The position numbers and the translations under genes were made by a program. The notes beneath the pieces are model-generated. The model did not search any database. It was not told the DNA's origin and saw only the letters and a list, made by a program, of their open reading frames with translations. A stretch of DNA of 64,000 nt from Sulfuriflexus mobilis (lineage in GTDB: Bacteria; Pseudomonadota; Gammaproteobacteria; AKS1): positions 1,922,001 to 1,986,000 of the forward strand of contig NZ_AP018725.1 of NCBI RefSeq assembly GCF_003967195.1, read 5' to 3'. Below, in pieces: positions 1-64,000 of this stretch. Numbering within the stretch: the stretch's first letter is position 1; each line of letters begins with the position of its first letter.

Positions 1-215
1 CGTACGGAATTCAGAACAGACTGATAGTCGCGCACATCACCGATATAAAATTTGAGTTTGGAGTTATTGTAGTGCTTACGCATATCATCTTGTTTTTTCT
101 CATCACGGCTAAATATGCGAATTTCTGAAATATCAGTATTCAGAAAACGTCTTAGCACTGCATTACCAAAGGAGCCTGTGCCACCCGTGATGATTAGTTT
201 TTTATTTGCAAACAT
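1..215 (-). CDS. CapE-like UDP-GlcNAc 4,6-dehydratase, N-terminal part (cut by window edge)
   Basis: The first 71 or so residues of a short-chain dehydratase/epimerase; the rest lies left of the window. A Rossmann nucleotide-binding motif TGGTGSFGNAV sits near residue 10, followed by EIRIFSRDEKKQDDMR and KFYIGDVRDYQSV. These segments are typical of CapE/WbjB-type inverting UDP-N-acetylglucosamine 4,6-dehydratases, which begin UDP-L-FucNAc synthesis (family knowledge). The start is the ATG ending at 215. As the promoter-distal gene of a long minus-strand polysaccharide locus, it probably supplies a sugar nucleotide to the neighbouring glycosyltransferases. The exact substrate is an inference because the catalytic part is not visible. 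Confidence 0.8.
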   Translation of the reverse strand, partial: MFANKKLIITGGTGSFGNAVLRRFLNTDISEIRIFSRDEKKQDDMRKHYNNSKLKFYIGDVRDYQSVLNSV

Positions 216-279
216 ATACCTCAATACTCCAAAAGTGAAACCGAAAATAACCCGCCATCACATACCAATTGCCAAATTG

Positions 280-1137
280 TCAATGTGGGTTTTTTTCATT
301 CCGTGAACGTGCCATTTTCAATTCTAAATATTTAACATCAATCAACAACGGATACCACAGCGCTTGAAGAAAATGGAAAATAAATGCTTCTCTTCTATCC
401 AGAAACCCACCCAAAAGAATGTACCTGTAAATAAAATAAAAAAAAGGTCTAATTAACGGTGGAAGATTATTCCAAACTTTATAGCGCAGCCATCTCCTTC
501 GTTGCGCCTGCGTACCAAACAGACGGGCATCAATCTCTTGATAGTCCTGCGCGGTTCGCATACTAAGCAGTTCCTGCGCTTCTCGCGTTGCATAGCCGTT
601 ATGTTTGGCAATCCAGTCAGATACCCCTTTTTTGTTTTCATCCGTGAAGTCGTTCAGCAAATGCCCGGTTATACCTTCCACGATCAGATGCTCGTTAACT
701 GCACGGTCCTCACAACGACCTTTGCCATTTCGAAAAAGTCTTAATTGCCATGAAGGATAGTAGCCTCGACGTATCCAACGTCCCATCCAAATCAAGCGCC
801 GCTTGATGTAGAAACCATTTTGTTCAGGTGCCGTGACGAGGAGTGTTAAAATCTCCTTTTTTAACTCCTCTGACAACCATTCGTCGGCATCCAGGAAAAG
901 CACCCACTCGCTGCTTATAGGCAGATGATCGAGCGCGTAATTGCGTTGCTTAGCATAATTTTCAAAATTGTTCTGCGCAATGTGGCAGCCATACTGGCGT
1001 GCAATCTCCAACGTTCGATCTGTGCTTTGCGAATCAAGGATGAAAATCTCATTGGCCCAGCCAGCGATGGAATCCAGCGCTTGTGCAATATTAGCTTCCT
1101 CGTTGTAAGTGAGAATGATGACGGTAATATCAACCAT
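280..1137 (-). CDS. Family 2 glycosyltransferase (WaaE/KdtX-like)
   Basis: A 285-residue GT-A fold glycosyltransferase. The N-terminus VIILTYNEEANI (6-17), the DSQSTDRT loop (35-42), the KQRN motif (63-66) and the acidic metal/nucleotide site FLDADEW (81-87) match the family 2 branch of LPS-core beta-1,4-glucosyltransferases such as WaaE. The C-terminal 80 residues are hydrophobic and aromatic with basic residues, suggesting peripheral membrane association. It should add one sugar to a lipid-linked repeat or core unit on the cytoplasmic face; donor and acceptor cannot be read from sequence. It is separated from the next upstream gene by a 27-bp tandem duplication. Confidence 0.85.
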   Translation of the reverse strand: MVDITVIILTYNEEANIAQALDSIAGWANEIFILDSQSTDRTLEIARQYGCHIAQNNFENYAKQRNYALDHLPISSEWVLFLDADEWLSEELKKEILTLLVTAPEQNGFYIKRRLIWMGRWIRRGYYPSWQLRLFRNGKGRCEDRAVNEHLIVEGITGHLLNDFTDENKKGVSDWIAKHNGYATREAQELLSMRTAQDYQEIDARLFGTQAQRRRWLRYKVWNNLPPLIRPFFYFIYRYILLGGFLDRREAFIFHFLQALWYPLLIDVKYLELKMARSRNEKNPH

Positions 1138-1147
1138 CAGCGCATCC

Positions 1148-1201
1148 CATATATTGTTTTTATGTAAATCATTTCATATATTGTTTTTATGTAAATCATT
1201 T
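1148..1201. repeat. 27-bp perfect tandem duplication
   Basis: Two identical 27-bp units abut at 1148-1174 and 1175-1201, each containing the AT-rich core ATTGTTTTTATGTAAATCAT. The second copy supplies the TGA stop (1196-1198) of the upstream methyltransferase gene, and the first lies in the 58-bp gap before the next gene. It looks like a recent slippage duplication at a gene end. Confidence 0.95.
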
Positions 1202-1900
1202 CAAGTATGTATCAGAAGCTTGCCTAGACAGGGCAGGTTTTACAGCTTCTAATATCACAGTATGTGGAGCGCTGGGGGTTGGCTCTTCCTCTTTTCTCAA
1301 GACGTGCTCATCAATCAGGGCGGGATGATTTGTCTCATCTCCGGGTGCGCAAAACACCAATCTTTCAAATTTAGCATCAGTAGCGAGTTCTGTAAGATAT
1401 GACCGTGAGAGCATCGTAACGTGTTCGCCTCGACAAAATATAAAATTTGCGAAACGCCCACCTATGCTTTCCCGTTTGTCGGGCCAATCGCCAAACCAAG
1501 ATTTATCATTCTCCAGAAATTTTCGGATCGCTGTGTCTCCATCTGGACCACCGACTCTGATCACCCCGCCAAGCTTTAGACAGCGATACATTTCATTAAA
1601 TAATGAAACTATAACTGGATCTGGTAAATGTTCAATTACATGATGTGAATAAAATGCATCAACGGTGGCATCTCTAAATGGCAGTGGATTTGCCAGATCC
1701 GCCCAGACATCGACTTTGGCTGTAATGAAATTCGCGTCCAAATTGATCCAGCCATCAATATAGTTCTTCTGTCCTGGACCAAGGTGGACTTTTACCTCGC
1801 CAACATTCGGAGCCCTGAATGACTTATAAAATGCCGCGTTTAACTTCATCGGCAAACGCATTGCCACATAGAACAGGCTTTTCAGTTCGTGTGAAATCAT
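1196..1900 (-). CDS. Class I SAM-dependent methyltransferase (type 11) in the EPS locus
   Basis: A 234-residue predicted methyltransferase. SAM-binding motif I is VHLGPGQ (38-44), an acidic strand follows (GWINLDANF), and the post-motif segment FYSHHVIEHLPDP (83-95) is typical of Methyltransf_11 proteins. Such proteins are frequent in polysaccharide clusters, where they may methylate a glycan or cap the chain; the substrate is unknown. It is co-directional with its neighbours, 18 bp downstream of the next upstream glycosyltransferase. The stop codon falls inside a tandem repeat copy. Confidence 0.8.
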   Translation of the reverse strand: MISHELKSLFYVAMRLPMKLNAAFYKSFRAPNVGEVKVHLGPGQKNYIDGWINLDANFITAKVDVWADLANPLPFRDATVDAFYSHHVIEHLPDPVIVSLFNEMYRCLKLGGVIRVGGPDGDTAIRKFLENDKSWFGDWPDKRESIGGRFANFIFCRGEHVTMLSRSYLTELATDAKFERLVFCAPGDETNHPALIDEHVLRKEEEPTPSAPHTVILEAVKPALSRQASDTYLK

Positions 1901-1918
1901 TTTCTACTCCGATTAAAT

Positions 1919-3055
1919 TCAATCCAACCTCACGCACGGTGGCGTCTCGCCGCCTTCAAGCAACCAACAATAAACCACCGAAAGCTGCGCAGCGATTCGT
2001 TCCCAGGAATAGTCTCGCAGCATCCACTCGCGTCCAGCTCGGCCCATTTCCGCAAGAAGTGTTGGCGGTGTCGCCAGCGCATCTCCGAGACATGCTACTA
2101 GCGGATCAACACCGATGTCGATCCACCAACCCGCGTCCTGCTTATCCAGCCCATCCCACGGCGCGCCCTTGGTCACGATGGCCGGCGTTCCGGCTGCCAA
2201 GGCTTCCGCCACAGACATACCAAAATTTTCTGAATGCGTGGGCAATACAAACAGGCTGGCTGCCCGATACGCGCGCAGCTTTTTCTCACCAAACAGCGGG
2301 CCGCGAAAGACGACACACTCCAGCCGCAATTGCTTAGCCAGCGCCTGCATTGCGGCCAAATGGCCACGATTGTCCGGGCCGGCAATATGCAATTCCCAGT
2401 CTGGGAATCGGTGTTCCACCACCTGCCAGGCACGCAGCAGGTTATCGATACCCTTTATTGGGTGGATACGGCCCAAAAACAATAACTGACGGCGACCACT
2501 ATTCGGCGTTTGTTCCAGCGGCGGTACGTCGATGCCGTTGGAAAGAATGCAGACCGGCTGCCTGAAACCGCACCGACGAATATCTTCGTATTCGCTCTCC
2601 GAAGTGGCGTGGAAGCAGGCTGCCGCCCGCAACGCCGGCGCTTGCAAGACATGCCAGAAAATCTTTTTTTGCAATGCGTTCAGTCCCAATGCCCACGCCG
2701 AGAGCGTCCCGCGTGGAGAAACCACTAAGCGGCAGCGCGAATCGCGAACTGCATAGCCCGGATAAACATTGGGCATCATCCACAGACTATGGTTGTGAAT
2801 GATTTCGACTCGTCCCGACGACACTTCCTGTTTCAGCCAGCGCCGCATCTTCGGCGACACACCCAATCGGCGTGGACCGAAGCCTAAGGGGAAGGTCTTC
2901 AGATATGGCAAACGGACTGGTATAGCCGCCCAGTCCAAGGCGGCCAGCTGGACATCCATCCCTGTACCGATGAGCGACTCGCACAATCGCGGCACAGAAT
3001 AGGATGGCCCGGCCGCTTCTTCGGTAATAGCGGGGACAACGTGAATTACTCGCAT
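1919..3055 (-). CDS. Family 4 (group 1) glycosyltransferase
   Basis: About 378 residues with a GT-B fold. The C-terminal half has FLGRIHPIKGIDNLL, the start of the donor-binding domain, and SENFGMSVAEALAAGTPAIV, the E-x7-E catalytic signature of GT4 retaining enzymes. An upstream in-frame start exists at 3169, but residues 1-38 of that version lie wholly over the asnB 3' end and are low-complexity and Arg/Gly rich. The ATG at 3055 (MRVIHVVPAI) starts cleanly at the conserved first strand and overlaps the asnB stop by 10 bp, consistent with translational coupling. It likely transfers a hexose to the growing repeat unit. Confidence 0.87.
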   Translation of the reverse strand: MRVIHVVPAITEEAAGPSYSVPRLCESLIGTGMDVQLAALDWAAIPVRLPYLKTFPLGFGPRRLGVSPKMRRWLKQEVSSGRVEIIHNHSLWMMPNVYPGYAVRDSRCRLVVSPRGTLSAWALGLNALQKKIFWHVLQAPALRAAACFHATSESEYEDIRRCGFRQPVCILSNGIDVPPLEQTPNSGRRQLLFLGRIHPIKGIDNLLRAWQVVEHRFPDWELHIAGPDNRGHLAAMQALAKQLRLECVVFRGPLFGEKKLRAYRAASLFVLPTHSENFGMSVAEALAAGTPAIVTKGAPWDGLDKQDAGWWIDIGVDPLVACLGDALATPPTLLAEMGRAGREWMLRDYSWERIAAQLSVVYCWLLEGGETPPCVRLD

Positions 3056-4863
3056 GCCGTCATCCTCTCTACGACCACCCTTGCCCACCGCCGCGCCCAA
3101 GGTGTTCCTGGTGCAGCCAGCATGGGCACGTTGCCCCAAGCGTCCTGATCGCCCGCCTCGGACAACCACTGCGCCATCGGCAAACTGAAACCGGTTTTGG
3201 AGCGATTGATGATAGATTCAGGCAAAGGTTTCCCCGGCGACCGTGCCAGCATTGCTTTGCCGGCGCCACCTGCGAAGCCTGACACATACGAACCTAAGGT
3301 TTCCAGCAATACAGCATCCACCAGCGGGGTACGCAGTTCTAGCGAATGTCCCATGCTGGCCCAATCACTGTCACGTAACAGTTGATTACACAGGTAATGC
3401 GTCGATTCCAACAGGCCAACGGCAGCAGCGCCATCTCTGGCATCGGCCTGGGCCATGCCCGGCGGCGAGCCACCGAGGCGTGCCAAGCCATCCCGCGCCA
3501 TATCCGCTCCCATCAGAGCAGGAAGTTCTTCGGGTAGAAATAGGCTGCGCCTCAGAAAATACGCACCCTCCAAAGAATCTATGAAAGTCGGTATCGCGGC
3601 AAGCTTGGGCTTGAGGAGTTTCTTGGCAAGATAGGAACAAGGCACGCCCAGAAGTGTACTGGCGCCGGGAATGGCCGCAATCGTCCGCCCCATGGTAGCC
3701 ATGAGTGGAATCTGACGGAAGGAAGAATAGCCGCAAAAAAGTTCATCCCCACCCACGCCCGATAACACCACCTTGTAACCACGTTCAGCCGCCGCCTTGC
3801 TGGCGAACCAAGTGTTGACACCATCGATGGAGGGCTGATCCATGGCGTCAAGAATGCGCGGGATGTCCTGTTCGAACTCGGCACGGGATACCCGGCGGAC
3901 AAAGTGCGGCAAGCCATAGTGCGCCGCGATGGCAGCGGCCACGGGCACTTCATCCTCGTGCCGGCCGACAAACTCATCGAAACCGATGGTAATGCCCTCG
4001 ACCTGCGCACCCAGCCCGGAGGCCAGACCGGCCAGCACCGCCGAGTCGATACCACCGGATAAGAACACGCTCACCGGCACATCGGCCACCAAGTGGGCGC
4101 GCATGGAATCCGTCACCACCTGCCGCACTGTTTCCTGCAATTCATGGGCAGAGGCATTGCGACCTTCACCACGCCAGTGGGTGCGGATGTCACGCCAACA
4201 CACTGGCGACTCTGGTATACTGGCGCGTACCCGCAGCCAGTGCCCGGCGGGCAGTGCTAACACATCGCTGTAAAGCGTCCACGGCTCCGGCACACTGCCC
4301 CAAAGATAGAAACCCGCCAACCCAGCCGCTTCCCGTTCTGCCGATACCTGTCCCGAGGCCAGCAACGCTTTCACCTGCGATGCGAAGAGCAGGCCGACCT
4401 TCGTCCGCGTGTAATACAGCGGCTTGATGCCGTAGGGATCGCGGGCCAGAAACAATTCGCGAGTCTGCGTATCCCAAATAGCGAAGGCGAACATACCCCG
4501 CAACCGAGGCAACATGCGCTCGCCCTCGCGTGCGAACAACGCCAGCAGCACTTCCGTATCGGACGTGGTGCAGAAGGCCATACCCTCCGCCTCCAACTCG
4601 CAGCGCAGTTCGCGGAAGTTGTAAATCTCTCCGTTGAAGACGATGGCGTAGCGGCCGTCGGTGGACACCATCGGTTGGTTGGCGCGGGCGTCGAGGTCGA
4701 GAATGGCCAAGCGGCGATGACCCAATACCACGCCTTCGCTCGCCCATACGCCCTCCGCATCGGGGCCACGGGTGTGCATGCGGGTAACCATTCGCCGAGT
4801 CGCATCAAGTGCTGATGCTTCAGACACACGCGATGTTGGGGTAAAACCTGCTATTCCGCACAT
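3046..4863 (-). CDS. asnB: Glutamine-hydrolysing asparagine synthase-like amidotransferase
   Basis: 605 residues in two domains. The N-terminal class II glutaminase starts MCGIAGF, giving the Cys nucleophile after Met removal. The C-terminal synthase domain carries the ATP-pyrophosphatase loop FLSGGIDSAVL (SGGxDS). Asparagine synthase homologues are common in EPS and O-antigen loci, where they may amidate a uronic acid rather than make asparagine (family knowledge). Its embedding among glycosyltransferases favours sugar amidation, but this is inference. It is 15 bp from the upstream glycosyltransferase gene and overlaps the downstream one. Confidence 0.9.
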   Translation of the reverse strand: MCGIAGFTPTSRVSEASALDATRRMVTRMHTRGPDAEGVWASEGVVLGHRRLAILDLDARANQPMVSTDGRYAIVFNGEIYNFRELRCELEAEGMAFCTTSDTEVLLALFAREGERMLPRLRGMFAFAIWDTQTRELFLARDPYGIKPLYYTRTKVGLLFASQVKALLASGQVSAEREAAGLAGFYLWGSVPEPWTLYSDVLALPAGHWLRVRASIPESPVCWRDIRTHWRGEGRNASAHELQETVRQVVTDSMRAHLVADVPVSVFLSGGIDSAVLAGLASGLGAQVEGITIGFDEFVGRHEDEVPVAAAIAAHYGLPHFVRRVSRAEFEQDIPRILDAMDQPSIDGVNTWFASKAAAERGYKVVLSGVGGDELFCGYSSFRQIPLMATMGRTIAAIPGASTLLGVPCSYLAKKLLKPKLAAIPTFIDSLEGAYFLRRSLFLPEELPALMGADMARDGLARLGGSPPGMAQADARDGAAAVGLLESTHYLCNQLLRDSDWASMGHSLELRTPLVDAVLLETLGSYVSGFAGGAGKAMLARSPGKPLPESIINRSKTGFSLPMAQWLSEAGDQDAWGNVPMLAAPGTPWARRWARVVVERMTACE

Positions 4864-4878
4864 CGAAGATTTCGTATC

Positions 4879-6141
4879 TTATGTTGCAATATTTCGCCCT
4901 GCTTTGTCGTCATCTGAGCGCCGATGACTCGCGAGCATCTCATCGTAAATATCCAGGAAAGCCTTGCCAGCCACGCCAGTCTCGTATTTTCCCATGATCG
5001 TTTCCCGCCCAGCTTCGCCCATGCGCTCGTTTAGTGCCGCATCGGTGAGCAAGCGAGTCAGCCTGTCCTCCATCGCTTTTTCATTATCCAGCCCCACCAG
5101 ATATCCTTCTACCCCATCCGTTATAATGCCTTCTGGCCCGCCACTCCGAGTGGAAATCACGGGGATGCCACAGGCCATCGCCTCCAGGATCACGACCCCA
5201 AGCCCTTCTTCGTCTGAAGGCAGTGCAAAAACCGAAGCGGCTTGATACAGACGAACCAGTGCTTCAGCATTCGGTGAGTGGACGAAATCCACCCGCCCGG
5301 CGAGCCTGAGTTCTTTGACCCGTGCCCAGAACACTGGCCCCGGGCTAGAAGTGCCCGCAAGCATCAGGCGCACCGTCGATTTCAATTCGGACGGCAGGTT
5401 GGCATACGCTTCCAGCAGTAGACCGATATTCTTGCGCGGGTCATCCAGCCGCCCTACGCACAGGATATAAGGGGCTGATCGCAGGTCCCGAAGAGCGGCG
5501 GGCCGGAAACGCGCTGCATCCACACCGGGTGGCGCATAACGGATGATAATCTCGCGCCCCCCATTGACCTCTCGTGTGTAATCCAACATCCAGGGGCTCT
5601 CGACCTGGATCGCGTCCACTGTCTGCAGCGCTTTGCGTTCCAGACGGTCGGTGAACTTTGTCATCCAGCGCCACCAGACTGTCTTGGGACTGCGTGCCGT
5701 TGCATCGCGCCGTCGCCGCTCGACGATGGCGCGGGTCGCGCACTGCACTGCCACCGGCTTGCCCAGCCCGCACACGGCCCATGCCCAGGCGGGAGTACCA
5801 CAAACCACCTGAATCAGGTCGCAGTCCGCCAGTAATGCCGCCAGTGCATGACGGGGTTGATAGCGCTGGAATTCAAGTTCGGATGCAAATGCTCCCACTC
5901 GGATAAATGCACGACCCTGCCAGTTCGCGTTGCGAGTAAGCACACCGTGAAACCAACTTGCGGGCTTGGTCAGCTCAACGCCAATCCCATCACTTGAGGA
6001 CTGTGATAGCGAAACCAGTTGGAGATCGAACGCACCAGACCGCTCAATAGTCTGGCAAATGAATTCGGCCACCGAAGGTACCCCGCCGCCTTGTTCGAGG
6101 GCGGGCACGACTAGGCCAATACGTGGTTTACGTGCTGACAT
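4879..6141 (-). CDS. Family 4 (group 1) glycosyltransferase
   Basis: 420 residues with a GT-B fold. The N-terminus PRIGLVVPALEQGGGVPSV contains the glycine-rich acceptor-domain loop. The donor domain opens with ILCVGRLDDPRKNIGLLLEAY and carries SDEEGLGVVILEAMACGIPV, an intact E-x7-E signature. It is a cytoplasmic enzyme of repeat-unit assembly; donor unknown. It is spaced 15 bp from asnB and belongs to the same transcription unit by orientation and spacing. Confidence 0.88.
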   Translation of the reverse strand: MSARKPRIGLVVPALEQGGGVPSVAEFICQTIERSGAFDLQLVSLSQSSSDGIGVELTKPASWFHGVLTRNANWQGRAFIRVGAFASELEFQRYQPRHALAALLADCDLIQVVCGTPAWAWAVCGLGKPVAVQCATRAIVERRRRDATARSPKTVWWRWMTKFTDRLERKALQTVDAIQVESPWMLDYTREVNGGREIIIRYAPPGVDAARFRPAALRDLRSAPYILCVGRLDDPRKNIGLLLEAYANLPSELKSTVRLMLAGTSSPGPVFWARVKELRLAGRVDFVHSPNAEALVRLYQAASVFALPSDEEGLGVVILEAMACGIPVISTRSGGPEGIITDGVEGYLVGLDNEKAMEDRLTRLLTDAALNERMGEAGRETIMGKYETGVAGKAFLDIYDEMLASHRRSDDDKAGRNIAT

Positions 6142-6190
6142 GTACAGCCTTTAAAAATAACAATATGTCACAGATTAAAAAATATTCCCG

Positions 6191-6925
6191 TCATTTAACC
6201 GGCTTCTTGAGCACAAAGACCAGATTGGCAGTAATCACACAGGGCTGTCCGTCATGAAAAACAAGATTAATAAAGCGAGCAATAATCGTCTGCGCCAATC
6301 GGATACTGCCGCGTCGCATCGCACGCATCCATCCAACGCCAAAAATTGGAAGCCGTGGTGGCCCAATATCGATCACCTCGAATCCAGTTTGCGAGGCAAG
6401 TTGACGAATCGCAGAAGAACCGAGCGCAATACGGTGCGTAATATCACCATGAAAAATTGCTCGACCGAAAGGACTGTCTCCACTGGGAACGCGGGCCAGC
6501 AAAACACCACCTGACTTAAGCACACAATAAACACCTTTCAACACCTCGATAAGCTCAGACACCTCGAGATGCTCAAACACATCGAATCCTACAACCAAAT
6601 CTATGGTACCCGTGCCAAGAAACGTAGTTGCCTCCTCCAATGAAGCAAAACCGCACAGATCTCTCGCACTCACAAGGTCAAGTAGCTCACGTTGAACTTC
6701 TACACCAGACCATGCAATTCCTTGAGAGATTGCCCAACCAGCAAATGTGCCATTGCCAAAACCCAACTCAAGGCATTTTGGCGATGTCAACTCATCAAAT
6801 CCAGCCCGCTTTAGTTCAGCCGCATAATAAATGGCTTCATTATCTGTGAAATGTAGAAACCCCCCTGAAACCCAACCCTTCCAGGAGGAATAGCGGTCGT
6901 ATGTAGAAGATAGTTGGTTTTTCAT
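6191..6925 (-). CDS. Class I SAM-dependent methyltransferase
   Basis: About 244 residues with motif I CLELGFGNGTFAGWA, a VVGFDVFEHLE segment, and motif III-like LKSGGVLLARVPSGD. It resembles the methyltransferases that terminate or decorate glycan chains in O-antigen clusters. Two upstream ATGs exist at 6940 and 6937, but the sequence GGAGAG ends six bases before the ATG at 6925 (MKNQLSSTYD), so that start is preferred. The gap to the next upstream gene is about 160 bp and AT-rich. Confidence 0.8.
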   Translation of the reverse strand: MKNQLSSTYDRYSSWKGWVSGGFLHFTDNEAIYYAAELKRAGFDELTSPKCLELGFGNGTFAGWAISQGIAWSGVEVQRELLDLVSARDLCGFASLEEATTFLGTGTIDLVVGFDVFEHLEVSELIEVLKGVYCVLKSGGVLLARVPSGDSPFGRAIFHGDITHRIALGSSAIRQLASQTGFEVIDIGPPRLPIFGVGWMRAMRRGSIRLAQTIIARFINLVFHDGQPCVITANLVFVLKKPVK

Positions 6926-7083
6926 ATCACTCTCCATCATTTAATATAAAAAATACGATGGAAGAGACACAACCTAAGAAACTCAACTTAAATACAGCTC
7001 TTCTTTCAGATAGCGTGAAAATCGCTGATATATGTGAGTTATACATTTCACAAAAAGTCTGTTCCAAGAAATAATGCTGCACT

Positions 7084-8115
7084 TCAAATTTCCCTGATCA
7101 CATTAGCCATTAGTGCTTCTAGCAATTTTCTTGATGAGTAGCCTGATTTAATACAGCGCTGGTAACCGGCGCTGGCAATCCGCTCCCTTGACCTGATATT
7201 TTTTAAATAAAATTTAATCTTGTCAATAAGCTCAAGATCATCGGCAAAGAATTCAGCCTCAACTTCTTCCTCAAAAAGTTCTTGATGAATTGTTGTTCTT
7301 TCGGCAAGCAGAAATGTACCGACAGCAGGTATCTCAAATGACCTAGTGGTTGAGGTCTCAGGGATATGCTTACCCAGCAAACCAAGACCTATTTTGGCGC
7401 AACTGAGTGCTGCGGGATATGAATCGCCCCACAAGCCATGGCCGATACAACCCGACAAAAGCGGCATTCTTTTCCGCTTTTTTAGCCATTGGTCACCCCG
7501 CACCTTCAAGGCAATATTTTCACGAACAATCGCCTCTAGACGCGCTCGATAGTGATTTTGGAAATGTCCGACAAAACAAACATCAGCCTCATATTCCAGA
7601 AGTTCAGAAGGACTTGGCGAACGTAGCACGAAATCGTCAGAATATCCTTGAAGGGTCAAAAATACTTTCTTCGCCCCATTGCGATAATATTCATCGATTT
7701 CCCATTCCTTGGTGGTCACACAAAAATCGTAATCCACCAGAGACTTGATGAAGTGTCTTGATCGTTGCGAAAGTATCTGCGCATCCGGGGTATAGTGAAT
7801 CGACATACATCTGAAATGATATTTTAATTGTTGGATCGTCTCCGGATATATCCATGTTCCTTTGTCGACCCATATCATCCAGACATCTGTCGAGAGATTA
7901 GTTGCCCAACTGATAAGGTTCTTATTTAGCTTTGACACGCCAAGCCCAATATTAAATCGAGCCCCAATCGATCTGAAAGCGCGATTGCCCTCCAACAAAT
8001 AGGGAGTTGTATCAAAGGGGAGCACCTGCCAACCAAGCGACTGGAGGCTCCTCATCCTCGACTTCGTCGTTGACCCCTGCGCAAGCGCACCGATGTAAAG
8101 AATCAACCGCGTCAT
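7084..8115 (-). CDS. CgeB-like glycosyltransferase (GT-B, group 1 related)
   Basis: About 343 residues. The N-terminus TRLILYIGALAQGSTTKSR and a C-terminal section with CAKIGLGLLG, ETSTTRSFEIPAVGTFLLAER and a following acidic stretch match the CgeB/DUF3880-type glycosyltransferases found in polysaccharide clusters. The first possible start at 8124 is a GTG overlapping the upstream gene; the ATG at 8115, just after that gene's TAA at 8117-8119, looks better. Base composition here and in the polymerase gene is more AT-rich than in asnB, suggesting a separate origin for this part of the locus. Confidence 0.72.
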   Translation of the reverse strand: MTRLILYIGALAQGSTTKSRMRSLQSLGWQVLPFDTTPYLLEGNRAFRSIGARFNIGLGVSKLNKNLISWATNLSTDVWMIWVDKGTWIYPETIQQLKYHFRCMSIHYTPDAQILSQRSRHFIKSLVDYDFCVTTKEWEIDEYYRNGAKKVFLTLQGYSDDFVLRSPSPSELLEYEADVCFVGHFQNHYRARLEAIVRENIALKVRGDQWLKKRKRMPLLSGCIGHGLWGDSYPAALSCAKIGLGLLGKHIPETSTTRSFEIPAVGTFLLAERTTIHQELFEEEVEAEFFADDLELIDKIKFYLKNIRSRERIASAGYQRCIKSGYSSRKLLEALMANVIREI

Positions 8116-8116
8116 T

Positions 8117-9544
8117 TTAAACACGAACCCTATGAGAGCTTTGCAAACCTAACATTATCATTATTAAAACAAATGCATATAAAGATATCACAAACGTTCC
8201 AAGATAAGTCGCAAGGTAATCCCCAGAAACCGAAAAGGCCGTCCAATGCCCTAGTAAACCCATTATCAATAGCGTTGTCGATTGTGAGATTTGGGCCGCC
8301 AGAATTAGTGCACGGTACCAAGCGAGGATGAAACCGGCCAAAGCCGAAGCACCAATCAGCCCAAACCAGCCTAGGTCATAATAACCACTAATGAATATGC
8401 CTTGGCCTGTAGACGATGTATTGTAACCTAGCACTTTGTCAGTAAAATTAATACCAGCGGTTGTCGTTATAGGTTTATCTGAATACAAAAGCCTCGGTAC
8501 AAAAAGCCAAGGAATCATCTGATAACTGTCTCCACCATTACCATTTTCATAGAGCCACATCGCTGCAGCATCCGGCGACGTATAGTCAAAGCGTGACCAT
8601 ATTCCAATATTTTCAAGCTCATCAATTCGAAACTCATTCCGATAGGCGCTCTGGAAGATGCTGATACGCTCCTCAAGAGAAGTTTTTGATCTACTCCAGG
8701 CCTCAACTCGCGCATCTCCATAGATAGGTTGCAGAATTGTCAACGCGAAACCCATCCCGGCAACACTCAATACTAGTCTAGTTAATGTCATCTTTCGGAC
8801 CAGTATGCCACCCACCATAGCCAACAGTGGAATAAATGTCTCTGTTTTATTGAACTCCAGCAAACCACCTGCCGCATATAAGAGCATCGCACATAAAAAA
8901 AATATTGACCTTAACCTTAAAGCCAATAAATTTTCTTTAAAATGGAGAAAAACTCCCACTGGCAACAATAACTGTGCACTTCGATAAAGACCTGAAATAA
9001 CTTCGTTAACGAATAGATCGTTGTAAAGAACATAGGCCTTAAAGGCAAACCCTACCACAACAAGCCAAACTGAGGCGCGCCGAATATTGATGGCCGGAAG
9101 TCGACTAAAGTTCTTTATAGCGAAATTGACAAACGGGCCAAAGTGAAGATACCCACCGATCATCAAGCTGACACCAAAACCAAGTAGGTTAGCACCTAAT
9201 ACTGTCACAGCCTTATCGGCTGTGATCGAAAAGAAGCTCCTAGAATATTCAATTTCTTCCGGATGCCCAAAAACATGAAGGAGTGGCCCAAACAGAAAAA
9301 ATGCTGAGAATGACAGGATGAACGTAAAAAATACATTATTGAGGATTTCATTGGGTTTATTGCGAGCCATCTGGCGTACCCGATGGCTCGCAAGCAAAAG
9401 GCCTATGATCGCAAAAAAACCCAATACCGACCAGTCTTCCTGGCTCAATGTATAGCTGCTAATTATACAAACCAATCCCAAGACAAAAAAATCAGGCCCA
9501 CAAGTTCTTGGAAAAGGTCGCACAAATTTAATTCTCTGGTTCAT
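8117..9544 (-). CDS. Wzy-like O-antigen/EPS repeat-unit polymerase
   Basis: About 475 residues, highly hydrophobic, with roughly a dozen predicted membrane segments and a long periplasmic loop (about residues 295-360) rich in polar and aromatic residues, the usual Wzy layout. Sequence conservation in this family is low, so the call rests on topology and on neighbours: a Wzx-like flippase and many glycosyltransferases lie in the same locus. A TTG start at 9562 is also possible; ATG 9544 is chosen, though no strong ribosome-binding site is seen. It would polymerise lipid-linked repeat units in the periplasm. Confidence 0.75.
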   Translation of the reverse strand: MNQRIKFVRPFPRTCGPDFFVLGLVCIISSYTLSQEDWSVLGFFAIIGLLLASHRVRQMARNKPNEILNNVFFTFILSFSAFFLFGPLLHVFGHPEEIEYSRSFFSITADKAVTVLGANLLGFGVSLMIGGYLHFGPFVNFAIKNFSRLPAINIRRASVWLVVVGFAFKAYVLYNDLFVNEVISGLYRSAQLLLPVGVFLHFKENLLALRLRSIFFLCAMLLYAAGGLLEFNKTETFIPLLAMVGGILVRKMTLTRLVLSVAGMGFALTILQPIYGDARVEAWSRSKTSLEERISIFQSAYRNEFRIDELENIGIWSRFDYTSPDAAAMWLYENGNGGDSYQMIPWLFVPRLLYSDKPITTTAGINFTDKVLGYNTSSTGQGIFISGYYDLGWFGLIGASALAGFILAWYRALILAAQISQSTTLLIMGLLGHWTAFSVSGDYLATYLGTFVISLYAFVLIMIMLGLQSSHRVRV

Positions 9545-9700
9545 CAAATTAAAATCCAACAAGTAAGGTAAAATTTAAAATTGATAAGTTATTGTGAGTT
9601 CTCGCAGGCACGAGGATCTAGAGCCGCACGTCCTCTTCGTCGCGCAACCCGTCCGCGCCTCGTCGACCAACGGTAGCACGATGTTGAAAAGTACGGTACG
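9545..9700. other. 156-bp gap inside the polysaccharide locus
   Basis: No gene is supported here. The segment from about 9600 to 9700 is clearly more GC-rich than the AT-rich polymerase gene beside it, marking a composition boundary that may be an old recombination joint. No hairpin terminator was seen. Confidence 0.5.
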
Positions 9701-10516
9701 TCATAGACGAAGATCGCGAACCCAATCACGTACTCGCTTCATCGTGGGCCTCAATCGCCGAAAAACCGTGCCGACTAAAGGGTAACCTTCAATCCGCTCT
9801 AAACGCCTTGCGCGTACGTAACCTGGATTAAAACTGCGCTCAACGCCAAGGTTACTGAATGCCGTCGCTTGGACAATAGTAGCCACCCGCCACCGTTTTT
9901 GGCACGCGACGCGTCGCTGATAAGCAAGCTCCATATCTGTCATTGGTACGCGTTCCCTGTATGGGCCAATGTCCTCGCAGAACTGCCTGCGCTTTAAATG
10001 TGGTCGGTCCGAATACGGTCGAGCACTACAATCTCGCAACTGAGGAATGCCGTCGTTCTCAAAAACCAAATATCGTGTACCATCGTCTAGGCAGCGTGCT
10101 TCATGAGGAACACCAGGCGTCTCATTTGTGAGTTGGACGATTCCGACATCCCGATCTGCTTGCATTATTTGTAGTGCCGTAAAGATAAGGGTTCTAGCTC
10201 CAACAAACTCGAAGTCATCCTGAATTTGTAGAATGTAACTGCCTTTCGTCACAACAATGCCTTTATTGGTGTTGGCTCCCAGCCCCTTGTTTGTCTCTGA
10301 AAGCAGATGTTTGTCGAACGGCAACGACTGGACCCGAGAGAGATTCTCTGGATCACTCGCATCGTCTGAAACAACAAATTCGACGCGTAGATTGCCAAAA
10401 TCCATTCGCTCTCGAATGGATCGGAAAGCAATTTCCAGCAGGTCTGATCGATTGTAGGTAATGAAAAGAACGGAGACATCCACTACATCCTGCGTCAGAG
10501 GCTCCTGTTTAAGCAT
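9701..10516 (-). CDS. Family 2 glycosyltransferase
   Basis: 271 residues with a GT-A fold. VDVSVLFITYNRSDLL opens the nucleotide-binding half, FVVSDDASDPENL follows, and YILQIQDDFEFVGA holds the acidic pair in the DxD position, here DD. The C-terminal part has PMTDMELAYQRRVACQKRW, typical of acceptor-side helices. The ATG at 10516 is preceded by GGGAG at good spacing. It is a cytoplasmic transferase of repeat-unit assembly with unknown donor, about 27 bp downstream of another family 2 enzyme. Confidence 0.83.
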   Translation of the reverse strand: MLKQEPLTQDVVDVSVLFITYNRSDLLEIAFRSIRERMDFGNLRVEFVVSDDASDPENLSRVQSLPFDKHLLSETNKGLGANTNKGIVVTKGSYILQIQDDFEFVGARTLIFTALQIMQADRDVGIVQLTNETPGVPHEARCLDDGTRYLVFENDGIPQLRDCSARPYSDRPHLKRRQFCEDIGPYRERVPMTDMELAYQRRVACQKRWRVATIVQATAFSNLGVERSFNPGYVRARRLERIEGYPLVGTVFRRLRPTMKRVRDWVRDLRL

Positions 10517-10543
10517 GTTACACTCCCGATTGATACATAACAG

Positions 10544-11461
10544 TTAGTACCTCGACTTCCGTCGGAGAAGTCTATTCTTCCTAAGAAGATGCGAAAATGC
10601 ATTCTTGTAAGTGGTTGCCATTACTCTAATAATATCTATAGGAAGGGTAGCCAAAAGCATAATTTTAACATCCCACTTTGATGGTATACAAAGAAACCAA
10701 CAGTGAAGCAAAATTGTCTTATATGGGAAAGCGGTATGTAGGAGTTTCATATAAAAAGAAGATGAAGATACTTGGTATGCCGCTGAATCAGGATGGTCTC
10801 TCTTAAAATAACAAGCAGTGGAGTCATTTTCTAGCCGCCCAAATTGCAGCGCGAGAAAAATCGGGCGGTTGTCATCTGCTCCTACCCATCGATTGTTCCA
10901 AACGCTAAAGAACTCCGTTTTATTTTCTGTCAATATCGACCGTTTGTAAAGGCCATAGAAAAGATTTGCTTTCCAAGCGGAATTCCAAAGAAAGAATTGT
11001 GCCAGCCGCACTAGCTTGTTAGAGTTTAGTTGCATAGGATGATATTGGGTTAATATTTGATCATCTACTCCAATAACCACGATTTTCCCAAAGGAGATGC
11101 ACACACCCTCTGAAAAATTATCTAACAATCTCTTAATCCAATCGGGTGCCCACATATCGTCAGCCGCGGCCCACATAAAATAAGTTCCTTTTGCTTCTTC
11201 GAATACAAACCTAAAATTCCATTCGCCACCCATGTTTTCAGGCTGCCTAAAGTATCTTATTCGAGAATCATTTTTTACGTACTCCTGACAAATATATTCA
11301 GTACTATCACTCGATGCATTGTCAGAAATAATCAACTCAAAATCATTGAACGTCTGTGACAATAATGAATCAATCGCTTTACGAATATATTCGGCTCCGT
11401 TGTAAACAGGCATTCCAATACTGACCGTTGGAGTTACAATCCCCTTTTCATTTTTTGTCAT
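10544..11461 (-). CDS. Family 2 glycosyltransferase
   Basis: 305 residues: TVSIGMPVYNGAEYIRKAI, then LIISDNASSDSTEYI, then MWAAADDMWAPDWIKRL with the acidic DD pair, the classic family 2 order. The gene is AT-rich compared with the flippase gene upstream. Its ATG overlaps the flippase stop by 4 bp (11458-11461), so the two are translationally coupled. Likely one of the sugar-adding steps of the repeat unit; donor unknown. Confidence 0.85.
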   Translation of the reverse strand: MTKNEKGIVTPTVSIGMPVYNGAEYIRKAIDSLLSQTFNDFELIISDNASSDSTEYICQEYVKNDSRIRYFRQPENMGGEWNFRFVFEEAKGTYFMWAAADDMWAPDWIKRLLDNFSEGVCISFGKIVVIGVDDQILTQYHPMQLNSNKLVRLAQFFLWNSAWKANLFYGLYKRSILTENKTEFFSVWNNRWVGADDNRPIFLALQFGRLENDSTACYFKRDHPDSAAYQVSSSSFYMKLLHTAFPYKTILLHCWFLCIPSKWDVKIMLLATLPIDIIRVMATTYKNAFSHLLRKNRLLRRKSRY

Positions 11462-12987
11462 GGTTGTCTACTACTTCCTGTCGTAATTAACTTGACCTTG
11501 TCCGTCAAATACCGGGTGATCTGATGCCGCACCATTGGGGCAGTTAGGGCCGCGGCAATCAGCACACAAACGGAAACTATCATCAGTATGGCGAGTTCAA
11601 CGATCTTGCTCATCTCGGCCGGGATCGCCCAGCGACATAACGCGGCGGTCGCCGTCGCGGTAACAAGAGGTATGGCCACGTCCTTACAGTACCAGCGCCA
11701 TTTTTCCTTAGGAAGCAGCCGCCGATGCATGAAATAAATGCCAAAGATCAGATAACCCGTATTCAGCGCCACCCAGACCCACGCTGCACCTATGGCGCCG
11801 TATTTCGGAACAGCCCATAGAATGCCTGGCACCAGCACAGCAACCGCAACGCTGTTAATCTTGATCGTCAGTGTAGTCCAACCGTGGGCCAGTTGCGTCT
11901 GATATGGAATCCACATCAGCCCGTTGAACAGAGTCCCCAGAGCTAGGACAGACAACAACGGTGCCACGTGTTGGCTCAGTGCCGAATCTGCAGTCCACAA
12001 TAGCAGCACCCTGTCGCCAAACACCATCAGCACAATGGCGGCTGAGCCCATCAGAACTGTTGCCAGTTGCGCCCCCTGATGGTAGGCCGAGCGCAATGCA
12101 ATCTCGTCACCACGTGTCACAAGTTCGGTAAAGCGGGGATAAAACGCGTTGGCGATCGGTCCTATCAGCATATACAGGGCATTGGCGACGGTCCCCGCCA
12201 AGGCGTAATACCCAAAGAGTTCCAAGGTCAGCAAGCGCGACAGCAGAATCTTGTCGACTTGAGTCAACAGCAATGCCAGCAAGGTGATCGTCATCATGCC
12301 TGCCGCGAAACGCCAGATGCCAATCAGTGCGGACCAGGAGAAGCGCGCGGGTCGGGGACTCTTCGGCAGAGTACGGTAAACCACTCCGGCAAACATCACG
12401 ACAGTCGTCAGCGAAATCAGACCTTGCCAGATAAAGAAGGCTTCGATGGTAGGGGATACCCAGGCCAGCACGCCTACCGCGCCCAAGCCACGCGCCGTGG
12501 CCAGGATGCTGCTCAGGACGTTTTGTAGTACCTGGTGCTGCAAGCCAACGATGCTACTCACATAGATGTTTTCGATAAACGAAAGCGCGGTAACCGCACC
12601 CATTACCGCGAACGCCTGGGCTATCACCTGCAGCGGCAGGTCATTTGCTGTTACCCATTCGACGGCCAGCCAACCCGAGGCGGCCCAGATCCCGAGCGCT
12701 ACTGCTCCGGCGATAGCGATCCCGATGATCTCGATACTCCGCAACAACTCCCGGATGGACTGGGCATTGTGCGCACCGCCAGTAAAGCGTGCCATTTCCC
12801 GGCCCAAGGCTGGCCTCATCCCCATATCGAGCAGCGCCATCCATGCCTGCAGAATGGCGAATATGCCGATAAGGCCGTAGGCCTCAATTCCAAGGTACTT
12901 GATGTACAGCGGAATAAAGGCCAACCCCATCAGGGCGCGCCAACCCTGACCGAGATAATTCGCGACGACGTTCTTCTTCAGGGACAT
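11458..12987 (-). CDS. Wzx-like polysaccharide flippase (MOP/MATE superfamily)
   Basis: 509 residues with about 12-14 hydrophobic segments. The start MSLKKNVVANYLGQGWRAL and the following FIPLYIKYLGIEAYGLIG are characteristic of polysaccharide_synt/oligosaccharide flippases. It should move undecaprenyl-linked repeat units across the inner membrane before Wzy polymerisation. It sits between relics of a CDP-sugar pathway on its upstream side and two glycosyltransferase genes downstream. Confidence 0.88.
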   Translation of the reverse strand: MSLKKNVVANYLGQGWRALMGLAFIPLYIKYLGIEAYGLIGIFAILQAWMALLDMGMRPALGREMARFTGGAHNAQSIRELLRSIEIIGIAIAGAVALGIWAASGWLAVEWVTANDLPLQVIAQAFAVMGAVTALSFIENIYVSSIVGLQHQVLQNVLSSILATARGLGAVGVLAWVSPTIEAFFIWQGLISLTTVVMFAGVVYRTLPKSPRPARFSWSALIGIWRFAAGMMTITLLALLLTQVDKILLSRLLTLELFGYYALAGTVANALYMLIGPIANAFYPRFTELVTRGDEIALRSAYHQGAQLATVLMGSAAIVLMVFGDRVLLLWTADSALSQHVAPLLSVLALGTLFNGLMWIPYQTQLAHGWTTLTIKINSVAVAVLVPGILWAVPKYGAIGAAWVWVALNTGYLIFGIYFMHRRLLPKEKWRWYCKDVAIPLVTATATAALCRWAIPAEMSKIVELAILMIVSVCVLIAAALTAPMVRHQITRYLTDKVKLITTGSSRQP

Positions 12988-13022
12988 GGTTAATGAGCGC
13001 GTATATGCATATGCAGCCTAGC

Positions 13023-13157
13023 CTACCGAACCCGTTTCAAATATCCATTCGGTGCGACACTGATCAGCAGCTTGTAATCGATCTGTTTGTCGATCTCAAA
13101 TTCTGGCTGAGCCTTGAGGTATTCCCACACGGCGGCTTGGGGTTGTTCCCCAGCCCC
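13023..13157 (-). pseudogene. C-terminal relic of a cephalosporin-hydroxylase-family gene
   Basis: Reading on the minus strand down to a TAG at 13023-13025 gives AAVWEYLKAQPEFEIDK, then LLISVAPNGYLKRVR. This matches the C-terminus of CmcI/rhamnosyl O-methyltransferase-like cephalosporin hydroxylase family proteins, which often sit in dideoxysugar O-antigen loci (family knowledge). No start and no catalytic part remain; upstream the frame runs into the rfbG relic. It is a gene tail left by a deletion. Confidence 0.7.
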
Positions 13158-13234
13158 CTCTTGAAGCCGGTGTGTCCGGTCAGGAAAACCCGCTTGCCAC
13201 GCGAGAATGCCCTATTCATGGCCACACTTTCCAT
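13158..13234 (-). pseudogene. N-terminal relic of CDP-glucose 4,6-dehydratase (rfbG)
   Basis: From an ATG at 13234 the translation is MESVAMNRAFSRGKRVFLTG followed by HTGFK. That is the start of RfbG-type CDP-glucose 4,6-dehydratases with the Rossmann TGHTGFK motif. Similarity ends after about 25 residues and the sequence switches to a different frame carrying the tail of another gene. The ATG overlaps the stop of the rfbF relic (TAATG), preserving the ancestral gene junction. Confidence 0.75.
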
Positions 13235-13467
13235 TACGCCTTGCCGGAGGTCCAAAGTTCTTCGAGAATGTTTTTATCGCGTAAGGTATCCACGGGCTGC
13301 CAGAATCCCTGATGTTCAAAGGCCATCATCTGGCCCATCTCTGCAAGCCTGGTAAAGGGCCCCCTTCCTAACTGCTGCGATCGCCCTCGATGAGATCGAA
13401 ACATTTCGGAGAAATTATAAAAAAAGCCTCCGTTGAAGAGTCCGCCATCGCCGCGCGACTTTGAAAC
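13234..13467 (-). pseudogene. C-terminal relic of glucose-1-phosphate cytidylyltransferase (rfbF)
   Basis: Three aligned pieces recall the RfbF C-terminus: SRGDGGLFNGGFF, then (after a frame change in a T-run) IISPKCFDLIEGDRSS, a TAG where the family has Trp, then EGGPFTRLAEMGQMMAFE and HQGFWQPVDTLRDKNILEEL. A frameshift and a nonsense codon show it is dead. RfbF makes CDP-glucose, the precursor of 3,6-dideoxyhexoses (established). The upstream two-thirds of the gene is missing. Confidence 0.75.
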
Positions 13468-13515
13468 TAAACTTTAAACAGTTAGAACACATAACTTAAA
13501 TCGTTGAACATTCGC

Positions 13516-14343
13516 CTACCGGACTGGAACAAGGGTATTGTTCGCATCAAAGCGCGTGGGCGTAGAAAGATTTTCAATAGAACAGCCATTACGAACCAAA
13601 ACGTAGTTGGCCTCGAAAAACCGCTCTAGCTCGGGATGCCACTTTTCATAAATTTCAATTCCGTTGCCATAAAGTTTTCCCAATCTGTATGGTTTGTCTT
13701 CAATGAAATCGAACACATCCTTCAGCATCGAATGGTTCGCAACCCAGCGGTGGTTGTATTCAAATTGCCAAACTCCTATAGACCCTGCACGCAAGCTTTT
13801 CTCGGCACCGCGCAGAACGCTCATATCATGCCCCTCAGTGTCGCACTTTACGAATAAAACCGTTTCCAGCCCTACTGATGCCAGAAAATCATCGAACCTC
13901 TGCGTCAGAACTTTCTCGGCGACGGCGCCTTGAGTGTTGTGCAGCGAGTTCGTTCCTGCTAGTTCGCCAACAACGAAGAACTCAGCTTCACCGGTATGCT
14001 CGGATAAGGCTATTTTGTTTAGTTTTACGCAAGCATCAGCCTTGAATCTGTCTGACAAAAACGCATATGTGGATTGGGTCGGTTCGAAGGCATATATCAG
14101 CCCACGTTTACCGAACCGATCAAGGATTCCGCGCGCTTGCGCGGTCCAATTACCTTGGTTGGCCCCAATATCCATCAAGATTTCTGTATTACCAGCCAGA
14201 TCACCAAGGAGTTTCTCTATCAGCCAATACTCGCCGTTGAATGTGGGATTGTTGGTCACATCACGCCTAGCCCAGCAATATAGGCGCCGTCCGAGTCGCC
14301 AGATCAGCGATCTAATCTCAGTAATTCTCATTAAATCAATCAT
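13516..14343 (-). CDS. FkbM-family methyltransferase
   Basis: 275 residues. ILMDIGANQGNWTAQA is the SAM-binding region, GLIYAFEPTQSTYAFL the acidic strand, and LFVKCDTEGHDMSVLRGAEK is the hallmark FkbM core containing the invariant acidic residues. FkbM enzymes O-methylate sugars or polyketides and are common at the ends of polysaccharide loci. The gene is intact although flanked by two relic regions, so it may serve the present glycan or be a survivor of the lost module. Start ATG at 14343. Confidence 0.83.
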   Translation of the reverse strand: MIDLMRITEIRSLIWRLGRRLYCWARRDVTNNPTFNGEYWLIEKLLGDLAGNTEILMDIGANQGNWTAQARGILDRFGKRGLIYAFEPTQSTYAFLSDRFKADACVKLNKIALSEHTGEAEFFVVGELAGTNSLHNTQGAVAEKVLTQRFDDFLASVGLETVLFVKCDTEGHDMSVLRGAEKSLRAGSIGVWQFEYNHRWVANHSMLKDVFDFIEDKPYRLGKLYGNGIEIYEKWHPELERFFEANYVLVRNGCSIENLSTPTRFDANNTLVPVR

Positions 14344-14382
14344 TCATTTTCTCAAGGGTTGATTGTGGCGAGGGAGCCGCAC

Positions 14383-14702
14383 CTATGCTCTGATCACATT
14401 GACTACTGATTCGAAGTACACGCCCGTGCGTATCGGTGATGAGATATTGGCCGCTTTGGTTTCATCCAGATTATAGGTGTAACTGAGATGAGGTATGCCG
14501 TTCAGCTCATCCTCCTTGATCTCCAAGATGCTGTCTCTCCCCGGCTGAAGTTCCCGTATTCTGTTTTCGTTAATATATCGAAACCAATGGTCTGATATAT
14601 CTTACCAAACTCGACAGCAAGAGGCAGACCGATATAGCTAAGTCCAATGATGGCGATGATTAAAGGTTCGTTACTAAGTGTACGAATTTTTATGTTTTTC
14701 AT
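14383..14702 (-). pseudogene. Frameshifted N-terminal relic of a UDP-sugar dehydrogenase (WbpA/TviB type)
   Basis: From the ATG at 14702 the frame gives PLIIAIIGLSYIGLPLAVEF and KIYQTIGFDI, the Rossmann start of nucleotide-sugar dehydrogenases. Then two extra bases (an AT doubling around 14572) shift the frame; in the corrected frame the homology continues as NENRIRELQPGRDSILEI and HLSYTYNLDETKAANI before ending. The catalytic half is absent and an unrelated tail runs to a TAG at 14383-14385. Such a gene normally sits beside the EPS MarR regulator, as here. Confidence 0.78.
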
Positions 14703-14768
14703 TTTTATAGTTTGTGGAACTAATAATTAATGATAAATGATCAAGGCCTAATTGCGATAACGTGCCTG

Positions 14769-15107
14769 TCAAATTTCACTCGATGAGGAAGACTGTGTCA
14801 CTTCCTGTTTGAGTGTCTCAATCTCGTTTTGCAGGGCATCAAACTCTGCAAGTTTGCGCTTCAGAAATGATGCCGTGATCCTGACCTTCTCTTTTATGCC
14901 CTCGGGTGTGAGCAGGTAGGAGTAAGCCAGTTTGTTGTGGCTGTTCTTGAAATTGGAGGCCTTGATATGCCCTTTCTCAATAAGCGCCTTGAGGCAATAG
15001 TTTGTTTTACCCAGGCTTACGCCAAGCTCCTCAGCCAGCTGGCGCTGCGAGATCTCGGGATTCTGCTCAATGAGCTTGATGACCCGGTATGAAATTTCTT
15101 CATTCAT
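14769..15107 (-). CDS. EPS-associated MarR-family transcriptional regulator
   Basis: 112 residues from ATG 15107 (MNEEISYRVIKLIEQNPEIS). A winged helix-turn-helix fills the first 70 residues (QRQLAEELGVSLGKTNYCLK is the recognition region), followed by a coiled-coil-like C-terminus. It matches the small EPS-associated MarR group found next to exopolysaccharide loci. A longer frame opens at 15221, but its extra 38 residues look non-coding. It stands at the promoter-proximal end of the locus, so it probably controls it; no operator was identified. Confidence 0.85.
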   Translation of the reverse strand: MNEEISYRVIKLIEQNPEISQRQLAEELGVSLGKTNYCLKALIEKGHIKASNFKNSHNKLAYSYLLTPEGIKEKVRITASFLKRKLAEFDALQNEIETLKQEVTQSSSSSEI

Positions 15108-15658
15108 TTTCTGGTAATTGGTATCTAAGAGTGGTGACGGGTGATTTGTAATGGGTAACGAATAAGCCGTTATGAGTGAATTCAGGCACGCTACCGCCAT
15201 ACCGTCCTCCCCAGGCAGCATGGAAATTTTAGTTATTGTAATGTTTTTATTATAGTTTTTTTATGCACTTGTCAGTCAAGTGCCTGTGTTCACTGGTTGA
15301 ACATACCACATCCAGACCCGCCATGACCATACCCAGCATCAGGGTATTATCAAGATACTTTGGCAAGATTATTTTGTGAGATACAAACGGAATCAGGCGG
15401 CCAAGGCATTCAAGCAGGATCAGGGCGTGTTGCTCGCCCTGTGAACCCTAGTGTCGCAAAAGAAAATCAGTTAGGTTCCTTGTCGAGTTTCTAATTTGCT
15501 TCACTGCTTATTTTTTATTTACTGCTGTACCGCCCCATGCTCTCGCGCATCCCTGTGCTCCGCAAAATAAGTACTTCCTATACAAAATCCTAGCCCTCCC
15601 CCTCAAAGGGGGAGGGGATAAGGTATCCCTGCTAGAGAGTCACCAGTTCTCATTACTG
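15108..15658. other. 551-bp non-coding stretch between EPS regulator and ligase gene
   Basis: No gene is supported. Around 15230-15290 it is AT-rich and may hold the promoter of the regulator gene. The plus strand from about 15333 can be read as IIKILWQDYFVRYKRNQAAK to a stop near 15444, possibly a decayed gene end, but no family was recognised. A strong GC hairpin closes the region at 15594-15616. Confidence 0.5.
15594..15616. terminator. 10-bp perfect GC-rich hairpin
   Basis: CCCTCCCCCT and AGGGGGAGGG form a perfect 10-bp stem with a 3-nt loop, 43 bp beyond the 3' end of the O-antigen ligase-like gene. It lacks a clear U-tract, so it may be a dispersed palindrome rather than an intrinsic terminator. 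Confidence 0.5.
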
Positions 15659-17074
15659 TTACGTATTCGCTCGTTGCAGGTGCAAGGCCAACGATGCAAA
15701 CGCCTGCAAAAGCATAAAGGTTGCGGCGTTAGCGGGTATCTGCAGGTTAAAATCGACGGTGCCGTGGATAAGGATCGCTGAGGTACCCATGATAACGGCA
15801 AAGGCGATACCTATGTACAAGGGGTCCCGGCGCTGCCGCAGGGCCTTCAGGGCCTGGAGTATGATGCTTAGAACAAACAGGCCCAATATGGTAAGGCCTA
15901 AGCCGCCAGATTCGGTGGCGAACTGCAGGTAGTCATTAAGGGCATGATCGTGAAATACCTTTATGTCTCCTCCACGGTAGCGGGGGAAGGCCGTTGAAAA
16001 GCTGCCACCACCCGCTCCGAACACGGGATAATCCTTTATTAGCTCAAGAGTATAAATATCTACTTCAACGCGTTCCTCTTTATCTATGCTGGTCTGTTCT
16101 ATCCGCTGTACCACCTTTTCGATGCCGAACCAGGTACCGATGATCATGATATCGATGATCACGAGGCTAACGAGCAGGATCACGGTCGAACGTGTGGCAT
16201 GACGAGTGAGCATGAGACCGATCACGCCCGCGATCATCATGCTGGCAAAGAATGCCGTGTTGCCCATGCGCGAGTGGGTCAGAACCAGCGCGATCACCAT
16301 GATGGCGAGATAGATCCGTAGGCGCATCTTCGGGCTGAAGATGAACTTCAGCACATTGCGCAATCGTTGTCGCCAGAAACGGGTCGTGCCGCCTTCCAGG
16401 CCGGCAATCAGCAGGCCCGTGCCTGCCGCCAGGCACATCTCCAGATAACCGGCGAGATGATTTCTGTTGATAAATGTCCCGGAGGTAACGGCCGGGTTAC
16501 CAGACTGCACAAACAGGTGGTCGAGGCCAGACAGGGTCAGAAAGCTGCCATAAACTGCCTGAAATACCCCGCTGAAAACCAGCACAGTGGCCAATAAACG
16601 GAGGCGCTGGCGCTGCCTGACCAGCAGCAGTATCAATATAAACAGGAGCACATAGGCGAGGCTTTTCAACCAGTAAGCACGGGTCGATGCCGGGTCGACC
16701 GAAAGTGTCATCCATGCCTCTTGCCCACTAAATGCCTGGGCCAGCCCGTGCATGCGCGCCGCCTCGGGAGACAGCACGGCGATGATACTCGAGGGTAATG
16801 GGGTGATCTGTAGCGTCAGCAGCAGCATCCAGGCGAGCAACAGCAGTAATGCCGTTCTGGCCTTGTATATAAGGGGGGGAATGTATAACTGGCCCCGCGC
16901 ATAACCCCAGCACCACAGGGCAAACATGATGAATACCCAGACCTCCATAAGACTCCAGGCCCAGATACGGTTACTGCCCAACGGCAACGGCACCCAGACG
17001 ACGAATGCCAGCAGCGCATAGAACAAGCCACGGTCAAGGCGAGAAGAAGTGGCATTGGAATGCGATTGAATCAT
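15659..17074 (-). CDS. O-antigen ligase/polymerase-like membrane protein (Wzy_C family)
   Basis: 471 residues with about 11-12 membrane segments. A large periplasmic loop carries GAGGGSFSTAFPRYRGG and FHDHALNDYLQFATESGGLG, the His-containing loop typical of WaaL/Wzy_C proteins; LTHSRMGNTAFF resembles the SRG segment of that domain. It could ligate glycan to a carrier or act as a second polymerase. It is separate from the Wzy-like protein at 8117 and is followed 28 bp upstream by lapD-like and lapG-like genes on the same strand, linking matrix production to adhesion control. Confidence 0.82.
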   Translation of the reverse strand: MIQSHSNATSSRLDRGLFYALLAFVVWVPLPLGSNRIWAWSLMEVWVFIMFALWCWGYARGQLYIPPLIYKARTALLLLLAWMLLLTLQITPLPSSIIAVLSPEAARMHGLAQAFSGQEAWMTLSVDPASTRAYWLKSLAYVLLFILILLLVRQRQRLRLLATVLVFSGVFQAVYGSFLTLSGLDHLFVQSGNPAVTSGTFINRNHLAGYLEMCLAAGTGLLIAGLEGGTTRFWRQRLRNVLKFIFSPKMRLRIYLAIMVIALVLTHSRMGNTAFFASMMIAGVIGLMLTRHATRSTVILLVSLVIIDIMIIGTWFGIEKVVQRIEQTSIDKEERVEVDIYTLELIKDYPVFGAGGGSFSTAFPRYRGGDIKVFHDHALNDYLQFATESGGLGLTILGLFVLSIILQALKALRQRRDPLYIGIAFAVIMGTSAILIHGTVDFNLQIPANAATFMLLQAFASLALHLQRANT

Positions 17075-17102
17075 TTGTTATTCGTTATAAGTAAATTGAT
17101 GA

Positions 17103-19052
17103 CTACCAGGCCTCAGGCTGACCGAAATGGTAGCCCTGGGCACCGTCGAGGCCGAGCTCTTTGAGCTGCTGCCAATCGGCCTCGTTCTCGACGAACTCAC
17201 CGAGCACCTGCACATCCAGACCGTGGGCGATCTGGCATAAAGACTGGATAAAGAAGCGATTATCCTTGTTTTCACTCACGCCGCGCACCAGGCCGCCGTG
17301 GATCTTGATGAAGTCGAGCTTCAGGTCGTGCAGGTAACCGAACGGGGCGAATGCCGTACCAAAATGGTCAAGTGAAACCCGGCAACCAAGCGCTTGAAAG
17401 CGGCTCACCATTGTCTTGAAGGCCGGTGTATCGGCAATTGCCGCATATTCCGGGGTCTCGAGAATAATGCGCTCGGCCAGCGCCGGGGCGGCGGCCAGCC
17501 GCGCATAGGCCCAGTCCATGAAGGCCGGGTCGTGCACCGATGAGGGCGAGAGGTTAATGCTGTAACTACCGGTGCCGTTTTCGTCTGCCGTAGCGAGTTT
17601 GCACAGCAGGTTTTCGAGGATGTAGCGGTCCAGCTTTGGCATGAGCCCGAGGCGCTCGGCCGTCGGCATGAAGACGGCCGCTGAGATCGGCGCACCGTCA
17701 TCCCCCATCAGGCGCGTATACAGCTCGTAATGCAGGCGGTGACCGTCTGCAATGTTGATCACGGGCTGACGCGAGAAGACGTATTTGTGCAGGTCGATGC
17801 TGTTTTGCAGGATCTTCGCCCAGCTCTGCGCGCCATGCACAACCGTTGGTGCCTGCTCGTCCATGCCATAGACCTGCCAGGCATTCGGGCCCTGCTGCAG
17901 ACTGGCCCGCAATGCCATATCGGCCTTGGCGAGCAGGCTGTCGCCCTGGATCTTGCCGCTATACCAGGCACCGCCAATATGGCAGGTTCCCTGTTCGGTA
18001 ATCTGTTCCTCGATGAGCGGGATCTGGTAGGCGAGTTCTTTGGCCAGTTCATTCACTGTTTCGATATGGGCACCAGGCAACAACACCCCAAATTCCCCAC
18101 CGGAGATACGGGCCACAAACACCTGGCCAAGTGGTGCGGTGCAACGCCGGATGGCATCGGCGGTCTCTTTGAGCAGTTCATCGCCCTGCTGGAAACCCCG
18201 CGTAGTGTTAACCTCGGCAAGGTCCTTCAGGCCAATGAATAACACCGCCCCCTGATGAATGTCATCGGCGGCCTTAACGAGGTGCTCAAGCTGCATATCA
18301 AAGCTGCGCCGGTTGGCGAGCCCGGTGAGCGGGTCAACATAGACCTCCTTGCGGATGCGCTCAATCATATCGGTCTGTTCGCTGAGCATACCCTTGACCT
18401 TGAACGACATCCGGTTCATGGCTATGACCACGCGACGCAGCTCCCGTGTCCACGGTAGTTTGTGCATAATCGGGAACTCACGTCGGGAGATCGCCAGTGC
18501 CTGGTTTTCCACCTGGCTTAGCGGCTTGAGGATAACGCGCAACACCATGACAAACGCGGCAACACCCACGGCAAACGAGAACAGGAACCACCAGAAGGTA
18601 TCGACCGTATTGCGCCACAGGTCCAGGTAGGCATAGCCGGGGTGGCTGCGCACCTGCACGTGTGCCACCTGCTTCCAGTTGTGCGTGATGGTGCTCAGGC
18701 CTTCCGGGGTGTCCAGTGGCAACATGTCGACAAACCAGGCCGGGACGTCCTTGACCGTAACATTGAGCGCACGCTCGATGATCGGCGTACCATCAATAGC
18801 CATAATGCGGATGTCACGGTAATAACCGCGATCAAAAATGGCATCGACCATCGAGGTCATGGTCGGCAGGTCATTGTTTGCCATGTGCGGGGTCAGTGAC
18901 AGGCCGAGTGAGCTGGCCGTATCCTGGGCGTGGGATTCGAGTTGGTGGGCAAGATAGCCACGCGTGTTATGCGTGCTGACGGCAAGGGTACCGATAAACA
19001 GCACGATAAATAATAACGTGATAATAATGATCAATTGGCGCGATAACGACAT
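17103..19052 (-). CDS. lapD: LapD-type c-di-GMP receptor with degenerate GGDEF and EAL domains
   Basis: 649 residues: a membrane segment (about 6-26), a periplasmic LapD/MoxY-like domain, a second membrane segment (about 150-172), a HAMP-like linker, then GGDEF and EAL domains. The GGDEF signature is replaced by RISGGEFG and the EAL motif by YELYTRL, so both enzymatic activities are probably lost and the protein should bind c-di-GMP instead, as LapD does (established for Pseudomonas). It is followed 90 bp downstream in coordinates by its expected partner, a LapG-like protease. When c-di-GMP is high LapD sequesters LapG and keeps a surface adhesin attached. Confidence 0.85.
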   Translation of the reverse strand: MSLSRQLIIIITLLFIVLFIGTLAVSTHNTRGYLAHQLESHAQDTASSLGLSLTPHMANNDLPTMTSMVDAIFDRGYYRDIRIMAIDGTPIIERALNVTVKDVPAWFVDMLPLDTPEGLSTITHNWKQVAHVQVRSHPGYAYLDLWRNTVDTFWWFLFSFAVGVAAFVMVLRVILKPLSQVENQALAISRREFPIMHKLPWTRELRRVVIAMNRMSFKVKGMLSEQTDMIERIRKEVYVDPLTGLANRRSFDMQLEHLVKAADDIHQGAVLFIGLKDLAEVNTTRGFQQGDELLKETADAIRRCTAPLGQVFVARISGGEFGVLLPGAHIETVNELAKELAYQIPLIEEQITEQGTCHIGGAWYSGKIQGDSLLAKADMALRASLQQGPNAWQVYGMDEQAPTVVHGAQSWAKILQNSIDLHKYVFSRQPVINIADGHRLHYELYTRLMGDDGAPISAAVFMPTAERLGLMPKLDRYILENLLCKLATADENGTGSYSINLSPSSVHDPAFMDWAYARLAAAPALAERIILETPEYAAIADTPAFKTMVSRFQALGCRVSLDHFGTAFAPFGYLHDLKLDFIKIHGGLVRGVSENKDNRFFIQSLCQIAHGLDVQVLGEFVENEADWQQLKELGLDGAQGYHFGQPEAW

Positions 19053-19142
19053 AGCTTGTTATTCCTCTCCCCCTGCTGCGGCCGTGGTCAGTACGCGAAG
19101 TACACCCTACAATATCCGCCAGATAAAGCACACCCTGTATAA

Positions 19143-19823
19143 CTATTTCAGCTTATTCTCGTTGTTCAGGCGGATGCCCAGGTCCCGCCACAGGGCAATG
19201 CGTTCAGAGCCGCCCACCCGACGCCCCTGCCCTCGCTCCTTCGACAGCCACAGACCATCACCATTAAAGGAGTATACAGGCACCAGGTCATCACGTTGCG
19301 AGGCCGGCCAGATGCCGTCAATCAGATTATCCAGCACGAGCGGCTCGGCGTCCGGGCTTGAATAATAGGTGAGTACCATATGCGCCTGGTTCAGTTCAAC
19401 GGCCTTGACGTAGGTGATGCGCATGCGCTCGACCGGCACGCCCATTTCCTTGAGGGTAAAATACTTGGCAATGGAAAAGTCCTCACAATCGCCGCCATTC
19501 GTAGACAGGAACTCCACCGGGGTTGCCCAGTAGTCTTCCCGCTTCCAGTGCTCGATGTCACTGACAAAACGAGACTGGTTAAAAAAGCGGTTCACGACTT
19601 CCAGCTTTTCGCTGACATCCAGGTCCTTGTTATGCTGTACCAGGGATTGCCATTGCAACAGGCGGTCCATGGCCGGTTCACCGTAATGCACCTTAACCTG
19701 GTTGAGAAGTTGCTCCGTGAGCCCGAAGGCGCCGGCCGCCAACCAGCCAACGGCGACAACAAACAGCAGCAGTGTGAGAAAGGATTGTCGGGCCCAATAC
19801 ATAAGCTGCGCGGACGGCCACAT
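19143..19823 (-). CDS. lapG: LapG-type periplasmic cysteine protease (transglutaminase-like)
   Basis: About 226 residues from ATG 19823, which has GAGG five bases upstream; an alternative GTG lies at 19928. The N-terminus SFLTLLLFVVAVGWLAAGAF is a signal or anchor segment. The catalytic Cys lies in NGGDCEDFSIAK, the His in LNQAHMVLTYY and the Asp in EPLVLDNLIDG, the bacterial transglutaminase-like peptidase triad. LapG cleaves the N-terminal retention module of LapA-type adhesins at a di-alanine site, releasing them (established). It lies directly upstream of lapD and is likely co-transcribed. No adhesin gene is in the window. Confidence 0.87.
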   Translation of the reverse strand: MWPSAQLMYWARQSFLTLLLFVVAVGWLAAGAFGLTEQLLNQVKVHYGEPAMDRLLQWQSLVQHNKDLDVSEKLEVVNRFFNQSRFVSDIEHWKREDYWATPVEFLSTNGGDCEDFSIAKYFTLKEMGVPVERMRITYVKAVELNQAHMVLTYYSSPDAEPLVLDNLIDGIWPASQRDDLVPVYSFNGDGLWLSKERGQGRRVGGSERIALWRDLGIRLNNENKLK

Positions 19824-20133
19824 GCACGCCTCGCCCGGGATCGGGCACTCGGCATTTTGCAAGTATCGTTGTGGCTGCATAAGTACACATTTGTTACCTG
19901 ATGGCAGATCGCGAACAGCCCGCCGCACCAGGTGTTGGTTAACCTGTTTACCTTATCGGTAATTAAGCTGAAATCTTTAGTGTTATAGGAAGATTAGAAC
20001 GTGTGAAAATGGCCTTTTTTACACCCCCTACGCCGCTTATTCGGTGACCGGGCGTTTTCGAGGTTAATTCACCCCATAAGCCATTGATTATATTGGATTG
20101 TGCGAATAACAACCCGACCGGTAATTGGGCAAG

Positions 20134-21033
20134 TCAGTATAAAGCCTCTAACAGCTGACCGGCTTTGCTAACGACCGGCATCGCAATATAGGCCATGAGC
20201 GGGTGCGCATCGCCATAGCGCAGTATTTTTATATTAAAGTCCTTATCGGCCTGCTTAAAGATATGCGCGAAGTCACTGAGCGATATCGGGTAATCACGCA
20301 TATGCGCATGCTGGTAGGTGGCATCCGCACATTCACGCCCCGCCCCCTGATTCATTAATGTCTGACGCAAAAGATCGTTGTAGGTTTGACGCCATGCAGC
20401 AATGGGTGCATCACTGCCGAGCTCGTTATGCGTGACATGAGGAAGTCGAACAGACTCAATGAGTCCAGGTTCTAATAACAGGAAAGACTCCCTGGCATTG
20501 TCCGGGTGGTGATCGGGTCTTCTTTGATAAGGCTGGTCATCAGGTCGGTAGACATCATGATTTATGTAAACGCCCTTGTCGCTTATTATGACGGCTAGCT
20601 GCGTCGCCAGGTAATAGACCTCTTCGGGTGTGCCATGGTGAAGGTTGAGCCCCATAAAAACAATGTCATAGTGCCCCTCCAGTGCGCTTAGGCGAGGGTC
20701 CCATGCATTGCCTTCAAATACAGTGACATCACGAATGTTTTCAGGAAATTTAAAATACTGTTTGGCGAAACTTACCTGATCCGGATTGATGTCGATCCCC
20801 GTATAAGTGAAGTTTCTATCGGGAAAATTCTTTAACATCGCGGTAATGGAGACGGGTTCGGCACCGCAGGCGAGATCAAGCACTTTAATGGTTTTTGCAG
20901 CGTCACAGTTTTCAAGAAACGCGTGAATCACACGGGTGCCATAGATAATGGCCTCACGGTGAAACAAGGCATTGCTCTCAATGACGTGAGAGTAACAACC
21001 GTCTTTACTAAAGAGTTTCTCTTCGCGCATCAT
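20134..21033 (-). CDS. Class I SAM-dependent methyltransferase, substrate unknown
   Basis: 299 residues with SAM motif I VLDLACGAEPVSITAML (about 50-66), acidic strand TYTGIDINPDQVSFAK and motif II-like YDIVFMGLNLHHG. The C-terminal third (PISLSDFAHIFKQADKDF, then YGDAHPLMAYIAMP) is not recognised. It stands alone, about 120 bp from the TRAP genes and more than 300 bp from lapG, with no obvious functional partner. It is annotated from fold motifs only. Confidence 0.7.
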   Translation of the reverse strand: MMREEKLFSKDGCYSHVIESNALFHREAIIYGTRVIHAFLENCDAAKTIKVLDLACGAEPVSITAMLKNFPDRNFTYTGIDINPDQVSFAKQYFKFPENIRDVTVFEGNAWDPRLSALEGHYDIVFMGLNLHHGTPEEVYYLATQLAVIISDKGVYINHDVYRPDDQPYQRRPDHHPDNARESFLLLEPGLIESVRLPHVTHNELGSDAPIAAWRQTYNDLLRQTLMNQGAGRECADATYQHAHMRDYPISLSDFAHIFKQADKDFNIKILRYGDAHPLMAYIAMPVVSKAGQLLEALY

Positions 21034-21155
21034 ACATCAAAACATCCATGACAAGTTTCTCGGCCAACGTTCTATAACAAGCCTGGGCCGCAAGAAAAAG
21101 GCACCACTCTCTGGAGTATTTTATTCCACAGAGCGGTGCATCAACACATTAAGGG

Positions 21156-22697
21156 TTAACCGTAGACAAGGCCCGGTAACCAGGTGACGATGCCGGGTAT
21201 GAGTACACAAAGCATTAAACCAAATGTCTGTAAGCCCAGGAATATCAATGCTGATCGGAAGATAGTTGCCATACTTATTTCCGGGGGACAAACACCGCGC
21301 AAATAAAACAGCGCATAGCCGAATGGCGGACTAATGAAGGACATTTGCATATTTACCAGGTAAAGCACGCCAAACCATAAGGCAACCTTGTCTCCCGGCA
21401 CAGGGGGTAAACCCAGCAGGCCATCAAAGGTTAAGGATTTAATGATTGGCACAAAAATCGGCACAGCCAGTAACAATATGCCCACCCAGTCCAGGAACAT
21501 GCCCAGGACCACCAATAAAATCATCATGATGAACAGGATGCCATAAGAAGACAGCCCGGTACTCAGGATGGTTTCAGTAATAAAGGCCTGCCCACCTTGC
21601 AAGATATAAAAACCTACAAATACAGATGCACCAAAGATAATCCATAACACCATGGCCGAGGCCTTGGCCGTGCTGACCGATGCATCTCGCAACCCCTTCA
21701 GGCTGCATCGATTATGCATAATGGCCACAACAATCGCACCAAATGAACCGATACCGGCAGCTTCCACGGGGGTGGCAATACCGCCAAACAACAAACCCAG
21801 AACGGTAAAGACCAGAATCAAAGGTGCAATCAATTGGCGCAGTAACAATATTTTATCTAGTAAAGAGATGCGCTCTTCTTTTGGTATTGCAGGGCCTAAT
21901 GATGGATTCATCCATGAGCGGATCAATACATAGGCCACATACATGCTAGATAACATTATGCCGGGAATGATGGAACCCAGGTAAAGCTCACCTACCGATT
22001 GTTGTGCTACCACGGCATAAAGAATTGCCAGAATAGAAGGCGGTATGAGTATTCCCAGTGTGCCGCCCGCCATAATAGAGCCCAGGGCAATCTCATGGTT
22101 ATATTTGCGCTTTAACATGGCCGGTAAGGCAATAATACCCATGGTAACTACCGCGGCACCTATGACACCAACCATTGCCGCGAGGATTGTTGATGCCAGG
22201 ATGGTGGCAGCGGCAAGACCGCCATTTAGCCCCCCCATCCATTTGTATACCACATCAAACATTTCCTCTATCAAACCTGCCCGCTCTAACATCGAAGCCA
22301 TAAATATAAATAATGGTATCGCGGCCAGGTCCGAGTTCGTCATCATTGGAAAAATACGACTTGGGATAATGTTTAACATGGCCTGGTCGCCGACCAGATA
22401 AATGAACACCACCCCCAGACCACCGGTTACAAATGCCAGCGGCAGCCCCATCATCAAGGCAATGAACAAGGTACCGAACATTAACCAGGTCAGGGTGGCA
22501 ATGTCTGCGTCTTCCAGCATTCCGGCCGTACGGAACAGGAAGTATTCTTCTTCATAGGGATCGTAAAAAAAGATATTAATAAGCTCGACGACCACGGCAA
22601 ATGTCATACCGACAGTGGCGAGGATCATTAACCATGTCCAAAACTTACCGGACAGATTCTGCCCAGGGTTTGGCGTATTAGCCACTGCAGTATTCAT
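21156..22697 (-). CDS. dctM: TRAP transporter large permease (DctM/SiaM type)
   Basis: 513 residues with about 12 or more membrane segments and the conserved repeats AAIPLFIFMASMLERAGLIE and GGTLGILIPPSILAILYAV of DctM proteins. It forms the sodium-coupled transport channel of a tripartite ATP-independent periplasmic transporter. It is the last gene of the TRAP set and its start overlaps the dctQ stop by 4 bp. The transported substrate is probably an organic acid or sugar acid, judged from the neighbouring kinase and binding protein. Confidence 0.92.
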   Translation of the reverse strand: MNTAVANTPNPGQNLSGKFWTWLMILATVGMTFAVVVELINIFFYDPYEEEYFLFRTAGMLEDADIATLTWLMFGTLFIALMMGLPLAFVTGGLGVVFIYLVGDQAMLNIIPSRIFPMMTNSDLAAIPLFIFMASMLERAGLIEEMFDVVYKWMGGLNGGLAAATILASTILAAMVGVIGAAVVTMGIIALPAMLKRKYNHEIALGSIMAGGTLGILIPPSILAILYAVVAQQSVGELYLGSIIPGIMLSSMYVAYVLIRSWMNPSLGPAIPKEERISLLDKILLLRQLIAPLILVFTVLGLLFGGIATPVEAAGIGSFGAIVVAIMHNRCSLKGLRDASVSTAKASAMVLWIIFGASVFVGFYILQGGQAFITETILSTGLSSYGILFIMMILLVVLGMFLDWVGILLLAVPIFVPIIKSLTFDGLLGLPPVPGDKVALWFGVLYLVNMQMSFISPPFGYALFYLRGVCPPEISMATIFRSALIFLGLQTFGLMLCVLIPGIVTWLPGLVYG

Positions 22698-23395
22698 TGT
22701 TTATTACCCTCGCCCATAAGGCGGAACAGCATAATATCCTTTATAAGTTTTGAGAGGCCCGCCAGGGTGATCAACACGGCACCCGTGAACATCAGCAACT
22801 TGACCGGCCAGTACTGAATGCCCCAGGTTTCAAGTGTGGTTTCATTCATGCCGTACGAACTTGTAAAGAACACCCATGATGTCCCCATGAGGGCAATCGC
22901 AAATATAAAGAAAAATACCGAGGTAAAAATATCCATGCCGACGCGGCCACGTGGAGGCAATTTCACATAGAGAATGTCGACGCGGACATGTGCGCCGTGT
23001 AATAAGGCATAGGCACCCGTCATCAGGTACTGCATGCCAAATAATAAGAAGGAGGCTTCATGCACCCAAATGGTGGGCATGTTAAATACATAACGCATAA
23101 CGACTTCATAGAAATAGGCAACAACGGCGTTAACGGTCCATAAGGCGATAAACACCCCTGAATAATCGCTGATTTTATCAATGATACGAGTGAGTCTGTT
23201 CCCCTCCGTATGCAGCACCGGGTCCTCTTCGGCCAATATATCAAGCGCAAGTTCTTCATCCGGTGTGGTGGGTTCTGCTTTTTTCTTAGATTCTTTGCGA
23301 TTAAGCCAGTACATATAAGTTAGAGGCATAATAGCCAGCCAGCCCCAGTATGCCCAGTGCGGCACGACGAAACCGAAGCCCTGTAACTCATTCAT
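22694..23395 (-). CDS. dctQ: TRAP transporter small permease (DctQ type)
   Basis: 233 residues with four membrane segments in the C-terminal 160 residues (YEVVMRYVFNMPTIWVHEAS is the typical DctQ segment). It is longer than most DctQ proteins because of an N-terminal hydrophobic segment followed by a charged linker rich in Lys and Glu (about residues 30-65). It partners the large permease, with which it overlaps by 4 bp, and lies 82 bp downstream of the binding-protein gene. Confidence 0.88.
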   Translation of the reverse strand: MNELQGFGFVVPHWAYWGWLAIMPLTYMYWLNRKESKKKAEPTTPDEELALDILAEEDPVLHTEGNRLTRIIDKISDYSGVFIALWTVNAVVAYFYEVVMRYVFNMPTIWVHEASFLLFGMQYLMTGAYALLHGAHVRVDILYVKLPPRGRVGMDIFTSVFFFIFAIALMGTSWVFFTSSYGMNETTLETWGIQYWPVKLLMFTGAVLITLAGLSKLIKDIMLFRLMGEGNKQ

Positions 23396-23476
23396 ATAAT
23401 AACCCCCAAATCTGCTTCAATATAAAGTAGAGGACAGCTGAAATGCTGTCCCCTACTTCATTGCCAGGCGTTTTTG

Positions 23477-24622
23477 TTAATTAAACTTCTGCCCTTTGAT
23501 ATCGTTCGGGTTAACGTAACCCATAACATCATTGAGCATGTAGTCCAGCTGCAGTTTAAAGACGCGTTTCGCATCTGCGTCTTTATTCGCCCATTTATAC
23601 CAGATGGGAATGGCTTTGCGGCGGAATTCAGCTACATCTTCCACGCTTAATCGTGACACAGTACTGCCTGATTTCTTGAACTTGTCCAGTGCCTCAACGT
23701 TGCGCCCCTGGATAGAAACATAGTGTTCGAGTGAGTAGGCCTTTACCTGCTCTTCAACCAGGGCTTGAAGCGAAGGTGATAAGCGGTTCCACGCGCGCTG
23801 GTTAACGGTGAGGTCCATTAAATCAACCGGCTGATAAATAGACATGACACCGGGAGGTCCAAACAAAATGTATTTAGTTACCTGGCCAAAACCAAGATCC
23901 CAGTTTACTGCAGGCCCGACATAATCTGCCGCATCAATCGTGCCTTTTTCCAAAGCCGGAAAAATATCAGAACCCGGCAAACTCACCGTGCTCGCACCGA
24001 ATGACTGGAACACCTCGGAAACCATGCCACCGGGCACACGCAGCTTCAGGCCCTTAAAGTCAGCGAGACTATTGACCGGCTTTTTGGAATGAATGATGTT
24101 GGCGTCATGCTGAATAGGGCCGACATATACCAGACCTTGCTTGGCATAGATTTCACGTGCCATTTTCAGCATACCCAGGCCATAGAACATGGTATCCCAC
24201 TGCGCCGGCTGGTCAGGGCCGGCGGGATATGAAGATAAAAATACTGATGCTGGAATTTTACCTGCCCAGTACAGGGTGAATGGGTTCATGCCTTGTAATA
24301 CACCGGTTTTTACGGCTTCAAACAGTGCATTATTGTCGGCCGCCACCGATTTAGCCGGAAAGGGTTTTACCTTTAACTCACCACCTGTTCTTTCCTGGAA
24401 GCCATTACACCATTTTTCAAACAGTGTATAACCGGTAGTGCCCGCATCCCATGTCGTCTGAATTTTCCAGGTCTGGCCCTTTGCCGCTTCGGCATTACCA
24501 ATAAAAGGCGCCCCAAGGATGGCCGTGCCGCCCACTGCTGCGGCAGACTTGATAAAATTTCGACGTCCGCTGGTTTCCTCTACCTTTTCTTTGAGAATTG
24601 GAGATTTTTTATCATCTTTCAT
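23477..24622 (-). CDS. dctP: TRAP transporter periplasmic solute-binding protein (DctP/TakP-like), Tat-exported
   Basis: About 381 residues from ATG 24622, which has GAGGAG upstream at good spacing; an upstream start at 24652 is less likely. The leader GRRNFIKSAAAVGGTAILGA is a twin-arginine signal, suggesting a cofactor or early folding. The mature part has FKGLKLRVPGGMVSEVFQSF containing the ligand-carboxylate Arg of DctP proteins, and AADYVGPAVNWDLGFGQVTK, resembling the TakP 2-oxo-acid binding branch. This favours a carboxylate ligand such as an oxo or sugar acid. It heads the dctPQM set. Confidence 0.9.
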   Translation of the reverse strand: MKDDKKSPILKEKVEETSGRRNFIKSAAAVGGTAILGAPFIGNAEAAKGQTWKIQTTWDAGTTGYTLFEKWCNGFQERTGGELKVKPFPAKSVAADNNALFEAVKTGVLQGMNPFTLYWAGKIPASVFLSSYPAGPDQPAQWDTMFYGLGMLKMAREIYAKQGLVYVGPIQHDANIIHSKKPVNSLADFKGLKLRVPGGMVSEVFQSFGASTVSLPGSDIFPALEKGTIDAADYVGPAVNWDLGFGQVTKYILFGPPGVMSIYQPVDLMDLTVNQRAWNRLSPSLQALVEEQVKAYSLEHYVSIQGRNVEALDKFKKSGSTVSRLSVEDVAEFRRKAIPIWYKWANKDADAKRVFKLQLDYMLNDVMGYVNPNDIKGQKFN

Positions 24623-24924
24623 ATTCGACTCCTCATGGTTGGCTGTATACATCGATACAGGGAGAACCCTATCTCGATTTTCTTATAGCTATTATTATCA
24701 TAATGCAGCTTTATACAAAGCAGGCTCTATACCTGTTCTGGCTAAACGTATGGTGCACGAATCTGATGAGAATGACGACTCACAATGTGAATAATTACAG
24801 CTGTTTGTATGGCCTCAACACGGTCGAGCAGGCTAAATGTCATATCCGCGTCAAGTATATTAGGAGAATCTGATGCTGCATGAGAGGGTTTTTTTAGTAC
24901 CTGAGCAAGATTCTTTTTCATCGC
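24623..24924. promoter_or_regulatory. 302-bp gap upstream of dctP
   Basis: No gene is visible between dctP and the kinase gene, both on the minus strand. Its length and AT-rich part around 24680-24720 suggest that the TRAP genes have their own promoter. No confident -35/-10 pair or copy of the IclR-type repeat at 28615 was seen. Confidence 0.4.
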
Positions 24925-26250
24925 TTAGGCTTTCGCAGACAAACGCTCATAAGCGGTGACCAGGGCATGTTCGTCGCCGACATTTCCGGGGAATATCACC
25001 ACCGGCATGTCAGGATAACGCGGATGGTTGTTTGGACAACATACGACCGAGCAACCCGGCAGGATCTGCCCGACCACACGGGAAGTGCGTAATGCCAAAC
25101 CCGTGCTCAAGACATCATTGGATGTAATCCCCCCCTTACTAATCAGGTAACCCAGTGTTTCAGGCAGGTTGCGCACCACATCCATGAGAAATGCAGAGAC
25201 TTGTTCTCCGAAAGCCAGGCGGCTCTGTTGATCCGGAAATACCTGTTCAACACGGCTGGTATAGATAACGGGGGTTAAATGCTGCGTATGCGCCTGTCTC
25301 GCCTGGGTCAAAATCTCATCTAATAATGTCTTATATTCTGTTGGAATGCGCTGCACATCAACTTCCAGTGCGACAACATCAGCTACCTTGAGCAGTTGCT
25401 CCAGCTGCAGGGTTGTTTTTTTAACGTGTGAGCCAATAATCACGGCGCCCGGTTTTCCCCCACGCACATATTCGGCCATGGCATCTGCCGCGACGGGTTG
25501 TGCCGGGAGGTTTGCCAGGGAGGTTAACAAGCTTGCGCCGCTACGAAACAGGAAGCGTTTGCCGTGTTTTGTTGCGTCTTTTAATTGCTCCGCGAAATGG
25601 TTCAAATCAGCCTGTGTTTCACTATCTACGGCGCAACATACATTGTTTTTCAGCTTTAACAGGCGATCCAGGCTATTACCACGCACATCACTTAATAAAA
25701 ACCGTTCAACTTGTTCAGCCTTGATCCTGCCGGACGTCTTTTCTTCAACATAGTCAGGTAGATAACTGTGCGTATAACCAAATACAGAATCTTGCGCAAA
25801 CTCGGTTTCATGTACCGGCGTTTCTTTTCCCTCCACGACCAGATAATGAATGCTGTCACGCGTTATTCGCCCACCCTCGAAGAAGGCGGGCACGAGGAAA
25901 TGTGCATCAAATGGCCCAAGTTCTTCGGCGATCACATCGGTTTCCACAGGATAGTGCCCGCGTAATGTCGAATCTGAGCGACTGACAAGGATCGGGCTGA
26001 TATCCTGACCGTTATTTTTTAGCTCATCAAGCACCCGCTTAACATTCCGGCATACCTCCCGGGTGATGGCAGCAGCGCGATCCGCCCCCATCCCCCGGGT
26101 ATTGGTCAGTACAAAAAATAACGGTGCCGAATCGAGCATTGCCTCACGCAATGTATCCACATCCCATTGCGTTAATAACAAACAGCTATGCACTGTTTGC
26201 GACCCTGTCGGGTCATCGTCGAGAACAATTATTTTTGTTTTTATTGTCAT
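24925..26250 (-). CDS. Four-carbon acid sugar kinase family protein (DUF1537)
   Basis: 441 residues. The N-terminal domain starts KIIVLDDDPTGSQTVHSC, the substrate-domain signature of the family, with SRSDSTLRGHYPVETDVI further on. The C-terminal nucleotide-binding domain has YLISKGGITSNDVLSTGL and ends with VVIFPGNVGDEHAL. Members such as OtnK and DtnK phosphorylate oxo-tetronates or threonate at C4 (established). Here the gene lies between a TRAP transporter and a phosphoketolase-like enzyme, so it likely phosphorylates the imported sugar acid or a derivative. The expected dehydrogenase and aldolase of known tetronate routes are absent. Confidence 0.87.
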   Translation of the reverse strand: MTIKTKIIVLDDDPTGSQTVHSCLLLTQWDVDTLREAMLDSAPLFFVLTNTRGMGADRAAAITREVCRNVKRVLDELKNNGQDISPILVSRSDSTLRGHYPVETDVIAEELGPFDAHFLVPAFFEGGRITRDSIHYLVVEGKETPVHETEFAQDSVFGYTHSYLPDYVEEKTSGRIKAEQVERFLLSDVRGNSLDRLLKLKNNVCCAVDSETQADLNHFAEQLKDATKHGKRFLFRSGASLLTSLANLPAQPVAADAMAEYVRGGKPGAVIIGSHVKKTTLQLEQLLKVADVVALEVDVQRIPTEYKTLLDEILTQARQAHTQHLTPVIYTSRVEQVFPDQQSRLAFGEQVSAFLMDVVRNLPETLGYLISKGGITSNDVLSTGLALRTSRVVGQILPGCSVVCCPNNHPRYPDMPVVIFPGNVGDEHALVTAYERLSAKA

Positions 26251-26295
26251 AATTCTCCAATAAAGTCATCGTCACCGCGCATCGGCACAAGCAAT

Positions 26296-28515
26296 TTACT
26301 TCGCCAGGATGTTAGCGCGCTCAACCATGGCTTCAGCGGTGATGCCGTTAAAGTTCATGATTTCGGCTGGCGAAGCAGTGGTCTCGCCACGTTTCCAGGC
26401 GAAGGTGTCACGTTTTGCTGCGCGTGTACGTAACAGCACGGGCTCTAACGGCGCACTTGGCCCACCACTGACGGCAAGTAATACATCGGCATCAAACAGG
26501 GCATTAAAGTGGTCGTCGTCCATGAACTTGTTATCAGGCTCTGATACCGTATCCCATGCCACATCGGTAGGGCGGTATAAACGGCGTGGGTTAACCACGG
26601 CCACAATGCGGACACGGTAACCTTCCGTCTCCAGCTTATCTTTCGCCTCAAATACGGGCAGGAAGACCATGTCACCGGTTACGGCAAAGACTATTGTGCC
26701 CTTACTGCCTGATTTACTCTCGTAAATAGTGGCCGCGCCCTCTTCGACAGCATGTTGGGCCTCATCCAGTGTCATGTAAACAGGCAACGGGCTCTTGGAG
26801 GCAATGATCACCATGCCTTTATTGAAGCTATTGGTTGCCCATTCGTATGCCACCTGAATCGTATTGGCATCACAGGGAAATAACGGGAAAAGGTTACCGT
26901 TACGCATCATCGCAGCAAAATAGTTTTCAATTTCAGGGCGTTGATGGGTCCAGCCATTACGGCCTTGTTCCAGTGCACCGGCTGTAAACATGGTTACGAT
27001 GGATGGCGTCTTGCGGCGCAACTCGGCCATGGCCTGGGTAACGGTTTGAACAATTGGCCAGCCATTAATGGCAAAACTTTCATATGACAACCATAAGGCA
27101 CGCGAACCGAATAATGCCAGGCCGGCAGCAAGTCCGGCACAGGCATCTTCATTGAGTGGTTCATAAACCTGCCCGTTCGGTTCCTGGTTGTAAAGCGGGT
27201 CCACCGTTGGATGACGGATTTTCAGCGCATCATTAATGTTTTTCATCGCAGAGGCTTCATTACCATCGGCATTGGTGACGACGAAACGCTTATCCGCCTT
27301 GCCTACAGCGGCTACCAGTGCACCCATGGCGGTTGAAGGCACCGCCTTTTCATCTTTACTGAATTCATGCAGGGGCAACTTGCCCAGTGGGGTAAGCTCG
27401 AGAACATGTTCTGTGACGGATGTTCTGACAGCAGGCCCGCCGCCGGCACGCACGAAATTATCACGGACTATCTGCCATGCCTCCGGATTTAAGGCCCGGC
27501 GTTGCAGGCCGGCAATAATTTGAGGATGTTCCAGCGTATCTGCCGGATACAGATTATGTGACTTTGAGCCCACTGTGTGTACGCCGGCGCCTTTCATTTG
27601 TTTGATAATGAATGCGGTTAATGTACCCCCCATGGCGGATCGGGCTGCCTTATCAACACCTTCAAGTACTGCCTGGGTAAACTTAAGACGGTTCTCGAAT
27701 GAAAAATAGGTGCTGTCGATATAATCACCTTCCTGGCCTGAGTCATCAAAGTCTTTTGCATCAATCAACACAACCTCTTTGAAGCCATGACCTTTCCAGT
27801 AATTGGTCATGTCTTCATTGCTCATGCGTGAAACCATCGAATGGTGTTCCTGGCTGTATCCATTCCAGACCAGTGTCGGCATAAAGTTGGTTGTTTCTGG
27901 GTAGGCCGTATTAAAATGCATCATGGCTGAGAGGATATAGGGCTCTCCCATACCGCCATCACCCATGGTGAACGGGAATAACTTTTCAGGGTGGAGTAAT
28001 GCGCCCGCCATGGCAAAGTGCTGTCCCTGGCCTAATGGACCTGCGGGTGCGAGCAGGCCTGGTACGGCCCCTGATAAATGTCCAAGCAGGCCATGGCGTT
28101 CACGAAAACGCGCCTGCATATCGCTGACGGTATGGATACCCATCTCTTCAAGTGAGCTATCCAGAAACATGGCGCTATAGAAGCCCGGTGCATGGTGGCC
28201 CACTTCAGTAACAATATTGGTATGGCCCAGCATAACCAGTGCGGCATACGCATCCGCACTCGAGGCAAACCCACCCGGGTGGCCTGAGCCCTTGGAGCCG
28301 CACACCTGTAAGGTCAGGTAACGTAGTGCATCGGCCATCAACTGCGTCTGATAGACAGACTGCGGACTACAGCAGTCACTGATCGCACTCTGCCCCTCGG
28401 CAATAACTGCCGTAGCGGCTTTATCAGCATAGTCCGGCCATGCCTCACCATAGTGCTGAATGCCTTTGCAGAATACTGGCGCTGCAGGCATCTGTTGCTG
28501 TGCTGTTGTGGTCAT
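26296..28515 (-). CDS. Phosphoketolase/transketolase-like ThDP enzyme, reaction unknown
   Basis: About 739 residues. MGDGGMGEP followed some 30 residues later by VWNGYSQ is the GDG-N thiamine diphosphate motif. GSGHPGGF and GHHAPGFYSAM match the N-terminal His loops, VYEPLNEDACAGLAAGLALF followed by LWLSYESF matches the phosphoketolase segment with the catalytic Glu, and GRNGWTHQRPEIENY matches its THQ loop. So it belongs to the phosphoketolase side of the family but is shorter than the usual 790-825 residues and not a typical XFP. The start chosen is ATG 28515, eight bases after GGAGG; GTG 28524 is alternative. No acetate kinase or phosphotransacetylase is nearby. The gene diverges from the IclR regulator. 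Confidence 0.75.
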   Translation of the reverse strand: MTTTAQQQMPAAPVFCKGIQHYGEAWPDYADKAATAVIAEGQSAISDCCSPQSVYQTQLMADALRYLTLQVCGSKGSGHPGGFASSADAYAALVMLGHTNIVTEVGHHAPGFYSAMFLDSSLEEMGIHTVSDMQARFRERHGLLGHLSGAVPGLLAPAGPLGQGQHFAMAGALLHPEKLFPFTMGDGGMGEPYILSAMMHFNTAYPETTNFMPTLVWNGYSQEHHSMVSRMSNEDMTNYWKGHGFKEVVLIDAKDFDDSGQEGDYIDSTYFSFENRLKFTQAVLEGVDKAARSAMGGTLTAFIIKQMKGAGVHTVGSKSHNLYPADTLEHPQIIAGLQRRALNPEAWQIVRDNFVRAGGGPAVRTSVTEHVLELTPLGKLPLHEFSKDEKAVPSTAMGALVAAVGKADKRFVVTNADGNEASAMKNINDALKIRHPTVDPLYNQEPNGQVYEPLNEDACAGLAAGLALFGSRALWLSYESFAINGWPIVQTVTQAMAELRRKTPSIVTMFTAGALEQGRNGWTHQRPEIENYFAAMMRNGNLFPLFPCDANTIQVAYEWATNSFNKGMVIIASKSPLPVYMTLDEAQHAVEEGAATIYESKSGSKGTIVFAVTGDMVFLPVFEAKDKLETEGYRVRIVAVVNPRRLYRPTDVAWDTVSEPDNKFMDDDHFNALFDADVLLAVSGGPSAPLEPVLLRTRAAKRDTFAWKRGETTASPAEIMNFNGITAEAMVERANILAK

Positions 28516-28614
28516 TTTGCTCACCTCCGAAAAATTACGTATTACTCGTAGCCACTGTGTCAGTGGGTGGTGCTATTTGAAGACAGGTTAACCATAGAAC
28601 ATGCCGCCCAATCC

Positions 28615-28642
28615 CACAATACACAATCGTTTTCATAATGCG
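28615..28642. promoter_or_regulatory. Operator-like direct repeat, copy 1
   Basis: A 28-bp sequence containing ACAATCGTTTTCATAATG recurs at 28727-28754 with two mismatches. It lies 100 bp upstream of the phosphoketolase-like start, in the divergent intergenic region shared with the IclR gene. A binding site for that regulator is the simplest reading (inference). Confidence 0.65.
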
Positions 28643-28726
28643 CAATATCGTGTACAATTTTGTCTATATAGAGGCTATTCACCCTAAATAAGTACTGGTT
28701 TAAACATAGAAGATGATCTAATCTTT

Positions 28727-28754
28727 CACAATAGACAATCGTTTTCATAATACG
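28727..28754. promoter_or_regulatory. Operator-like direct repeat, copy 2
   Basis: Second copy of the 28-bp repeat, 112 bp from the first and ending 11 bp before the IclR start codon. Its position over the iclR-like leader suggests autoregulation. Confidence 0.65.
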
Positions 28755-28765
28755 GAAATTTAAAA

Positions 28766-29518
28766 ATGAGCAAAACACCCTCCATCCAGGTCATTGATCG
28801 CATGGCCTTATTGCTGAATATCATGGCGCGCTATGACGATGCGGTCAGCCTGAAGATTCTTTCCGCTGAAAGCGAATTACACCCCTCCACGGCATTTCGA
28901 ATCCTCGCGTCACTGGCTAAACACCAGTATGTTGAGCGAGATGACAGCGGTTATTACCGGCTGGGGATTAAATTACTCCACCTCGGCTCCCATGTTCGCC
29001 AACGCGTAGGCCTTAGCCAGCAGGCTAAACCGATAATGAGAAAACTACGTGATGAATTAGGCGAAACCATCAACCTCACAATAAGAGAGAATGACGAGGT
29101 CGTATATGTTGAGCGTTGCATCAGTAGCCAGATGATGCGTGTCGAACAGGTAATAGGTAGTCGGGCGCCATTACATGTCACCGCTGTGGGTAAATTAATG
29201 TTGGCAGAAGCGGGTGAAGAAGAGTGCCGCCAATATGCACAAAGGACCGGGTTACCGGCGTATACAGAAAATACCATTACGGACATAGATGACCTGATCA
29301 GCAAAACCAAACAGGCAAAAATTAATGGTTATGCCTATGATAATGAAGAAGCCGAAAAAGGCGTTGGTTGTATTGGGGTGTTGATTTATAACAATGCTGG
29401 CGACATTGCCGGTGGCTTATCACTTTCAGCACCGATAGAACGGCGAAAAGAAGAATGGATACCCATCATCATAGAAGCAGGCAAGCGTCTATCAGAGAGC
29501 CTGGGATACTTCGGCTAA
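28766..29518 (+). CDS. IclR-family transcriptional regulator
   Basis: 250 residues. The N-terminal winged helix spans about 5-65 (AVSLKILSAESELHPSTAFR is the recognition region, YYRLGIKLLHLG ends the wing). The C-terminal effector domain has TINLTIRENDEVVYVERCIS and the conserved TAVGKLMLAE and GVGCIGVLIYNNAGDIAGGL segments. IclR proteins sense small carboxylates and sugar acids. It is divergent from the phosphoketolase/kinase genes and upstream of the hydratase gene, so it probably controls the whole catabolic set through the two 28-bp repeats. Confidence 0.9.
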   Translation: MSKTPSIQVIDRMALLLNIMARYDDAVSLKILSAESELHPSTAFRILASLAKHQYVERDDSGYYRLGIKLLHLGSHVRQRVGLSQQAKPIMRKLRDELGETINLTIRENDEVVYVERCISSQMMRVEQVIGSRAPLHVTAVGKLMLAEAGEEECRQYAQRTGLPAYTENTITDIDDLISKTKQAKINGYAYDNEEAEKGVGCIGVLIYNNAGDIAGGLSLSAPIERRKEEWIPIIIEAGKRLSESLGYFG

Positions 29519-29591
29519 TATTCTTTTAACAGTGATAATCGTTGTTCAATACGCTATCTATTCATGAATACGAAACGCAGAGTGATATCTC

Positions 29592-30311
29592 ATGACCAAA
29601 TCAATTTCTGAACAGGAACTTATTGAAGACGATGTGCTGATACAGGCAATGAATCTACAGCTGCATAAATGGAAGGCCATGCTCGCTTCCGGGCAGGAAA
29701 GAGTAGGTTGGAAAATTGGCTTTAATACTTTAGCTGATCAAGAGCGCATGCATCTGTCCTCCCCTATTATTGGTTTTTTAACCAGCAAAAGCCTTCTCGA
29801 GAACGATGGGGCTTATAAGGCAAAAGCTGCCTCTAAAATAATGCTCGAGGCAGAGATAGCTATTCTTATTGGGCAGGATGTTCCCGCAGGTGCGGATAAG
29901 GCACAATTGGCCGCAGCAATTGAGGGCTTTGCGCCGGCAATAGAGATCGTTGATGTAGCCAGGACACCTCATGATATCACGTCAATTCTTGAAGATAATC
30001 TCTTTCACGAGGCTGTCATACTGGGGCCGGTTAGCCGTGAGCACCCTGGTTTAGCGGCCCGGGACGTTGATGCCAAAGTATTTATTAATCAGGAGAACGT
30101 TCAGAGCGGCGATCCTTCGCGTTATCCTGAAGATATTACCGAAATCGTCTCGGTGGTTGCTGATACACTGGCCAGGCAGGGAGAGTCTCTGCAAGCGGGT
30201 GACTGGATAATATCAGGCTCAATCACCAAACCTGTTGCCGTGCAGGCGGGTGATCAGATAGAAGTATCATTATTGCCACTGGGTACACTTTCTGCGGAGA
30301 TTACTGAATAA
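29592..30311 (+). CDS. 2-keto-4-pentenoate hydratase/fumarylacetoacetate hydrolase-family protein
   Basis: 239 residues of the FAH superfamily, hydratase branch: GWKIGFNTLADQERMHLSSP, then IMLEAEIAILIGQDV with the EAE metal ligands, FAPAIEIVDVARTP, and GDWIISGSITKPVAVQAGDQ at the C-terminal active-site strand. Relatives hydrate or decarboxylate unsaturated 2-oxo acids, or hydrolyse C-C bonds. It follows the IclR gene by 73 bp on the same strand, so it probably acts on a 2-oxo acid in the same pathway as the TRAP/kinase/phosphoketolase-like genes. The exact reaction cannot be assigned. Confidence 0.8.
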   Translation: MTKSISEQELIEDDVLIQAMNLQLHKWKAMLASGQERVGWKIGFNTLADQERMHLSSPIIGFLTSKSLLENDGAYKAKAASKIMLEAEIAILIGQDVPAGADKAQLAAAIEGFAPAIEIVDVARTPHDITSILEDNLFHEAVILGPVSREHPGLAARDVDAKVFINQENVQSGDPSRYPEDITEIVSVVADTLARQGESLQAGDWIISGSITKPVAVQAGDQIEVSLLPLGTLSAEITE

Positions 30312-30387
30312 GATATCATAGGTATCTACCTGCCCTGTCTGAATAGGCAACAGCAGCAAGATTATTTTGTTAGGCCACCTCTTCTGG

Positions 30388-30948
30388 TTATATTTCAATC
30401 AATTCGGCATCCACCACATAACGTAACGGTCCGCCGCTAACGAGGCTATCAAACGGATAACAGGTGACGAGATGTAGCAGCTTGTTGTCCGGGTCACTGA
30501 CCAGTTTATGCCGATGTATATTCAGCAATCGTATATCCCGTACCCGGTAACGATATTGCCCGCTGGCGGTTTGCAGATGGATGTCATTTCCCTGTTGTAA
30601 TTGCTGCAGAAAACGGAAGTGCGTATCACGGTGACCACTGATCACAACACTACCGGCCTCGCCGGGCATGGCACTGCCCTGAGTATGGCCCGGACCAAAC
30701 GCCAGCGTACGCCCGCTGTCGCCTGCGAGGACGATCTGATCGATACCCTGAGCCGGTACGCTGATCCGCGCCACGGCCCAGGTGTCGGCCCACGGCCAGG
30801 GTCTGGCCGCTTGTCCACTCTGCAGCGCCTCCTGCCAGGAACGCTCGAGTAGCTGTTGCGCGAGCGCTGCCTTGAGGTAGATCCAGCCACCGTCTGCCAG
30901 CAGGTATCCGCCGCCAAGCATGAGCAGCAATAACACAAACTTTTTCAT
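30388..30948 (-). CDS. Class GN sortase of the proteobacterial dedicated sortase system
   Basis: 186 residues. An N-terminal membrane anchor (about 4-20) precedes a sortase domain with the catalytic His in VVISGHRDTHF (H106), Cys in LLHLVTCYPF (C163) and Arg in SGGPLRYVV (R176). Gram-negative class GN sortases usually have one target encoded next door (family knowledge). Its ATG overlaps the stop of that target gene by 4 bp (30945-30948). It acts at the inner membrane on its periplasmic face, cleaving the C-terminal sorting signal of the VIT/VWA protein. Confidence 0.92.
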   Translation of the reverse strand: MKKFVLLLLMLGGGYLLADGGWIYLKAALAQQLLERSWQEALQSGQAARPWPWADTWAVARISVPAQGIDQIVLAGDSGRTLAFGPGHTQGSAMPGEAGSVVISGHRDTHFRFLQQLQQGNDIHLQTASGQYRYRVRDIRLLNIHRHKLVSDPDNKLLHLVTCYPFDSLVSGGPLRYVVDAELIEI

Positions 30949-33074
30949 ATGTCCGTCCTGTTCAGCCAGGGCCAGGCGACCATACCTAGCAGCAGCAATA
31001 CCAGACCGACGAGTAGTTGCAGCATCGCAGGGGTCGCGGTCTTTGCCATGCCGAATACCCGCCCAAACACCTTATTGGCGTTCATGCCCTTGGGTAATTG
31101 TGTCTTCATCGCATGACTTACGAGCGGTTCATTATGGCGCACCGGGGTTATATCCACGGCCACCAGACTGGTGAACTTGCTTACCAGATGATGTTTGAGC
31201 GCAAGTTGAAGAACCTTGTCACCTAATACTTTTTGTTTGTCCTGGCCATGAATAGCCAGACGCTGGTCCATAAGTGATGCGATCTTACGCCGTGCCCACA
31301 CCGCGGCGATACCCTGCCGCTGTTGTCCGCCGGACAGGTTAACCTGCGTCTGCCATGGCATGGCACCAAACCTGCCCTTCAGTTGCAGGTCAACGGGTAA
31401 TTGATCGGCCTTCATGGCCAGTATCACGGGTTCGCCCAGATAGAGATCCGGCAGCGGGTCAGGCAGGGTCTCAACTACCGTGGCGTCTGACAATACCAGC
31501 TTCAGATCAGTCAGTGCCGGTTGCGATAACTTGAACAAAAGTGGCTCCATCTTTGCCAGCACCTCATGGGTATTGCCGATATAGGTAAATGTACCGCGGC
31601 CGCGCTCGGCTGCCTTGCGCATGAAATAACTGTTGGGGGCAGAACCAATACCGATGGTAAACAGCCTATTGTTACCGAGGTGGATATTGATCGTCTGGAA
31701 CAACTGGTCTTCATTGCCCACCGCACCGTCGGTGAGAAAAATCACCTGGCGAAGGCTGTTGAAATCATTGCGAATAGTCAGTGCACGCTTTAATGCCGGC
31801 AGCATCTCGGTGCCACCATTGGCATGCAGTTGCTCAACAAAACGTTCTGCATGCGCCACGCGCAATGAAGTGGCAACACGCGCATCCGGAAACAGGCTAC
31901 CGTAACCGTGGTTAAACCAGATAATGTTAAAGCGGTCACGTGTCGACAGGCGTTCCAGTGCTAGCTTAAGTGCGGCCTTTGCCTGTGCAATTGAGTCGCC
32001 ACTCATTGAACCTGAAACGTCAATCACAAAAATAAACTCACGTGCGGCAATCTGCTGTTTCATATTGGCTAAGTCTGGCGGCATAACCATGAGCAGGGCA
32101 TAATCCTCGTCCTGATAGCGCTGCTTGAACATCGCGGCAACGGGGGCCTCATTCGCCACTGGCTTCCATACCAGTTCAAAATCCCGGTCCGCCGTAACCT
32201 CGCCTGCGGCGAGCTTGATATGAAATACGCCTGTGCTGTCCTCTTTGCTGAGGATGGTGTGATAAGGACTGCTCAGTTCTGCCAGTTGAAACCCCGGTGC
32301 CAGGTCAATGGAAATGGCTACCGGGCTTGCCAGCTCGTCTTGCGGGGTTGCTACCGGGGGGGTGATGCGTGCAGCATCCGCTACCTGTGGAGTATTCGTA
32401 TGCCTTCCCTGCGCCCAGCCACTTCCACTGAAACTGACTGCATCGCTTACCGGAGCCAATGAAACAGCGGCCCCGGGAATATAACGTGGCGTGATCGCCA
32501 TAGGAAAACGCAGGCTGAAGTGGTTGTCGGTATACGTCAGTGTTTGCAGATATTCTATTTCAACATGTACCTGTTCACCCGGCGCGATGTTGGCGACCGA
32601 GGTAGTAAACATGTTGGGCCGTTCCTGTTCCAGCAGTGATGCGCGTTTGCCCGCGCGCCTGGCCTGCTGATAAATCTTTTTCGCCTGTTTGCGTTCCTTG
32701 ATCTGCCCTTCGATCACCCGCTCACCAATACGCAGGCGCATGCGATCGACTGCGGCTTGTTCCGGCAACGGAAACACATAAACCCCTTCCGCCCATTCAG
32801 TGCCTTCATTTCGAAACTGTTGGCTAACCTTGACCCGCGCCACCATACCGGACACCTGCATGCTGACATCCGTGTTCAGCAATGGTGACGGAGAATATTG
32901 TCCGGGGGTATCGGTTTTCAACAATAATGAACCGTGTGTGACTTCAGATGCACGCATGCTGCCATCATTACGCAGCATTTCACTGGCCTGTAACATAGGC
33001 CCCTTGCCTGCCAGTAGCGCCAAACCCAGCAGCCAATGCATCACATAGCGCTTATCTATTATAATTTTGTTCAT
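30945..33074 (-). CDS. Sortase target protein with VIT and von Willebrand A domains
   Basis: About 709 residues from ATG 33074, preceded by GGAGA; a longer frame opens at 33158. A signal peptide is followed by a VIT domain (VAQVSQQFRNEGTEW-like segment, then GQIKERKQAKKIYQQARRAG) and a VWA domain with the MIDAS motif FVIDVSGSMSGDS. The C-terminus GMAKTATPA, a hydrophobic helix and NRT form a sorting-signal layout, but the expected Leu-Pro of LPxT is Met-Ala here. This is the known marine proteobacterial sortase target type. It is probably anchored or processed by the adjacent sortase and may bind surfaces or metals. Confidence 0.88.
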   Translation of the reverse strand: MNKIIIDKRYVMHWLLGLALLAGKGPMLQASEMLRNDGSMRASEVTHGSLLLKTDTPGQYSPSPLLNTDVSMQVSGMVARVKVSQQFRNEGTEWAEGVYVFPLPEQAAVDRMRLRIGERVIEGQIKERKQAKKIYQQARRAGKRASLLEQERPNMFTTSVANIAPGEQVHVEIEYLQTLTYTDNHFSLRFPMAITPRYIPGAAVSLAPVSDAVSFSGSGWAQGRHTNTPQVADAARITPPVATPQDELASPVAISIDLAPGFQLAELSSPYHTILSKEDSTGVFHIKLAAGEVTADRDFELVWKPVANEAPVAAMFKQRYQDEDYALLMVMPPDLANMKQQIAAREFIFVIDVSGSMSGDSIAQAKAALKLALERLSTRDRFNIIWFNHGYGSLFPDARVATSLRVAHAERFVEQLHANGGTEMLPALKRALTIRNDFNSLRQVIFLTDGAVGNEDQLFQTINIHLGNNRLFTIGIGSAPNSYFMRKAAERGRGTFTYIGNTHEVLAKMEPLLFKLSQPALTDLKLVLSDATVVETLPDPLPDLYLGEPVILAMKADQLPVDLQLKGRFGAMPWQTQVNLSGGQQRQGIAAVWARRKIASLMDQRLAIHGQDKQKVLGDKVLQLALKHHLVSKFTSLVAVDITPVRHNEPLVSHAMKTQLPKGMNANKVFGRVFGMAKTATPAMLQLLVGLVLLLLGMVAWPWLNRTDI

Positions 33075-33225
33075 CTGAGTTCTCCTTGTCGGGGCTATCT
33101 GCAGATTCCACACCATCCAGATAGCGATGACACTCATAATCAAGGCTAAACGGTACAAGTGGCTCGCAGATCAGTTCCGGGTGATCGAAAATAAGTTCGT
33201 CAGTGATCGGTATAAACAGTTTCAT
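33052..33225 (-). CDS. Small 57-residue protein in the sortase operon, function unknown
   Basis: An ORF from ATG 33225 to TAA 33052: MKLFIPITDELIFDHPELIC, then EPLVPFSLDYECHRYLDG and an acidic, Ser-rich tail. It is 11 bp downstream of the pdsO stop and overlaps the start of the VIT/VWA target gene by 23 bp in another frame, the kind of packing expected of a real operon gene. It has no signal peptide or membrane segment, so it is probably cytoplasmic. I do not recognise a family. The ribosome-binding site is weak (AAGG, 10 bases upstream). A coupling leader for the target gene is an alternative. Confidence 0.6.
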   Translation of the reverse strand: MKLFIPITDELIFDHPELICEPLVPFSLDYECHRYLDGVESADSPDKENSDEQNYNR

Positions 33226-33236
33226 GAGTTATTGCC

Positions 33237-34046
33237 TTATTGCTGACGCAAACCGACAGGCACAATGCTTCCCACTCGTTTGCCTGCGCCTTTCAACGAT
33301 GCGGCCTTGTCAGCATCTGATGGCTGGGTGATAAAATTAATCACCACACGGCGATCAAATGCATAGGCTTCAATATCACTCGGTGTCGAAATGGTATTGC
33401 GCTCTCCCCAGGCAGTGGCATGGATGCGTGTGTTTTTTATGCCGGCCTTTACCAGCATTTGACGAATGCTGTTTATGCGGCGCGTGGAAAGTGCAAGGTT
33501 GTCAGTGTCTGCCCCACGCGGGTCAGCATGACCGGCAAGCTGAATATCCACCTCGGGGAACAGTTTCATGACCGCAATCACCCTTTGCAGTTGCGGTGTG
33601 TAATGCGGCTCAATATTTGAGCTATTGGTTCGAAACTGCACATCCACGCGCATACCACTGGCCAATGCATTGACCGCCTTGCGATTCGCGCCGGATGTAA
33701 CCTTATGTAACAGTGTACTGTCCCGACTTACCTCTATACGGGCTTTGGCCATGCCGGACTGTGCATGTGTGATGTCTTTGCGCAGCGCGGCCAGCTGTTG
33801 ATCTTTTTCCGTCAACTGCTGTTTGTAGTCTTCGGTCTGCCCCGCCTGTGCACCAATAAGACCACCGACAACAAAACCGATGGGGCCGCCGACTAACGCC
33901 CCGGCCAGCAGGCCGATGCCAAGACCGGCATCCTCTCGGGTCGGCTGGTATTCATATCCCATGTCAGGGCCGATATCGGAGGCAAAGGTGTTAGTGCTGC
34001 CCATTACAGCGGCCAGTGAGATAGCTATAATTGTCTTTTTCATCAT
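33237..34046 (-). CDS. pdsO: PdsO, sortase-associated OmpA-like protein
   Basis: 269 residues: signal peptide MKKTIIAISLAAVMGSTNTF, a glycine-rich hydrophobic segment (GIGLLAGALVGGPIGFVVGG, about 43-65) like glycine-zipper domains, a coiled-coil stretch (TEKDQQLAALRKDITHAQSG), then an OmpA-type peptidoglycan-binding domain with VDIQLAGHADPRGADTDN and LSTRRINSIRQMLVKAGI. It belongs to the OmpA-like protein family found with proteobacterial dedicated sortase systems. It probably links the envelope to peptidoglycan and heads the minus-strand operon divergent from the regulators. Confidence 0.88.
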   Translation of the reverse strand: MMKKTIIAISLAAVMGSTNTFASDIGPDMGYEYQPTREDAGLGIGLLAGALVGGPIGFVVGGLIGAQAGQTEDYKQQLTEKDQQLAALRKDITHAQSGMAKARIEVSRDSTLLHKVTSGANRKAVNALASGMRVDVQFRTNSSNIEPHYTPQLQRVIAVMKLFPEVDIQLAGHADPRGADTDNLALSTRRINSIRQMLVKAGIKNTRIHATAWGERNTISTPSDIEAYAFDRRVVINFITQPSDADKAASLKGAGKRVGSIVPVGLRQQ

Positions 34047-34289
34047 GTTCTCCTTGTTTGCGATTGGGCCAGCGCTGCCATCCTTGGCAAATTCGGTGTA
34101 AATCCTGCTCCGATGACAATGCCTGTCTGCGCCGGGATAAGGTTCGATACAGATTTAAGCAATGATGGGCATTTCAATCTTTGCCGCGGGATGGAAAGAT
34201 CATGGAGAAATCATGGAGAGTGGCGCCCTATGCTCTGCACGGACGATGAGGTAAGGTACAGTTATTATTGAAGATTTGGAGGAAATCGC
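34047..34289. promoter_or_regulatory. Divergent promoter region between pdsO operon and pdsRS
   Basis: 243 bp with no gene, separating two divergent transcription units of the sortase system. It should hold both promoters and, by context, sites for the PdsR response regulator. No clear operator repeat was found by eye. Confidence 0.5.
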
Positions 34290-34988
34290 TTGGATAGAAC
34301 CATCGCCATCGTCGAGGATGACCCGGACCAGCGGCAAAACTGCGTCGATGCACTGACACGCCGAGGCTATCAGGTGCTGGCCTATGGCACACGTGCCGAG
34401 GCGCAGGCGGCATTTGAACAGCAGCTGCCGGACCTCGCGATCCTCGACATCATGCTCGGGGCCGAACAGGATGCAGGCTTTGAACTGTGCCGCTACCTGC
34501 TGGCACGTAAGTCAGACCTGCCGATCATTTTTCTTACCAGCCGCAGTGACGACATCGATCGTATTTCCGGTCTGCGTCTGGGCGCATGGGACTATCAGAC
34601 CAAACCGGTATCGCTGGAATTTCTGGCAGAACGCGTGAGTTCGGTATTTCGTATTCTGAATATCAACCAGGATAAGGAACCGACTGCCAATATCCACCAG
34701 ATTGGCGATCTTACTCTTGACAGCGAACGTATGCAGGTCGCATGGCAAGAACAGCCGCTGGTTCTGACCTTTACCGAATACAGTGTCTTGCAGGAATTGA
34801 TTAATAAAAAAGACGCGCGCGGCGCGAGTTATGATGAACTCGCCGAGGCAACGCGTCAGGGTGTGGTGCAGAACAACACTATTAACACCCACATCCTGCA
34901 CCTGCGCAACAAATTTCGAGACATTGATAAGGACTTTGATTGCATCAAGAGTGTCTATGGCTTCGGTTATCGCTGGGTGTGTGCATGA
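34290..34988 (+). CDS. pdsR: PdsR, response regulator of the dedicated sortase system
   Basis: 232 residues, OmpR/PhoB type. The receiver domain has the acidic pair in IVEDDPDQRQ, the phosphorylated Asp at LAILDIMLG (D53) and the Lys in YQTKPVS; the C-terminal winged helix contains LTFTEYSVLQELINKK and KSVYGFGYRWVCA. The start is a TTG at 34290, well placed after GGAGGA; this is unusual but fits the conserved receiver N-terminus. It overlaps the kinase gene by 4 bp and should control the divergent pdsO/target/sortase operon. Confidence 0.9.
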   Translation: MDRTIAIVEDDPDQRQNCVDALTRRGYQVLAYGTRAEAQAAFEQQLPDLAILDIMLGAEQDAGFELCRYLLARKSDLPIIFLTSRSDDIDRISGLRLGAWDYQTKPVSLEFLAERVSSVFRILNINQDKEPTANIHQIGDLTLDSERMQVAWQEQPLVLTFTEYSVLQELINKKDARGASYDELAEATRQGVVQNNTINTHILHLRNKFRDIDKDFDCIKSVYGFGYRWVCA

Positions 34989-37030
34989 AAAGCAGACGCA
35001 GCAGTATTCGCGGCCGCCTTATCATCATTAGCCTGCTGCTACTGGTCATTCCATGGCTGGGTTATCAATACCTGATAGAAATGAAAGACTTCCTGCTCAC
35101 CGGACAGGAAAAGGCACAATTGCTCGCCACCCAGGCCATCGCCACCGTATTACATGATCGCAATGACCTGTTTGATCCAACGGAAGACATCCCCGCCTCG
35201 CTTATCGAACAGGGTTCCGTCTATGCCTATCCACTCGATGTATCGATCCAGATAGATGGCTATCTAAGTGACTGGGAGCATCTCCTGCCGCATGCCAATC
35301 ATTATAGTGAAGAAAGTATTATTTCAGTACGCAATGGCAACATGACGGACCTGCCGGAATTTTCACTACTGCTAGGTATTCAGCAACGTTATATTTATGG
35401 TGCGATACAGGTTAGTGACGGCACCGTTATCTACCGGCACCCCGGTTATCGGCGGCTGGATAATGGCGACCATGTACGCATGAGCTTTATTGATGCCGAG
35501 GAAAAAATCCGGCGCGTCGTGCTGGTTACTGAAGGCCCCGGTACGATCAGCGCCTATGAAGTGGATGAGAACTGGATGTTTCCACTCGGCGGCTACCCGC
35601 TTGGCGGTATCTATGGTGAGTGGCTCGAAGGCCCGAACGGTTATGTCGTTGAGTTCCGGATGAAACAGGAACTGCTGGGGCAGGACAAGCGCCTGCGTAT
35701 CAGCGTGGCTGATGTCGATGATGCCGACAGTCGTCAGGTGAATGCCGAGATCGGCAGCTTGCCTTCACAGTGGTCAAATGAACTCAACGTGCTGGTAGTG
35801 CGATCATCGAAACTGGAGAATATTTTACGCGGGCTGGCGCGCTCCGATGCGCATATCTGGGTCGTCGACAGGCATCAGCGTGTACGCGCCTCGGTAGGCG
35901 GTCAATCCCTGTACGAAACCGACACCATTGCACGCCTGGATGAACGCCCGGTACTGGAAGCGCTCAATGGCTCGCCGGTGGTGCGTCGCATCGTCGACAC
36001 TAACACCGGTGATGAGGTCATTATCGCTGCACAGCCGATACTCAATAAAGAGCAGATCATCGGTGCTGTGGTGTTAATGCAAAATACGACCGATATCCTC
36101 GCCCTGCAACGCAAGACTTTTTTACAAATCACCCTGACCACCCTGACAGTGTTACTGGTGATTATTCTCAGCCTGCTTGGTTTTGCCTCATGGCTGGCCT
36201 GGCGCATCCGCCGATTGAGCCATGAAGCCGATACAGCCATTGATTCTGAGGGCCGTGTGACGGCAACCGAACTCCGCGCTGATCGTGAAAGTCGTGATGA
36301 ACTGGGACAATTATCACAACGCATGAGCGCCATGTTACAGCGTCTGCAACGCTATACCAGTTTCCTGGAAAACATGCCGCGAACACTGCGCCATGAGATC
36401 AATAACCCATTAAATGTCATCAGCACATCATTGCAGAATTTGACAGAGAAACATCCGGACCTGAAAGATGAACAATACCTGCACAGTGCGGAACGTGGTA
36501 TCCAGCGCTTAAGCCGGATCATGGACAGCCTGACCGAGGCCGCGAGTCTGGAGCAGTCCCTGCAGGGAGATGAGAAGACCCGGTTTGACCTTGCACTGCT
36601 GGTACATACCTATGTAGAGAGCTGCCGTCATTCACACCCACAGCAAAGATTTGATTACACCGGGCCGGCCAGCGGCATCGAGCTTACTGGCAGCGCACTG
36701 CGTATCGAACAGTTGCTCGACAAACTCGTGGATAATGCTATCGATTTCGCAAGCCCCGAGAGCCCCATCAACATACACCTTGCCATGGAAGGAACGCAGA
36801 TTATTCTTCGGGTTCTGAACGAAGGACCGTTACTACCGGAAGAACTGCGCGGCTCCACCTTCATGTCCATGACCAGCACCCGGCCATCGAGCGATGAGCG
36901 ACCTCACCTGGGCATGGGCCTGTTTATCGCCCGGACCATTGCCGAATACCATGGTGGTCAGTTACAGGCAGATAATCGCGCTGATGTTACCGGGGTAGAG
37001 ATAAAACTGCTTCTGCCTGGCACTACCTAA
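34985..37030 (+). CDS. pdsS: PdsS, histidine kinase of the dedicated sortase system
   Basis: About 681 residues from ATG 34985, which overlaps the pdsR stop (ATGA). One membrane segment near the N-terminus (IIISLLLLVIPWLGYQYLI) is followed by a periplasmic sensor of about 350 residues. Its first part (QIDGYLSDWEHLLPHANHY and GYVVEFRMKQELLGQDKRLR) resembles a CBM9-like/DOMON carbohydrate-binding domain. A second membrane segment, a HAMP-like linker, the H-box TLRHEINNPLNVISTS, N-box DKLVDNAIDFAS and G-box GMGLFIARTIAEYHGG complete the kinase. It may sense a sugar or cell-wall-related ligand (inference). Confidence 0.9.
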   Translation: MKSRRSSIRGRLIIISLLLLVIPWLGYQYLIEMKDFLLTGQEKAQLLATQAIATVLHDRNDLFDPTEDIPASLIEQGSVYAYPLDVSIQIDGYLSDWEHLLPHANHYSEESIISVRNGNMTDLPEFSLLLGIQQRYIYGAIQVSDGTVIYRHPGYRRLDNGDHVRMSFIDAEEKIRRVVLVTEGPGTISAYEVDENWMFPLGGYPLGGIYGEWLEGPNGYVVEFRMKQELLGQDKRLRISVADVDDADSRQVNAEIGSLPSQWSNELNVLVVRSSKLENILRGLARSDAHIWVVDRHQRVRASVGGQSLYETDTIARLDERPVLEALNGSPVVRRIVDTNTGDEVIIAAQPILNKEQIIGAVVLMQNTTDILALQRKTFLQITLTTLTVLLVIILSLLGFASWLAWRIRRLSHEADTAIDSEGRVTATELRADRESRDELGQLSQRMSAMLQRLQRYTSFLENMPRTLRHEINNPLNVISTSLQNLTEKHPDLKDEQYLHSAERGIQRLSRIMDSLTEAASLEQSLQGDEKTRFDLALLVHTYVESCRHSHPQQRFDYTGPASGIELTGSALRIEQLLDKLVDNAIDFASPESPINIHLAMEGTQIILRVLNEGPLLPEELRGSTFMSMTSTRPSSDERPHLGMGLFIARTIAEYHGGQLQADNRADVTGVEIKLLLPGTT

Positions 37031-37100
37031 GTTGCCTCGACGCGAAGGGATAGTTCGCCAGGCAGAATTTCCCGATAAGCAGCGCTTCGGAATACATTTA

Positions 37101-37406
37101 TTATTTGTCGCCCTGCTCATAGTGCCTCACCCGCTGCCATTGCCTGGCGTAAAGCTCGCGTGTCTCATGGATAAGATCAGTAATGGCCCAGGCAGCATCG
37201 GCAATGGTCGCGTCGTTCGGATAGTCCTGGCTACCGATTAACAAGCGGCTTATGGCCTCGGCCTTGGCCAGACGCTCAGTGATGGCGTCGGTGAGATCGA
37301 CGAGGCTGTTGGCATCGTCGTCCTCGCGTATCGCCCAGGCGCTGTCATGAATCAGGTAAAGACCTTTAGTGACAGATTCGGAGTAACTATGATCAGTCTG
37401 TGGCAT
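37101..37406 (-). CDS. Small acidic protein of unknown function
   Basis: 101 residues from ATG 37406, which follows AAGGAG at good spacing; a longer frame to 37451 is less likely. The sequence is helical and acidic: VTKGLYLIHDSAWAIREDDD, then SLVDLTDAITERLAKAEAIS and ATIADAAWAITDLIHETREL. The internal resemblance of HDSAWAIRE and ADAAWAITD suggests a duplicated helix. No signal peptide or membrane segment. I do not recognise a family. It is convergent with pdsS and has a palindrome in its leader. Confidence 0.65.
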   Translation of the reverse strand: MPQTDHSYSESVTKGLYLIHDSAWAIREDDDANSLVDLTDAITERLAKAEAISRLLIGSQDYPNDATIADAAWAITDLIHETRELYARQWQRVRHYEQGDK

Positions 37407-37806
37407 GGCATTAACTCCTTGTATACCGACAGTGTCGGTGCCCACTTGCAAAATCTCAACAAAAAAGCTGCCTCTGACAAGGTATGGCCCGTGCAGCGCC
37501 TTTTTATGAGTGGTTTATAAGCCCAAAAATATGAAGTTATCGCGAGTGTGTCAAGCCATGTTTACGCCAGATTTGAAAGAAAAGGTTTTTCAGACACTAT
37601 AAACATAGTTTTACGGCAACAAATCGCACGCAAGCGTATGAGCTTGCATGATAATTCGCTAACTTTAGATGTTTTTTTCGTATCTATATAGAGCCATAGC
37701 ATAGGCTGAACAGGCACCAAAGGTACTACCGCGAGAATGGTGTCCGCAAATGCGTGGCATTAAATAATGATCCCTAAATCAAAACACATAATAGTATGAC
37801 ATCAGC
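37407..37806. other. 400-bp gap between small acidic gene and czcA
   Basis: No gene is supported. A 7-1-7 palindrome, ACCGACAGTGTCGGT, occupies 37425-37439, about 20 bp upstream of the start of the small acidic protein gene, and could be an operator. The rest is AT-rich with no terminator that I can defend. Confidence 0.5.
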
Positions 37807-40800
37807 TTAATTAGTAGATGTGGATTCCTGTTTATCGTTTACGTAAACAAGCCTGTATAGAGCCGGTAACACAACCAGGGTAAGTATGGTTGACGAAATA
37901 ATCCCGCCTATTACCACTGTTGCAAGCGGGCGCTGTACTTCAGAACCAATCCCCGTATTAAGCGCCATGGGTATAAAGCCCAATGCGGCGACCAGAGCGG
38001 TCATTAATACAGGTCGAAGCCTTGTTAAAGCGCCATCAACAATGGCATCTTCAAGGCCTTTACCATGCATACGCAGATCGCGAATGAATGCGACCATGAC
38101 TAATCCGTTTAATACGGCAATACCAGATAGAGCGATAAACCCTACCGCAGCTGAAATCGAAAACGGAATATCCCTGAGCAATAATGCGATGATCCCGCCG
38201 GTTAACGCCAGGGGCACTCCCGAAAATATCACCGCAGCATCTTTAACCGAACCCAAGGCCATGATCAGCAAACCCAAAACCAACAGCAATGTCAGCGGTA
38301 CGACTACAGACAGTCTCTTGGAGGCAGATTGTAATTTCTGGTATGTCCCACCGTACTCGACCCAGTAGCCAGCAGGAATGTCTACATTCTTAGTGACAGC
38401 ATTTTGTACATCTTTGACAAAAGAGCCGAGGTCTCGACCACGGACATTTGCCGCCACAACAACACGGCGTTTACCATTTTCCCTGTATACCTGGTTATAA
38501 CCCGTAGACAAGTTTAGTTCTGCAATCTCGCCCAAAGCCACATAACCACCTTCAGGTAGCATAACAGGCAGATTAGATAAAGAATCGGTGTCAGTTCTCA
38601 GGTCCTCAGCAAGACGTACAACAATGTCTGCGCGCCGGTCACCCTCATACATTTGGCCTGCTACCGTACCACCAAGTGCGGTAGACAACATATCCTGTAC
38701 GCCCTGTACAGACAGGCCTAAACGAGCCATTGCCTCACGCTTTGGTTCTATTGTCATAATGGGCAAACCCGTCGTTTGCTCAACAGCGACATCAGCAGCG
38801 CCTGGCACTTTATTTATGGCTTTTTCTATTTGACTACCGAGGTCTATGAGTTGGTCAAAATCATCGCCAAAAACTTTAACGGCAAGCTCTGTCCTCACGC
38901 CTGCAATCAATTCATTAAAGCGCATTTGGATGGGCTGCAAGAATTCATAACGGTTGCCTGGGATAGGTGTGACCAGCGCTTCCAGTTCTTCCACCACTTT
39001 GTTCTTCGATTTATCTGGATCCGGCCAGCTGTCTCGAGGTTTTAGTATAATAAAATTGTCCGCAACACTGGGTGGCACGGCATCTGTAGCAACCTCGGCG
39101 GTACCAATTTTGGCAAAAACTCTTTCTACCTCAGGCATTTTATTAATTTCTGCTTCCAGCACTTTTTGGAGTTCTATGGCCTGTTGCAATGACGTACCGG
39201 GAATTCGCAATGCGTGCATTGCAATATCCCCCTCATCAAGATTAGGCACAAACTCCGAACCCAGCCTGGGAACCAGTAACCCCGACACAATAACCAGCAG
39301 CAGCGCCGATGATATTACAATCCAGCGAAATCTTAGGCTTAGCATCAATATCGGTTTATATATGATACGTGCAGTATTAATAATGCGGTTTTGCTTCTCT
39401 ATGACGGGTTTTCGAAATAATAATGCTACACCTGCCGGAATAAATGTTATCGATAAAACCATCGCACTAACCAGCGCGATAATTACCGTAGTCGCCATGG
39501 GGTGGAACATTTTTCCTTCAACACCTGATAGTGCAAAAATAGGGATGTAAACAGCGGTAATAATGAACACTCCAAATAATGCCGGGCGTATCACTTCACG
39601 CGTAGAATCAAATACAACTGCCAGGCGTTCCTTCAGTGACATCATGCCATCACGACCAGATTCACTGAGTCTTCTCAGGCAATTTTCTACAATAATCACT
39701 GCACCATCGATAATCAAACCAAAATCAAGTGCGCCCAGGCTCATCAGGTTTGCGCTAACACCTGATTTGAGCATACCAGTGATGGTCATGAGCATTGCAA
39801 TGGGAATGACCAAAGCGGTTAGAATAGCTGCGCGAACATTCCCTAACAGCAGGAAAAGTATAACGATGACAAGTATGGCGCCTTCTATCAGATTCTTTTG
39901 AACGGTAACCAAGGTTTTATCGACCAATTCTGTGCGATTGTAAACTGCCGTCGCGGTGATGCCTGCCGGTAATGTAGATTTAATTTCCTCCAGCTTTATA
40001 GCAACATCGTTGGCAACCGTGCGACTATTTTCACCGATTAGCATAAACACGGTGCTCATAACCACTTCTCGGCCATTCTGGGTGGCAGCACCTGAACGTA
40101 ATTCCTTACCAAGTCCGACTGTAGCCACATCCTTTATGCGTATAGGTACACCCTGTTGCTGTCTAATAACGATATTCTCAATGTCTGCCATGCCCGTCAC
40201 CTGACCAGGCACCCTCATTAACCATTGTGAGCCGTTGCGCTCGATGAAGCCTACACCCCGGTTATCATTATTTCTCTGCAGTGCGTTATATATATCAGGG
40301 TAACCAAGCCCATATGCGAGTAGCTTGCCTGGTTCTGGGGCCACCAGGATCTCTTTCTTGAAGCCACCAACCGGGTTAATTTCCGCAACGCCAGCTACCC
40401 GTGATAATTGTGGGCGAATAATCCAGTCGTGAACTGAACGAAGGTCTGTAGGCGTGATGGCGCTGCCATCCGGGTTTGTCGCCCCCGGCTCGGCATCAAC
40501 CGTAAACATGAAAATCTCACCCAAACCGGTAGCAATCGGACCCAGCTTGGGTTCTAGTGACGCTGGCAAATCACTTTTGGCAGCATTCAAACGTTCGCCA
40601 ACCAATTGGCGTGCAAAATAGATATCTGTTCCTTCTTCAAAAACAACCGTCACCTGTGAAAGGCCATAACGTGAAACAGAGCGTGTATAAGAAAGCTTTG
40701 GCAAACCGACCATTGCTGTTTCTACCGGAAAGCTTACTCTTTGTTCAGCTTCCAATGGCGTATAGCCAGGTGCAGCGGTATTAATTGAGACTTGTACATT

Positions 40801-40929
40801 GGTGATATCCGGTACTGCATCAATGGGTAGTTTGGTGAAGTTCCATATACCCAGGCCCATCACCAAAAGTACGGCTGTCATCACCAGACCACGGCGAGCC
40901 AGCGAGAAATTAATTATAGCTTCAAGCAT
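37807..40929 (-). CDS. czcA: CzcA-type heavy-metal efflux RND pump
   Basis: 1040 residues with the 12-helix RND layout and two large periplasmic loops. The heavy-metal efflux signature is intact: ALDFGLIIDGAVIIVENCLR carries the Asp, Asp and Glu of the DFG-x3-DG-x6-E motif in helix 4, typical of the HME1 (Co/Zn/Cd) group. Proton-driven export of divalent metals from periplasm or cytoplasm is expected (established for CzcA). It is the last gene of a czcC-czcB-czcA operon, 9 bp after czcB. Confidence 0.93.
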   Translation of the reverse strand: MLEAIINFSLARRGLVMTAVLLVMGLGIWNFTKLPIDAVPDITNVQVSINTAAPGYTPLEAEQRVSFPVETAMVGLPKLSYTRSVSRYGLSQVTVVFEEGTDIYFARQLVGERLNAAKSDLPASLEPKLGPIATGLGEIFMFTVDAEPGATNPDGSAITPTDLRSVHDWIIRPQLSRVAGVAEINPVGGFKKEILVAPEPGKLLAYGLGYPDIYNALQRNNDNRGVGFIERNGSQWLMRVPGQVTGMADIENIVIRQQQGVPIRIKDVATVGLGKELRSGAATQNGREVVMSTVFMLIGENSRTVANDVAIKLEEIKSTLPAGITATAVYNRTELVDKTLVTVQKNLIEGAILVIVILFLLLGNVRAAILTALVIPIAMLMTITGMLKSGVSANLMSLGALDFGLIIDGAVIIVENCLRRLSESGRDGMMSLKERLAVVFDSTREVIRPALFGVFIITAVYIPIFALSGVEGKMFHPMATTVIIALVSAMVLSITFIPAGVALLFRKPVIEKQNRIINTARIIYKPILMLSLRFRWIVISSALLLVIVSGLLVPRLGSEFVPNLDEGDIAMHALRIPGTSLQQAIELQKVLEAEINKMPEVERVFAKIGTAEVATDAVPPSVADNFIILKPRDSWPDPDKSKNKVVEELEALVTPIPGNRYEFLQPIQMRFNELIAGVRTELAVKVFGDDFDQLIDLGSQIEKAINKVPGAADVAVEQTTGLPIMTIEPKREAMARLGLSVQGVQDMLSTALGGTVAGQMYEGDRRADIVVRLAEDLRTDTDSLSNLPVMLPEGGYVALGEIAELNLSTGYNQVYRENGKRRVVVAANVRGRDLGSFVKDVQNAVTKNVDIPAGYWVEYGGTYQKLQSASKRLSVVVPLTLLLVLGLLIMALGSVKDAAVIFSGVPLALTGGIIALLLRDIPFSISAAVGFIALSGIAVLNGLVMVAFIRDLRMHGKGLEDAIVDGALTRLRPVLMTALVAALGFIPMALNTGIGSEVQRPLATVVIGGIISSTILTLVVLPALYRLVYVNDKQESTSTN

Positions 40930-40938
40930 GATAACTCC

Positions 40939-42201
40939 TTAGTGATCGTGTGATGCGCCAGATTTTTCAATGTCGGCTTTGATGATGTAGCTGTTATCGC
41001 TGACATAACGTGTGCCTGGCTCAAGACCACCAAGTACTTCCACCCACTCACCATCCTGACGGCCTAGTTCCAGCATACGTACTTCGTATTCATCACCTAT
41101 CTTTGCGTATACCACGGTAAAGTCTCTGAATGCCTGTAAGCCAGTGCGTTTCACTGCAAGATCTACAGAGTGCATTGCTATTTCAATATCGGCTGAAACA
41201 AAGCTGCCCGGGAGTAAACGCCCCTCCTTGTTATCCAGCACAACGCGTGCAGTAACGGCCTGATTTACCTCAGTCATAACATTAATGCGATCAATGACAC
41301 CATCAAATACCTGCCCACCTATTGCCGTGGTTATGCGGACAGGGGCACCAATACGTACTCGTGTGCGATCAGAAGGAAATATGGACAAATTGGCCCACAC
41401 TGAAGAGGTGTCCATAATCGTAAACAGGTTGCGTCCATTGGTTTGCTCACCAGGGTTTGCATTGCGATGTGTGATTACGCCACTGATCGGTGCGTTGATG
41501 TTATATATTTTCAGACTTTCATTGCTCTCGACTCGTGCGAGAAGCTGACCTTTCTTAACCGTATCGCCAATTGATGGTGCCACAGACTTAATTTGGCCAT
41601 CAAATCGCGCACTGACATCTCTCATACGCTCACTGTCACCGACAATCTTTCCGTACACAGTGACAATTTCTTTTATGACCCCGGCTTCTGCTACTGATGT
41701 CCCAATAGCGAGCGCTTCGGCCACCTTGGGTTCGATCATAGTGCGGCCTTCAAAATTATCATATTCCCAGCTATGGGTTACCCCCTTGTGAAGGGCAATG
41801 ATATTGACCACGAATGAATGGGGTTCATAGATGACCGTATCGCCGCGCAGTGCGTCCCCATGCGGCTCGAAACCTATGTCATCTATCTTGTTACCCAGTC
41901 GAATTAATTTAATCTTCAGATCAACTTCATCCGGTGTAAGTAAACGACCTTCATTTTTCGCCCAGGCACGAAATTCTGGCGGCACACCCGTTTCGAAAAT
42001 TGATAGTTCGAGCGAGAAATCACCAGAATGTAGCATGCGACCACCATGAGGTCCTTTTTCAACTTCTATTTCTGTTTCTGCACCGTGCTCTCCAGCCATC
42101 GAACTTTTGGGTTCGTTATCACTAACACCACAAGCACTAAGCAATATTGCAAAGCTAACAGTCCAGAATAGTTGTAAAAATTTAGTATTACCTGACTTCA
42201 T
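40939..42201 (-). CDS. czcB: CzcB-type periplasmic adaptor of the metal efflux pump
   Basis: 420 residues. The N-terminus ends in a lipobox (FAILLSACGVSD), so it is probably a lipoprotein. A CzcB-specific domain with GPHGGRMLHSGDFSLELSIF precedes the adaptor core: barrel-sandwich hybrid (FDGQIKSVAPSIGDTVKKGQ and ISGVITHRNANPGEQTNGR), then beta-barrel and proximal domain. The C-terminus SGASHDH may bind metal. It overlaps czcC by 14 bp. Confidence 0.92.
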   Translation of the reverse strand: MKSGNTKFLQLFWTVSFAILLSACGVSDNEPKSSMAGEHGAETEIEVEKGPHGGRMLHSGDFSLELSIFETGVPPEFRAWAKNEGRLLTPDEVDLKIKLIRLGNKIDDIGFEPHGDALRGDTVIYEPHSFVVNIIALHKGVTHSWEYDNFEGRTMIEPKVAEALAIGTSVAEAGVIKEIVTVYGKIVGDSERMRDVSARFDGQIKSVAPSIGDTVKKGQLLARVESNESLKIYNINAPISGVITHRNANPGEQTNGRNLFTIMDTSSVWANLSIFPSDRTRVRIGAPVRITTAIGGQVFDGVIDRINVMTEVNQAVTARVVLDNKEGRLLPGSFVSADIEIAMHSVDLAVKRTGLQAFRDFTVVYAKIGDEYEVRMLELGRQDGEWVEVLGGLEPGTRYVSDNSYIIKADIEKSGASHDH

Positions 42202-43462
42202 GATTTTTCTCCAAACGAGCCATATTGCTACCTGTTAGGCGCTCGATTTCAATTTTGTTTCGGTGGTAATTACTCGCGGTAACCGCTGCTTCCAGTTGCG
42301 CATCAAGCAAGGTTCTTTGAACGGTGTTTAGTTCAATGAGAGAGTATCGACCTGCCTCATAACCACGTTTATAATCACGAAGCACCAGTTCTGCTTCCGG
42401 AATTATTATTTCTCGCAATACCTTCACCGCATCAATCGCATGATGGATTTCCTGGTATAACGCGTATAGATTCGTATACAGTGTGATACGTCGTTGCTCA
42501 CGGTTATAGGGTGTCAACTGGGATAATAACTGTGCTTCACCTATAAATGGCTTGGCTCGTGATGATGAACCAAAAGGCATACTGGCCGATAACACCAGGG
42601 CGGTATCCGACGTATCGTGAAAATGTCTAATACCGCCTGATATTTCCACATCCGATCGGCTGCGTGAGTTGGCAAGATTCAGTCGTGCTGCAGCAAGGCG
42701 TTCCTGCGTTGCATACTGAACAATATCCGGATTTCTCGTCAATAGTTCCTCGAGTTGCTGGAAAGAGCCTGGTTCTTGCAGTGAAAACAATTCTGCCTGT
42801 GCCGATATAAAACCGGGTGATGTTTTTCCCCATGTTGATGAAAGCTTGACACGGGATGTCTTCAATTCGTGCTCAATATGCTCTAATTCTATTTTCGCTC
42901 GTTCCAGTTCAATTCTTACCCGTCTCTGTTCTGCTTGTGGGCTTTTACCGAGTCTTACGCGTTTTGCGACAATATCCTGTATGCCTTTTATGAGTGCTAA
43001 TTTATTCTTAGCTATTTTCAGCTTATGTTGGTCAAGCACAACCTCTACAAAACGCCTTGTCGCCTCTGCCAGAAGATCGAGCTTCCTTGCATCTTGTTCA
43101 TTTCGTAATAAGTTGGCTTCATTTTTCGCAACGCTTTCACGCAACTCAGGTTTCCGGCCGAGTTCTAATACCTTGGCTAAACTAAGCGTTGTTTCAAGAC
43201 GATCATTACCGCTATACACGCCCGATCCAGCAACGTTTTCAAGCTCAAGTTTGAGAGTCAACGGGGATAATGATTGTTGTGCCTGCTGAACCCTTGCTAC
43301 GGCTGCCCTTGACTCAATGTCACCGGCCAGTATTTGCGGATTATGCTCAAGGACTTTAGCAACAACCTGTTCCAGGCTGATTACATTGGCAGTAAATTTA
43401 TCCCCAGCATACGCTGACGATATAGATATAAGCATCGCTACCAGGGGTATCCAGTATCGCAT
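42188..43462 (-). CDS. czcC: CzcC-type outer-membrane channel (TolC family)
   Basis: 424 residues with a signal peptide (MRYWIPLVAMLISISSAYAG) and the two long alpha-helical repeats of outer-membrane efflux proteins; VAKVLEHNPQILAGDIESRA opens the first. It forms the outer-membrane exit duct of the CzcCBA pump. It is the first gene of the operon proper, about 120 bp downstream of the small His-rich gene. Confidence 0.9.
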   Translation of the reverse strand: MRYWIPLVAMLISISSAYAGDKFTANVISLEQVVAKVLEHNPQILAGDIESRAAVARVQQAQQSLSPLTLKLELENVAGSGVYSGNDRLETTLSLAKVLELGRKPELRESVAKNEANLLRNEQDARKLDLLAEATRRFVEVVLDQHKLKIAKNKLALIKGIQDIVAKRVRLGKSPQAEQRRVRIELERAKIELEHIEHELKTSRVKLSSTWGKTSPGFISAQAELFSLQEPGSFQQLEELLTRNPDIVQYATQERLAAARLNLANSRSRSDVEISGGIRHFHDTSDTALVLSASMPFGSSSRAKPFIGEAQLLSQLTPYNREQRRITLYTNLYALYQEIHHAIDAVKVLREIIIPEAELVLRDYKRGYEAGRYSLIELNTVQRTLLDAQLEAAVTASNYHRNKIEIERLTGSNMARLEKNHEVR

Positions 43463-43583
43463 CGTTTATATACTCCCGGACATGGTAAAATAGTCCGAAT
43501 AATGATTTTTAATGTTGCGCATAGACAGCATGCGTGTGCCAGGCGAAACGCCGGCAAAATTTATCAAAAGGGATATCTAAAAA

Positions 43584-44006
43584 TTAATGGAGGGGTGGTG
43601 CTCGGAGAGGAGGGGTACTACAAATATACAACTTACGCAGATGAGTAGACACAAGCGGACGAAGCTTGTGAGATGAAAAAGTAATACTTAGGAAAACAAA
43701 AATTCCAATCAAGATAGCTATAAAGAGAGAATTAAAATTAACTTTCTTTATCAAGGTATCAGGTGTTGCAGCTAATACAACATCATCTTCATGCCCATCA
43801 TGCCCCCTAGTATCGGAAATAGCATGAATAGCAGCATGATGATCGTGAGCCTGAGATGTCATATTGGTCAAATGGGATGAGACTAATAGATCATCTTCAT
43901 GATACATATGGATGTGTGCAGGGAATAGCGACAGCATAACAACAGCAGCCAGAACCAGCCAACTGACGGATTTGTTTACAAATATGAATTTTCGCCAAGA
44001 ACGCAT
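43584..44006 (-). CDS. Small His-rich membrane protein upstream of czcCBA (CzcI-like)
   Basis: 140 residues with two hydrophobic segments (VSWLVLAAVVMLSLFPAHIH and SLFIAILIGIFVFLSITF) separated by a His/Asp-rich periplasmic stretch: QAHDHHAAIHAISD and HDGHEDD. Small exported His-rich proteins of the CzcI type precede many czc operons and influence metal-responsive expression or buffering. The position is right, but sequence similarity is too weak for a firm family call. Confidence 0.6.
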   Translation of the reverse strand: MRSWRKFIFVNKSVSWLVLAAVVMLSLFPAHIHMYHEDDLLVSSHLTNMTSQAHDHHAAIHAISDTRGHDGHEDDVVLAATPDTLIKKVNFNSLFIAILIGIFVFLSITFSSHKLRPLVSTHLRKLYICSTPPLRAPPLH

Positions 44007-44349
44007 CCCTGAATTTTAACAATATGCGCTAACCTTACGCAATAAATTAATTTTTATAAATACCACTCTCACACTATGTAAGTGCCGTTTCGCTCTTAAC
44101 CGTGCCACCGTCATATTTGGCCTGGATCTATGCGGTCAACATTGCCAAGATTTGTTTGCCTGATCATCTAATCGCTCAGTGCATCACTGATCGTCAATAC
44201 AATAAAGGGACGAGCCTTTTTGGGTTGGTACATGGATTTATTCGGCGTAGTTACCGGAGTATGACAGTCCCTCAGAGCAAATTGACCAATTAGTGCTGTC
44301 ATGTTGCCGGTACTTGGACTATTGCCGTTAGTTGCGGTCAGCCTGCGAG
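44007..44349. other. 343-bp gap between czc operon and tRNA-relic region
   Basis: No gene is supported. A 63-codon plus-strand frame at 44102-44293 has no recognisable domain and no ribosome-binding site. The end of this stretch borders the first relic of tRNA-Arg. Confidence 0.5.
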
Positions 44350-44368
44350 TGGCGCGCCTGGAGCGATT
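44350..44368 (-). repeat. tRNA-Arg 3'-end relic, distal copy
   Basis: TGGCGCGCCTGGAGCGATT on the plus strand is identical to the last 19 nt, including CCA, of the intact tRNA-Arg gene at 44718. Homology stops exactly at the T-loop, where the sequence switches to a palindromic core. Confidence 0.9.
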
Positions 44369-44480
44369 ATTCGGCCTGTGGCCTCACCCCTTCGGGGCCG
44401 TCGTCGCAAGCTCCAACGTTCTGCGCCGACTTCGTCGGCTTGTCGAACGATCCTTCATATTACGTCGGGCGTTCGAATCA
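44369..44480. repeat. Palindromic core element 1 with inverted T-arm copy
   Basis: The core starts ATTCGGCCTGTGG, includes the hairpin-forming CCCCTTCGGGG and TTCTGCGCCGACTTCGTCGG, and ends in GTCGGGCGTTCGAATC (44464-44479), a tRNA-Arg T-arm in the opposite orientation. Related cores occur at 44561, 45042 and 45412. Confidence 0.75.
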
Positions 44481-44497
44481 CCTTTCAAACATACCCC

Positions 44498-44540
44498 ATA
44501 AATGCAAAAAGCCCCCATAAAGGGAGCTTTTTGCATTTAT
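44498..44540 (-). terminator. Hairpin terminator between tRNA-Arg relics
   Basis: A long AT-flanked stem built from AAATGCAAAAAGC and GCTTTTTGCATTT around a CCCC/AGGG pair. On the minus strand it follows the middle tRNA-Arg 3' relic directly, as a tRNA terminator would. Confidence 0.8.
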
Positions 44541-44541
44541 A

Positions 44542-44560
44542 TGGCGCGCCTGGAGCGATT
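44542..44560 (-). repeat. tRNA-Arg 3'-end relic, middle copy
   Basis: Identical 19-nt copy of the tRNA-Arg 3' end, 192 bp from the distal copy and 176 bp from the intact gene. It again breaks off at the T-loop and joins a core element. Confidence 0.9.
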
Positions 44561-44662
44561 ACTCGGGCTATGCCCTCGCCCTACGGGCCGGCCTTCGGCC
44601 GTTCTGCGCCGACTTCGTCGTCTTGTCAAACGCTACCTTTTAATGTCGGGTGTTCATAAACC
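44561..44662. repeat. Palindromic core element 2 with degraded inverted T-arm
   Basis: It starts ACTCGGGCTATGCCCTCG, includes CGGCCTTCGGCCG and TTCTGCGCCGACTTCGTCG, and ends near GTCGGGTGTTCATAAACC (44645-44662), a decayed inverted T-arm. The first 20 bases match the core beside the tRNA-Ser relic almost exactly. Confidence 0.75.
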
Positions 44663-44680
44663 ATCTTCAGGCGAACAAAT

Positions 44681-44709
44681 AAAAAAGCCTCCGCAAAGGA
44701 GGCTTTTTT
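44681..44709 (-). terminator. Intrinsic terminator of tRNA-Arg
   Basis: AAAAAAGCCTCC and GGAGGCTTTTTT form a 12-bp stem around GCAAA; on the minus strand it ends in a U-run 9 bp after the tRNA CCA end. It is near-symmetrical and could act both ways. Confidence 0.88.
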
Positions 44710-44717
44710 ATCTTGTA

Positions 44718-44794
44718 TGGCGCGCCTGGAGCGATTCGAACGCCCGACCGCCTGGTTCGTAGCCAGGTACTCTATCCAGCTGAGCTACAGGCGC
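44718..44794 (-). tRNA. tRNA-Arg(ACG)
   Basis: 77 nt including an encoded CCA. Acceptor GCGCCTG pairs with CAGGCGC; the anticodon loop CTACGAA gives ACG (read as ICG); D-loop AGCTGGATAGA and T-loop TTCGAAT are canonical. It corresponds to the argVYZQ family, which in E. coli follows csrA and serV in tandem copies. Here one intact gene remains, followed by two 3'-end relics on its downstream side. Confidence 0.97.
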
Positions 44795-44911
44795 TTAAGA
44801 GGCGCGTATTATCCTTGGAATCCACCATTCAGTCAAGATTAGTTCCTGCTAATGTACACCGAATTTCGCGCTAAGCATCCGTGTTTGTTGAGAAATAATC
44901 CTGTCGAGGGT

Positions 44912-44973
44912 TTCAAATCCCTCGCCTAAGAACCAAAAAACCGCCCAGTGGGCGGTTTTTTGGTTATGGCGGA
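44912..44973. repeat. Duplicated unit: inverted T-arm, terminator and tRNA-Ser CCA end
   Basis: An inverted tRNA-Ser T-arm (CGAGGGTTTCAAATCCCTCG), the linker CCTAAG, the terminator at 44931-44965 and TGGCGGA (44967-44973, the last 7 nt of tRNA-Ser) repeat the arrangement found at 45181-45250 beside the intact gene, with only small indels. Confidence 0.85.
44931..44965. terminator. Perfect bidirectional terminator hairpin, copy 1
   Basis: A perfect 16-bp stem, AACCAAAAAACCGCCC with its complement, around AGT. It duplicates the tRNA-Ser terminator at 45206. Confidence 0.88.
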
Positions 44974-45029
44974 TGCCCTGACGCTGGAAGCGTAGGGTAC
45001 TCATAATGAAGCCCGAAGGGATTCTATGA
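44974..45029. repeat. Hairpin element H, copy 1, splitting a tRNA-Ser 3' relic
   Basis: A 56-nt insert starting TGCCCTGACGCTGG and carrying the hairpin CTCATAATGAAGCCC/GGGATTCTATGAG. It separates TGGCGGA from GAGCGAGGGATT, which are contiguous in the intact tRNA-Ser. A relative lies at 45606-45662. Confidence 0.75.
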
Positions 45030-45041
45030 GAGCGAGGGATT
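45030..45041 (-). repeat. tRNA-Ser 3' relic (T-arm side)
   Basis: GAGCGAGGGATT continues the tRNA-Ser 3' end begun at 44967-44973 and stops at the T-loop, at the position corresponding to the break in the tRNA-Arg relics, where the core element begins. Confidence 0.8.
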
Positions 45042-45103
45042 ACTCGGGCTATCGCCCTCGCCCTTCGGGCCGCCTTTGGCGTTCTGCGCTGCTCCGCAGC
45101 TTG
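45042..45103. repeat. Palindromic core element 3 beside tRNA-Ser relic
   Basis: It starts ACTCGGGCTATCGCCCTCGC and includes CCCTTCGGG, GTTCTGCGCTGCTCCGCAGC and TTGT. It is the same family as the cores beside the tRNA-Arg relics, joined here to a different tRNA at the same T-loop point. A further small hairpin (CCTGATGAAACCC/GGGGTTCTGAGG) follows at 45129-45156. Confidence 0.8.
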
Positions 45104-45205
45104 TGACCGGAGCGATGCGTAGGAAATACCTGATGAAACCCGAAGGGGTTCTGAGGTGCAAACCGGCTTTTTATATTCATCGAGGGTTCAAATCCCTCGC
45201 CTAAG

Positions 45206-45242
45206 AACCAAAAAAACCGCCCAGTGGGCGGTTTTTTTGGTT
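45206..45242. terminator. Terminator of tRNA-Ser, copy 2 of the duplicated hairpin
   Basis: A perfect 17-bp stem, AACCAAAAAAACCGCCC with its complement, around AGT, immediately beyond the CCA end of tRNA-Ser on the minus strand. It is symmetrical and therefore able to act in both directions. Confidence 0.9.
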
Positions 45243-45243
45243 A

Positions 45244-45334
45244 TGGCGGAGAGCGAGGGATTCGAACCCTCGATAGGGTATAAGCCTATACACCCTTAGC
45301 AGGGGTGCGCCTTCAGCCACTCGGCCAGCTCTCC
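45244..45334 (-). tRNA. tRNA-Ser(GCT)
   Basis: 91 nt with encoded CCA, a class II tRNA. Acceptor GGAGAGC pairs with GCTCTCC; anticodon loop CTGCTAA gives GCT; a long variable arm (GTATAGGCTTATACCC) and the T-arm GAGGGTTCGAATCCCTC are present. It corresponds to serV downstream of csrA in E. coli. Fragments of its 3' end lie downstream and of its 5' end upstream. Confidence 0.97.
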
Positions 45335-45402
45335 AATTCTTTCTATTACCCACTAATAGTACGACAGGTAACGTATTTTGCACGGCACACGCTATTTAAA
45401 AC

Positions 45403-45522
45403 GGGGTGCGCGTTACTCGGGACTCCGTCCCTCGCCCCTTCGGGGCCGTCGTCGTCCATCTCCGATGGCTCCAACGTTCAAGCGGCAAAGCCGCTTAGTC
45501 AGCCACTCGGCCAGCTCTCCAA
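45403..45522 (-). repeat. tRNA-Ser 5' relic interrupted by a core element
   Basis: GGGGTGCGC (45403-45411) and CAGCCACTCGGCCAGCTCTC (45500-45519) are nearly contiguous in the intact gene. Here 88 bp separate them, starting GTTACTCGGGACTCCGTCCC and containing CCCCTTCGGGG and AGCGGCAAAGCCGCT. The break falls in the D-arm. It is the fourth member of the core family in 1.2 kb. Confidence 0.78.
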
Positions 45523-45605
45523 AAACTCTAACTATCAGTATTAAACGGTTCTAACTACTCCATTGCATCCAATATAAAATGGAGCCACTTGCCGGAGCAG
45601 AGCGT

Positions 45606-45709
45606 TGCCCTGACACTCAATGTGTAGGGTACTCACAATGAACCCTTCAGGGTTCTGTGAGACAACCTAATGAAGCCCGAAGGGATTCTAGGTGCGGCCA
45701 GCTCTCCAA
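45606..45709. repeat. Hairpin element H, copy 2, followed by a short tRNA-Ser 5' relic
   Basis: TGCCCTGACACTCAATGTGT starts a 57-nt relative of the H element (45606-45662) with the hairpin CACAATGAACCCT/AGGGTTCTGTG. A second hairpin (CCTAATGAAGCCC/GGGATTCTAGG, 45666-45692) follows, then CGGCCAGCTCTCCAA (45695-45709), the first 13 nt of tRNA-Ser with two upstream bases. Confidence 0.75.
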
Positions 45710-45766
45710 ATATCCACAGAGGATGACCTCAGCGAGAGCGGTATTATATAGGGTTAATGCGAAAGC

Positions 45767-45803
45767 AAAAAGCCCCGACCGGCACTTGGTCGAGGCTTTT
45801 TTT
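45767..45803 (-). terminator. Terminator downstream of csrA
   Basis: AAAAAGCCCCGACC and GGTCGAGGCTTTTT pair with one C-A mismatch around a short loop, ending in a U-run on the minus strand, 84 bp beyond the csrA stop. Confidence 0.85.
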
Positions 45804-45887
45804 ATCCGCCTGGCTTAAAATCAGCCAATATAGCGAAAATAAGCGAAATGGCTTGTTACCCACCCCAGAAATTCCGGGGAAAACGTC

Positions 45888-46094
45888 TTACTCGCTTACT
45901 GTGGACTCATCTTTTACTGCGGGCTCATCTTTCTCACGCTGAATGCGCTCGTAGATCTCCTCACGGTGTACTGTGACATCCTTTGGGGCATTCACACCGA
46001 TTCGTACCTGGTTACCCTTCACCCCGAGTACGGTAACGGTGACATCGTCACCGATAATCAGCGTTTCGCCGACACGTCTTGTCAAAATTAACAT
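45888..46094 (-). CDS. csrA: CsrA, carbon storage/translation regulator
   Basis: 68 residues starting [20 protein letters not shown], with [20 protein letters not shown] and REEIYERIQ, the conserved RNA-binding strands of CsrA/RsmA. It binds GGA motifs in mRNA leaders and represses or stabilises translation, typically controlling biofilm, motility and central carbon use (established). The C-terminal tail is acidic and slightly longer than in E. coli (61). AGGAG precedes the ATG. It lies between lysC and the tRNA genes as in related gammaproteobacteria. Confidence 0.97.
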
Positions 46095-46320
46095 GTTACT
46101 GCTCTCCTGATAGAACCATTACAACAATTGGTTGAGTCATCCTTTTCGAACTCGTTTTATATATCGTCCAGCAGAGTCGAAAACTATACCCCTAAGCCCC
46201 TGTTAACGTCATAAAAAATATGCCGTTATCTCTCCCGATTGTATTAGCCTGCCATGGCCTTCTGATTATATACTAATTCTATAGCCTTATTTTAAATAGG
46301 TACATACGGGTTTATTATTA

Positions 46321-47544
46321 TTATAAATCTTCTTTAAGATCAAAGGCTTGATGAAGTGCGCGCACGCCAAGCTCAAGGTACTTTTCATCTACCACCACAG
46401 AAACCTTGATCTCAGAGGTAGAAATCATCTGAATATTAATATTTTCGGCCGCCAGGGTCGAAAACATTTTACTGGCAATACCGGCATGCGAACGCATGCC
46501 CACGCCTACCAGTGAAATCTTGATGATCTTATCATCACCCTTCACCTCGCGGGCGGAAAGTTCCCTGGCGACCTGCTTCAGTACCTCCATACCACGCGCA
46601 AATTCGTTGCGGTGCACCGTGAAGGTGAAATCGGTGGTGTCATCGGCCGCGACGTTCTGCACAATCATATCCACTTCGATATTGGCATCGGCAATCGGAC
46701 CGAGGATCTTGGAGGCCACACCGGGATGATCCGGCACACCCAGAATGGTCAGCTTGGCCTCGTCACGATTGAAGGCAATACCTGAAATAACCGGTTGTTC
46801 CATGCTTGTTTCCTCGGAGGTGATCAGCGTGCCCTGCCCTCCCTCATCAAATGAAGACAGCACACGCAGTGGCACATTGTACTTGCTGGCAAACTCGACC
46901 GAACGGATCTGCAAAACTTTCGAGCCAAGACTCGCCATCTCGAGCATTTCTTCGTAGGTGATACGATCCAGCCGGCGGGCCTCCGGCACCACACGCGGGT
47001 CGGTGGTGTAGACACCGTCCACATCCGTATAAATCTGACACTCATCGGCCTTCAGCGCGGCGGCCATGGCCACGGCAGTGGTATCCGAACCGCCACGACC
47101 CAGGGTTGTGACATTACCGTGTTCGTCGATACCCTGGAACCCGGCGACCACCACGACGCGACCGGCATCGAGGTCGGCGCGTACCTTGGCATCGCTAATA
47201 TCCATAATACGTGCCTTATTATGCGTGCTATCGGTCAGTATTCGTACCTGGCTGCCGGTATAGGAACGAGCCGGGTAACCACGCGCCTCCAGACACATGC
47301 TCAACAGGGCGATGGTCACCTGTTCACCGGTGGAGAGCAACACGTCCAGCTCACGCGGGGTTGGGCGGTCACTGACACCCGCGGCGAGTTCGAGCAGGCG
47401 ATTGGTTTCACCGCTCATGGCAGACAGCACGATAATCATTTGATCACCGGCATCACGACCTTTAATCACACGATCGGCCACGGCCTGGATGCGTTCGACG
47501 CTACCCACCGAGGTGCCACCATATTTTTGAACGATTAATGCCAT
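46321..47544 (-). CDS. lysC: Aspartate kinase
   Basis: 407 residues: N-terminal kinase domain with VQKYGGTSVGSVERIQAVAD and the GFQGIDEHGNVTTLGRGGSD catalytic loop, then two ACT domains (FNRDEAKLTILGVPDHPG and KIISLVGVGMRSHAGI-like segments). It phosphorylates L-aspartate at the head of lysine, threonine and methionine synthesis. Stand-alone aspartokinases of this form are feedback-regulated through the ACT domains. It lies 100 bp downstream of alaS. Confidence 0.95.
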   Translation of the reverse strand: MALIVQKYGGTSVGSVERIQAVADRVIKGRDAGDQMIIVLSAMSGETNRLLELAAGVSDRPTPRELDVLLSTGEQVTIALLSMCLEARGYPARSYTGSQVRILTDSTHNKARIMDISDAKVRADLDAGRVVVVAGFQGIDEHGNVTTLGRGGSDTTAVAMAAALKADECQIYTDVDGVYTTDPRVVPEARRLDRITYEEMLEMASLGSKVLQIRSVEFASKYNVPLRVLSSFDEGGQGTLITSEETSMEQPVISGIAFNRDEAKLTILGVPDHPGVASKILGPIADANIEVDMIVQNVAADDTTDFTFTVHRNEFARGMEVLKQVARELSAREVKGDDKIIKISLVGVGMRSHAGIASKMFSTLAAENINIQMISTSEIKVSVVVDEKYLELGVRALHQAFDLKEDL

Positions 47545-47644
47545 ACTTGCTTCACATGCGCCAGCTTGTGCCGCCCATTATTACTTTCACAAAGGGCGGA
47601 GATTAAACACGAAAATCCAATGGATATAAAGGGCTTTTGGCCAT

Positions 47645-50699
<3,055 letters not shown>

Positions 50700-50804
50700 C
50701 TCAATTGGCCTCAAACCCCACAGCCAGGCGCGTATTTTAGCCTAGCCGGACAATGACTTAAAGTGGCATAGCCACATACGCGTGGCCGTACCCTACGGAA
50801 ATGC

Positions 50805-50830
50805 AAAAGGGGTGCATCAGCACCCCTTTT
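50805..50830 (-). terminator. recA-recX intergenic terminator
   Basis: AAAAGGGGTGC and GCACCCCTTTT form a perfect 11-bp stem with loop ATCA, 22 bp after the recA stop. A terminator here, attenuating recX, is also known in E. coli. Confidence 0.9.
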
Positions 50831-50851
50831 GGTCAAGTTTTAACCAAATAC

Positions 50852-51928
50852 TCAGACTTCAGCATCCTCTTCCAACAGACTGTCATCTTCTTCAAGATCG
50901 GCAGTGGCCGCTTTGGCTATGGCCTCCTTGCTTGGCAGCATCTTGGCGCGGATCTGTGCCTCGATTTCATCCGACATTTCCGGGTTCTCTTTCAGGAAGT
51001 TACGCACATTGTCCTTACCCTGACCGATGCGCTCACCATTATAGCTGTACCAGGCCCCGGCCTTGTCGATGATGTCGAGGTTAACGCCCATATCGATGAT
51101 CTCGCCATGGTGGGAGATCCCCTCGCCGTAGAGGATATCGAACTGTACCTGTTTGAACGGTGGTGCGACCTTGTTTTTCACCACCTTGACCCGGGTCTCG
51201 TTACCGAGGATCTCGTCACCCTTCTTGATGGCACCAATACGGCGGATATCCAGACGCACCGAGGCGTAGAACTTCAGGGCGTTACCCCCGGTGGTGGTCT
51301 CGGGGTTGCCGAACATAACGCCGATCTTCATACGAATCTGGTTAATAAAGATGACCATGGTGTTCGAGCGTTTGATGTTACCGGTCAGCTTACGCAGGGC
51401 CTGTGACATGAGGCGGGCCTGCAGGCCCATGTGGGAATCACCCATATCGCCTTCAATTTCAGCCTTTGGTGTCAATGCCGCGACCGAGTCGACCACCAGC
51501 ACATCCACCGCCCCGGAGCGCACCAGCATATCGGTGATTTCCAGCGCCTGCTCGCCGGTATCCGGCTGCGAGACCAGCAGGTCATCGATATTCACGCCCA
51601 GCTTTTCGGCATAACTCGGGTCCAGCGCATGCTCGGCATCGACAAAGGCACAGGTACCGCCGGCCTTCTGCGCCTCGGCGATCACATGCAGGGTCAGGGT
51701 CGTCTTACCGGAAGATTCCGGGCCATAGATCTCGACCACACGACCTCTGGGCAGACCACCGATGCCAAGCGCGACATCCAGCCCCAGGGAACCGGTCGAA
51801 ACCACTTCAATATCGTTATTCACGCCTTCATCACCAAGGCGCATCACCGAGCCCTTGCCGAACTGCTTTTCGATTTGTCCCAGTGCGGCGCTGAGTGCCT
51901 TGTTCTTCTGATCATCTGTATTAGCCAT
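50852..51928 (-). CDS. recA: RecA recombinase
   Basis: 358 residues from ATG 51928 ([20 protein letters not shown]) with AGGAG upstream; the frame open to 51955 adds only leader residues. Walker A is [11 protein letters not shown], Walker [10 protein letters not shown], and the L1/L2 DNA loops are conserved ([11 protein letters not shown]-type segment and [17 protein letters not shown]). The acidic tail [13 protein letters not shown] is typical. It directs homologous recombination and LexA self-cleavage. Confidence 0.98.
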
Positions 51929-51987
51929 CTTGCTTCTCCTGTTCTTAAGTGACATCTCGTTGTTTGCTCAGGTGTTTTCAATTCGTG

Positions 51988-52004
51988 GTGAGGCCATCCC
52001 TCAC
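51988..52004. promoter_or_regulatory. Small hairpin in the recA leader
   Basis: GTGAGG and CCTCAC pair around CCATC in the predicted 5' untranslated leader of recA. Function unknown. Confidence 0.45.
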
Positions 52005-52016
52005 CTGTTGCAAGAG

Positions 52017-52045
52017 AGAATAGGCTATACTTTCGCCTGTGTCAA
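52017..52045 (-). promoter_or_regulatory. Predicted sigma-70 promoter of recA
   Basis: On the minus strand TTGACA (52040-52045), a 17-bp spacer and TATTCT (52017-52022) lie about 90 bp upstream of the recA ATG. No LexA box of the CTGT-N8-ACAG type is visible nearby. Confidence 0.65.
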
Positions 52046-52151
52046 TACTTTTTACCACCTAGATAATTTATACTTTGTCATAATTTTTACTCAGGTGCTT
52101 TATATAGTTGGGGAAGGCGCTATAATTCCTTGTAAATTCAATGGAGTTAGC

Positions 52152-53051
52152 ATGGCAAGTCCGTACAAATCCCCTGCCGAGGTCAAATGGGCCGTACGCC
52201 AGCGGTTCCTCTATATAGAGATCATGGCCTTTTATACCGGCCTGGTGACGCGCAGTGACGTGGCGCGAACCTTTGGCCTCTCCGATGCCGCCGCCACCAA
52301 GGACCTGAAGGCCTACAGCGAGCAGGCCCCGGACAACCTCGCCTACCGCCACAGTGTGTTCGGCTTCGTGCCGACCGCGAGCTTCCAGGCCCTGTTTGCC
52401 GACCTCTCGCCTGAGGTCGTGCTGCCGATGATCGCCGCCAACCTCGCCACGGTCGGCGGCGCGGCAGGCCTTGATGGTGATGAGAATGTCTACGGTATCC
52501 CGGTCGAGGCCCTGCCCCTGCCGACCCGCCTGCCCAGTGTTGAGGTCTGCGCACCGATCATCCGCGCCATGAAACAACACCAGCAGTTACGCGTCCGTTA
52601 CAAATCCCTGTCAGACCGTCAGGCCGAAGAAAACCGCATCATTGAACCGCACTCTCTGGTTAACACCGACCTGCGCTGGCACGTGCGCGCCTACAGTCAC
52701 GATACTTATGATTTCCGAGATTTTGTGCTCTCACGCATCGTCGAGGCCGAGCTGCTGGATCAAGACGCCGAGTCCAACATCCAGTACGACGACGACTGGG
52801 TAGAACTCGCCACCCTGCAACTCGCCCCGCACCCGAAACTGGATGCGCGCAAGCGAGAGAGTTTATTAGTCGATTACGATGCACAAGGTGAGGTGATTGA
52901 ACTGGAGGTTAGGCATGCCCTGGTCGGTTACCTGCTGCATCGCCTGTCGGTGGATACGTCGGTGGATCATTCCATGAACCCGAATGCCTACCAGTTGGTA
53001 CTGGTGAACCGGGATGAGATTGAGCCGTTTGCGGGGTGGGCGTTTTTGTAA
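52152..53051 (+). CDS. WYL-domain transcriptional regulator
   Basis: 299 residues from ATG 52152 with GGAG upstream. An N-terminal winged helix-turn-helix (YTGLVTRSDVARTFGLSDAA) precedes a WYL domain: IRAMKQHQQLRVRYKSLSDR, then IIEPHSLVNTDLRWHVRAYS and DFRDFVLSRIVEAEL. WYL proteins sense nucleic acids or nucleotides and often repress defence or DNA-repair genes (BrxR/CapW group; family knowledge). It is divergent from recA and about 220 bp away; no defence genes are in the window. Its promoter region is AT-rich. Confidence 0.82.
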   Translation: MASPYKSPAEVKWAVRQRFLYIEIMAFYTGLVTRSDVARTFGLSDAAATKDLKAYSEQAPDNLAYRHSVFGFVPTASFQALFADLSPEVVLPMIAANLATVGGAAGLDGDENVYGIPVEALPLPTRLPSVEVCAPIIRAMKQHQQLRVRYKSLSDRQAEENRIIEPHSLVNTDLRWHVRAYSHDTYDFRDFVLSRIVEAELLDQDAESNIQYDDDWVELATLQLAPHPKLDARKRESLLVDYDAQGEVIELEVRHALVGYLLHRLSVDTSVDHSMNPNAYQLVLVNRDEIEPFAGWAFL

Positions 53052-53396
53052 GAGCGTTTAACCGCAAAGGTCGCGAAGTAACGCGAAGGAAAACAAACAA
53101 TAACACCATAATAAGGCTGGATTCATTACCCGCCTGGTCTTACACTCAAAATATAATAACGAGGGATAGGATGTCTCGCACTTCTCAGACAATCTTTCCT
53201 GAACAAGAAAAATAAGTATAGGGAAACGCAATAATTCCTAATATTTAACTCAGGTATTATCTAACCTTAGATTGTCATTTTAGATATTGTTTGAGTCCTT
53301 ATATTTTTAGTTACGTTGTTGAAACATTTAATAGCAAGGGTGTTATGCACCCTAAATGCCCGAATTAAAAAGGACATTTAGGTCCACTAATTATAG
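53052..53396. other. 345-bp gap before the first integron-type cassette
   Basis: No gene. It starts with a repeat-like AACCGCAAAGGTCGCGAAGT segment and ends with an imperfect palindrome (CTAAATGCCC/GGACATTTAG, about 53351-53381) just before the recombination point at 53396/53397. No attI or integrase gene could be identified. Confidence 0.5.
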
Positions 53397-53865
53397 TTAG
53401 CGCAAAGGAATAAATTGTATGGAAGCAGAAATATTACAAGAATTAGAAACAATTCGTGTATTTGTTTTTATTATTATGTGCGTAGTAGCTGTTTGGGGAT
53501 TGGTGAAAACAATAGAGTCAACTCAGAATATAGTTGTAAGTTTCAAAAAGGCATGGGATACGTTTTTTGAAAATAGAGTTGTTGGGTTGATTGATAAAGG
53601 CGAATATCAAGAAGCCATTTCTGAGTGCAAAAATAAGTTAAAGAAATACCCTAACCATGTTGATGCCAACTGGCTCATAGCAAAAGCTTATTATTTCACT
53701 GAGAATAACGAACTTTCAAAAGTGCATTTTGAGAAATCTATCTATCTAGTGCCGGGTTGGGAAAATATAGCAAGCGAATATATTGAGAAAATAAATGCGC
53801 GCTAACAAGGCACTCCACCGGACGCAAATTACGCTACGCTTCATTTGCGCCCGTGAGTTTAAACG
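53397..53865 (+). mobile_element. Integron-type gene cassette 1
   Basis: The cassette starts TTAGCGC (after G 53396) and ends at the G of the R' box of its attC (53865). The start is the exact complement of the R'' box GCGCTAA at 53799, which is the internal check expected of a circularisable cassette. It carries the TPR-like gene. Confidence 0.82.
53419..53805 (+). CDS. Cassette-borne membrane-anchored TPR-like protein
   Basis: 128 residues. One membrane segment (about 12-30, FVFIIMCVVAVWGLVKTI) is followed by a cytoplasmic part with a tetratricopeptide-like pair: YQEAISECKNKLKKYPNHVD and WLIAKAYYFTENNELSKVHF. Such short anchored TPR proteins mediate protein contacts; the role is unknown. 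AAGGA precedes the ATG. Its TAA lies within the R'' box of the cassette attC site, a normal arrangement for cassette genes. Its base composition is AT-richer than the recA region. Confidence 0.78.
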   Translation: MEAEILQELETIRVFVFIIMCVVAVWGLVKTIESTQNIVVSFKKAWDTFFENRVVGLIDKGEYQEAISECKNKLKKYPNHVDANWLIAKAYYFTENNELSKVHFEKSIYLVPGWENIASEYIEKINAR

Positions 53866-53871
53866 TTACGT
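53799..53871 (+). mobile_element. attC recombination site of cassette 1
   Basis: R'' box GCGCTAAC (53799-53806) and R' box GTTACGT (53865-53871) bracket an imperfect palindrome: the inner arms CGCAAAT and ATTTGCG pair, as do outer arms containing CACTCC and GTGAG. The organisation fits the single-strand-folded attC structure; R' departs from GTTRRRY at one position. Confidence 0.82.
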
Positions 53872-54309
53872 GTAAAAGGAAATGAAATGGAATTCCAAGC
53901 AATACCAATAATAAGAATATTTGACGAAAGGAAAGCTAAAGAATTTTATTTAGGCTTTCTCGGTATGAATCTCGATTGGGAGCACCGGTTTGAGGCAGGC
54001 TTTCCAATTTATATGCAGGTATCATGTGGAAATTTAGTATTTCACTTGAGTGAGCATTCAGGCGATTGTACTCCGGGCTCAAAAGTATTCGTCAATACAA
54101 ATGAACTCGATAATCTTTTCAAAGAGATTATCTCAAAAGATTACAAATACAATAAACCGGAAATGACTACTGCACCTTGGGGTGCAAAAGTATTTGAAGT
54201 TACAGATCCGTTTTCAAACAAGGTTCTATTTAATGAACAGGCAAAAACATAACAAGGTACTCGCGTGTGACACTGCGCGCTATCGCGCTTGCACCCCACA
54301 GCCTGAACG
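53866..54309 (+). mobile_element. Integron-type gene cassette 2
   Basis: The cassette starts TTACGTG and ends at G 54309 within R' GTTAAAC. Its R'' box ACATAAC matches the complement of its own start in 6 of 7 positions. It carries the glyoxalase-fold gene. Confidence 0.82.
53887..54252 (+). CDS. Cassette-borne glyoxalase/bleomycin-resistance-fold (VOC) protein
   Basis: 121 residues with paired beta-alpha-beta-beta-beta modules: IPIIRIFDERKAKEFYLGFL at the start, NLVFHLSEHSGD in the middle and PWGAKVFEVTDPFSNKVLFN at the end, the last holding the usual metal-ligand strand. Members bind or modify small toxic compounds and are frequent integron cargo. AAGGA precedes the ATG, and the TAA lies in the attC R'' box. 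The substrate is unknown. Confidence 0.85.
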   Translation: MEFQAIPIIRIFDERKAKEFYLGFLGMNLDWEHRFEAGFPIYMQVSCGNLVFHLSEHSGDCTPGSKVFVNTNELDNLFKEIISKDYKYNKPEMTTAPWGAKVFEVTDPFSNKVLFNEQAKT

Positions 54310-54315
54310 TTAAAC
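54247..54315 (+). mobile_element. attC recombination site of cassette 2
   Basis: R'' ACATAAC (54247-54253) and a perfect GTTRRRY R' box GTTAAAC (54309-54315) enclose an imperfect palindrome with GCGTGTG / CCCACAGC and TGCGCGC / GCGCTTGCA arms. No third attC was found downstream. Confidence 0.8.
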
Positions 54316-54333
54316 GCCATCAATTAAACTCCT

Positions 54334-54921
54334 TTATATTATCAGGCTACCAATTTTTTCTTTGGCGAACTTGATTTTTTCTTCTCCATCATTTCCGTAA
54401 ACACCATCAGCCGAAATAATCTCAACATTCGTAATTCCGATAAAAGCCAGGAAATGCCTCAACCAAGGCGTCATGAAATCAATGTTGCTATTCACACCTG
54501 TTCCTCCAGTTACGACGACGACAAAAGCTTTTTTATTCCTGAGCAGTCCTACAGGACCATTATCGGTGTATTCAAATGTTCTTTTCACTCTTGCTACCAA
54601 ATCTGCCCATGCTTTCAAACTGGCAGGAGGCCCAAAATTATACATAGGCGCGCCAATTATTAGATAATCAGCTAACTCAAGCTCTTCTATTAATGAGTCA
54701 GATAGAGCTGCTAACTCATTTTCCTCAACAGTCCGCTCCTCCAATAATTTTTCAACTGAGTTTAGTGACTGTTCACTAATGAAATGAATACCTCTAGTCA
54801 AATCTCTGTGGATAACCTCATTTGCATCCCCCTTTATCCTGTCGGCTAGAATCCCTGTTAACTCGCGAGATGTCGAACTATTAAAGCGTACGCTTGAATC
54901 GATCACTAAGATTTTCGCCAT
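54334..54921 (-). CDS. azoR: FMN-dependent NADH-azoreductase/quinone reductase (AzoR-like)
   Basis: About 195 residues from ATG 54921, with TAGGTG upstream; a start at 54936 is possible. It is a flavodoxin-fold enzyme: KILVIDSSVRFNSSTSREL is the phosphate-binding loop region, YLIIGAPMYNFGPPASLKAW the conserved FMN-isoalloxazine segment, and VVVTGGTGVNSNIDFM follows. It reduces quinones or azo compounds using NADH. It sits just past the last attC in opposite orientation; no attC of its own is seen, so it is probably chromosomal. Confidence 0.88.
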   Translation of the reverse strand: MAKILVIDSSVRFNSSTSRELTGILADRIKGDANEVIHRDLTRGIHFISEQSLNSVEKLLEERTVEENELAALSDSLIEELELADYLIIGAPMYNFGPPASLKAWADLVARVKRTFEYTDNGPVGLLRNKKAFVVVVTGGTGVNSNIDFMTPWLRHFLAFIGITNVEIISADGVYGNDGEEKIKFAKEKIGSLII

Positions 54922-55018
54922 GTATTCACCTATCACATTAATGGAGATGTGTTATTTATAGATATAAATAACTTGAAATATAGTAGTAACATCGTCGCAT
55001 TTAGCGGCTTGTGCGCTG

Positions 55019-55636
55019 TCATGCTTTGCCAACAGCACGTTTCGCAACGACTTGCACTACAGCGCTTAGGCCTTGATGATATTGACCCTCGTTGAAATTT
55101 CGTTCTGTTTCTTTGGCTATAACAAAATCCAAACCTGCCAGCTCGATCTCAAGCTCCGATAAAGACATAAACATCTCTTTTTGATTAGCCGGCGGCCCAC
55201 CGATGCCGGGCATTTCAAGATGGTTTTCTGTGTAAGCTTCTAAAATTAATATGCCACCAGGTTTAAGTCCACTAACAACCTGACGATGAATTTTTTTTCG
55301 TGTTGAAGGAGATAGATGGGCTGATATGGAAACAATACCATCCCAATATGAGGGCGCAATTTCAAAATCCTCCAAGTCGGCTTCGATCGTTGTAATCTCA
55401 ACACCCAGCTCCCTGCCTAGTTCTTTTGTTTTTTCCAGGCCCTGTTTGGACTGATCAACGGCTGTTACGGTGAACCCTTTCGAGGCCAAAAAAGAGGCAT
55501 TTCTACCTTCGCCTTCGGCCAGGCATAAGACTCTCCCGGGTTTGATTCGATGACATTCAGCAAGCAGGAATTCATTTGGCTTTTTGCCATACGCAAATTC
55601 GGTGCCTGCATAACGTTCGTTCCAGAATTCTTTCAT
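55019..55636 (-). CDS. Class I SAM-dependent methyltransferase (TehB/thiopurine type)
   Basis: 205 residues: EFWNERYAGTEFAYGKKPNE, motif I RVLCLAEGEGRNASFLASKG and acidic strand VTAVDQSKQGLEKTKELG. The WNERY start and GEGRN motif are typical of the tellurite-resistance/thiopurine methyltransferase-like group that modifies small toxic molecules. It is on the same strand as the SDR and azoreductase genes, possibly a detoxification set. Confidence 0.82.
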   Translation of the reverse strand: MKEFWNERYAGTEFAYGKKPNEFLLAECHRIKPGRVLCLAEGEGRNASFLASKGFTVTAVDQSKQGLEKTKELGRELGVEITTIEADLEDFEIAPSYWDGIVSISAHLSPSTRKKIHRQVVSGLKPGGILILEAYTENHLEMPGIGGPPANQKEMFMSLSELEIELAGLDFVIAKETERNFNEGQYHQGLSAVVQVVAKRAVGKA

Positions 55637-55697
55637 TTTCTTCTCATATCTATTTGTATTATTAAAAATATAAAATTATCATTACCTTTTATATTTC

Positions 55698-56453
55698 TTA
55701 TTGAAGAAGCGGATTTACATTTATTCCACCATCGATATTGTATTCCGCGCCGGTAATAAAACTGGCTTCGTCAGAAGCAAGAAACGCGACCAAATTTGCA
55801 ATTTCTTCCGGCTCGCCGAATCGTTTAAGAGGGATTCTGTCCTGCATCGCAGAGGCAAATTCCTTTATTGCTTCTTCAGGCATGCCCAGTTTACCAAAAA
55901 TCGCTGTATTTACCGGACCTGGATTCACCGAGTTCACTCTAATATTGCGTGGCGCCAATTCATAGGCTGCAGTTCGAGTCAGTGAGTTCATAGCCGCTTT
56001 ACTGGCTGCATACACAGCGGTATTTGGCATTCCTGTATAAGCATTGATCGAAGACAAATTGATAACCGATGCACCTTCGCGCAAAATCGGCAAAAACTTT
56101 TGCAGTGTGAAGAACGCGCCTTTGAAATTCACATTCATTATGTTATCGAATTGGTCTTCCGCCATATGCTCAACAGGCGCAAACGCAGCGACACCTGCAT
56201 TAATAAAAAGTACATCAACACTTCCAACTGCCTTTTTAACCTGGCTGACCAATTCATCGATGTCATGTAAATTCGCCTGGTCAGCCACGATACCTACTAC
56301 GCCTAGCGTCTCAGCTGCCTGAGCAACCGCCTCTTTGTTTCGGCCTGTTATGACCACATTGGCCCCTAAGTCACTGAATTTTTTAGCTGCTTCATAGCCC
56401 ATACCGCTGTTTCCGCCAGTAATAACAGCGGTTTTACCTTGTAGATGGCTCAT
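55698..56453 (-). CDS. SDR-family NAD(P)-dependent oxidoreductase
   Basis: 251 residues from ATG 56453 with CAGGAGAG upstream (a longer frame opens at 56480). Classical SDR: cofactor motif TGGNSGMGYEAA, NNAG equivalent FINAGVAAFAP, catalytic Ser in ASVINLSSINAYTG and YAASKAAMN with the Tyr-Lys pair; the C-terminus ends ITGAEYNIDGG. Substrate unknown. It is divergent from a TetR gene with two shared palindromic operators, so it is very likely the repressed target. Confidence 0.92.
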   Translation of the reverse strand: MSHLQGKTAVITGGNSGMGYEAAKKFSDLGANVVITGRNKEAVAQAAETLGVVGIVADQANLHDIDELVSQVKKAVGSVDVLFINAGVAAFAPVEHMAEDQFDNIMNVNFKGAFFTLQKFLPILREGASVINLSSINAYTGMPNTAVYAASKAAMNSLTRTAAYELAPRNIRVNSVNPGPVNTAIFGKLGMPEEAIKEFASAMQDRIPLKRFGEPEEIANLVAFLASDEASFITGAEYNIDGGINVNPLLQ

Positions 56454-56486
56454 TGTTTGCTCTCCTGTGAATAATGGCATTCATTC

Positions 56487-56502
56487 TGTACCGGTCGGTA
56501 CA
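56487..56502. promoter_or_regulatory. TetR-type palindromic operator 1
   Basis: TGTACCGGTCGGTACA is a perfect 7-2-7 palindrome, 34 bp upstream of the SDR start. It is followed 27 bp later by a second, imperfect copy. Confidence 0.82.
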
Positions 56503-56513
56503 TATTTAAATAT

Positions 56514-56529
56514 TGTACCAATCGGTATA
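56514..56529. promoter_or_regulatory. TetR-type palindromic operator 2
   Basis: TGTACCAATCGGTATA repeats operator 1 with three differences. It sits in the AT-rich core between the divergent SDR and TetR genes. Confidence 0.78.
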
Positions 56530-56570
56530 TAATGTCAAGTATTCCACTGATGATTGTTTTTGAGTGACAT

Positions 56571-57164
56571 ATGAGCGCAGGTCGACAGCGAACCTTCAAT
56601 AAAGAAGATGCCCTGACTAAGGCTATGGAAGTGTTTTGGCGTAATGGCTATAGCGGGACGTCTTTAAGTGATTTGACAGAGGCGATGGGCATCAACAAGC
56701 CCAGTCTGTATGCTGCATTCGGCAACAAGGAACAACTTTACGTCAGTGCATTAAATGAATATGTACTTAAATTCGGTGTTCCACATTTCGATAAGCTGCT
56801 TGCGCCAAATTTAAGTCTAAAACAAAGAGTAAGTGACTATTTAGAATCTATTGCTGAAATGGTAGCGGACTCCACATTACCGGGCGGTTGTTTTCTTACC
56901 AGCAGTACCTGCGAAGCCGGAAGTGACTGTTTACCTTCAGATGCTTTACGCACTGTATCGAAAATTAATGAAACATCAACAAACGCTTTCGTTAATTTTT
57001 TTAAAGATGAACAAGAAAAAGGTAATTTACCACTGACAAGTTCATCAGGGGTATTAGCAGATTTTCTGCTGACAATGCAATTTGGCTTAGCCGTCATGGC
57101 CAGAAACGGAATAAAGCAAGATAGACTTGAACAAGTAATCAATCATGCTGTATCAAATTTCTGA
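56571..57164 (+). CDS. TetR/AcrR-family transcriptional repressor
   Basis: 197 residues: N-terminal helix-turn-helix AMEVFWRNGYSGTSLSDLTE and INKPSLYAAFGNKEQLYVSA, then a helical ligand domain with GGCFLTSSTCEAGSDCLPSD, which contains three Cys. The domain resembles regulators that sense electrophiles or quinones, but Cys sensing is only a suggestion. It diverges from the SDR gene and should bind the two palindromes between them, controlling both. Confidence 0.9.
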   Translation: MSAGRQRTFNKEDALTKAMEVFWRNGYSGTSLSDLTEAMGINKPSLYAAFGNKEQLYVSALNEYVLKFGVPHFDKLLAPNLSLKQRVSDYLESIAEMVADSTLPGGCFLTSSTCEAGSDCLPSDALRTVSKINETSTNAFVNFFKDEQEKGNLPLTSSSGVLADFLLTMQFGLAVMARNGIKQDRLEQVINHAVSNF

Positions 57165-57309
57165 AAATGGCTGCATTTGACAAATATATCAAGCGGACGC
57201 CCAAAAGGTTAATCGAGGACAGACCACTATTTACTGAAAAAAACAAAGTAATTCGAACCTCGCTAATTATTAAACGTTCTATCTATCAAAAACATACAGA
57301 GGAAAAAAC

Positions 57310-57753
57310 ATGAACTGGAATGTATACCTTTCAGGTGAAATACACACTGACTGGCGACAACAAATCAAGACCGGTTGTGAGGCGCTCAGTCTGCCGGTTC
57401 ACTTCACCTCGGCAGTGACTGATCATGAAGCCAGTGATGCGGCAGGCGATATGCTGGGCAAAGAAGAGAATTACTTCTGGCGCGACCACAAGTCGGCCAA
57501 GGTGAATGCCATAAGAACGAAAACACTGATTGAAAACTGTGATGTGGCGGTGATTCGCTTCGGCGACAAGTATAAACAATGGAATGCCGCCTTTGATGCG
57601 GGCTGTTGTGCGGCATCCGGTACCCCTTACATCACCCTGCATAACGAAGACATCATCCACCCCCTTAAGGAAGTCGATGCCTCTGCCCTGGCCTGGGCGA
57701 CGACACCGGAACAAGTGGTAGAAATACTGGAATACGTTATTACCAAAGAGTGA
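57310..57753 (+). CDS. ytoQ: YtoQ-family protein
   Basis: 147 residues: NWNVYLSGEIHTDWRQQIKT, ENCDVAVIRFGDKYKQWNAA and ASGTPYITLHNEDIIHPLKE match the small cytoplasmic YtoQ family, which has a nucleoside 2-deoxyribosyltransferase-like fold but no defined role. AGAGGAA precedes the ATG. It stands alone between the TetR gene and a secreted-protein gene. Confidence 0.85.
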   Translation: MNWNVYLSGEIHTDWRQQIKTGCEALSLPVHFTSAVTDHEASDAAGDMLGKEENYFWRDHKSAKVNAIRTKTLIENCDVAVIRFGDKYKQWNAAFDAGCCAASGTPYITLHNEDIIHPLKEVDASALAWATTPEQVVEILEYVITKE

Positions 57754-57789
57754 AACCTAACAAAAGAAATAGGAAAATAGGTGTCAGAG

Positions 57790-57821
57790 ACCAATTGTTC
57801 CTAATATTAGAAACAAATGGT
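57790..57821. repeat. Intergenic imperfect palindrome
   Basis: ACCAATTGTT and AACAAATGGT flank CCTAATATTAGA, giving an imperfect 32-bp inverted repeat between ytoQ and the next gene; weaker complementarity extends outward (CAGAG/CTGAG). It may be a dispersed repeat. Confidence 0.6.
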
Positions 57822-57902
57822 ATCTGAGTCTGTTATTTATGCGCACACGTAAAGGAATATGAAAACATTGAACAAATTGAAACCGGTTGGTGAGAAGAAA
57901 CT

Positions 57903-59270
57903 ATGCTGACTCGTGTACTGACAGGCATGGTGCTGCTACTACTCGGCAGCGTACTCTTTATTACGCCAGCTGAGGCAAATGTCTTTCCCCAACTGCAACC
58001 CTGCCTCGCGAAAAAATTGCCTCAATTACAATCGTTGCCTGGTAACACCTACATAATCCAGGTTATGGGTCATCAATTTCGAAAAGATGACGAGTGTGTG
58101 CCCTTCTACGTGACCTTTACCTGGGAGAACCATTACGACCGTGACGATGGCTATAGCCAGTATTCGCTGCAATTTGTACAAACTTTTGCCGGCGAACTCT
58201 GGTACAGCTCGGACAAGGAGGAATTTACCCTGGTCGCCAACCCAGTTCATTGGAAAGGGGCAAGCAAGATCAGGAAATTTGATGGCTATGGCCAGGTCTG
58301 CTTACGTTTTGATGAGAATGATAAATGCCTGGAATTACATAAGTTCGACCGAGGCTATGTACGGGCAATAAAGACACTTGAAGAATACCTGGCCTCGTTG
58401 AGTTATGCCTACCCGGAAATTACAACGCACGGCCAGTCAATTCCAATTACCTTGTATGCCAGCTCACCTGAATTCGAATTTAAGGACGCCCGCCGCAAGT
58501 GGACTCCCAATGATGGTCATTTTGAAATAAACAACCCGGCGTTGATATCGTTTGACTTCCCGGAGCTTATTAATGCGGCAGCCAGCAAAGGGACGTATAC
58601 CACCACCATCCAGTATAACCGCAACAATGAGCTTGGAGATGCTAGCTATGACAAGGGCAAACTACTTATCAGGCTTGATTTCGACCCGGCCTGCAAGGGC
58701 ATCAACAACAGTGACATGGAACCCTGTCAACAGGTTGCAAGCCTGCTCGACGATCTGCAGTTTGCATTGCAACTTCGTGAGCTTTATCCAGAAGTAGTGG
58801 AAATAGCCATACAAAATAACGAGAATATAAGCGATCAAAATATTGACGAGAAAGTCGTGGCAAGACTTCGTGAGCTTAACCCGTATATCACGGATGCTGA
58901 TGCTAAATCGATGCTGAACACGTCAGGCGGCACTAATCCTGTATCATTAGAAATCAAAGTACCTGACTATTGCAACAAATGCTCTGCCAAGCCGCTATGC
59001 AAGTGGCTACATGATGTTATCCAAGCACATGAAGAGGCGAACAAGGCCTACCTTGAGGAATACCCCGGGAAACGCGACATACTCAATGATGCCAATAAAC
59101 CCGACATCGACAAGGCGAAAATCATCGCCGACATGGAATACAACTCATATAACGATCGGGCTATTTTCTTGAAGAATCTTATTTATAAACAGCTAAATCA
59201 GAATACAGACTGTACATTCGGTGCAGATTTTTATAGCAAATTCCAGTCACTCATACATCAAATTAAATAA
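57903..59270 (+). CDS. Secreted protein of unknown function
   Basis: 455 residues with a clear signal peptide (VLTGMVLLLLGSVLFITPAEA). The mature part has many acidic and aromatic residues and about ten Cys, including YCNKCSAKPLCKWLHDVIQA near residue 362, plausibly disulfides in the periplasm. No enzymatic motif was recognised. GAGAAG precedes the ATG. It is flanked by an inverted repeat and a MITE-like repeat, suggesting an accessory gene. Confidence 0.75.
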   Translation: MLTRVLTGMVLLLLGSVLFITPAEANVFPQLQPCLAKKLPQLQSLPGNTYIIQVMGHQFRKDDECVPFYVTFTWENHYDRDDGYSQYSLQFVQTFAGELWYSSDKEEFTLVANPVHWKGASKIRKFDGYGQVCLRFDENDKCLELHKFDRGYVRAIKTLEEYLASLSYAYPEITTHGQSIPITLYASSPEFEFKDARRKWTPNDGHFEINNPALISFDFPELINAAASKGTYTTTIQYNRNNELGDASYDKGKLLIRLDFDPACKGINNSDMEPCQQVASLLDDLQFALQLRELYPEVVEIAIQNNENISDQNIDEKVVARLRELNPYITDADAKSMLNTSGGTNPVSLEIKVPDYCNKCSAKPLCKWLHDVIQAHEEANKAYLEEYPGKRDILNDANKPDIDKAKIIADMEYNSYNDRAIFLKNLIYKQLNQNTDCTFGADFYSKFQSLIHQIK

Positions 59271-59274
59271 TTCA

Positions 59275-59357
59275 GTGACAAATAAGGCCGCCTCAGCCCT
59301 CCACGGCCTCTTGCGGCATTAGCACATCCCTGTGTGGCTATCATTACGCTTTATCTC
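59275..59357. repeat. MITE-like repeat, copy 1
   Basis: An 83-bp element starting GTGACAAATAAGGCCGCCTC and ending CTTTATCTC. A second copy, about 80 percent identical by eye, lies at 60271-60352 in the same orientation on the other side of the DUF2189 gene. Confidence 0.78.
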
Positions 59358-59372
59358 TGACCCGGTTTTATA

Positions 59373-60131
59373 TTATACCTTTGTGATGATCGTTTCACGG
59401 TAGGCGTGCCATGTCGCATAACCGACCACTGGAACAATGAGCACGAAGCCTATCAGTGCGGTCGCGAATCCTACCGCCACAAGTGCCAGGATCAGCAATG
59501 CCCATAGCGCTAAAACCGACTTGTTTCGCCACACCGCATGGAGGCTGGTTATTATTGCCGTCATGGCACTGGCATCCTGGTCCAGGATCATCGGTAGTGC
59601 GAAGGCGCTGGCGCAAAAGAACAGAGCCGCAAAAATAACGGCAATGGATAAGGACACCGCATCAGAAATGGGAACCGCGGCAGAAATGGCCAGTTGCCCG
59701 GGTATCGCACTGATATTAAACACTATCGATATGAGGATGAGCAGAATCACGAACGCCAGGCCCAGCAACAGAGCAAGCATGAGCTCGTGTCCCATCTCAT
59801 GGAAAGCCTTCCTCCGCTCGTGGCCAAAGGTTGGTTTGTGTTGCCGTTCGAGTTGCTGGCTTATATCGTAAAGGCCGAATGCGAGCGCAGGCCCCACTAG
59901 CAGGAAGCTGATAAAGAGACCGACCAGAAAAACATCCTCATAAAACCATGAAGAATAAACAAGCAGCCAACCGATACAAGCGAATACCGCGCCATAAGCC
60001 AGGCTGTGCCAGCGTGCTCGGCGGAAATCTTGCCAGCCTTTTTTTAACCACACAAAAGGGGCGTTGAAGGTGAGCTTGCGGCAAGGTGCGTAGAGTGGGA
60101 TATTACTCTCAAGTGAATCTGCTGTTTTCAT
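59373..60131 (-). CDS. DUF2189-type integral membrane protein
   Basis: 252 residues from ATG 60131, which follows GGAGG; a longer frame to 60335 runs through the repeat and is unlikely. Six to seven membrane segments; the start APFVWLKKGWQDFRRARWHS and the FGLYDISQQLERQHKPTF segment are typical of DUF2189 membrane proteins found in proteobacteria. Function unknown. It is bracketed by two directly repeated MITE-like elements. Confidence 0.8.
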   Translation of the reverse strand: MKTADSLESNIPLYAPCRKLTFNAPFVWLKKGWQDFRRARWHSLAYGAVFACIGWLLVYSSWFYEDVFLVGLFISFLLVGPALAFGLYDISQQLERQHKPTFGHERRKAFHEMGHELMLALLLGLAFVILLILISIVFNISAIPGQLAISAAVPISDAVSLSIAVIFAALFFCASAFALPMILDQDASAMTAIITSLHAVWRNKSVLALWALLILALVAVGFATALIGFVLIVPVVGYATWHAYRETIITKV

Positions 60132-60270
60132 GCTACACCTCCGTAAAAGGATAGTAGGCAGTAAAAGTATAGTAAGTTCGCTAGCTATTAGCCAGACGTC
60201 AGTCTCGCACCCTCGCGGGGTAAAAAGCTCATAAAAAAAATAAATGATTGTTATAGAATAAGCGGGGTCC

Positions 60271-60352
60271 GTGACAAATAAGGCCGCTTCAGCCCCCATG
60301 GCCTCTTGCGGCATTCGCAAATGCCTGCACGGCAAGCATTACGATTTGTCTC
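60271..60352. repeat. MITE-like repeat, copy 2
   Basis: An 82-bp element with ends GTGACAAAT and ATTTGTCTC that form an 8-of-9 terminal inverted repeat; an internal hairpin GGCATT/AATGCC is visible. It lies just upstream of the small membrane-protein gene. Confidence 0.78.
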
Positions 60353-60383
60353 TAAACCTATTAGTTGTATTTTCTGGAGGGGT

Positions 60384-60737
60384 ATGAACAAGCAGATATT
60401 ATTATTGCGACTCAGCTACTGGTCCGCTGCCATAGCAGACTTCGGTGTCGCCATTATGGTGTTAATACCTGAAAGAATGGGATTGACCGAAATTGTCTAC
60501 CCAATGGGTCTCGCCTCTGCCATAGCTTTTTCCTGGGGTGTTTTATTATTAGTGGCCGACAGAAAACCCGTGGAGAGAAAATGGGTGCTTATTCCAACGA
60601 TCCTCGTTGTCGGTTTACTAACCACGGCAAGACTATTATTTTCCTATCATGAAATGATAGGTTTCAGTTTTGCTTTGCCTGTTTTTGGTATTGCCCTGAT
60701 AACACTCATGGCGTACAGCTATTTTTACAAAAAATAA
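60384..60737 (+). CDS. Small four-helix membrane protein, unknown
   Basis: 117 residues from ATG 60384 (MNKQILLLRLSYWSAAIADF) with GGAGGGG upstream; earlier in-frame Met codons read through the repeat. Four membrane segments with short loops (FSWGVLLLVADRKPVERKWV between the second and third) and a basic C-terminus. I do not recognise the family and see no functional partner. Confidence 0.75.
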   Translation: MNKQILLLRLSYWSAAIADFGVAIMVLIPERMGLTEIVYPMGLASAIAFSWGVLLLVADRKPVERKWVLIPTILVVGLLTTARLLFSYHEMIGFSFALPVFGIALITLMAYSYFYKK

Positions 60738-60811
60738 AACCGGCCAGAGCACAGGCTCTTCTAAATTATTAGCAACAACTGTGCTCGGGCCTTATTTATT
60801 CAACAAATTCC

Positions 60812-61285
60812 TTAACCTATTGTGCCCTGTACACAGTAAACCTTACCGCGATAATTCTTCTTCGCCCGGGCGATTAATTTGTCACATTCCTTGGCCACGT
60901 AACTGGACGGTATCCCATAGAATATAAAGCGTCCATCCCGCTCACGATTGTTGCCTTTCTCAAAAACAAGGTAGCTCGCCGCTATAGGTTTATTGTCGAA
61001 TAATTTTTCGTAGCGACCCGGCAGGGTTTTACTGCAATTTGTATCGACGAGATTGAGTTTCCCCGCCTCTTTGAATACGTTGACCCAGATCTTCGCCGAT
61101 CTCGCCAGGCAATCCTCCTGTGAGAACATTTTGCCGAAGCCGACCAATTTAATATTAGTATTGTCCACGGCAACCCGTATTTCGATAAAATGCGGGTCAG
61201 TGACTTCAGTTTGAAAAGGTGAATGGTTATTGTAAATGTAGTATCCGCCGCCGATAAGGGCGATGACCAACAGCAGGCTCTTCAT
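60812..61285 (-). CDS. Membrane-anchored periplasmic protein, unknown
   Basis: 157 residues with an N-terminal anchor or signal (LLLVIALIGGGYYIYNNH) and a soluble domain containing four Cys (EDCLARSAKIWVNVFKEAGK, VDTNCSKTLPGRY, AKECDKLI and KVYCVQGTIG), suitable for two disulfides. The product is probably periplasmic. No family recognised. Located between two unrelated genes, transcribed alone. Confidence 0.7.
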   Translation of the reverse strand: MKSLLLVIALIGGGYYIYNNHSPFQTEVTDPHFIEIRVAVDNTNIKLVGFGKMFSQEDCLARSAKIWVNVFKEAGKLNLVDTNCSKTLPGRYEKLFDNKPIAASYLVFEKGNNRERDGRFIFYGIPSSYVAKECDKLIARAKKNYRGKVYCVQGTIG

Positions 61286-61424
61286 AATTCCTTTTCTCCA
61301 TATTTTTCGAATTATCCTTTCGAATAAAACTATAGCATAGAGTGGAGAAAAAATGAGGTTGATGACAATTGAAATGGCTTGAATGTTTGCTAATTAACGA
61401 TCACGCCCCTCTCCGTGGCCGCGT

Positions 61425-62255
61425 TCAACGTTCTGAAGCATACTGTTTTTTCCAGTCCGTGGGTGAAACTCCAACTTGTGTTACAAACGCACGAGATAAT
61501 GCACTGGCACTGGCGTAACCGACTTCATCTGCAACCAGTTGTACGGATTTACCTCGACGCAGTAAAGATTGCGCAACACCCATTCTCCACTCAGTGAGAT
61601 AGCTGCCAGGCGTCGCTCCTACCGTGTCACGAAATTTTATCGCAAAACGGGAACGTGACATACCCGCTACATTAGCAAGATCTTCCAATGTCCAGGCTCG
61701 AGCAGGTTCGTTATGCATGGCATTGATTGCCTTGGCGAGTTTTGGCTCGGCAAGGCCCGCGAGCAGACCAATTTGCAAGCGTTTCTCATCCATGAGGTCG
61801 CGTAACAGCTGAATAACGATGATCTCGATGAGGCGATCGAGTACTGCCTGCCGTCCGCAATGCTGCTCTTCTGCCTCAGTGAACAAGAGATTCAAGGTCG
61901 CAGAAAGTGCTGGCATGTCACTAAGTTTTAATACCAGCACATCGGGCAAGGCTTGCGATAATGGGTTTCTTAAACCCGCACCAAAGTTAAATGAAGCGCA
62001 GACCATGTCGACACCACTGCCTTGTGGGAACAAATGATGACTGGTTGGATTCATATAAAAAAACAAACTGGGCTCTTCAAGCAAAAATGCGGCTTGCCTG
62101 GCTGAATTGACCTTGAGTTTGCCGCTTCTCAGGAAATGGATATATCCGAGCCCATCCTGTGCATCAAAACTGGCGGAATGGCATAACGGACCGGCCTGAA
62201 AAACACGTGCACGGAGCTCGAATCTATTCAGTAATTCAATCAGACGATCATCCAT
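61425..62255 (-). CDS. AraC-family regulator with cupin sensor domain
   Basis: About 276 residues from ATG 62255 (MDDRLIELLNRFELRARVFQ); an upstream start at 62297 is also open. The N-terminal half resembles AraC_binding/cupin_6 domains, and the C-terminal HTH pair is clear: WTLEDLANVAGMSRSRFAIK and VQLVADEVGYASASALSRAF. It is divergent from the cytochrome P460 gene about 120 bp away and is a likely regulator of it. Confidence 0.88.
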   Translation of the reverse strand: MDDRLIELLNRFELRARVFQAGPLCHSASFDAQDGLGYIHFLRSGKLKVNSARQAAFLLEEPSLFFYMNPTSHHLFPQGSGVDMVCASFNFGAGLRNPLSQALPDVLVLKLSDMPALSATLNLLFTEAEEQHCGRQAVLDRLIEIIVIQLLRDLMDEKRLQIGLLAGLAEPKLAKAINAMHNEPARAWTLEDLANVAGMSRSRFAIKFRDTVGATPGSYLTEWRMGVAQSLLRRGKSVQLVADEVGYASASALSRAFVTQVGVSPTDWKKQYASER

Positions 62256-62373
62256 AACGATACTCTGGGTGTATAAATTGATTCTAAATGATACCACAAG
62301 TATTGATCAGGCTGTCAATATGCCCTCACGCCCTAAATGAATCGTTTTTAATATGTCACAGGAGATTATTCCA

Positions 62374-62988
62374 ATGAAAAATATTTCCATAAATACTACT
62401 CGCTCAGCATTACTCTGGATGTCGCTATCGCTCTTATCTCAGCTATTTTTCGCGGGGAATGTGTTTGCAGGAGAGGGCTTCGCCAGGTTCAATAACAACG
62501 ATGAACTTATTCGCCCTACAGGCTATCGCGAGTGGATATACATCGGTGCGCCACTCACGCCTAACGATATGAATAATGGTAAGGCCGCTTTCCCCGAGTT
62601 CCATAATGTTTATATTGACCCTGACGGTTGGAAGCACTGGAAAAAAACCGGCGAGTTCAAAGACGGTACTCTGATCATCAAGGAGTTGGTCAGTGTTGGC
62701 ACAAAATCGTCATCCAGTGGTAAAGGCTACTTTATGGGTGAATACATTGGCCTCGAGGCTGTGCTAAAGGATAAAAACCGTTTCCCGGCGTCGGACAAAC
62801 ATTGGGGTTTCTTCCGCTTTACCACGGATGATCATACAAAGCTGCTCAAAGGCAGTAGAGTAGCGCCATCCCAGTCATGTGCGGCGTGCCATAAAGCGAA
62901 TGCGGAACAGGATGCCATCTTCACACAGCACTACCCTGTACTGCGGGCAGCAAAAGGCAGGGGTGAACAGGGAACTGGCGGAAAATAA
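62374..62988 (+). CDS. Cytochrome P460-family c-type haem protein
   Basis: About 204 residues from ATG 62374 with AGGAG upstream. Signal peptide (LSLLSQLFFAGNVFAGEG) and a C-terminal haem-attachment motif CAACH (C169, C172, H173). The body has REWIYIGAPLTPNDMNNGKA, FPEFHNVYIDPDGWKHWKKT and DKHWGFFRFTTDD, matching cytochrome P460. Members oxidise hydroxylamine or detoxify NO and N-oxides and use a Lys-haem cross-link (family knowledge); no nitrification partner is visible here, so detoxification is more likely. Confidence 0.87.
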   Translation: MKNISINTTRSALLWMSLSLLSQLFFAGNVFAGEGFARFNNNDELIRPTGYREWIYIGAPLTPNDMNNGKAAFPEFHNVYIDPDGWKHWKKTGEFKDGTLIIKELVSVGTKSSSSGKGYFMGEYIGLEAVLKDKNRFPASDKHWGFFRFTTDDHTKLLKGSRVAPSQSCAACHKANAEQDAIFTQHYPVLRAAKGRGEQGTGGK

Positions 62989-63085
62989 CCCCTTTACCTG
63001 TTTTCCCATGACAAACCGGGGTTCGCCACGTATAAAATGGCGAACCCTTTAGTCCTGGACTAGCACAGTAATTTGAGGTGATGTT

Positions 63086-63670
63086 ATGAATCGCACTTTT
63101 CGAGAATTGACTAATGCGATAAGTAATTGTCAAATCTGCGCTAGTCATTTTGAACATGACCCAAGGCCTGTTTTTCAATTAAGTCAGAAGGCTTCAATTC
63201 TGGTGGCCGGTCAGGCACCGGGGCGAAAGGTCCACAAGTCGGGTATCCCATTTGACGATCCCAGCGGTGATCGTCTTCGTGACTGGATGGGAGTATCTAC
63301 TGAAACATTCTATGACGCTGACAAAATAGCAATTCTGCCGATGGGCTTCTGTTACCCGGGTCATGGTCGATCTGGTGATCTGCCTCCACGCCAGGAATGT
63401 GCCGAGGCATGGAGGCAGCAGATTCTGGATGTTATGCCCAATATACAACTGACTCTCGTTATCGGCAGATATGCCATGGAATGGCACCTTGGCTCGTTGA
63501 AAAATTGCAAACTGACTGATGTTGTCAGGGCGTGGAAATCCTATGCACCGACTATAATTCCCTTACCTCATCCCAGTCCGAGGAATAACATCTGGTTGCG
63601 TAAGAATGCCTGGTTTGAAAAAGATGTTCTGCCTGCCCTACAGAGAAGGGTGCGTAAAAGTCTGAGTTGA
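63086..63670 (+). CDS. Uracil-DNA glycosylase-family protein
   Basis: 194 residues: NAISNCQICASHFEHDPRPV, then ILVAGQAPGRKVHKSGIPFD and DPSGDRLRDWMG, the active-site loop region of the UDG superfamily, and IIPLPHPSPRN, matching the conserved HPS motif. It is closest in layout to the small UDG-like proteins of proteobacteria; the usual iron-sulfur Cys set of family 4 is not complete. Substrate uncertain; repair of deaminated bases is likely. Confidence 0.85.
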   Translation: MNRTFRELTNAISNCQICASHFEHDPRPVFQLSQKASILVAGQAPGRKVHKSGIPFDDPSGDRLRDWMGVSTETFYDADKIAILPMGFCYPGHGRSGDLPPRQECAEAWRQQILDVMPNIQLTLVIGRYAMEWHLGSLKNCKLTDVVRAWKSYAPTIIPLPHPSPRNNIWLRKNAWFEKDVLPALQRRVRKSLS

Positions 63671-63739
63671 ATGTACCTGCAGGCCATGATGCCGCAATGT
63701 GAAAACGTCATAATGATTGTAAATAATAGAGTAAATGTC

Positions 63740-63821
63740 CGTCATACCGGCGACGGCCGGTATCCAGTGTTTTGAATTAGGTGCTTATATTTTCTGGATT
63801 CCGGCCGTCGCCGGAATGACG
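63740..63821. repeat. Intergenic 28-bp inverted repeat (palindromic element)
   Basis: CGTCATACCGGCGACGGCCG at 63740 and its near-complement ending CGGAATGACG (63794-63821) pair over 28 bp with a 26-bp loop and two mismatches. This is the familiar dispersed palindrome type found between bacterial genes. Confidence 0.85.
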
Positions 63822-63905
63822 TTCAAATAGAATAAAGGGAGCTAAGGGATTAGAAAATAATTACCACTGCCCCCTTCATTCATCAATCATCAATCACCAA
63901 TATCA

Positions 63906-64000
63906 CTAGTACGACAACCCCGGTGTCTGATGCAGATACGTGTCGTCGCTGAGTTGTTTCAACATAAAGCCCGCCACATCGGCGCGTGAAATCTTCAGCG
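63906..64000 (-). CDS. C-terminal end of an NmrA-like/NAD(P)H-binding SDR protein (cut by window edge)
   Basis: The last 31 codons of a gene continuing beyond the right edge: KISRADVAGFMLKQLSDDTY, then LHQTPGLSY and a TAG at 63906-63908. This ending is typical of atypical SDR/NmrA-like NAD(P)H-binding proteins annotated as NAD-dependent epimerase or sugar epimerase. Nothing of the cofactor domain is visible. Confidence 0.72.
   Translation of the reverse strand, partial: LKISRADVAGFMLKQLSDDTYLHQTPGLSY

Follow-up and report, generated by a model that had tools for sequence, protein, structure and literature searches.

The window analysed here is a stretch of 64,000 nucleotides (G000:C1:1922001-1986000) from a complete 3.11 Mb gammaproteobacterial genome. 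Coordinates are those of the window, and features lie on the minus strand unless stated otherwise. The region 44350-45710 lies downstream of csrA (45888..46094; recognised by its translation, with relatives in eight genomes), which marks the orthologous csrA-tRNA-Ser-tRNA-Arg locus. Two intact tRNA genes are present, tRNA-Ser(GCT) at 45244..45334 and tRNA-Arg(ACG) at 44718..44794; both were detected by ARAGORN and matched Rfam RF00005 with 56.3 and 62.4 bits, respectively. As an earlier note on this DNA had claimed, the locus also contains four related cores, at 44368-44442, 44560-44625, 45041-45103 and 45414-45498. They are multi-hairpin sequences of 63-85 bp on the strand of both tRNAs. Three of them meet a tRNA 3' end at the T-loop (Arg twice, Ser once), and the fourth lies within the D-loop of a tRNA-Ser 5' relic.

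In the sense of the tRNA, the three T-loop copies have a common order: an inverted T-arm, an AT-rich spacer and GTTCGA (any of these three may be decayed or interrupted), the core, and lastly ATC..CCA, the local tRNA's own 3' end. These units are tRNA-linked repeats (TLRs), as explained below. The distal Arg TLR consists of an inverted copy of the tRNA-Arg T-arm (44464..44479, a 100% inverted repeat with 44733-44748), the core (44368..44442; 70.1 bits with the core model R1; junctions GTTCGA/core/ATCGCT) and the tRNA-Arg 3' fragment from the T-loop (ATCGCTCCAGGCGCGCCA, 44350..44367), identical to the intact gene at 18/18 positions. In the proximal Arg TLR, the core (44560..44625, R1 70.0 bits) is followed by a tRNA-Arg 3' fragment (44542..44559), which repeats the 3' end of tRNA-Arg in direct orientation (family D2). 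Its inverted T-arm is degenerate and was read from the sequence (44645..44662; weak, 13/24).

The Ser TLR has been interrupted twice. Its core (45041..45103, R1 73.1 bits) is joined to a tRNA-Ser fragment from the T-loop (AATCCCTCGCTC, 45030..45041; direct repeat D15 with 45249-45262), whose first base overlaps the core edge. The tRNA-Ser 3' end (TCCGCCA, 44967..44973) is cut off from this fragment by a palindromic element, B (44974..45029, plus strand); when the two parts are joined, the sequence of the intact tRNA-Ser is restored. On the other side, the left arm is interrupted by a B-like palindromic element with approximate ends (45104..45166; direct repeat D1, read from the sequence), and beyond it is the inverted tRNA-Ser T-arm copy (45179..45201; 95% inverted repeat I2 with 45253-45274). 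A further remnant of an inverted Ser T-arm lacks a core (44904..44926; direct repeat D3 with 45180-45237).

Downstream of most tRNA ends at the locus there is a terminator-like hairpin: 3' of tRNA-Ser (45206..45242; inverted repeat I4, 100%), 3' of the Ser TLR (44931..44965; I5, 100%), 3' of tRNA-Arg (44681..44711; I12, 100%) and between both Arg TLRs (44498..44540; I3, 95%). Each TLR is thus set apart from the upstream tRNA, and the repeated unit therefore includes a terminator.

The D-loop copy is organised differently, having no local tRNA 3' end and carrying a tRNA 5' part instead. The tRNA-Ser 5' part (GGAGAGCTGGCCGAGTGGCTGA, 45499..45520, 22/22 identical) precedes the core (45414..45498, R1 53.1 bits), and a tRNA-Ser flank follows it (45403..45413; ACGCGCACCCC, one base off AGGCGCACCCC, 9/10 identical). 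Thus, the relic reads GTGGCTGA/core/ACGCGCAC in tRNA sense, against GTGGCTGA^AGGCGCAC in tRNA-Ser, where the caret marks the point of interruption. A third tRNA-Ser 5' scrap (GGAGAGCTGGCCG, 45697-45709) is followed by another B element (together 45602..45709; found by sequence and by the matches of the B query 45602-45700).

The second palindromic family, B (TGCCCTGAC..GTAGGGTACTCA..CCCGAAGGG..TTCTATGA), is represented in the window at 44974-45029, 45104-45166 and 45602-45700, and has 33 matches in the genome, four of which are less than 400 bp from tRNAs. The copy in the Ser relic interrupts the acceptor part after GGCGGA. In another genome (G048), a relative of B interrupts the D-arm of a tRNA-Ser relic.

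Some sequence details given in the earlier note needed correction. The opening ACTCGGG, described as common to all four cores, is absent from the copy at 44369, which opens with ATTCGGC; the fourth copy has it, but from 45415 and not from 45412. For the motif assigned to three cores, TTCTGCGC was found in the three T-loop copies, and the copy at 44561 has CCCTACGGG. The reported break in the T-loop (GATT and then the core on the plus strand; the core and then AATC in tRNA sense) is exact in all three copies.

The model R1, whose training set partly consists of these window copies, detected eight copies in the 3.11 Mb genome (E 2e-6 to 4e-17), and the next match was at E of about 1. With a second model, R2, which was trained only on other genomes and without E. 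coli, four matches were obtained at E <= 1e-3. All eight strong copies lie less than 300 bp from tRNA genes, although tRNA genes with those margins make up 0.74% of the genome (p ~4e-7, counting three loci only). The preference for tRNA genes over random spread predicted by the earlier note thus holds in this genome, whereas some others have the core as a dispersed repeat.

The route to the identity of the family was a sub-threshold match to Rfam RtT (RF00391; 30.3 bits over 45023-45214, against a gathering score of 45). Related loci elsewhere gave 28.9-42.1 bits, all under the gathering score. The TLRs of E. coli tyrT (178-bp repeats) have the anatomy described above: inverted T-arm, GGTTCGA, hairpin, hairpin, CCCGAAGGGCGA, hairpin, GAGTA and ATCC..CCA. 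As in the window, the last 18 nt of E. coli TLRs are the local tRNA 3' end, the junction is in the T-loop and the copies are in tandem. Furthermore, E. coli possesses TLRs at the orthologous csrA-serV-argVYZQ locus, after argV, argZ and argQ. A difference is that terminator-like hairpins intervene here between tRNA and TLR. The internal core with the CCCGAAGGGCGA hairpin and the GAGTAATC junction is common to the window copies and TLRs, and both models recover E. coli TLRs: R1 matched those of tyrT with E 5e-5, and R2 matched the rrnB TLR (RrB) with 72.9 bits (E 1e-17). Given the tyrT anatomy, the TLRs at the csrA-serV-arg locus and these model matches, the T-loop features are new members of a known family, the tRNA-linked repeats (TLR; Rfam RtT), and the D-loop copy is an uncommon TLR relative with the same core. 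The earlier view that no named element behaves in this way is therefore not upheld. TLRs were first noticed next to tRNA genes of E. coli in 1978, according to PMC8144298, where Egan and Landy 1978 and Rudd 1999 are cited.

Two groups of small RNAs come close as well. The RrA, RrB and RrF sRNAs, which are located downstream of E. coli 5S rRNA, have a homologous core in a 5S 3' relic interrupted after GA; unlike the window copies, they have a 5S flank and not a tRNA flank, and their CsrA-binding GGA motifs are inconsistently kept in the window. AaHKsRNA22 (Rfam RF02902) gave a sub-threshold match over the D-loop copy (45403-45508; 32.7 bits, gathering 39.8), but it has been described as an Aggregatibacter sRNA.

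In an R1 survey of the class, the core was detected in 68 of 274 genomes. We read 116 copies outside E. coli with their flanks: 70 were followed by a tRNA 3' end and 15 were preceded by a tRNA 5' part. In the other 31, the automatic test found no clear tRNA flank, and by eye some of these are tRNA relics. The resulting 85/116 copies with a tRNA flank come from a sample of R1, which was built from tRNA-linked copies; at randomly chosen places, a tRNA 3' end would be expected in 0.65%. Among the R2 copies listed for another genome (G138), none was found beside a tRNA by eye. Because of the origin of R1 and the position of the G138 copies, no class-wide preference for tRNAs is claimed. Where an intact tRNA lies upstream, 56 of 69 copies carry the 3' end of that same tRNA. 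Across the class and E. coli, the core was found on the ends of Arg, Ser, Pro, Gln, Tyr, Val and Glu tRNAs.

Fourteen copies have a long tRNA 5' part that ends exactly at the core. The break was at GA^A in 14/14, a site type that makes up 2.0% of tRNA positions, although the left core edge was snapped by script to the nearest GA, so that the GA side is partly by construction. For this reason the right flank provides the independent support. In 12 of the 14, the tRNA continues beyond the core from the base next to the break, matching at 8-10 of the first 10 positions, so that removal of the core recovers the uninterrupted target; the remaining two have lost most of the right flank. Exact matches to the left and right of the core were, for example, 72/9 nt in tRNA-Ser-CGA, 59/7 in tRNA-Val, 59/11 in tRNA-Arg-CCT and 38/13 in the anticodon loop of tRNA-Ser-CGA. 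The T-loop was the site in Val, Arg-CCT, Arg-CCG, Ser-CGA and Ser-GCT, the D-loop in Ser-GCT and Ser-GGA, and the anticodon loop in Ser-CGA. D-loop copies at six loci, in several families, have a common odd flank change, AGG to ACG; because of this, some of them may descend from one old event. In one genome (G265), a single tRNA relic has a core in both the D- and T-loop. As read from these flanks, the junctions are precise and support the earlier proposal that one core came to stand on different tRNA flanks by an insertion-like process and not through tandem duplication alone.

The same kind of site is found in a different RNA gene: the 5S relic of E. coli rrnB reads GAGTAGGA/core/AACTGCCAGGCAT, against GAGTAGGGA^ACTGCCAGGCAT in 5S rRNA. 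Where no RNA gene is involved, the core was found within other repeats. One example is GTGGGA^ATCCAG in L196, and in G248 there are 68 dispersed core matches, such as CTCTGGGA/core/CAGGGATGGGG. Hence the recognition of tRNA structure as such, which the earlier note had suggested, is not borne out; the target looks like the sequence GA^A. Head-to-tail arrays of the core occur in G138 (L222) and G128 (L226), with periods of 72 and 68 bp. We also observed nine core matches on both strands within 5.5 kb of G138 (L225, G138:C1:1267477-1273000).

The csrA locus varies within the genus. G001 has no TLR, G003 has the scaffold without a core, G002 has a short, different core, and the genome studied here (G000) has the full set. 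In G003 (L206), the inverted T-arm and the flanks are kept and a 2-nt scar, CA, replaces the core, which looks like near-precise loss. At the csrA locus of G093 (L207), tandem units are composed of a leader, a tRNA-Ser 5' part and the core, the mirror image of the usual TLR unit. In G038 (L208), another GC-rich palindromic stretch (GCCCGAGGCCGCACGTCCATG..) additionally breaks the tRNA-Ser relic that lies upstream of the D-loop core. Cores downstream of lysC were found in only one of 78 named genomes that have tRNAs at this place; most of these genomes are Pseudomonas.

In E. coli rrnB, a TLR separates the terminators T1 and T2. The rrnB type of core had matches in 3914 of 5426 complete RefSeq genomes, in 1-9 places each, and no match in 1512 (28%). 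These counts show variation and not recent transposition; rrn operons exchange sequence. No strain pair with a clean empty and a filled site was found, and the empty site was deduced from intact copies of the tRNA nearby. When the joined flanks were compared with E. coli rrn operons, all of the best matches were two-piece, that is, filled, and thus no clean empty site was found there.

Upstream of the core lies the inverted T-arm, which is clear in the distal Arg and Ser copies and degenerate in the proximal Arg copy. It tracks the local tRNA (16.6/24, versus 12.9 for other tRNAs) and could pair with both core flanks. Compensatory changes were observed in 13 of 20 hairpin pairs. Folding z-scores of the core as DNA were -2.1 to -3.8, somewhat better than shuffles, and those of the whole unit as RNA were unremarkable (-1.1 to -1.6).

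The explanation that we favour, and consider probable, is that TLR cores are a small gene-less multi-hairpin element that was inserted at GA^A, after which the unit was multiplied in tandem. The core would be a palindromic element without its own gene that enters after GA in a GA^A target and makes no target-site duplication. Such targets occur in the T-loop of most tRNAs (TTCGA^ATC), the D-loop of tRNA-Ser (CTGA^AGG) and some anticodon loops. The interrupted tRNA copy would survive mostly as its outer part next to an intact copy, and the unit of tRNA end, terminator, inverted arm and core would then multiply by tandem duplication, perhaps through unequal exchange. The insertion was probably transposition-like, via a folded single DNA strand or RNA, and would need an enzyme supplied from elsewhere. 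The inverted T-arm is not predicted by simple insertion. Tiny hairpin elements inserted in genes are known from mitochondria, as the double-hairpin elements of Allomyces and the GC clusters of yeast, which are alike in behaviour only; those of Allomyces are without flanking duplications (PMC2800124). A wider reading is possible, which we put forward only tentatively: one gene-less hairpin family may comprise the TLRs, the Rr RNAs linked to 5S and, in Gammaproteobacteria, the dispersed CAAAATCGCCGGGAGCGATTTTG-type repeats. Its members would insert exactly at GA^A, for the most part within the loops that structural RNA genes encode, by an undescribed single-strand DNA or RNA route, and the inverted T-arm would be a splint that holds the target flanks side by side.

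A variant of the favoured explanation names the enzyme: a REP-like element would be moved by a RAYT or IS200-type single-strand transposase, which we regard as doubtful. The multi-hairpin anatomy agrees with it, as does an insertion that follows a short fixed sequence and duplicates no target, and REP/BIME repeats are likewise short and palindromic, as well as dispersed and tandem in some genomes. RAYT-type genes were present in 55 of 68 genomes with the core and in 119 of 206 without it (Fisher p 5e-4), an association that genome size and quality confound. However, 13 core-positive genomes have no PF01797 match, no GTAG-type foot was identified, and the junctions here are at GA^A in tRNA loops. 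Dispersed copies occur in other genomes, but the high copy number and dispersed intergenic spread typical of REPs are not seen here, where the eight copies are all at tRNAs. The RAYT transposase with matching ends that the earlier note had suggested looking for was not found: the one RAYT-type gene examined in this genome (L228, G000:C1:2058700-2060800) lies between its own, different inverted GGGGTCAGGTCTTG ends with no core nearby, and no core-flanked RAYT was seen. With a weak association and ends that do not match, RAYT was rejected as the mobiliser; no mobilising enzyme was identified.

TLRs might instead be RNA units that have a function and are inherited vertically (as trailer RNAs or sRNAs that bind, for example, Hfq or CsrA), in which RNA function keeps the core and only recombination of tRNA operons spreads it. 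The compensatory changes in the hairpins, the processing of E. coli RrA/B/F and their binding of Hfq and CsrA in vitro (PMC8144298), and the expression of RtT RNAs in Actinobacillus with conservation in Pasteurellaceae (PMC4986893) speak for this explanation. We nevertheless think it unlikely, since three different loops of tRNA genes are interrupted by one core, which is elsewhere a dispersed repeat, terminator-like hairpins separate each TLR from its upstream tRNA in this genome, and the rrnB core has no match in more than a quarter of complete E. coli genomes. The other 19 TLRs of E. coli are predicted not to bind CsrA (PMC8144298); with this prediction for tRNA-linked TLRs and the inconsistent GGA loops of the window copies, a CsrA decoy was rejected as a general function. 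The 3' fragments from T-loop to CCA downstream of intact tRNAs resemble the attachment duplications of tyrosine integrases, but scars of integrative elements are a very improbable origin: the units are gene-less and about 180 bp, with no room for an integrase between tRNA ends. That explanation is largely refuted by the D-loop and anticodon-loop copies, which retain the tRNA 5' part, and by cores far from tRNAs. A last possibility, that a single tRNA gene was simply duplicated in tandem and decayed and that the core is hairpin sequence by chance, fits the tandem units with repeated terminators in the window; it is hardly credible, and tandem duplication taken alone is refuted by the core that the ends of different tRNAs share.

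To our knowledge, TLRs have had no accepted origin or general function since 1978. In the TLR literature that we found, there is no description of D-loop or anticodon-loop copies with tRNA 5' parts such as these relatives possess, nor of the GA^A rule, and no proposal of an insertion origin or a loop rule was found in open-access papers; since most older TLR papers fall outside these, novelty is not certain. Should TLRs be copies of a single insertion element that obeys a fixed target rule, it would become possible to test where they came from, how local tRNA ends are copied and why E. coli rrn operons carry TLRs so patchily. A class of small mobile bacterial DNA that has received little study may then be involved.
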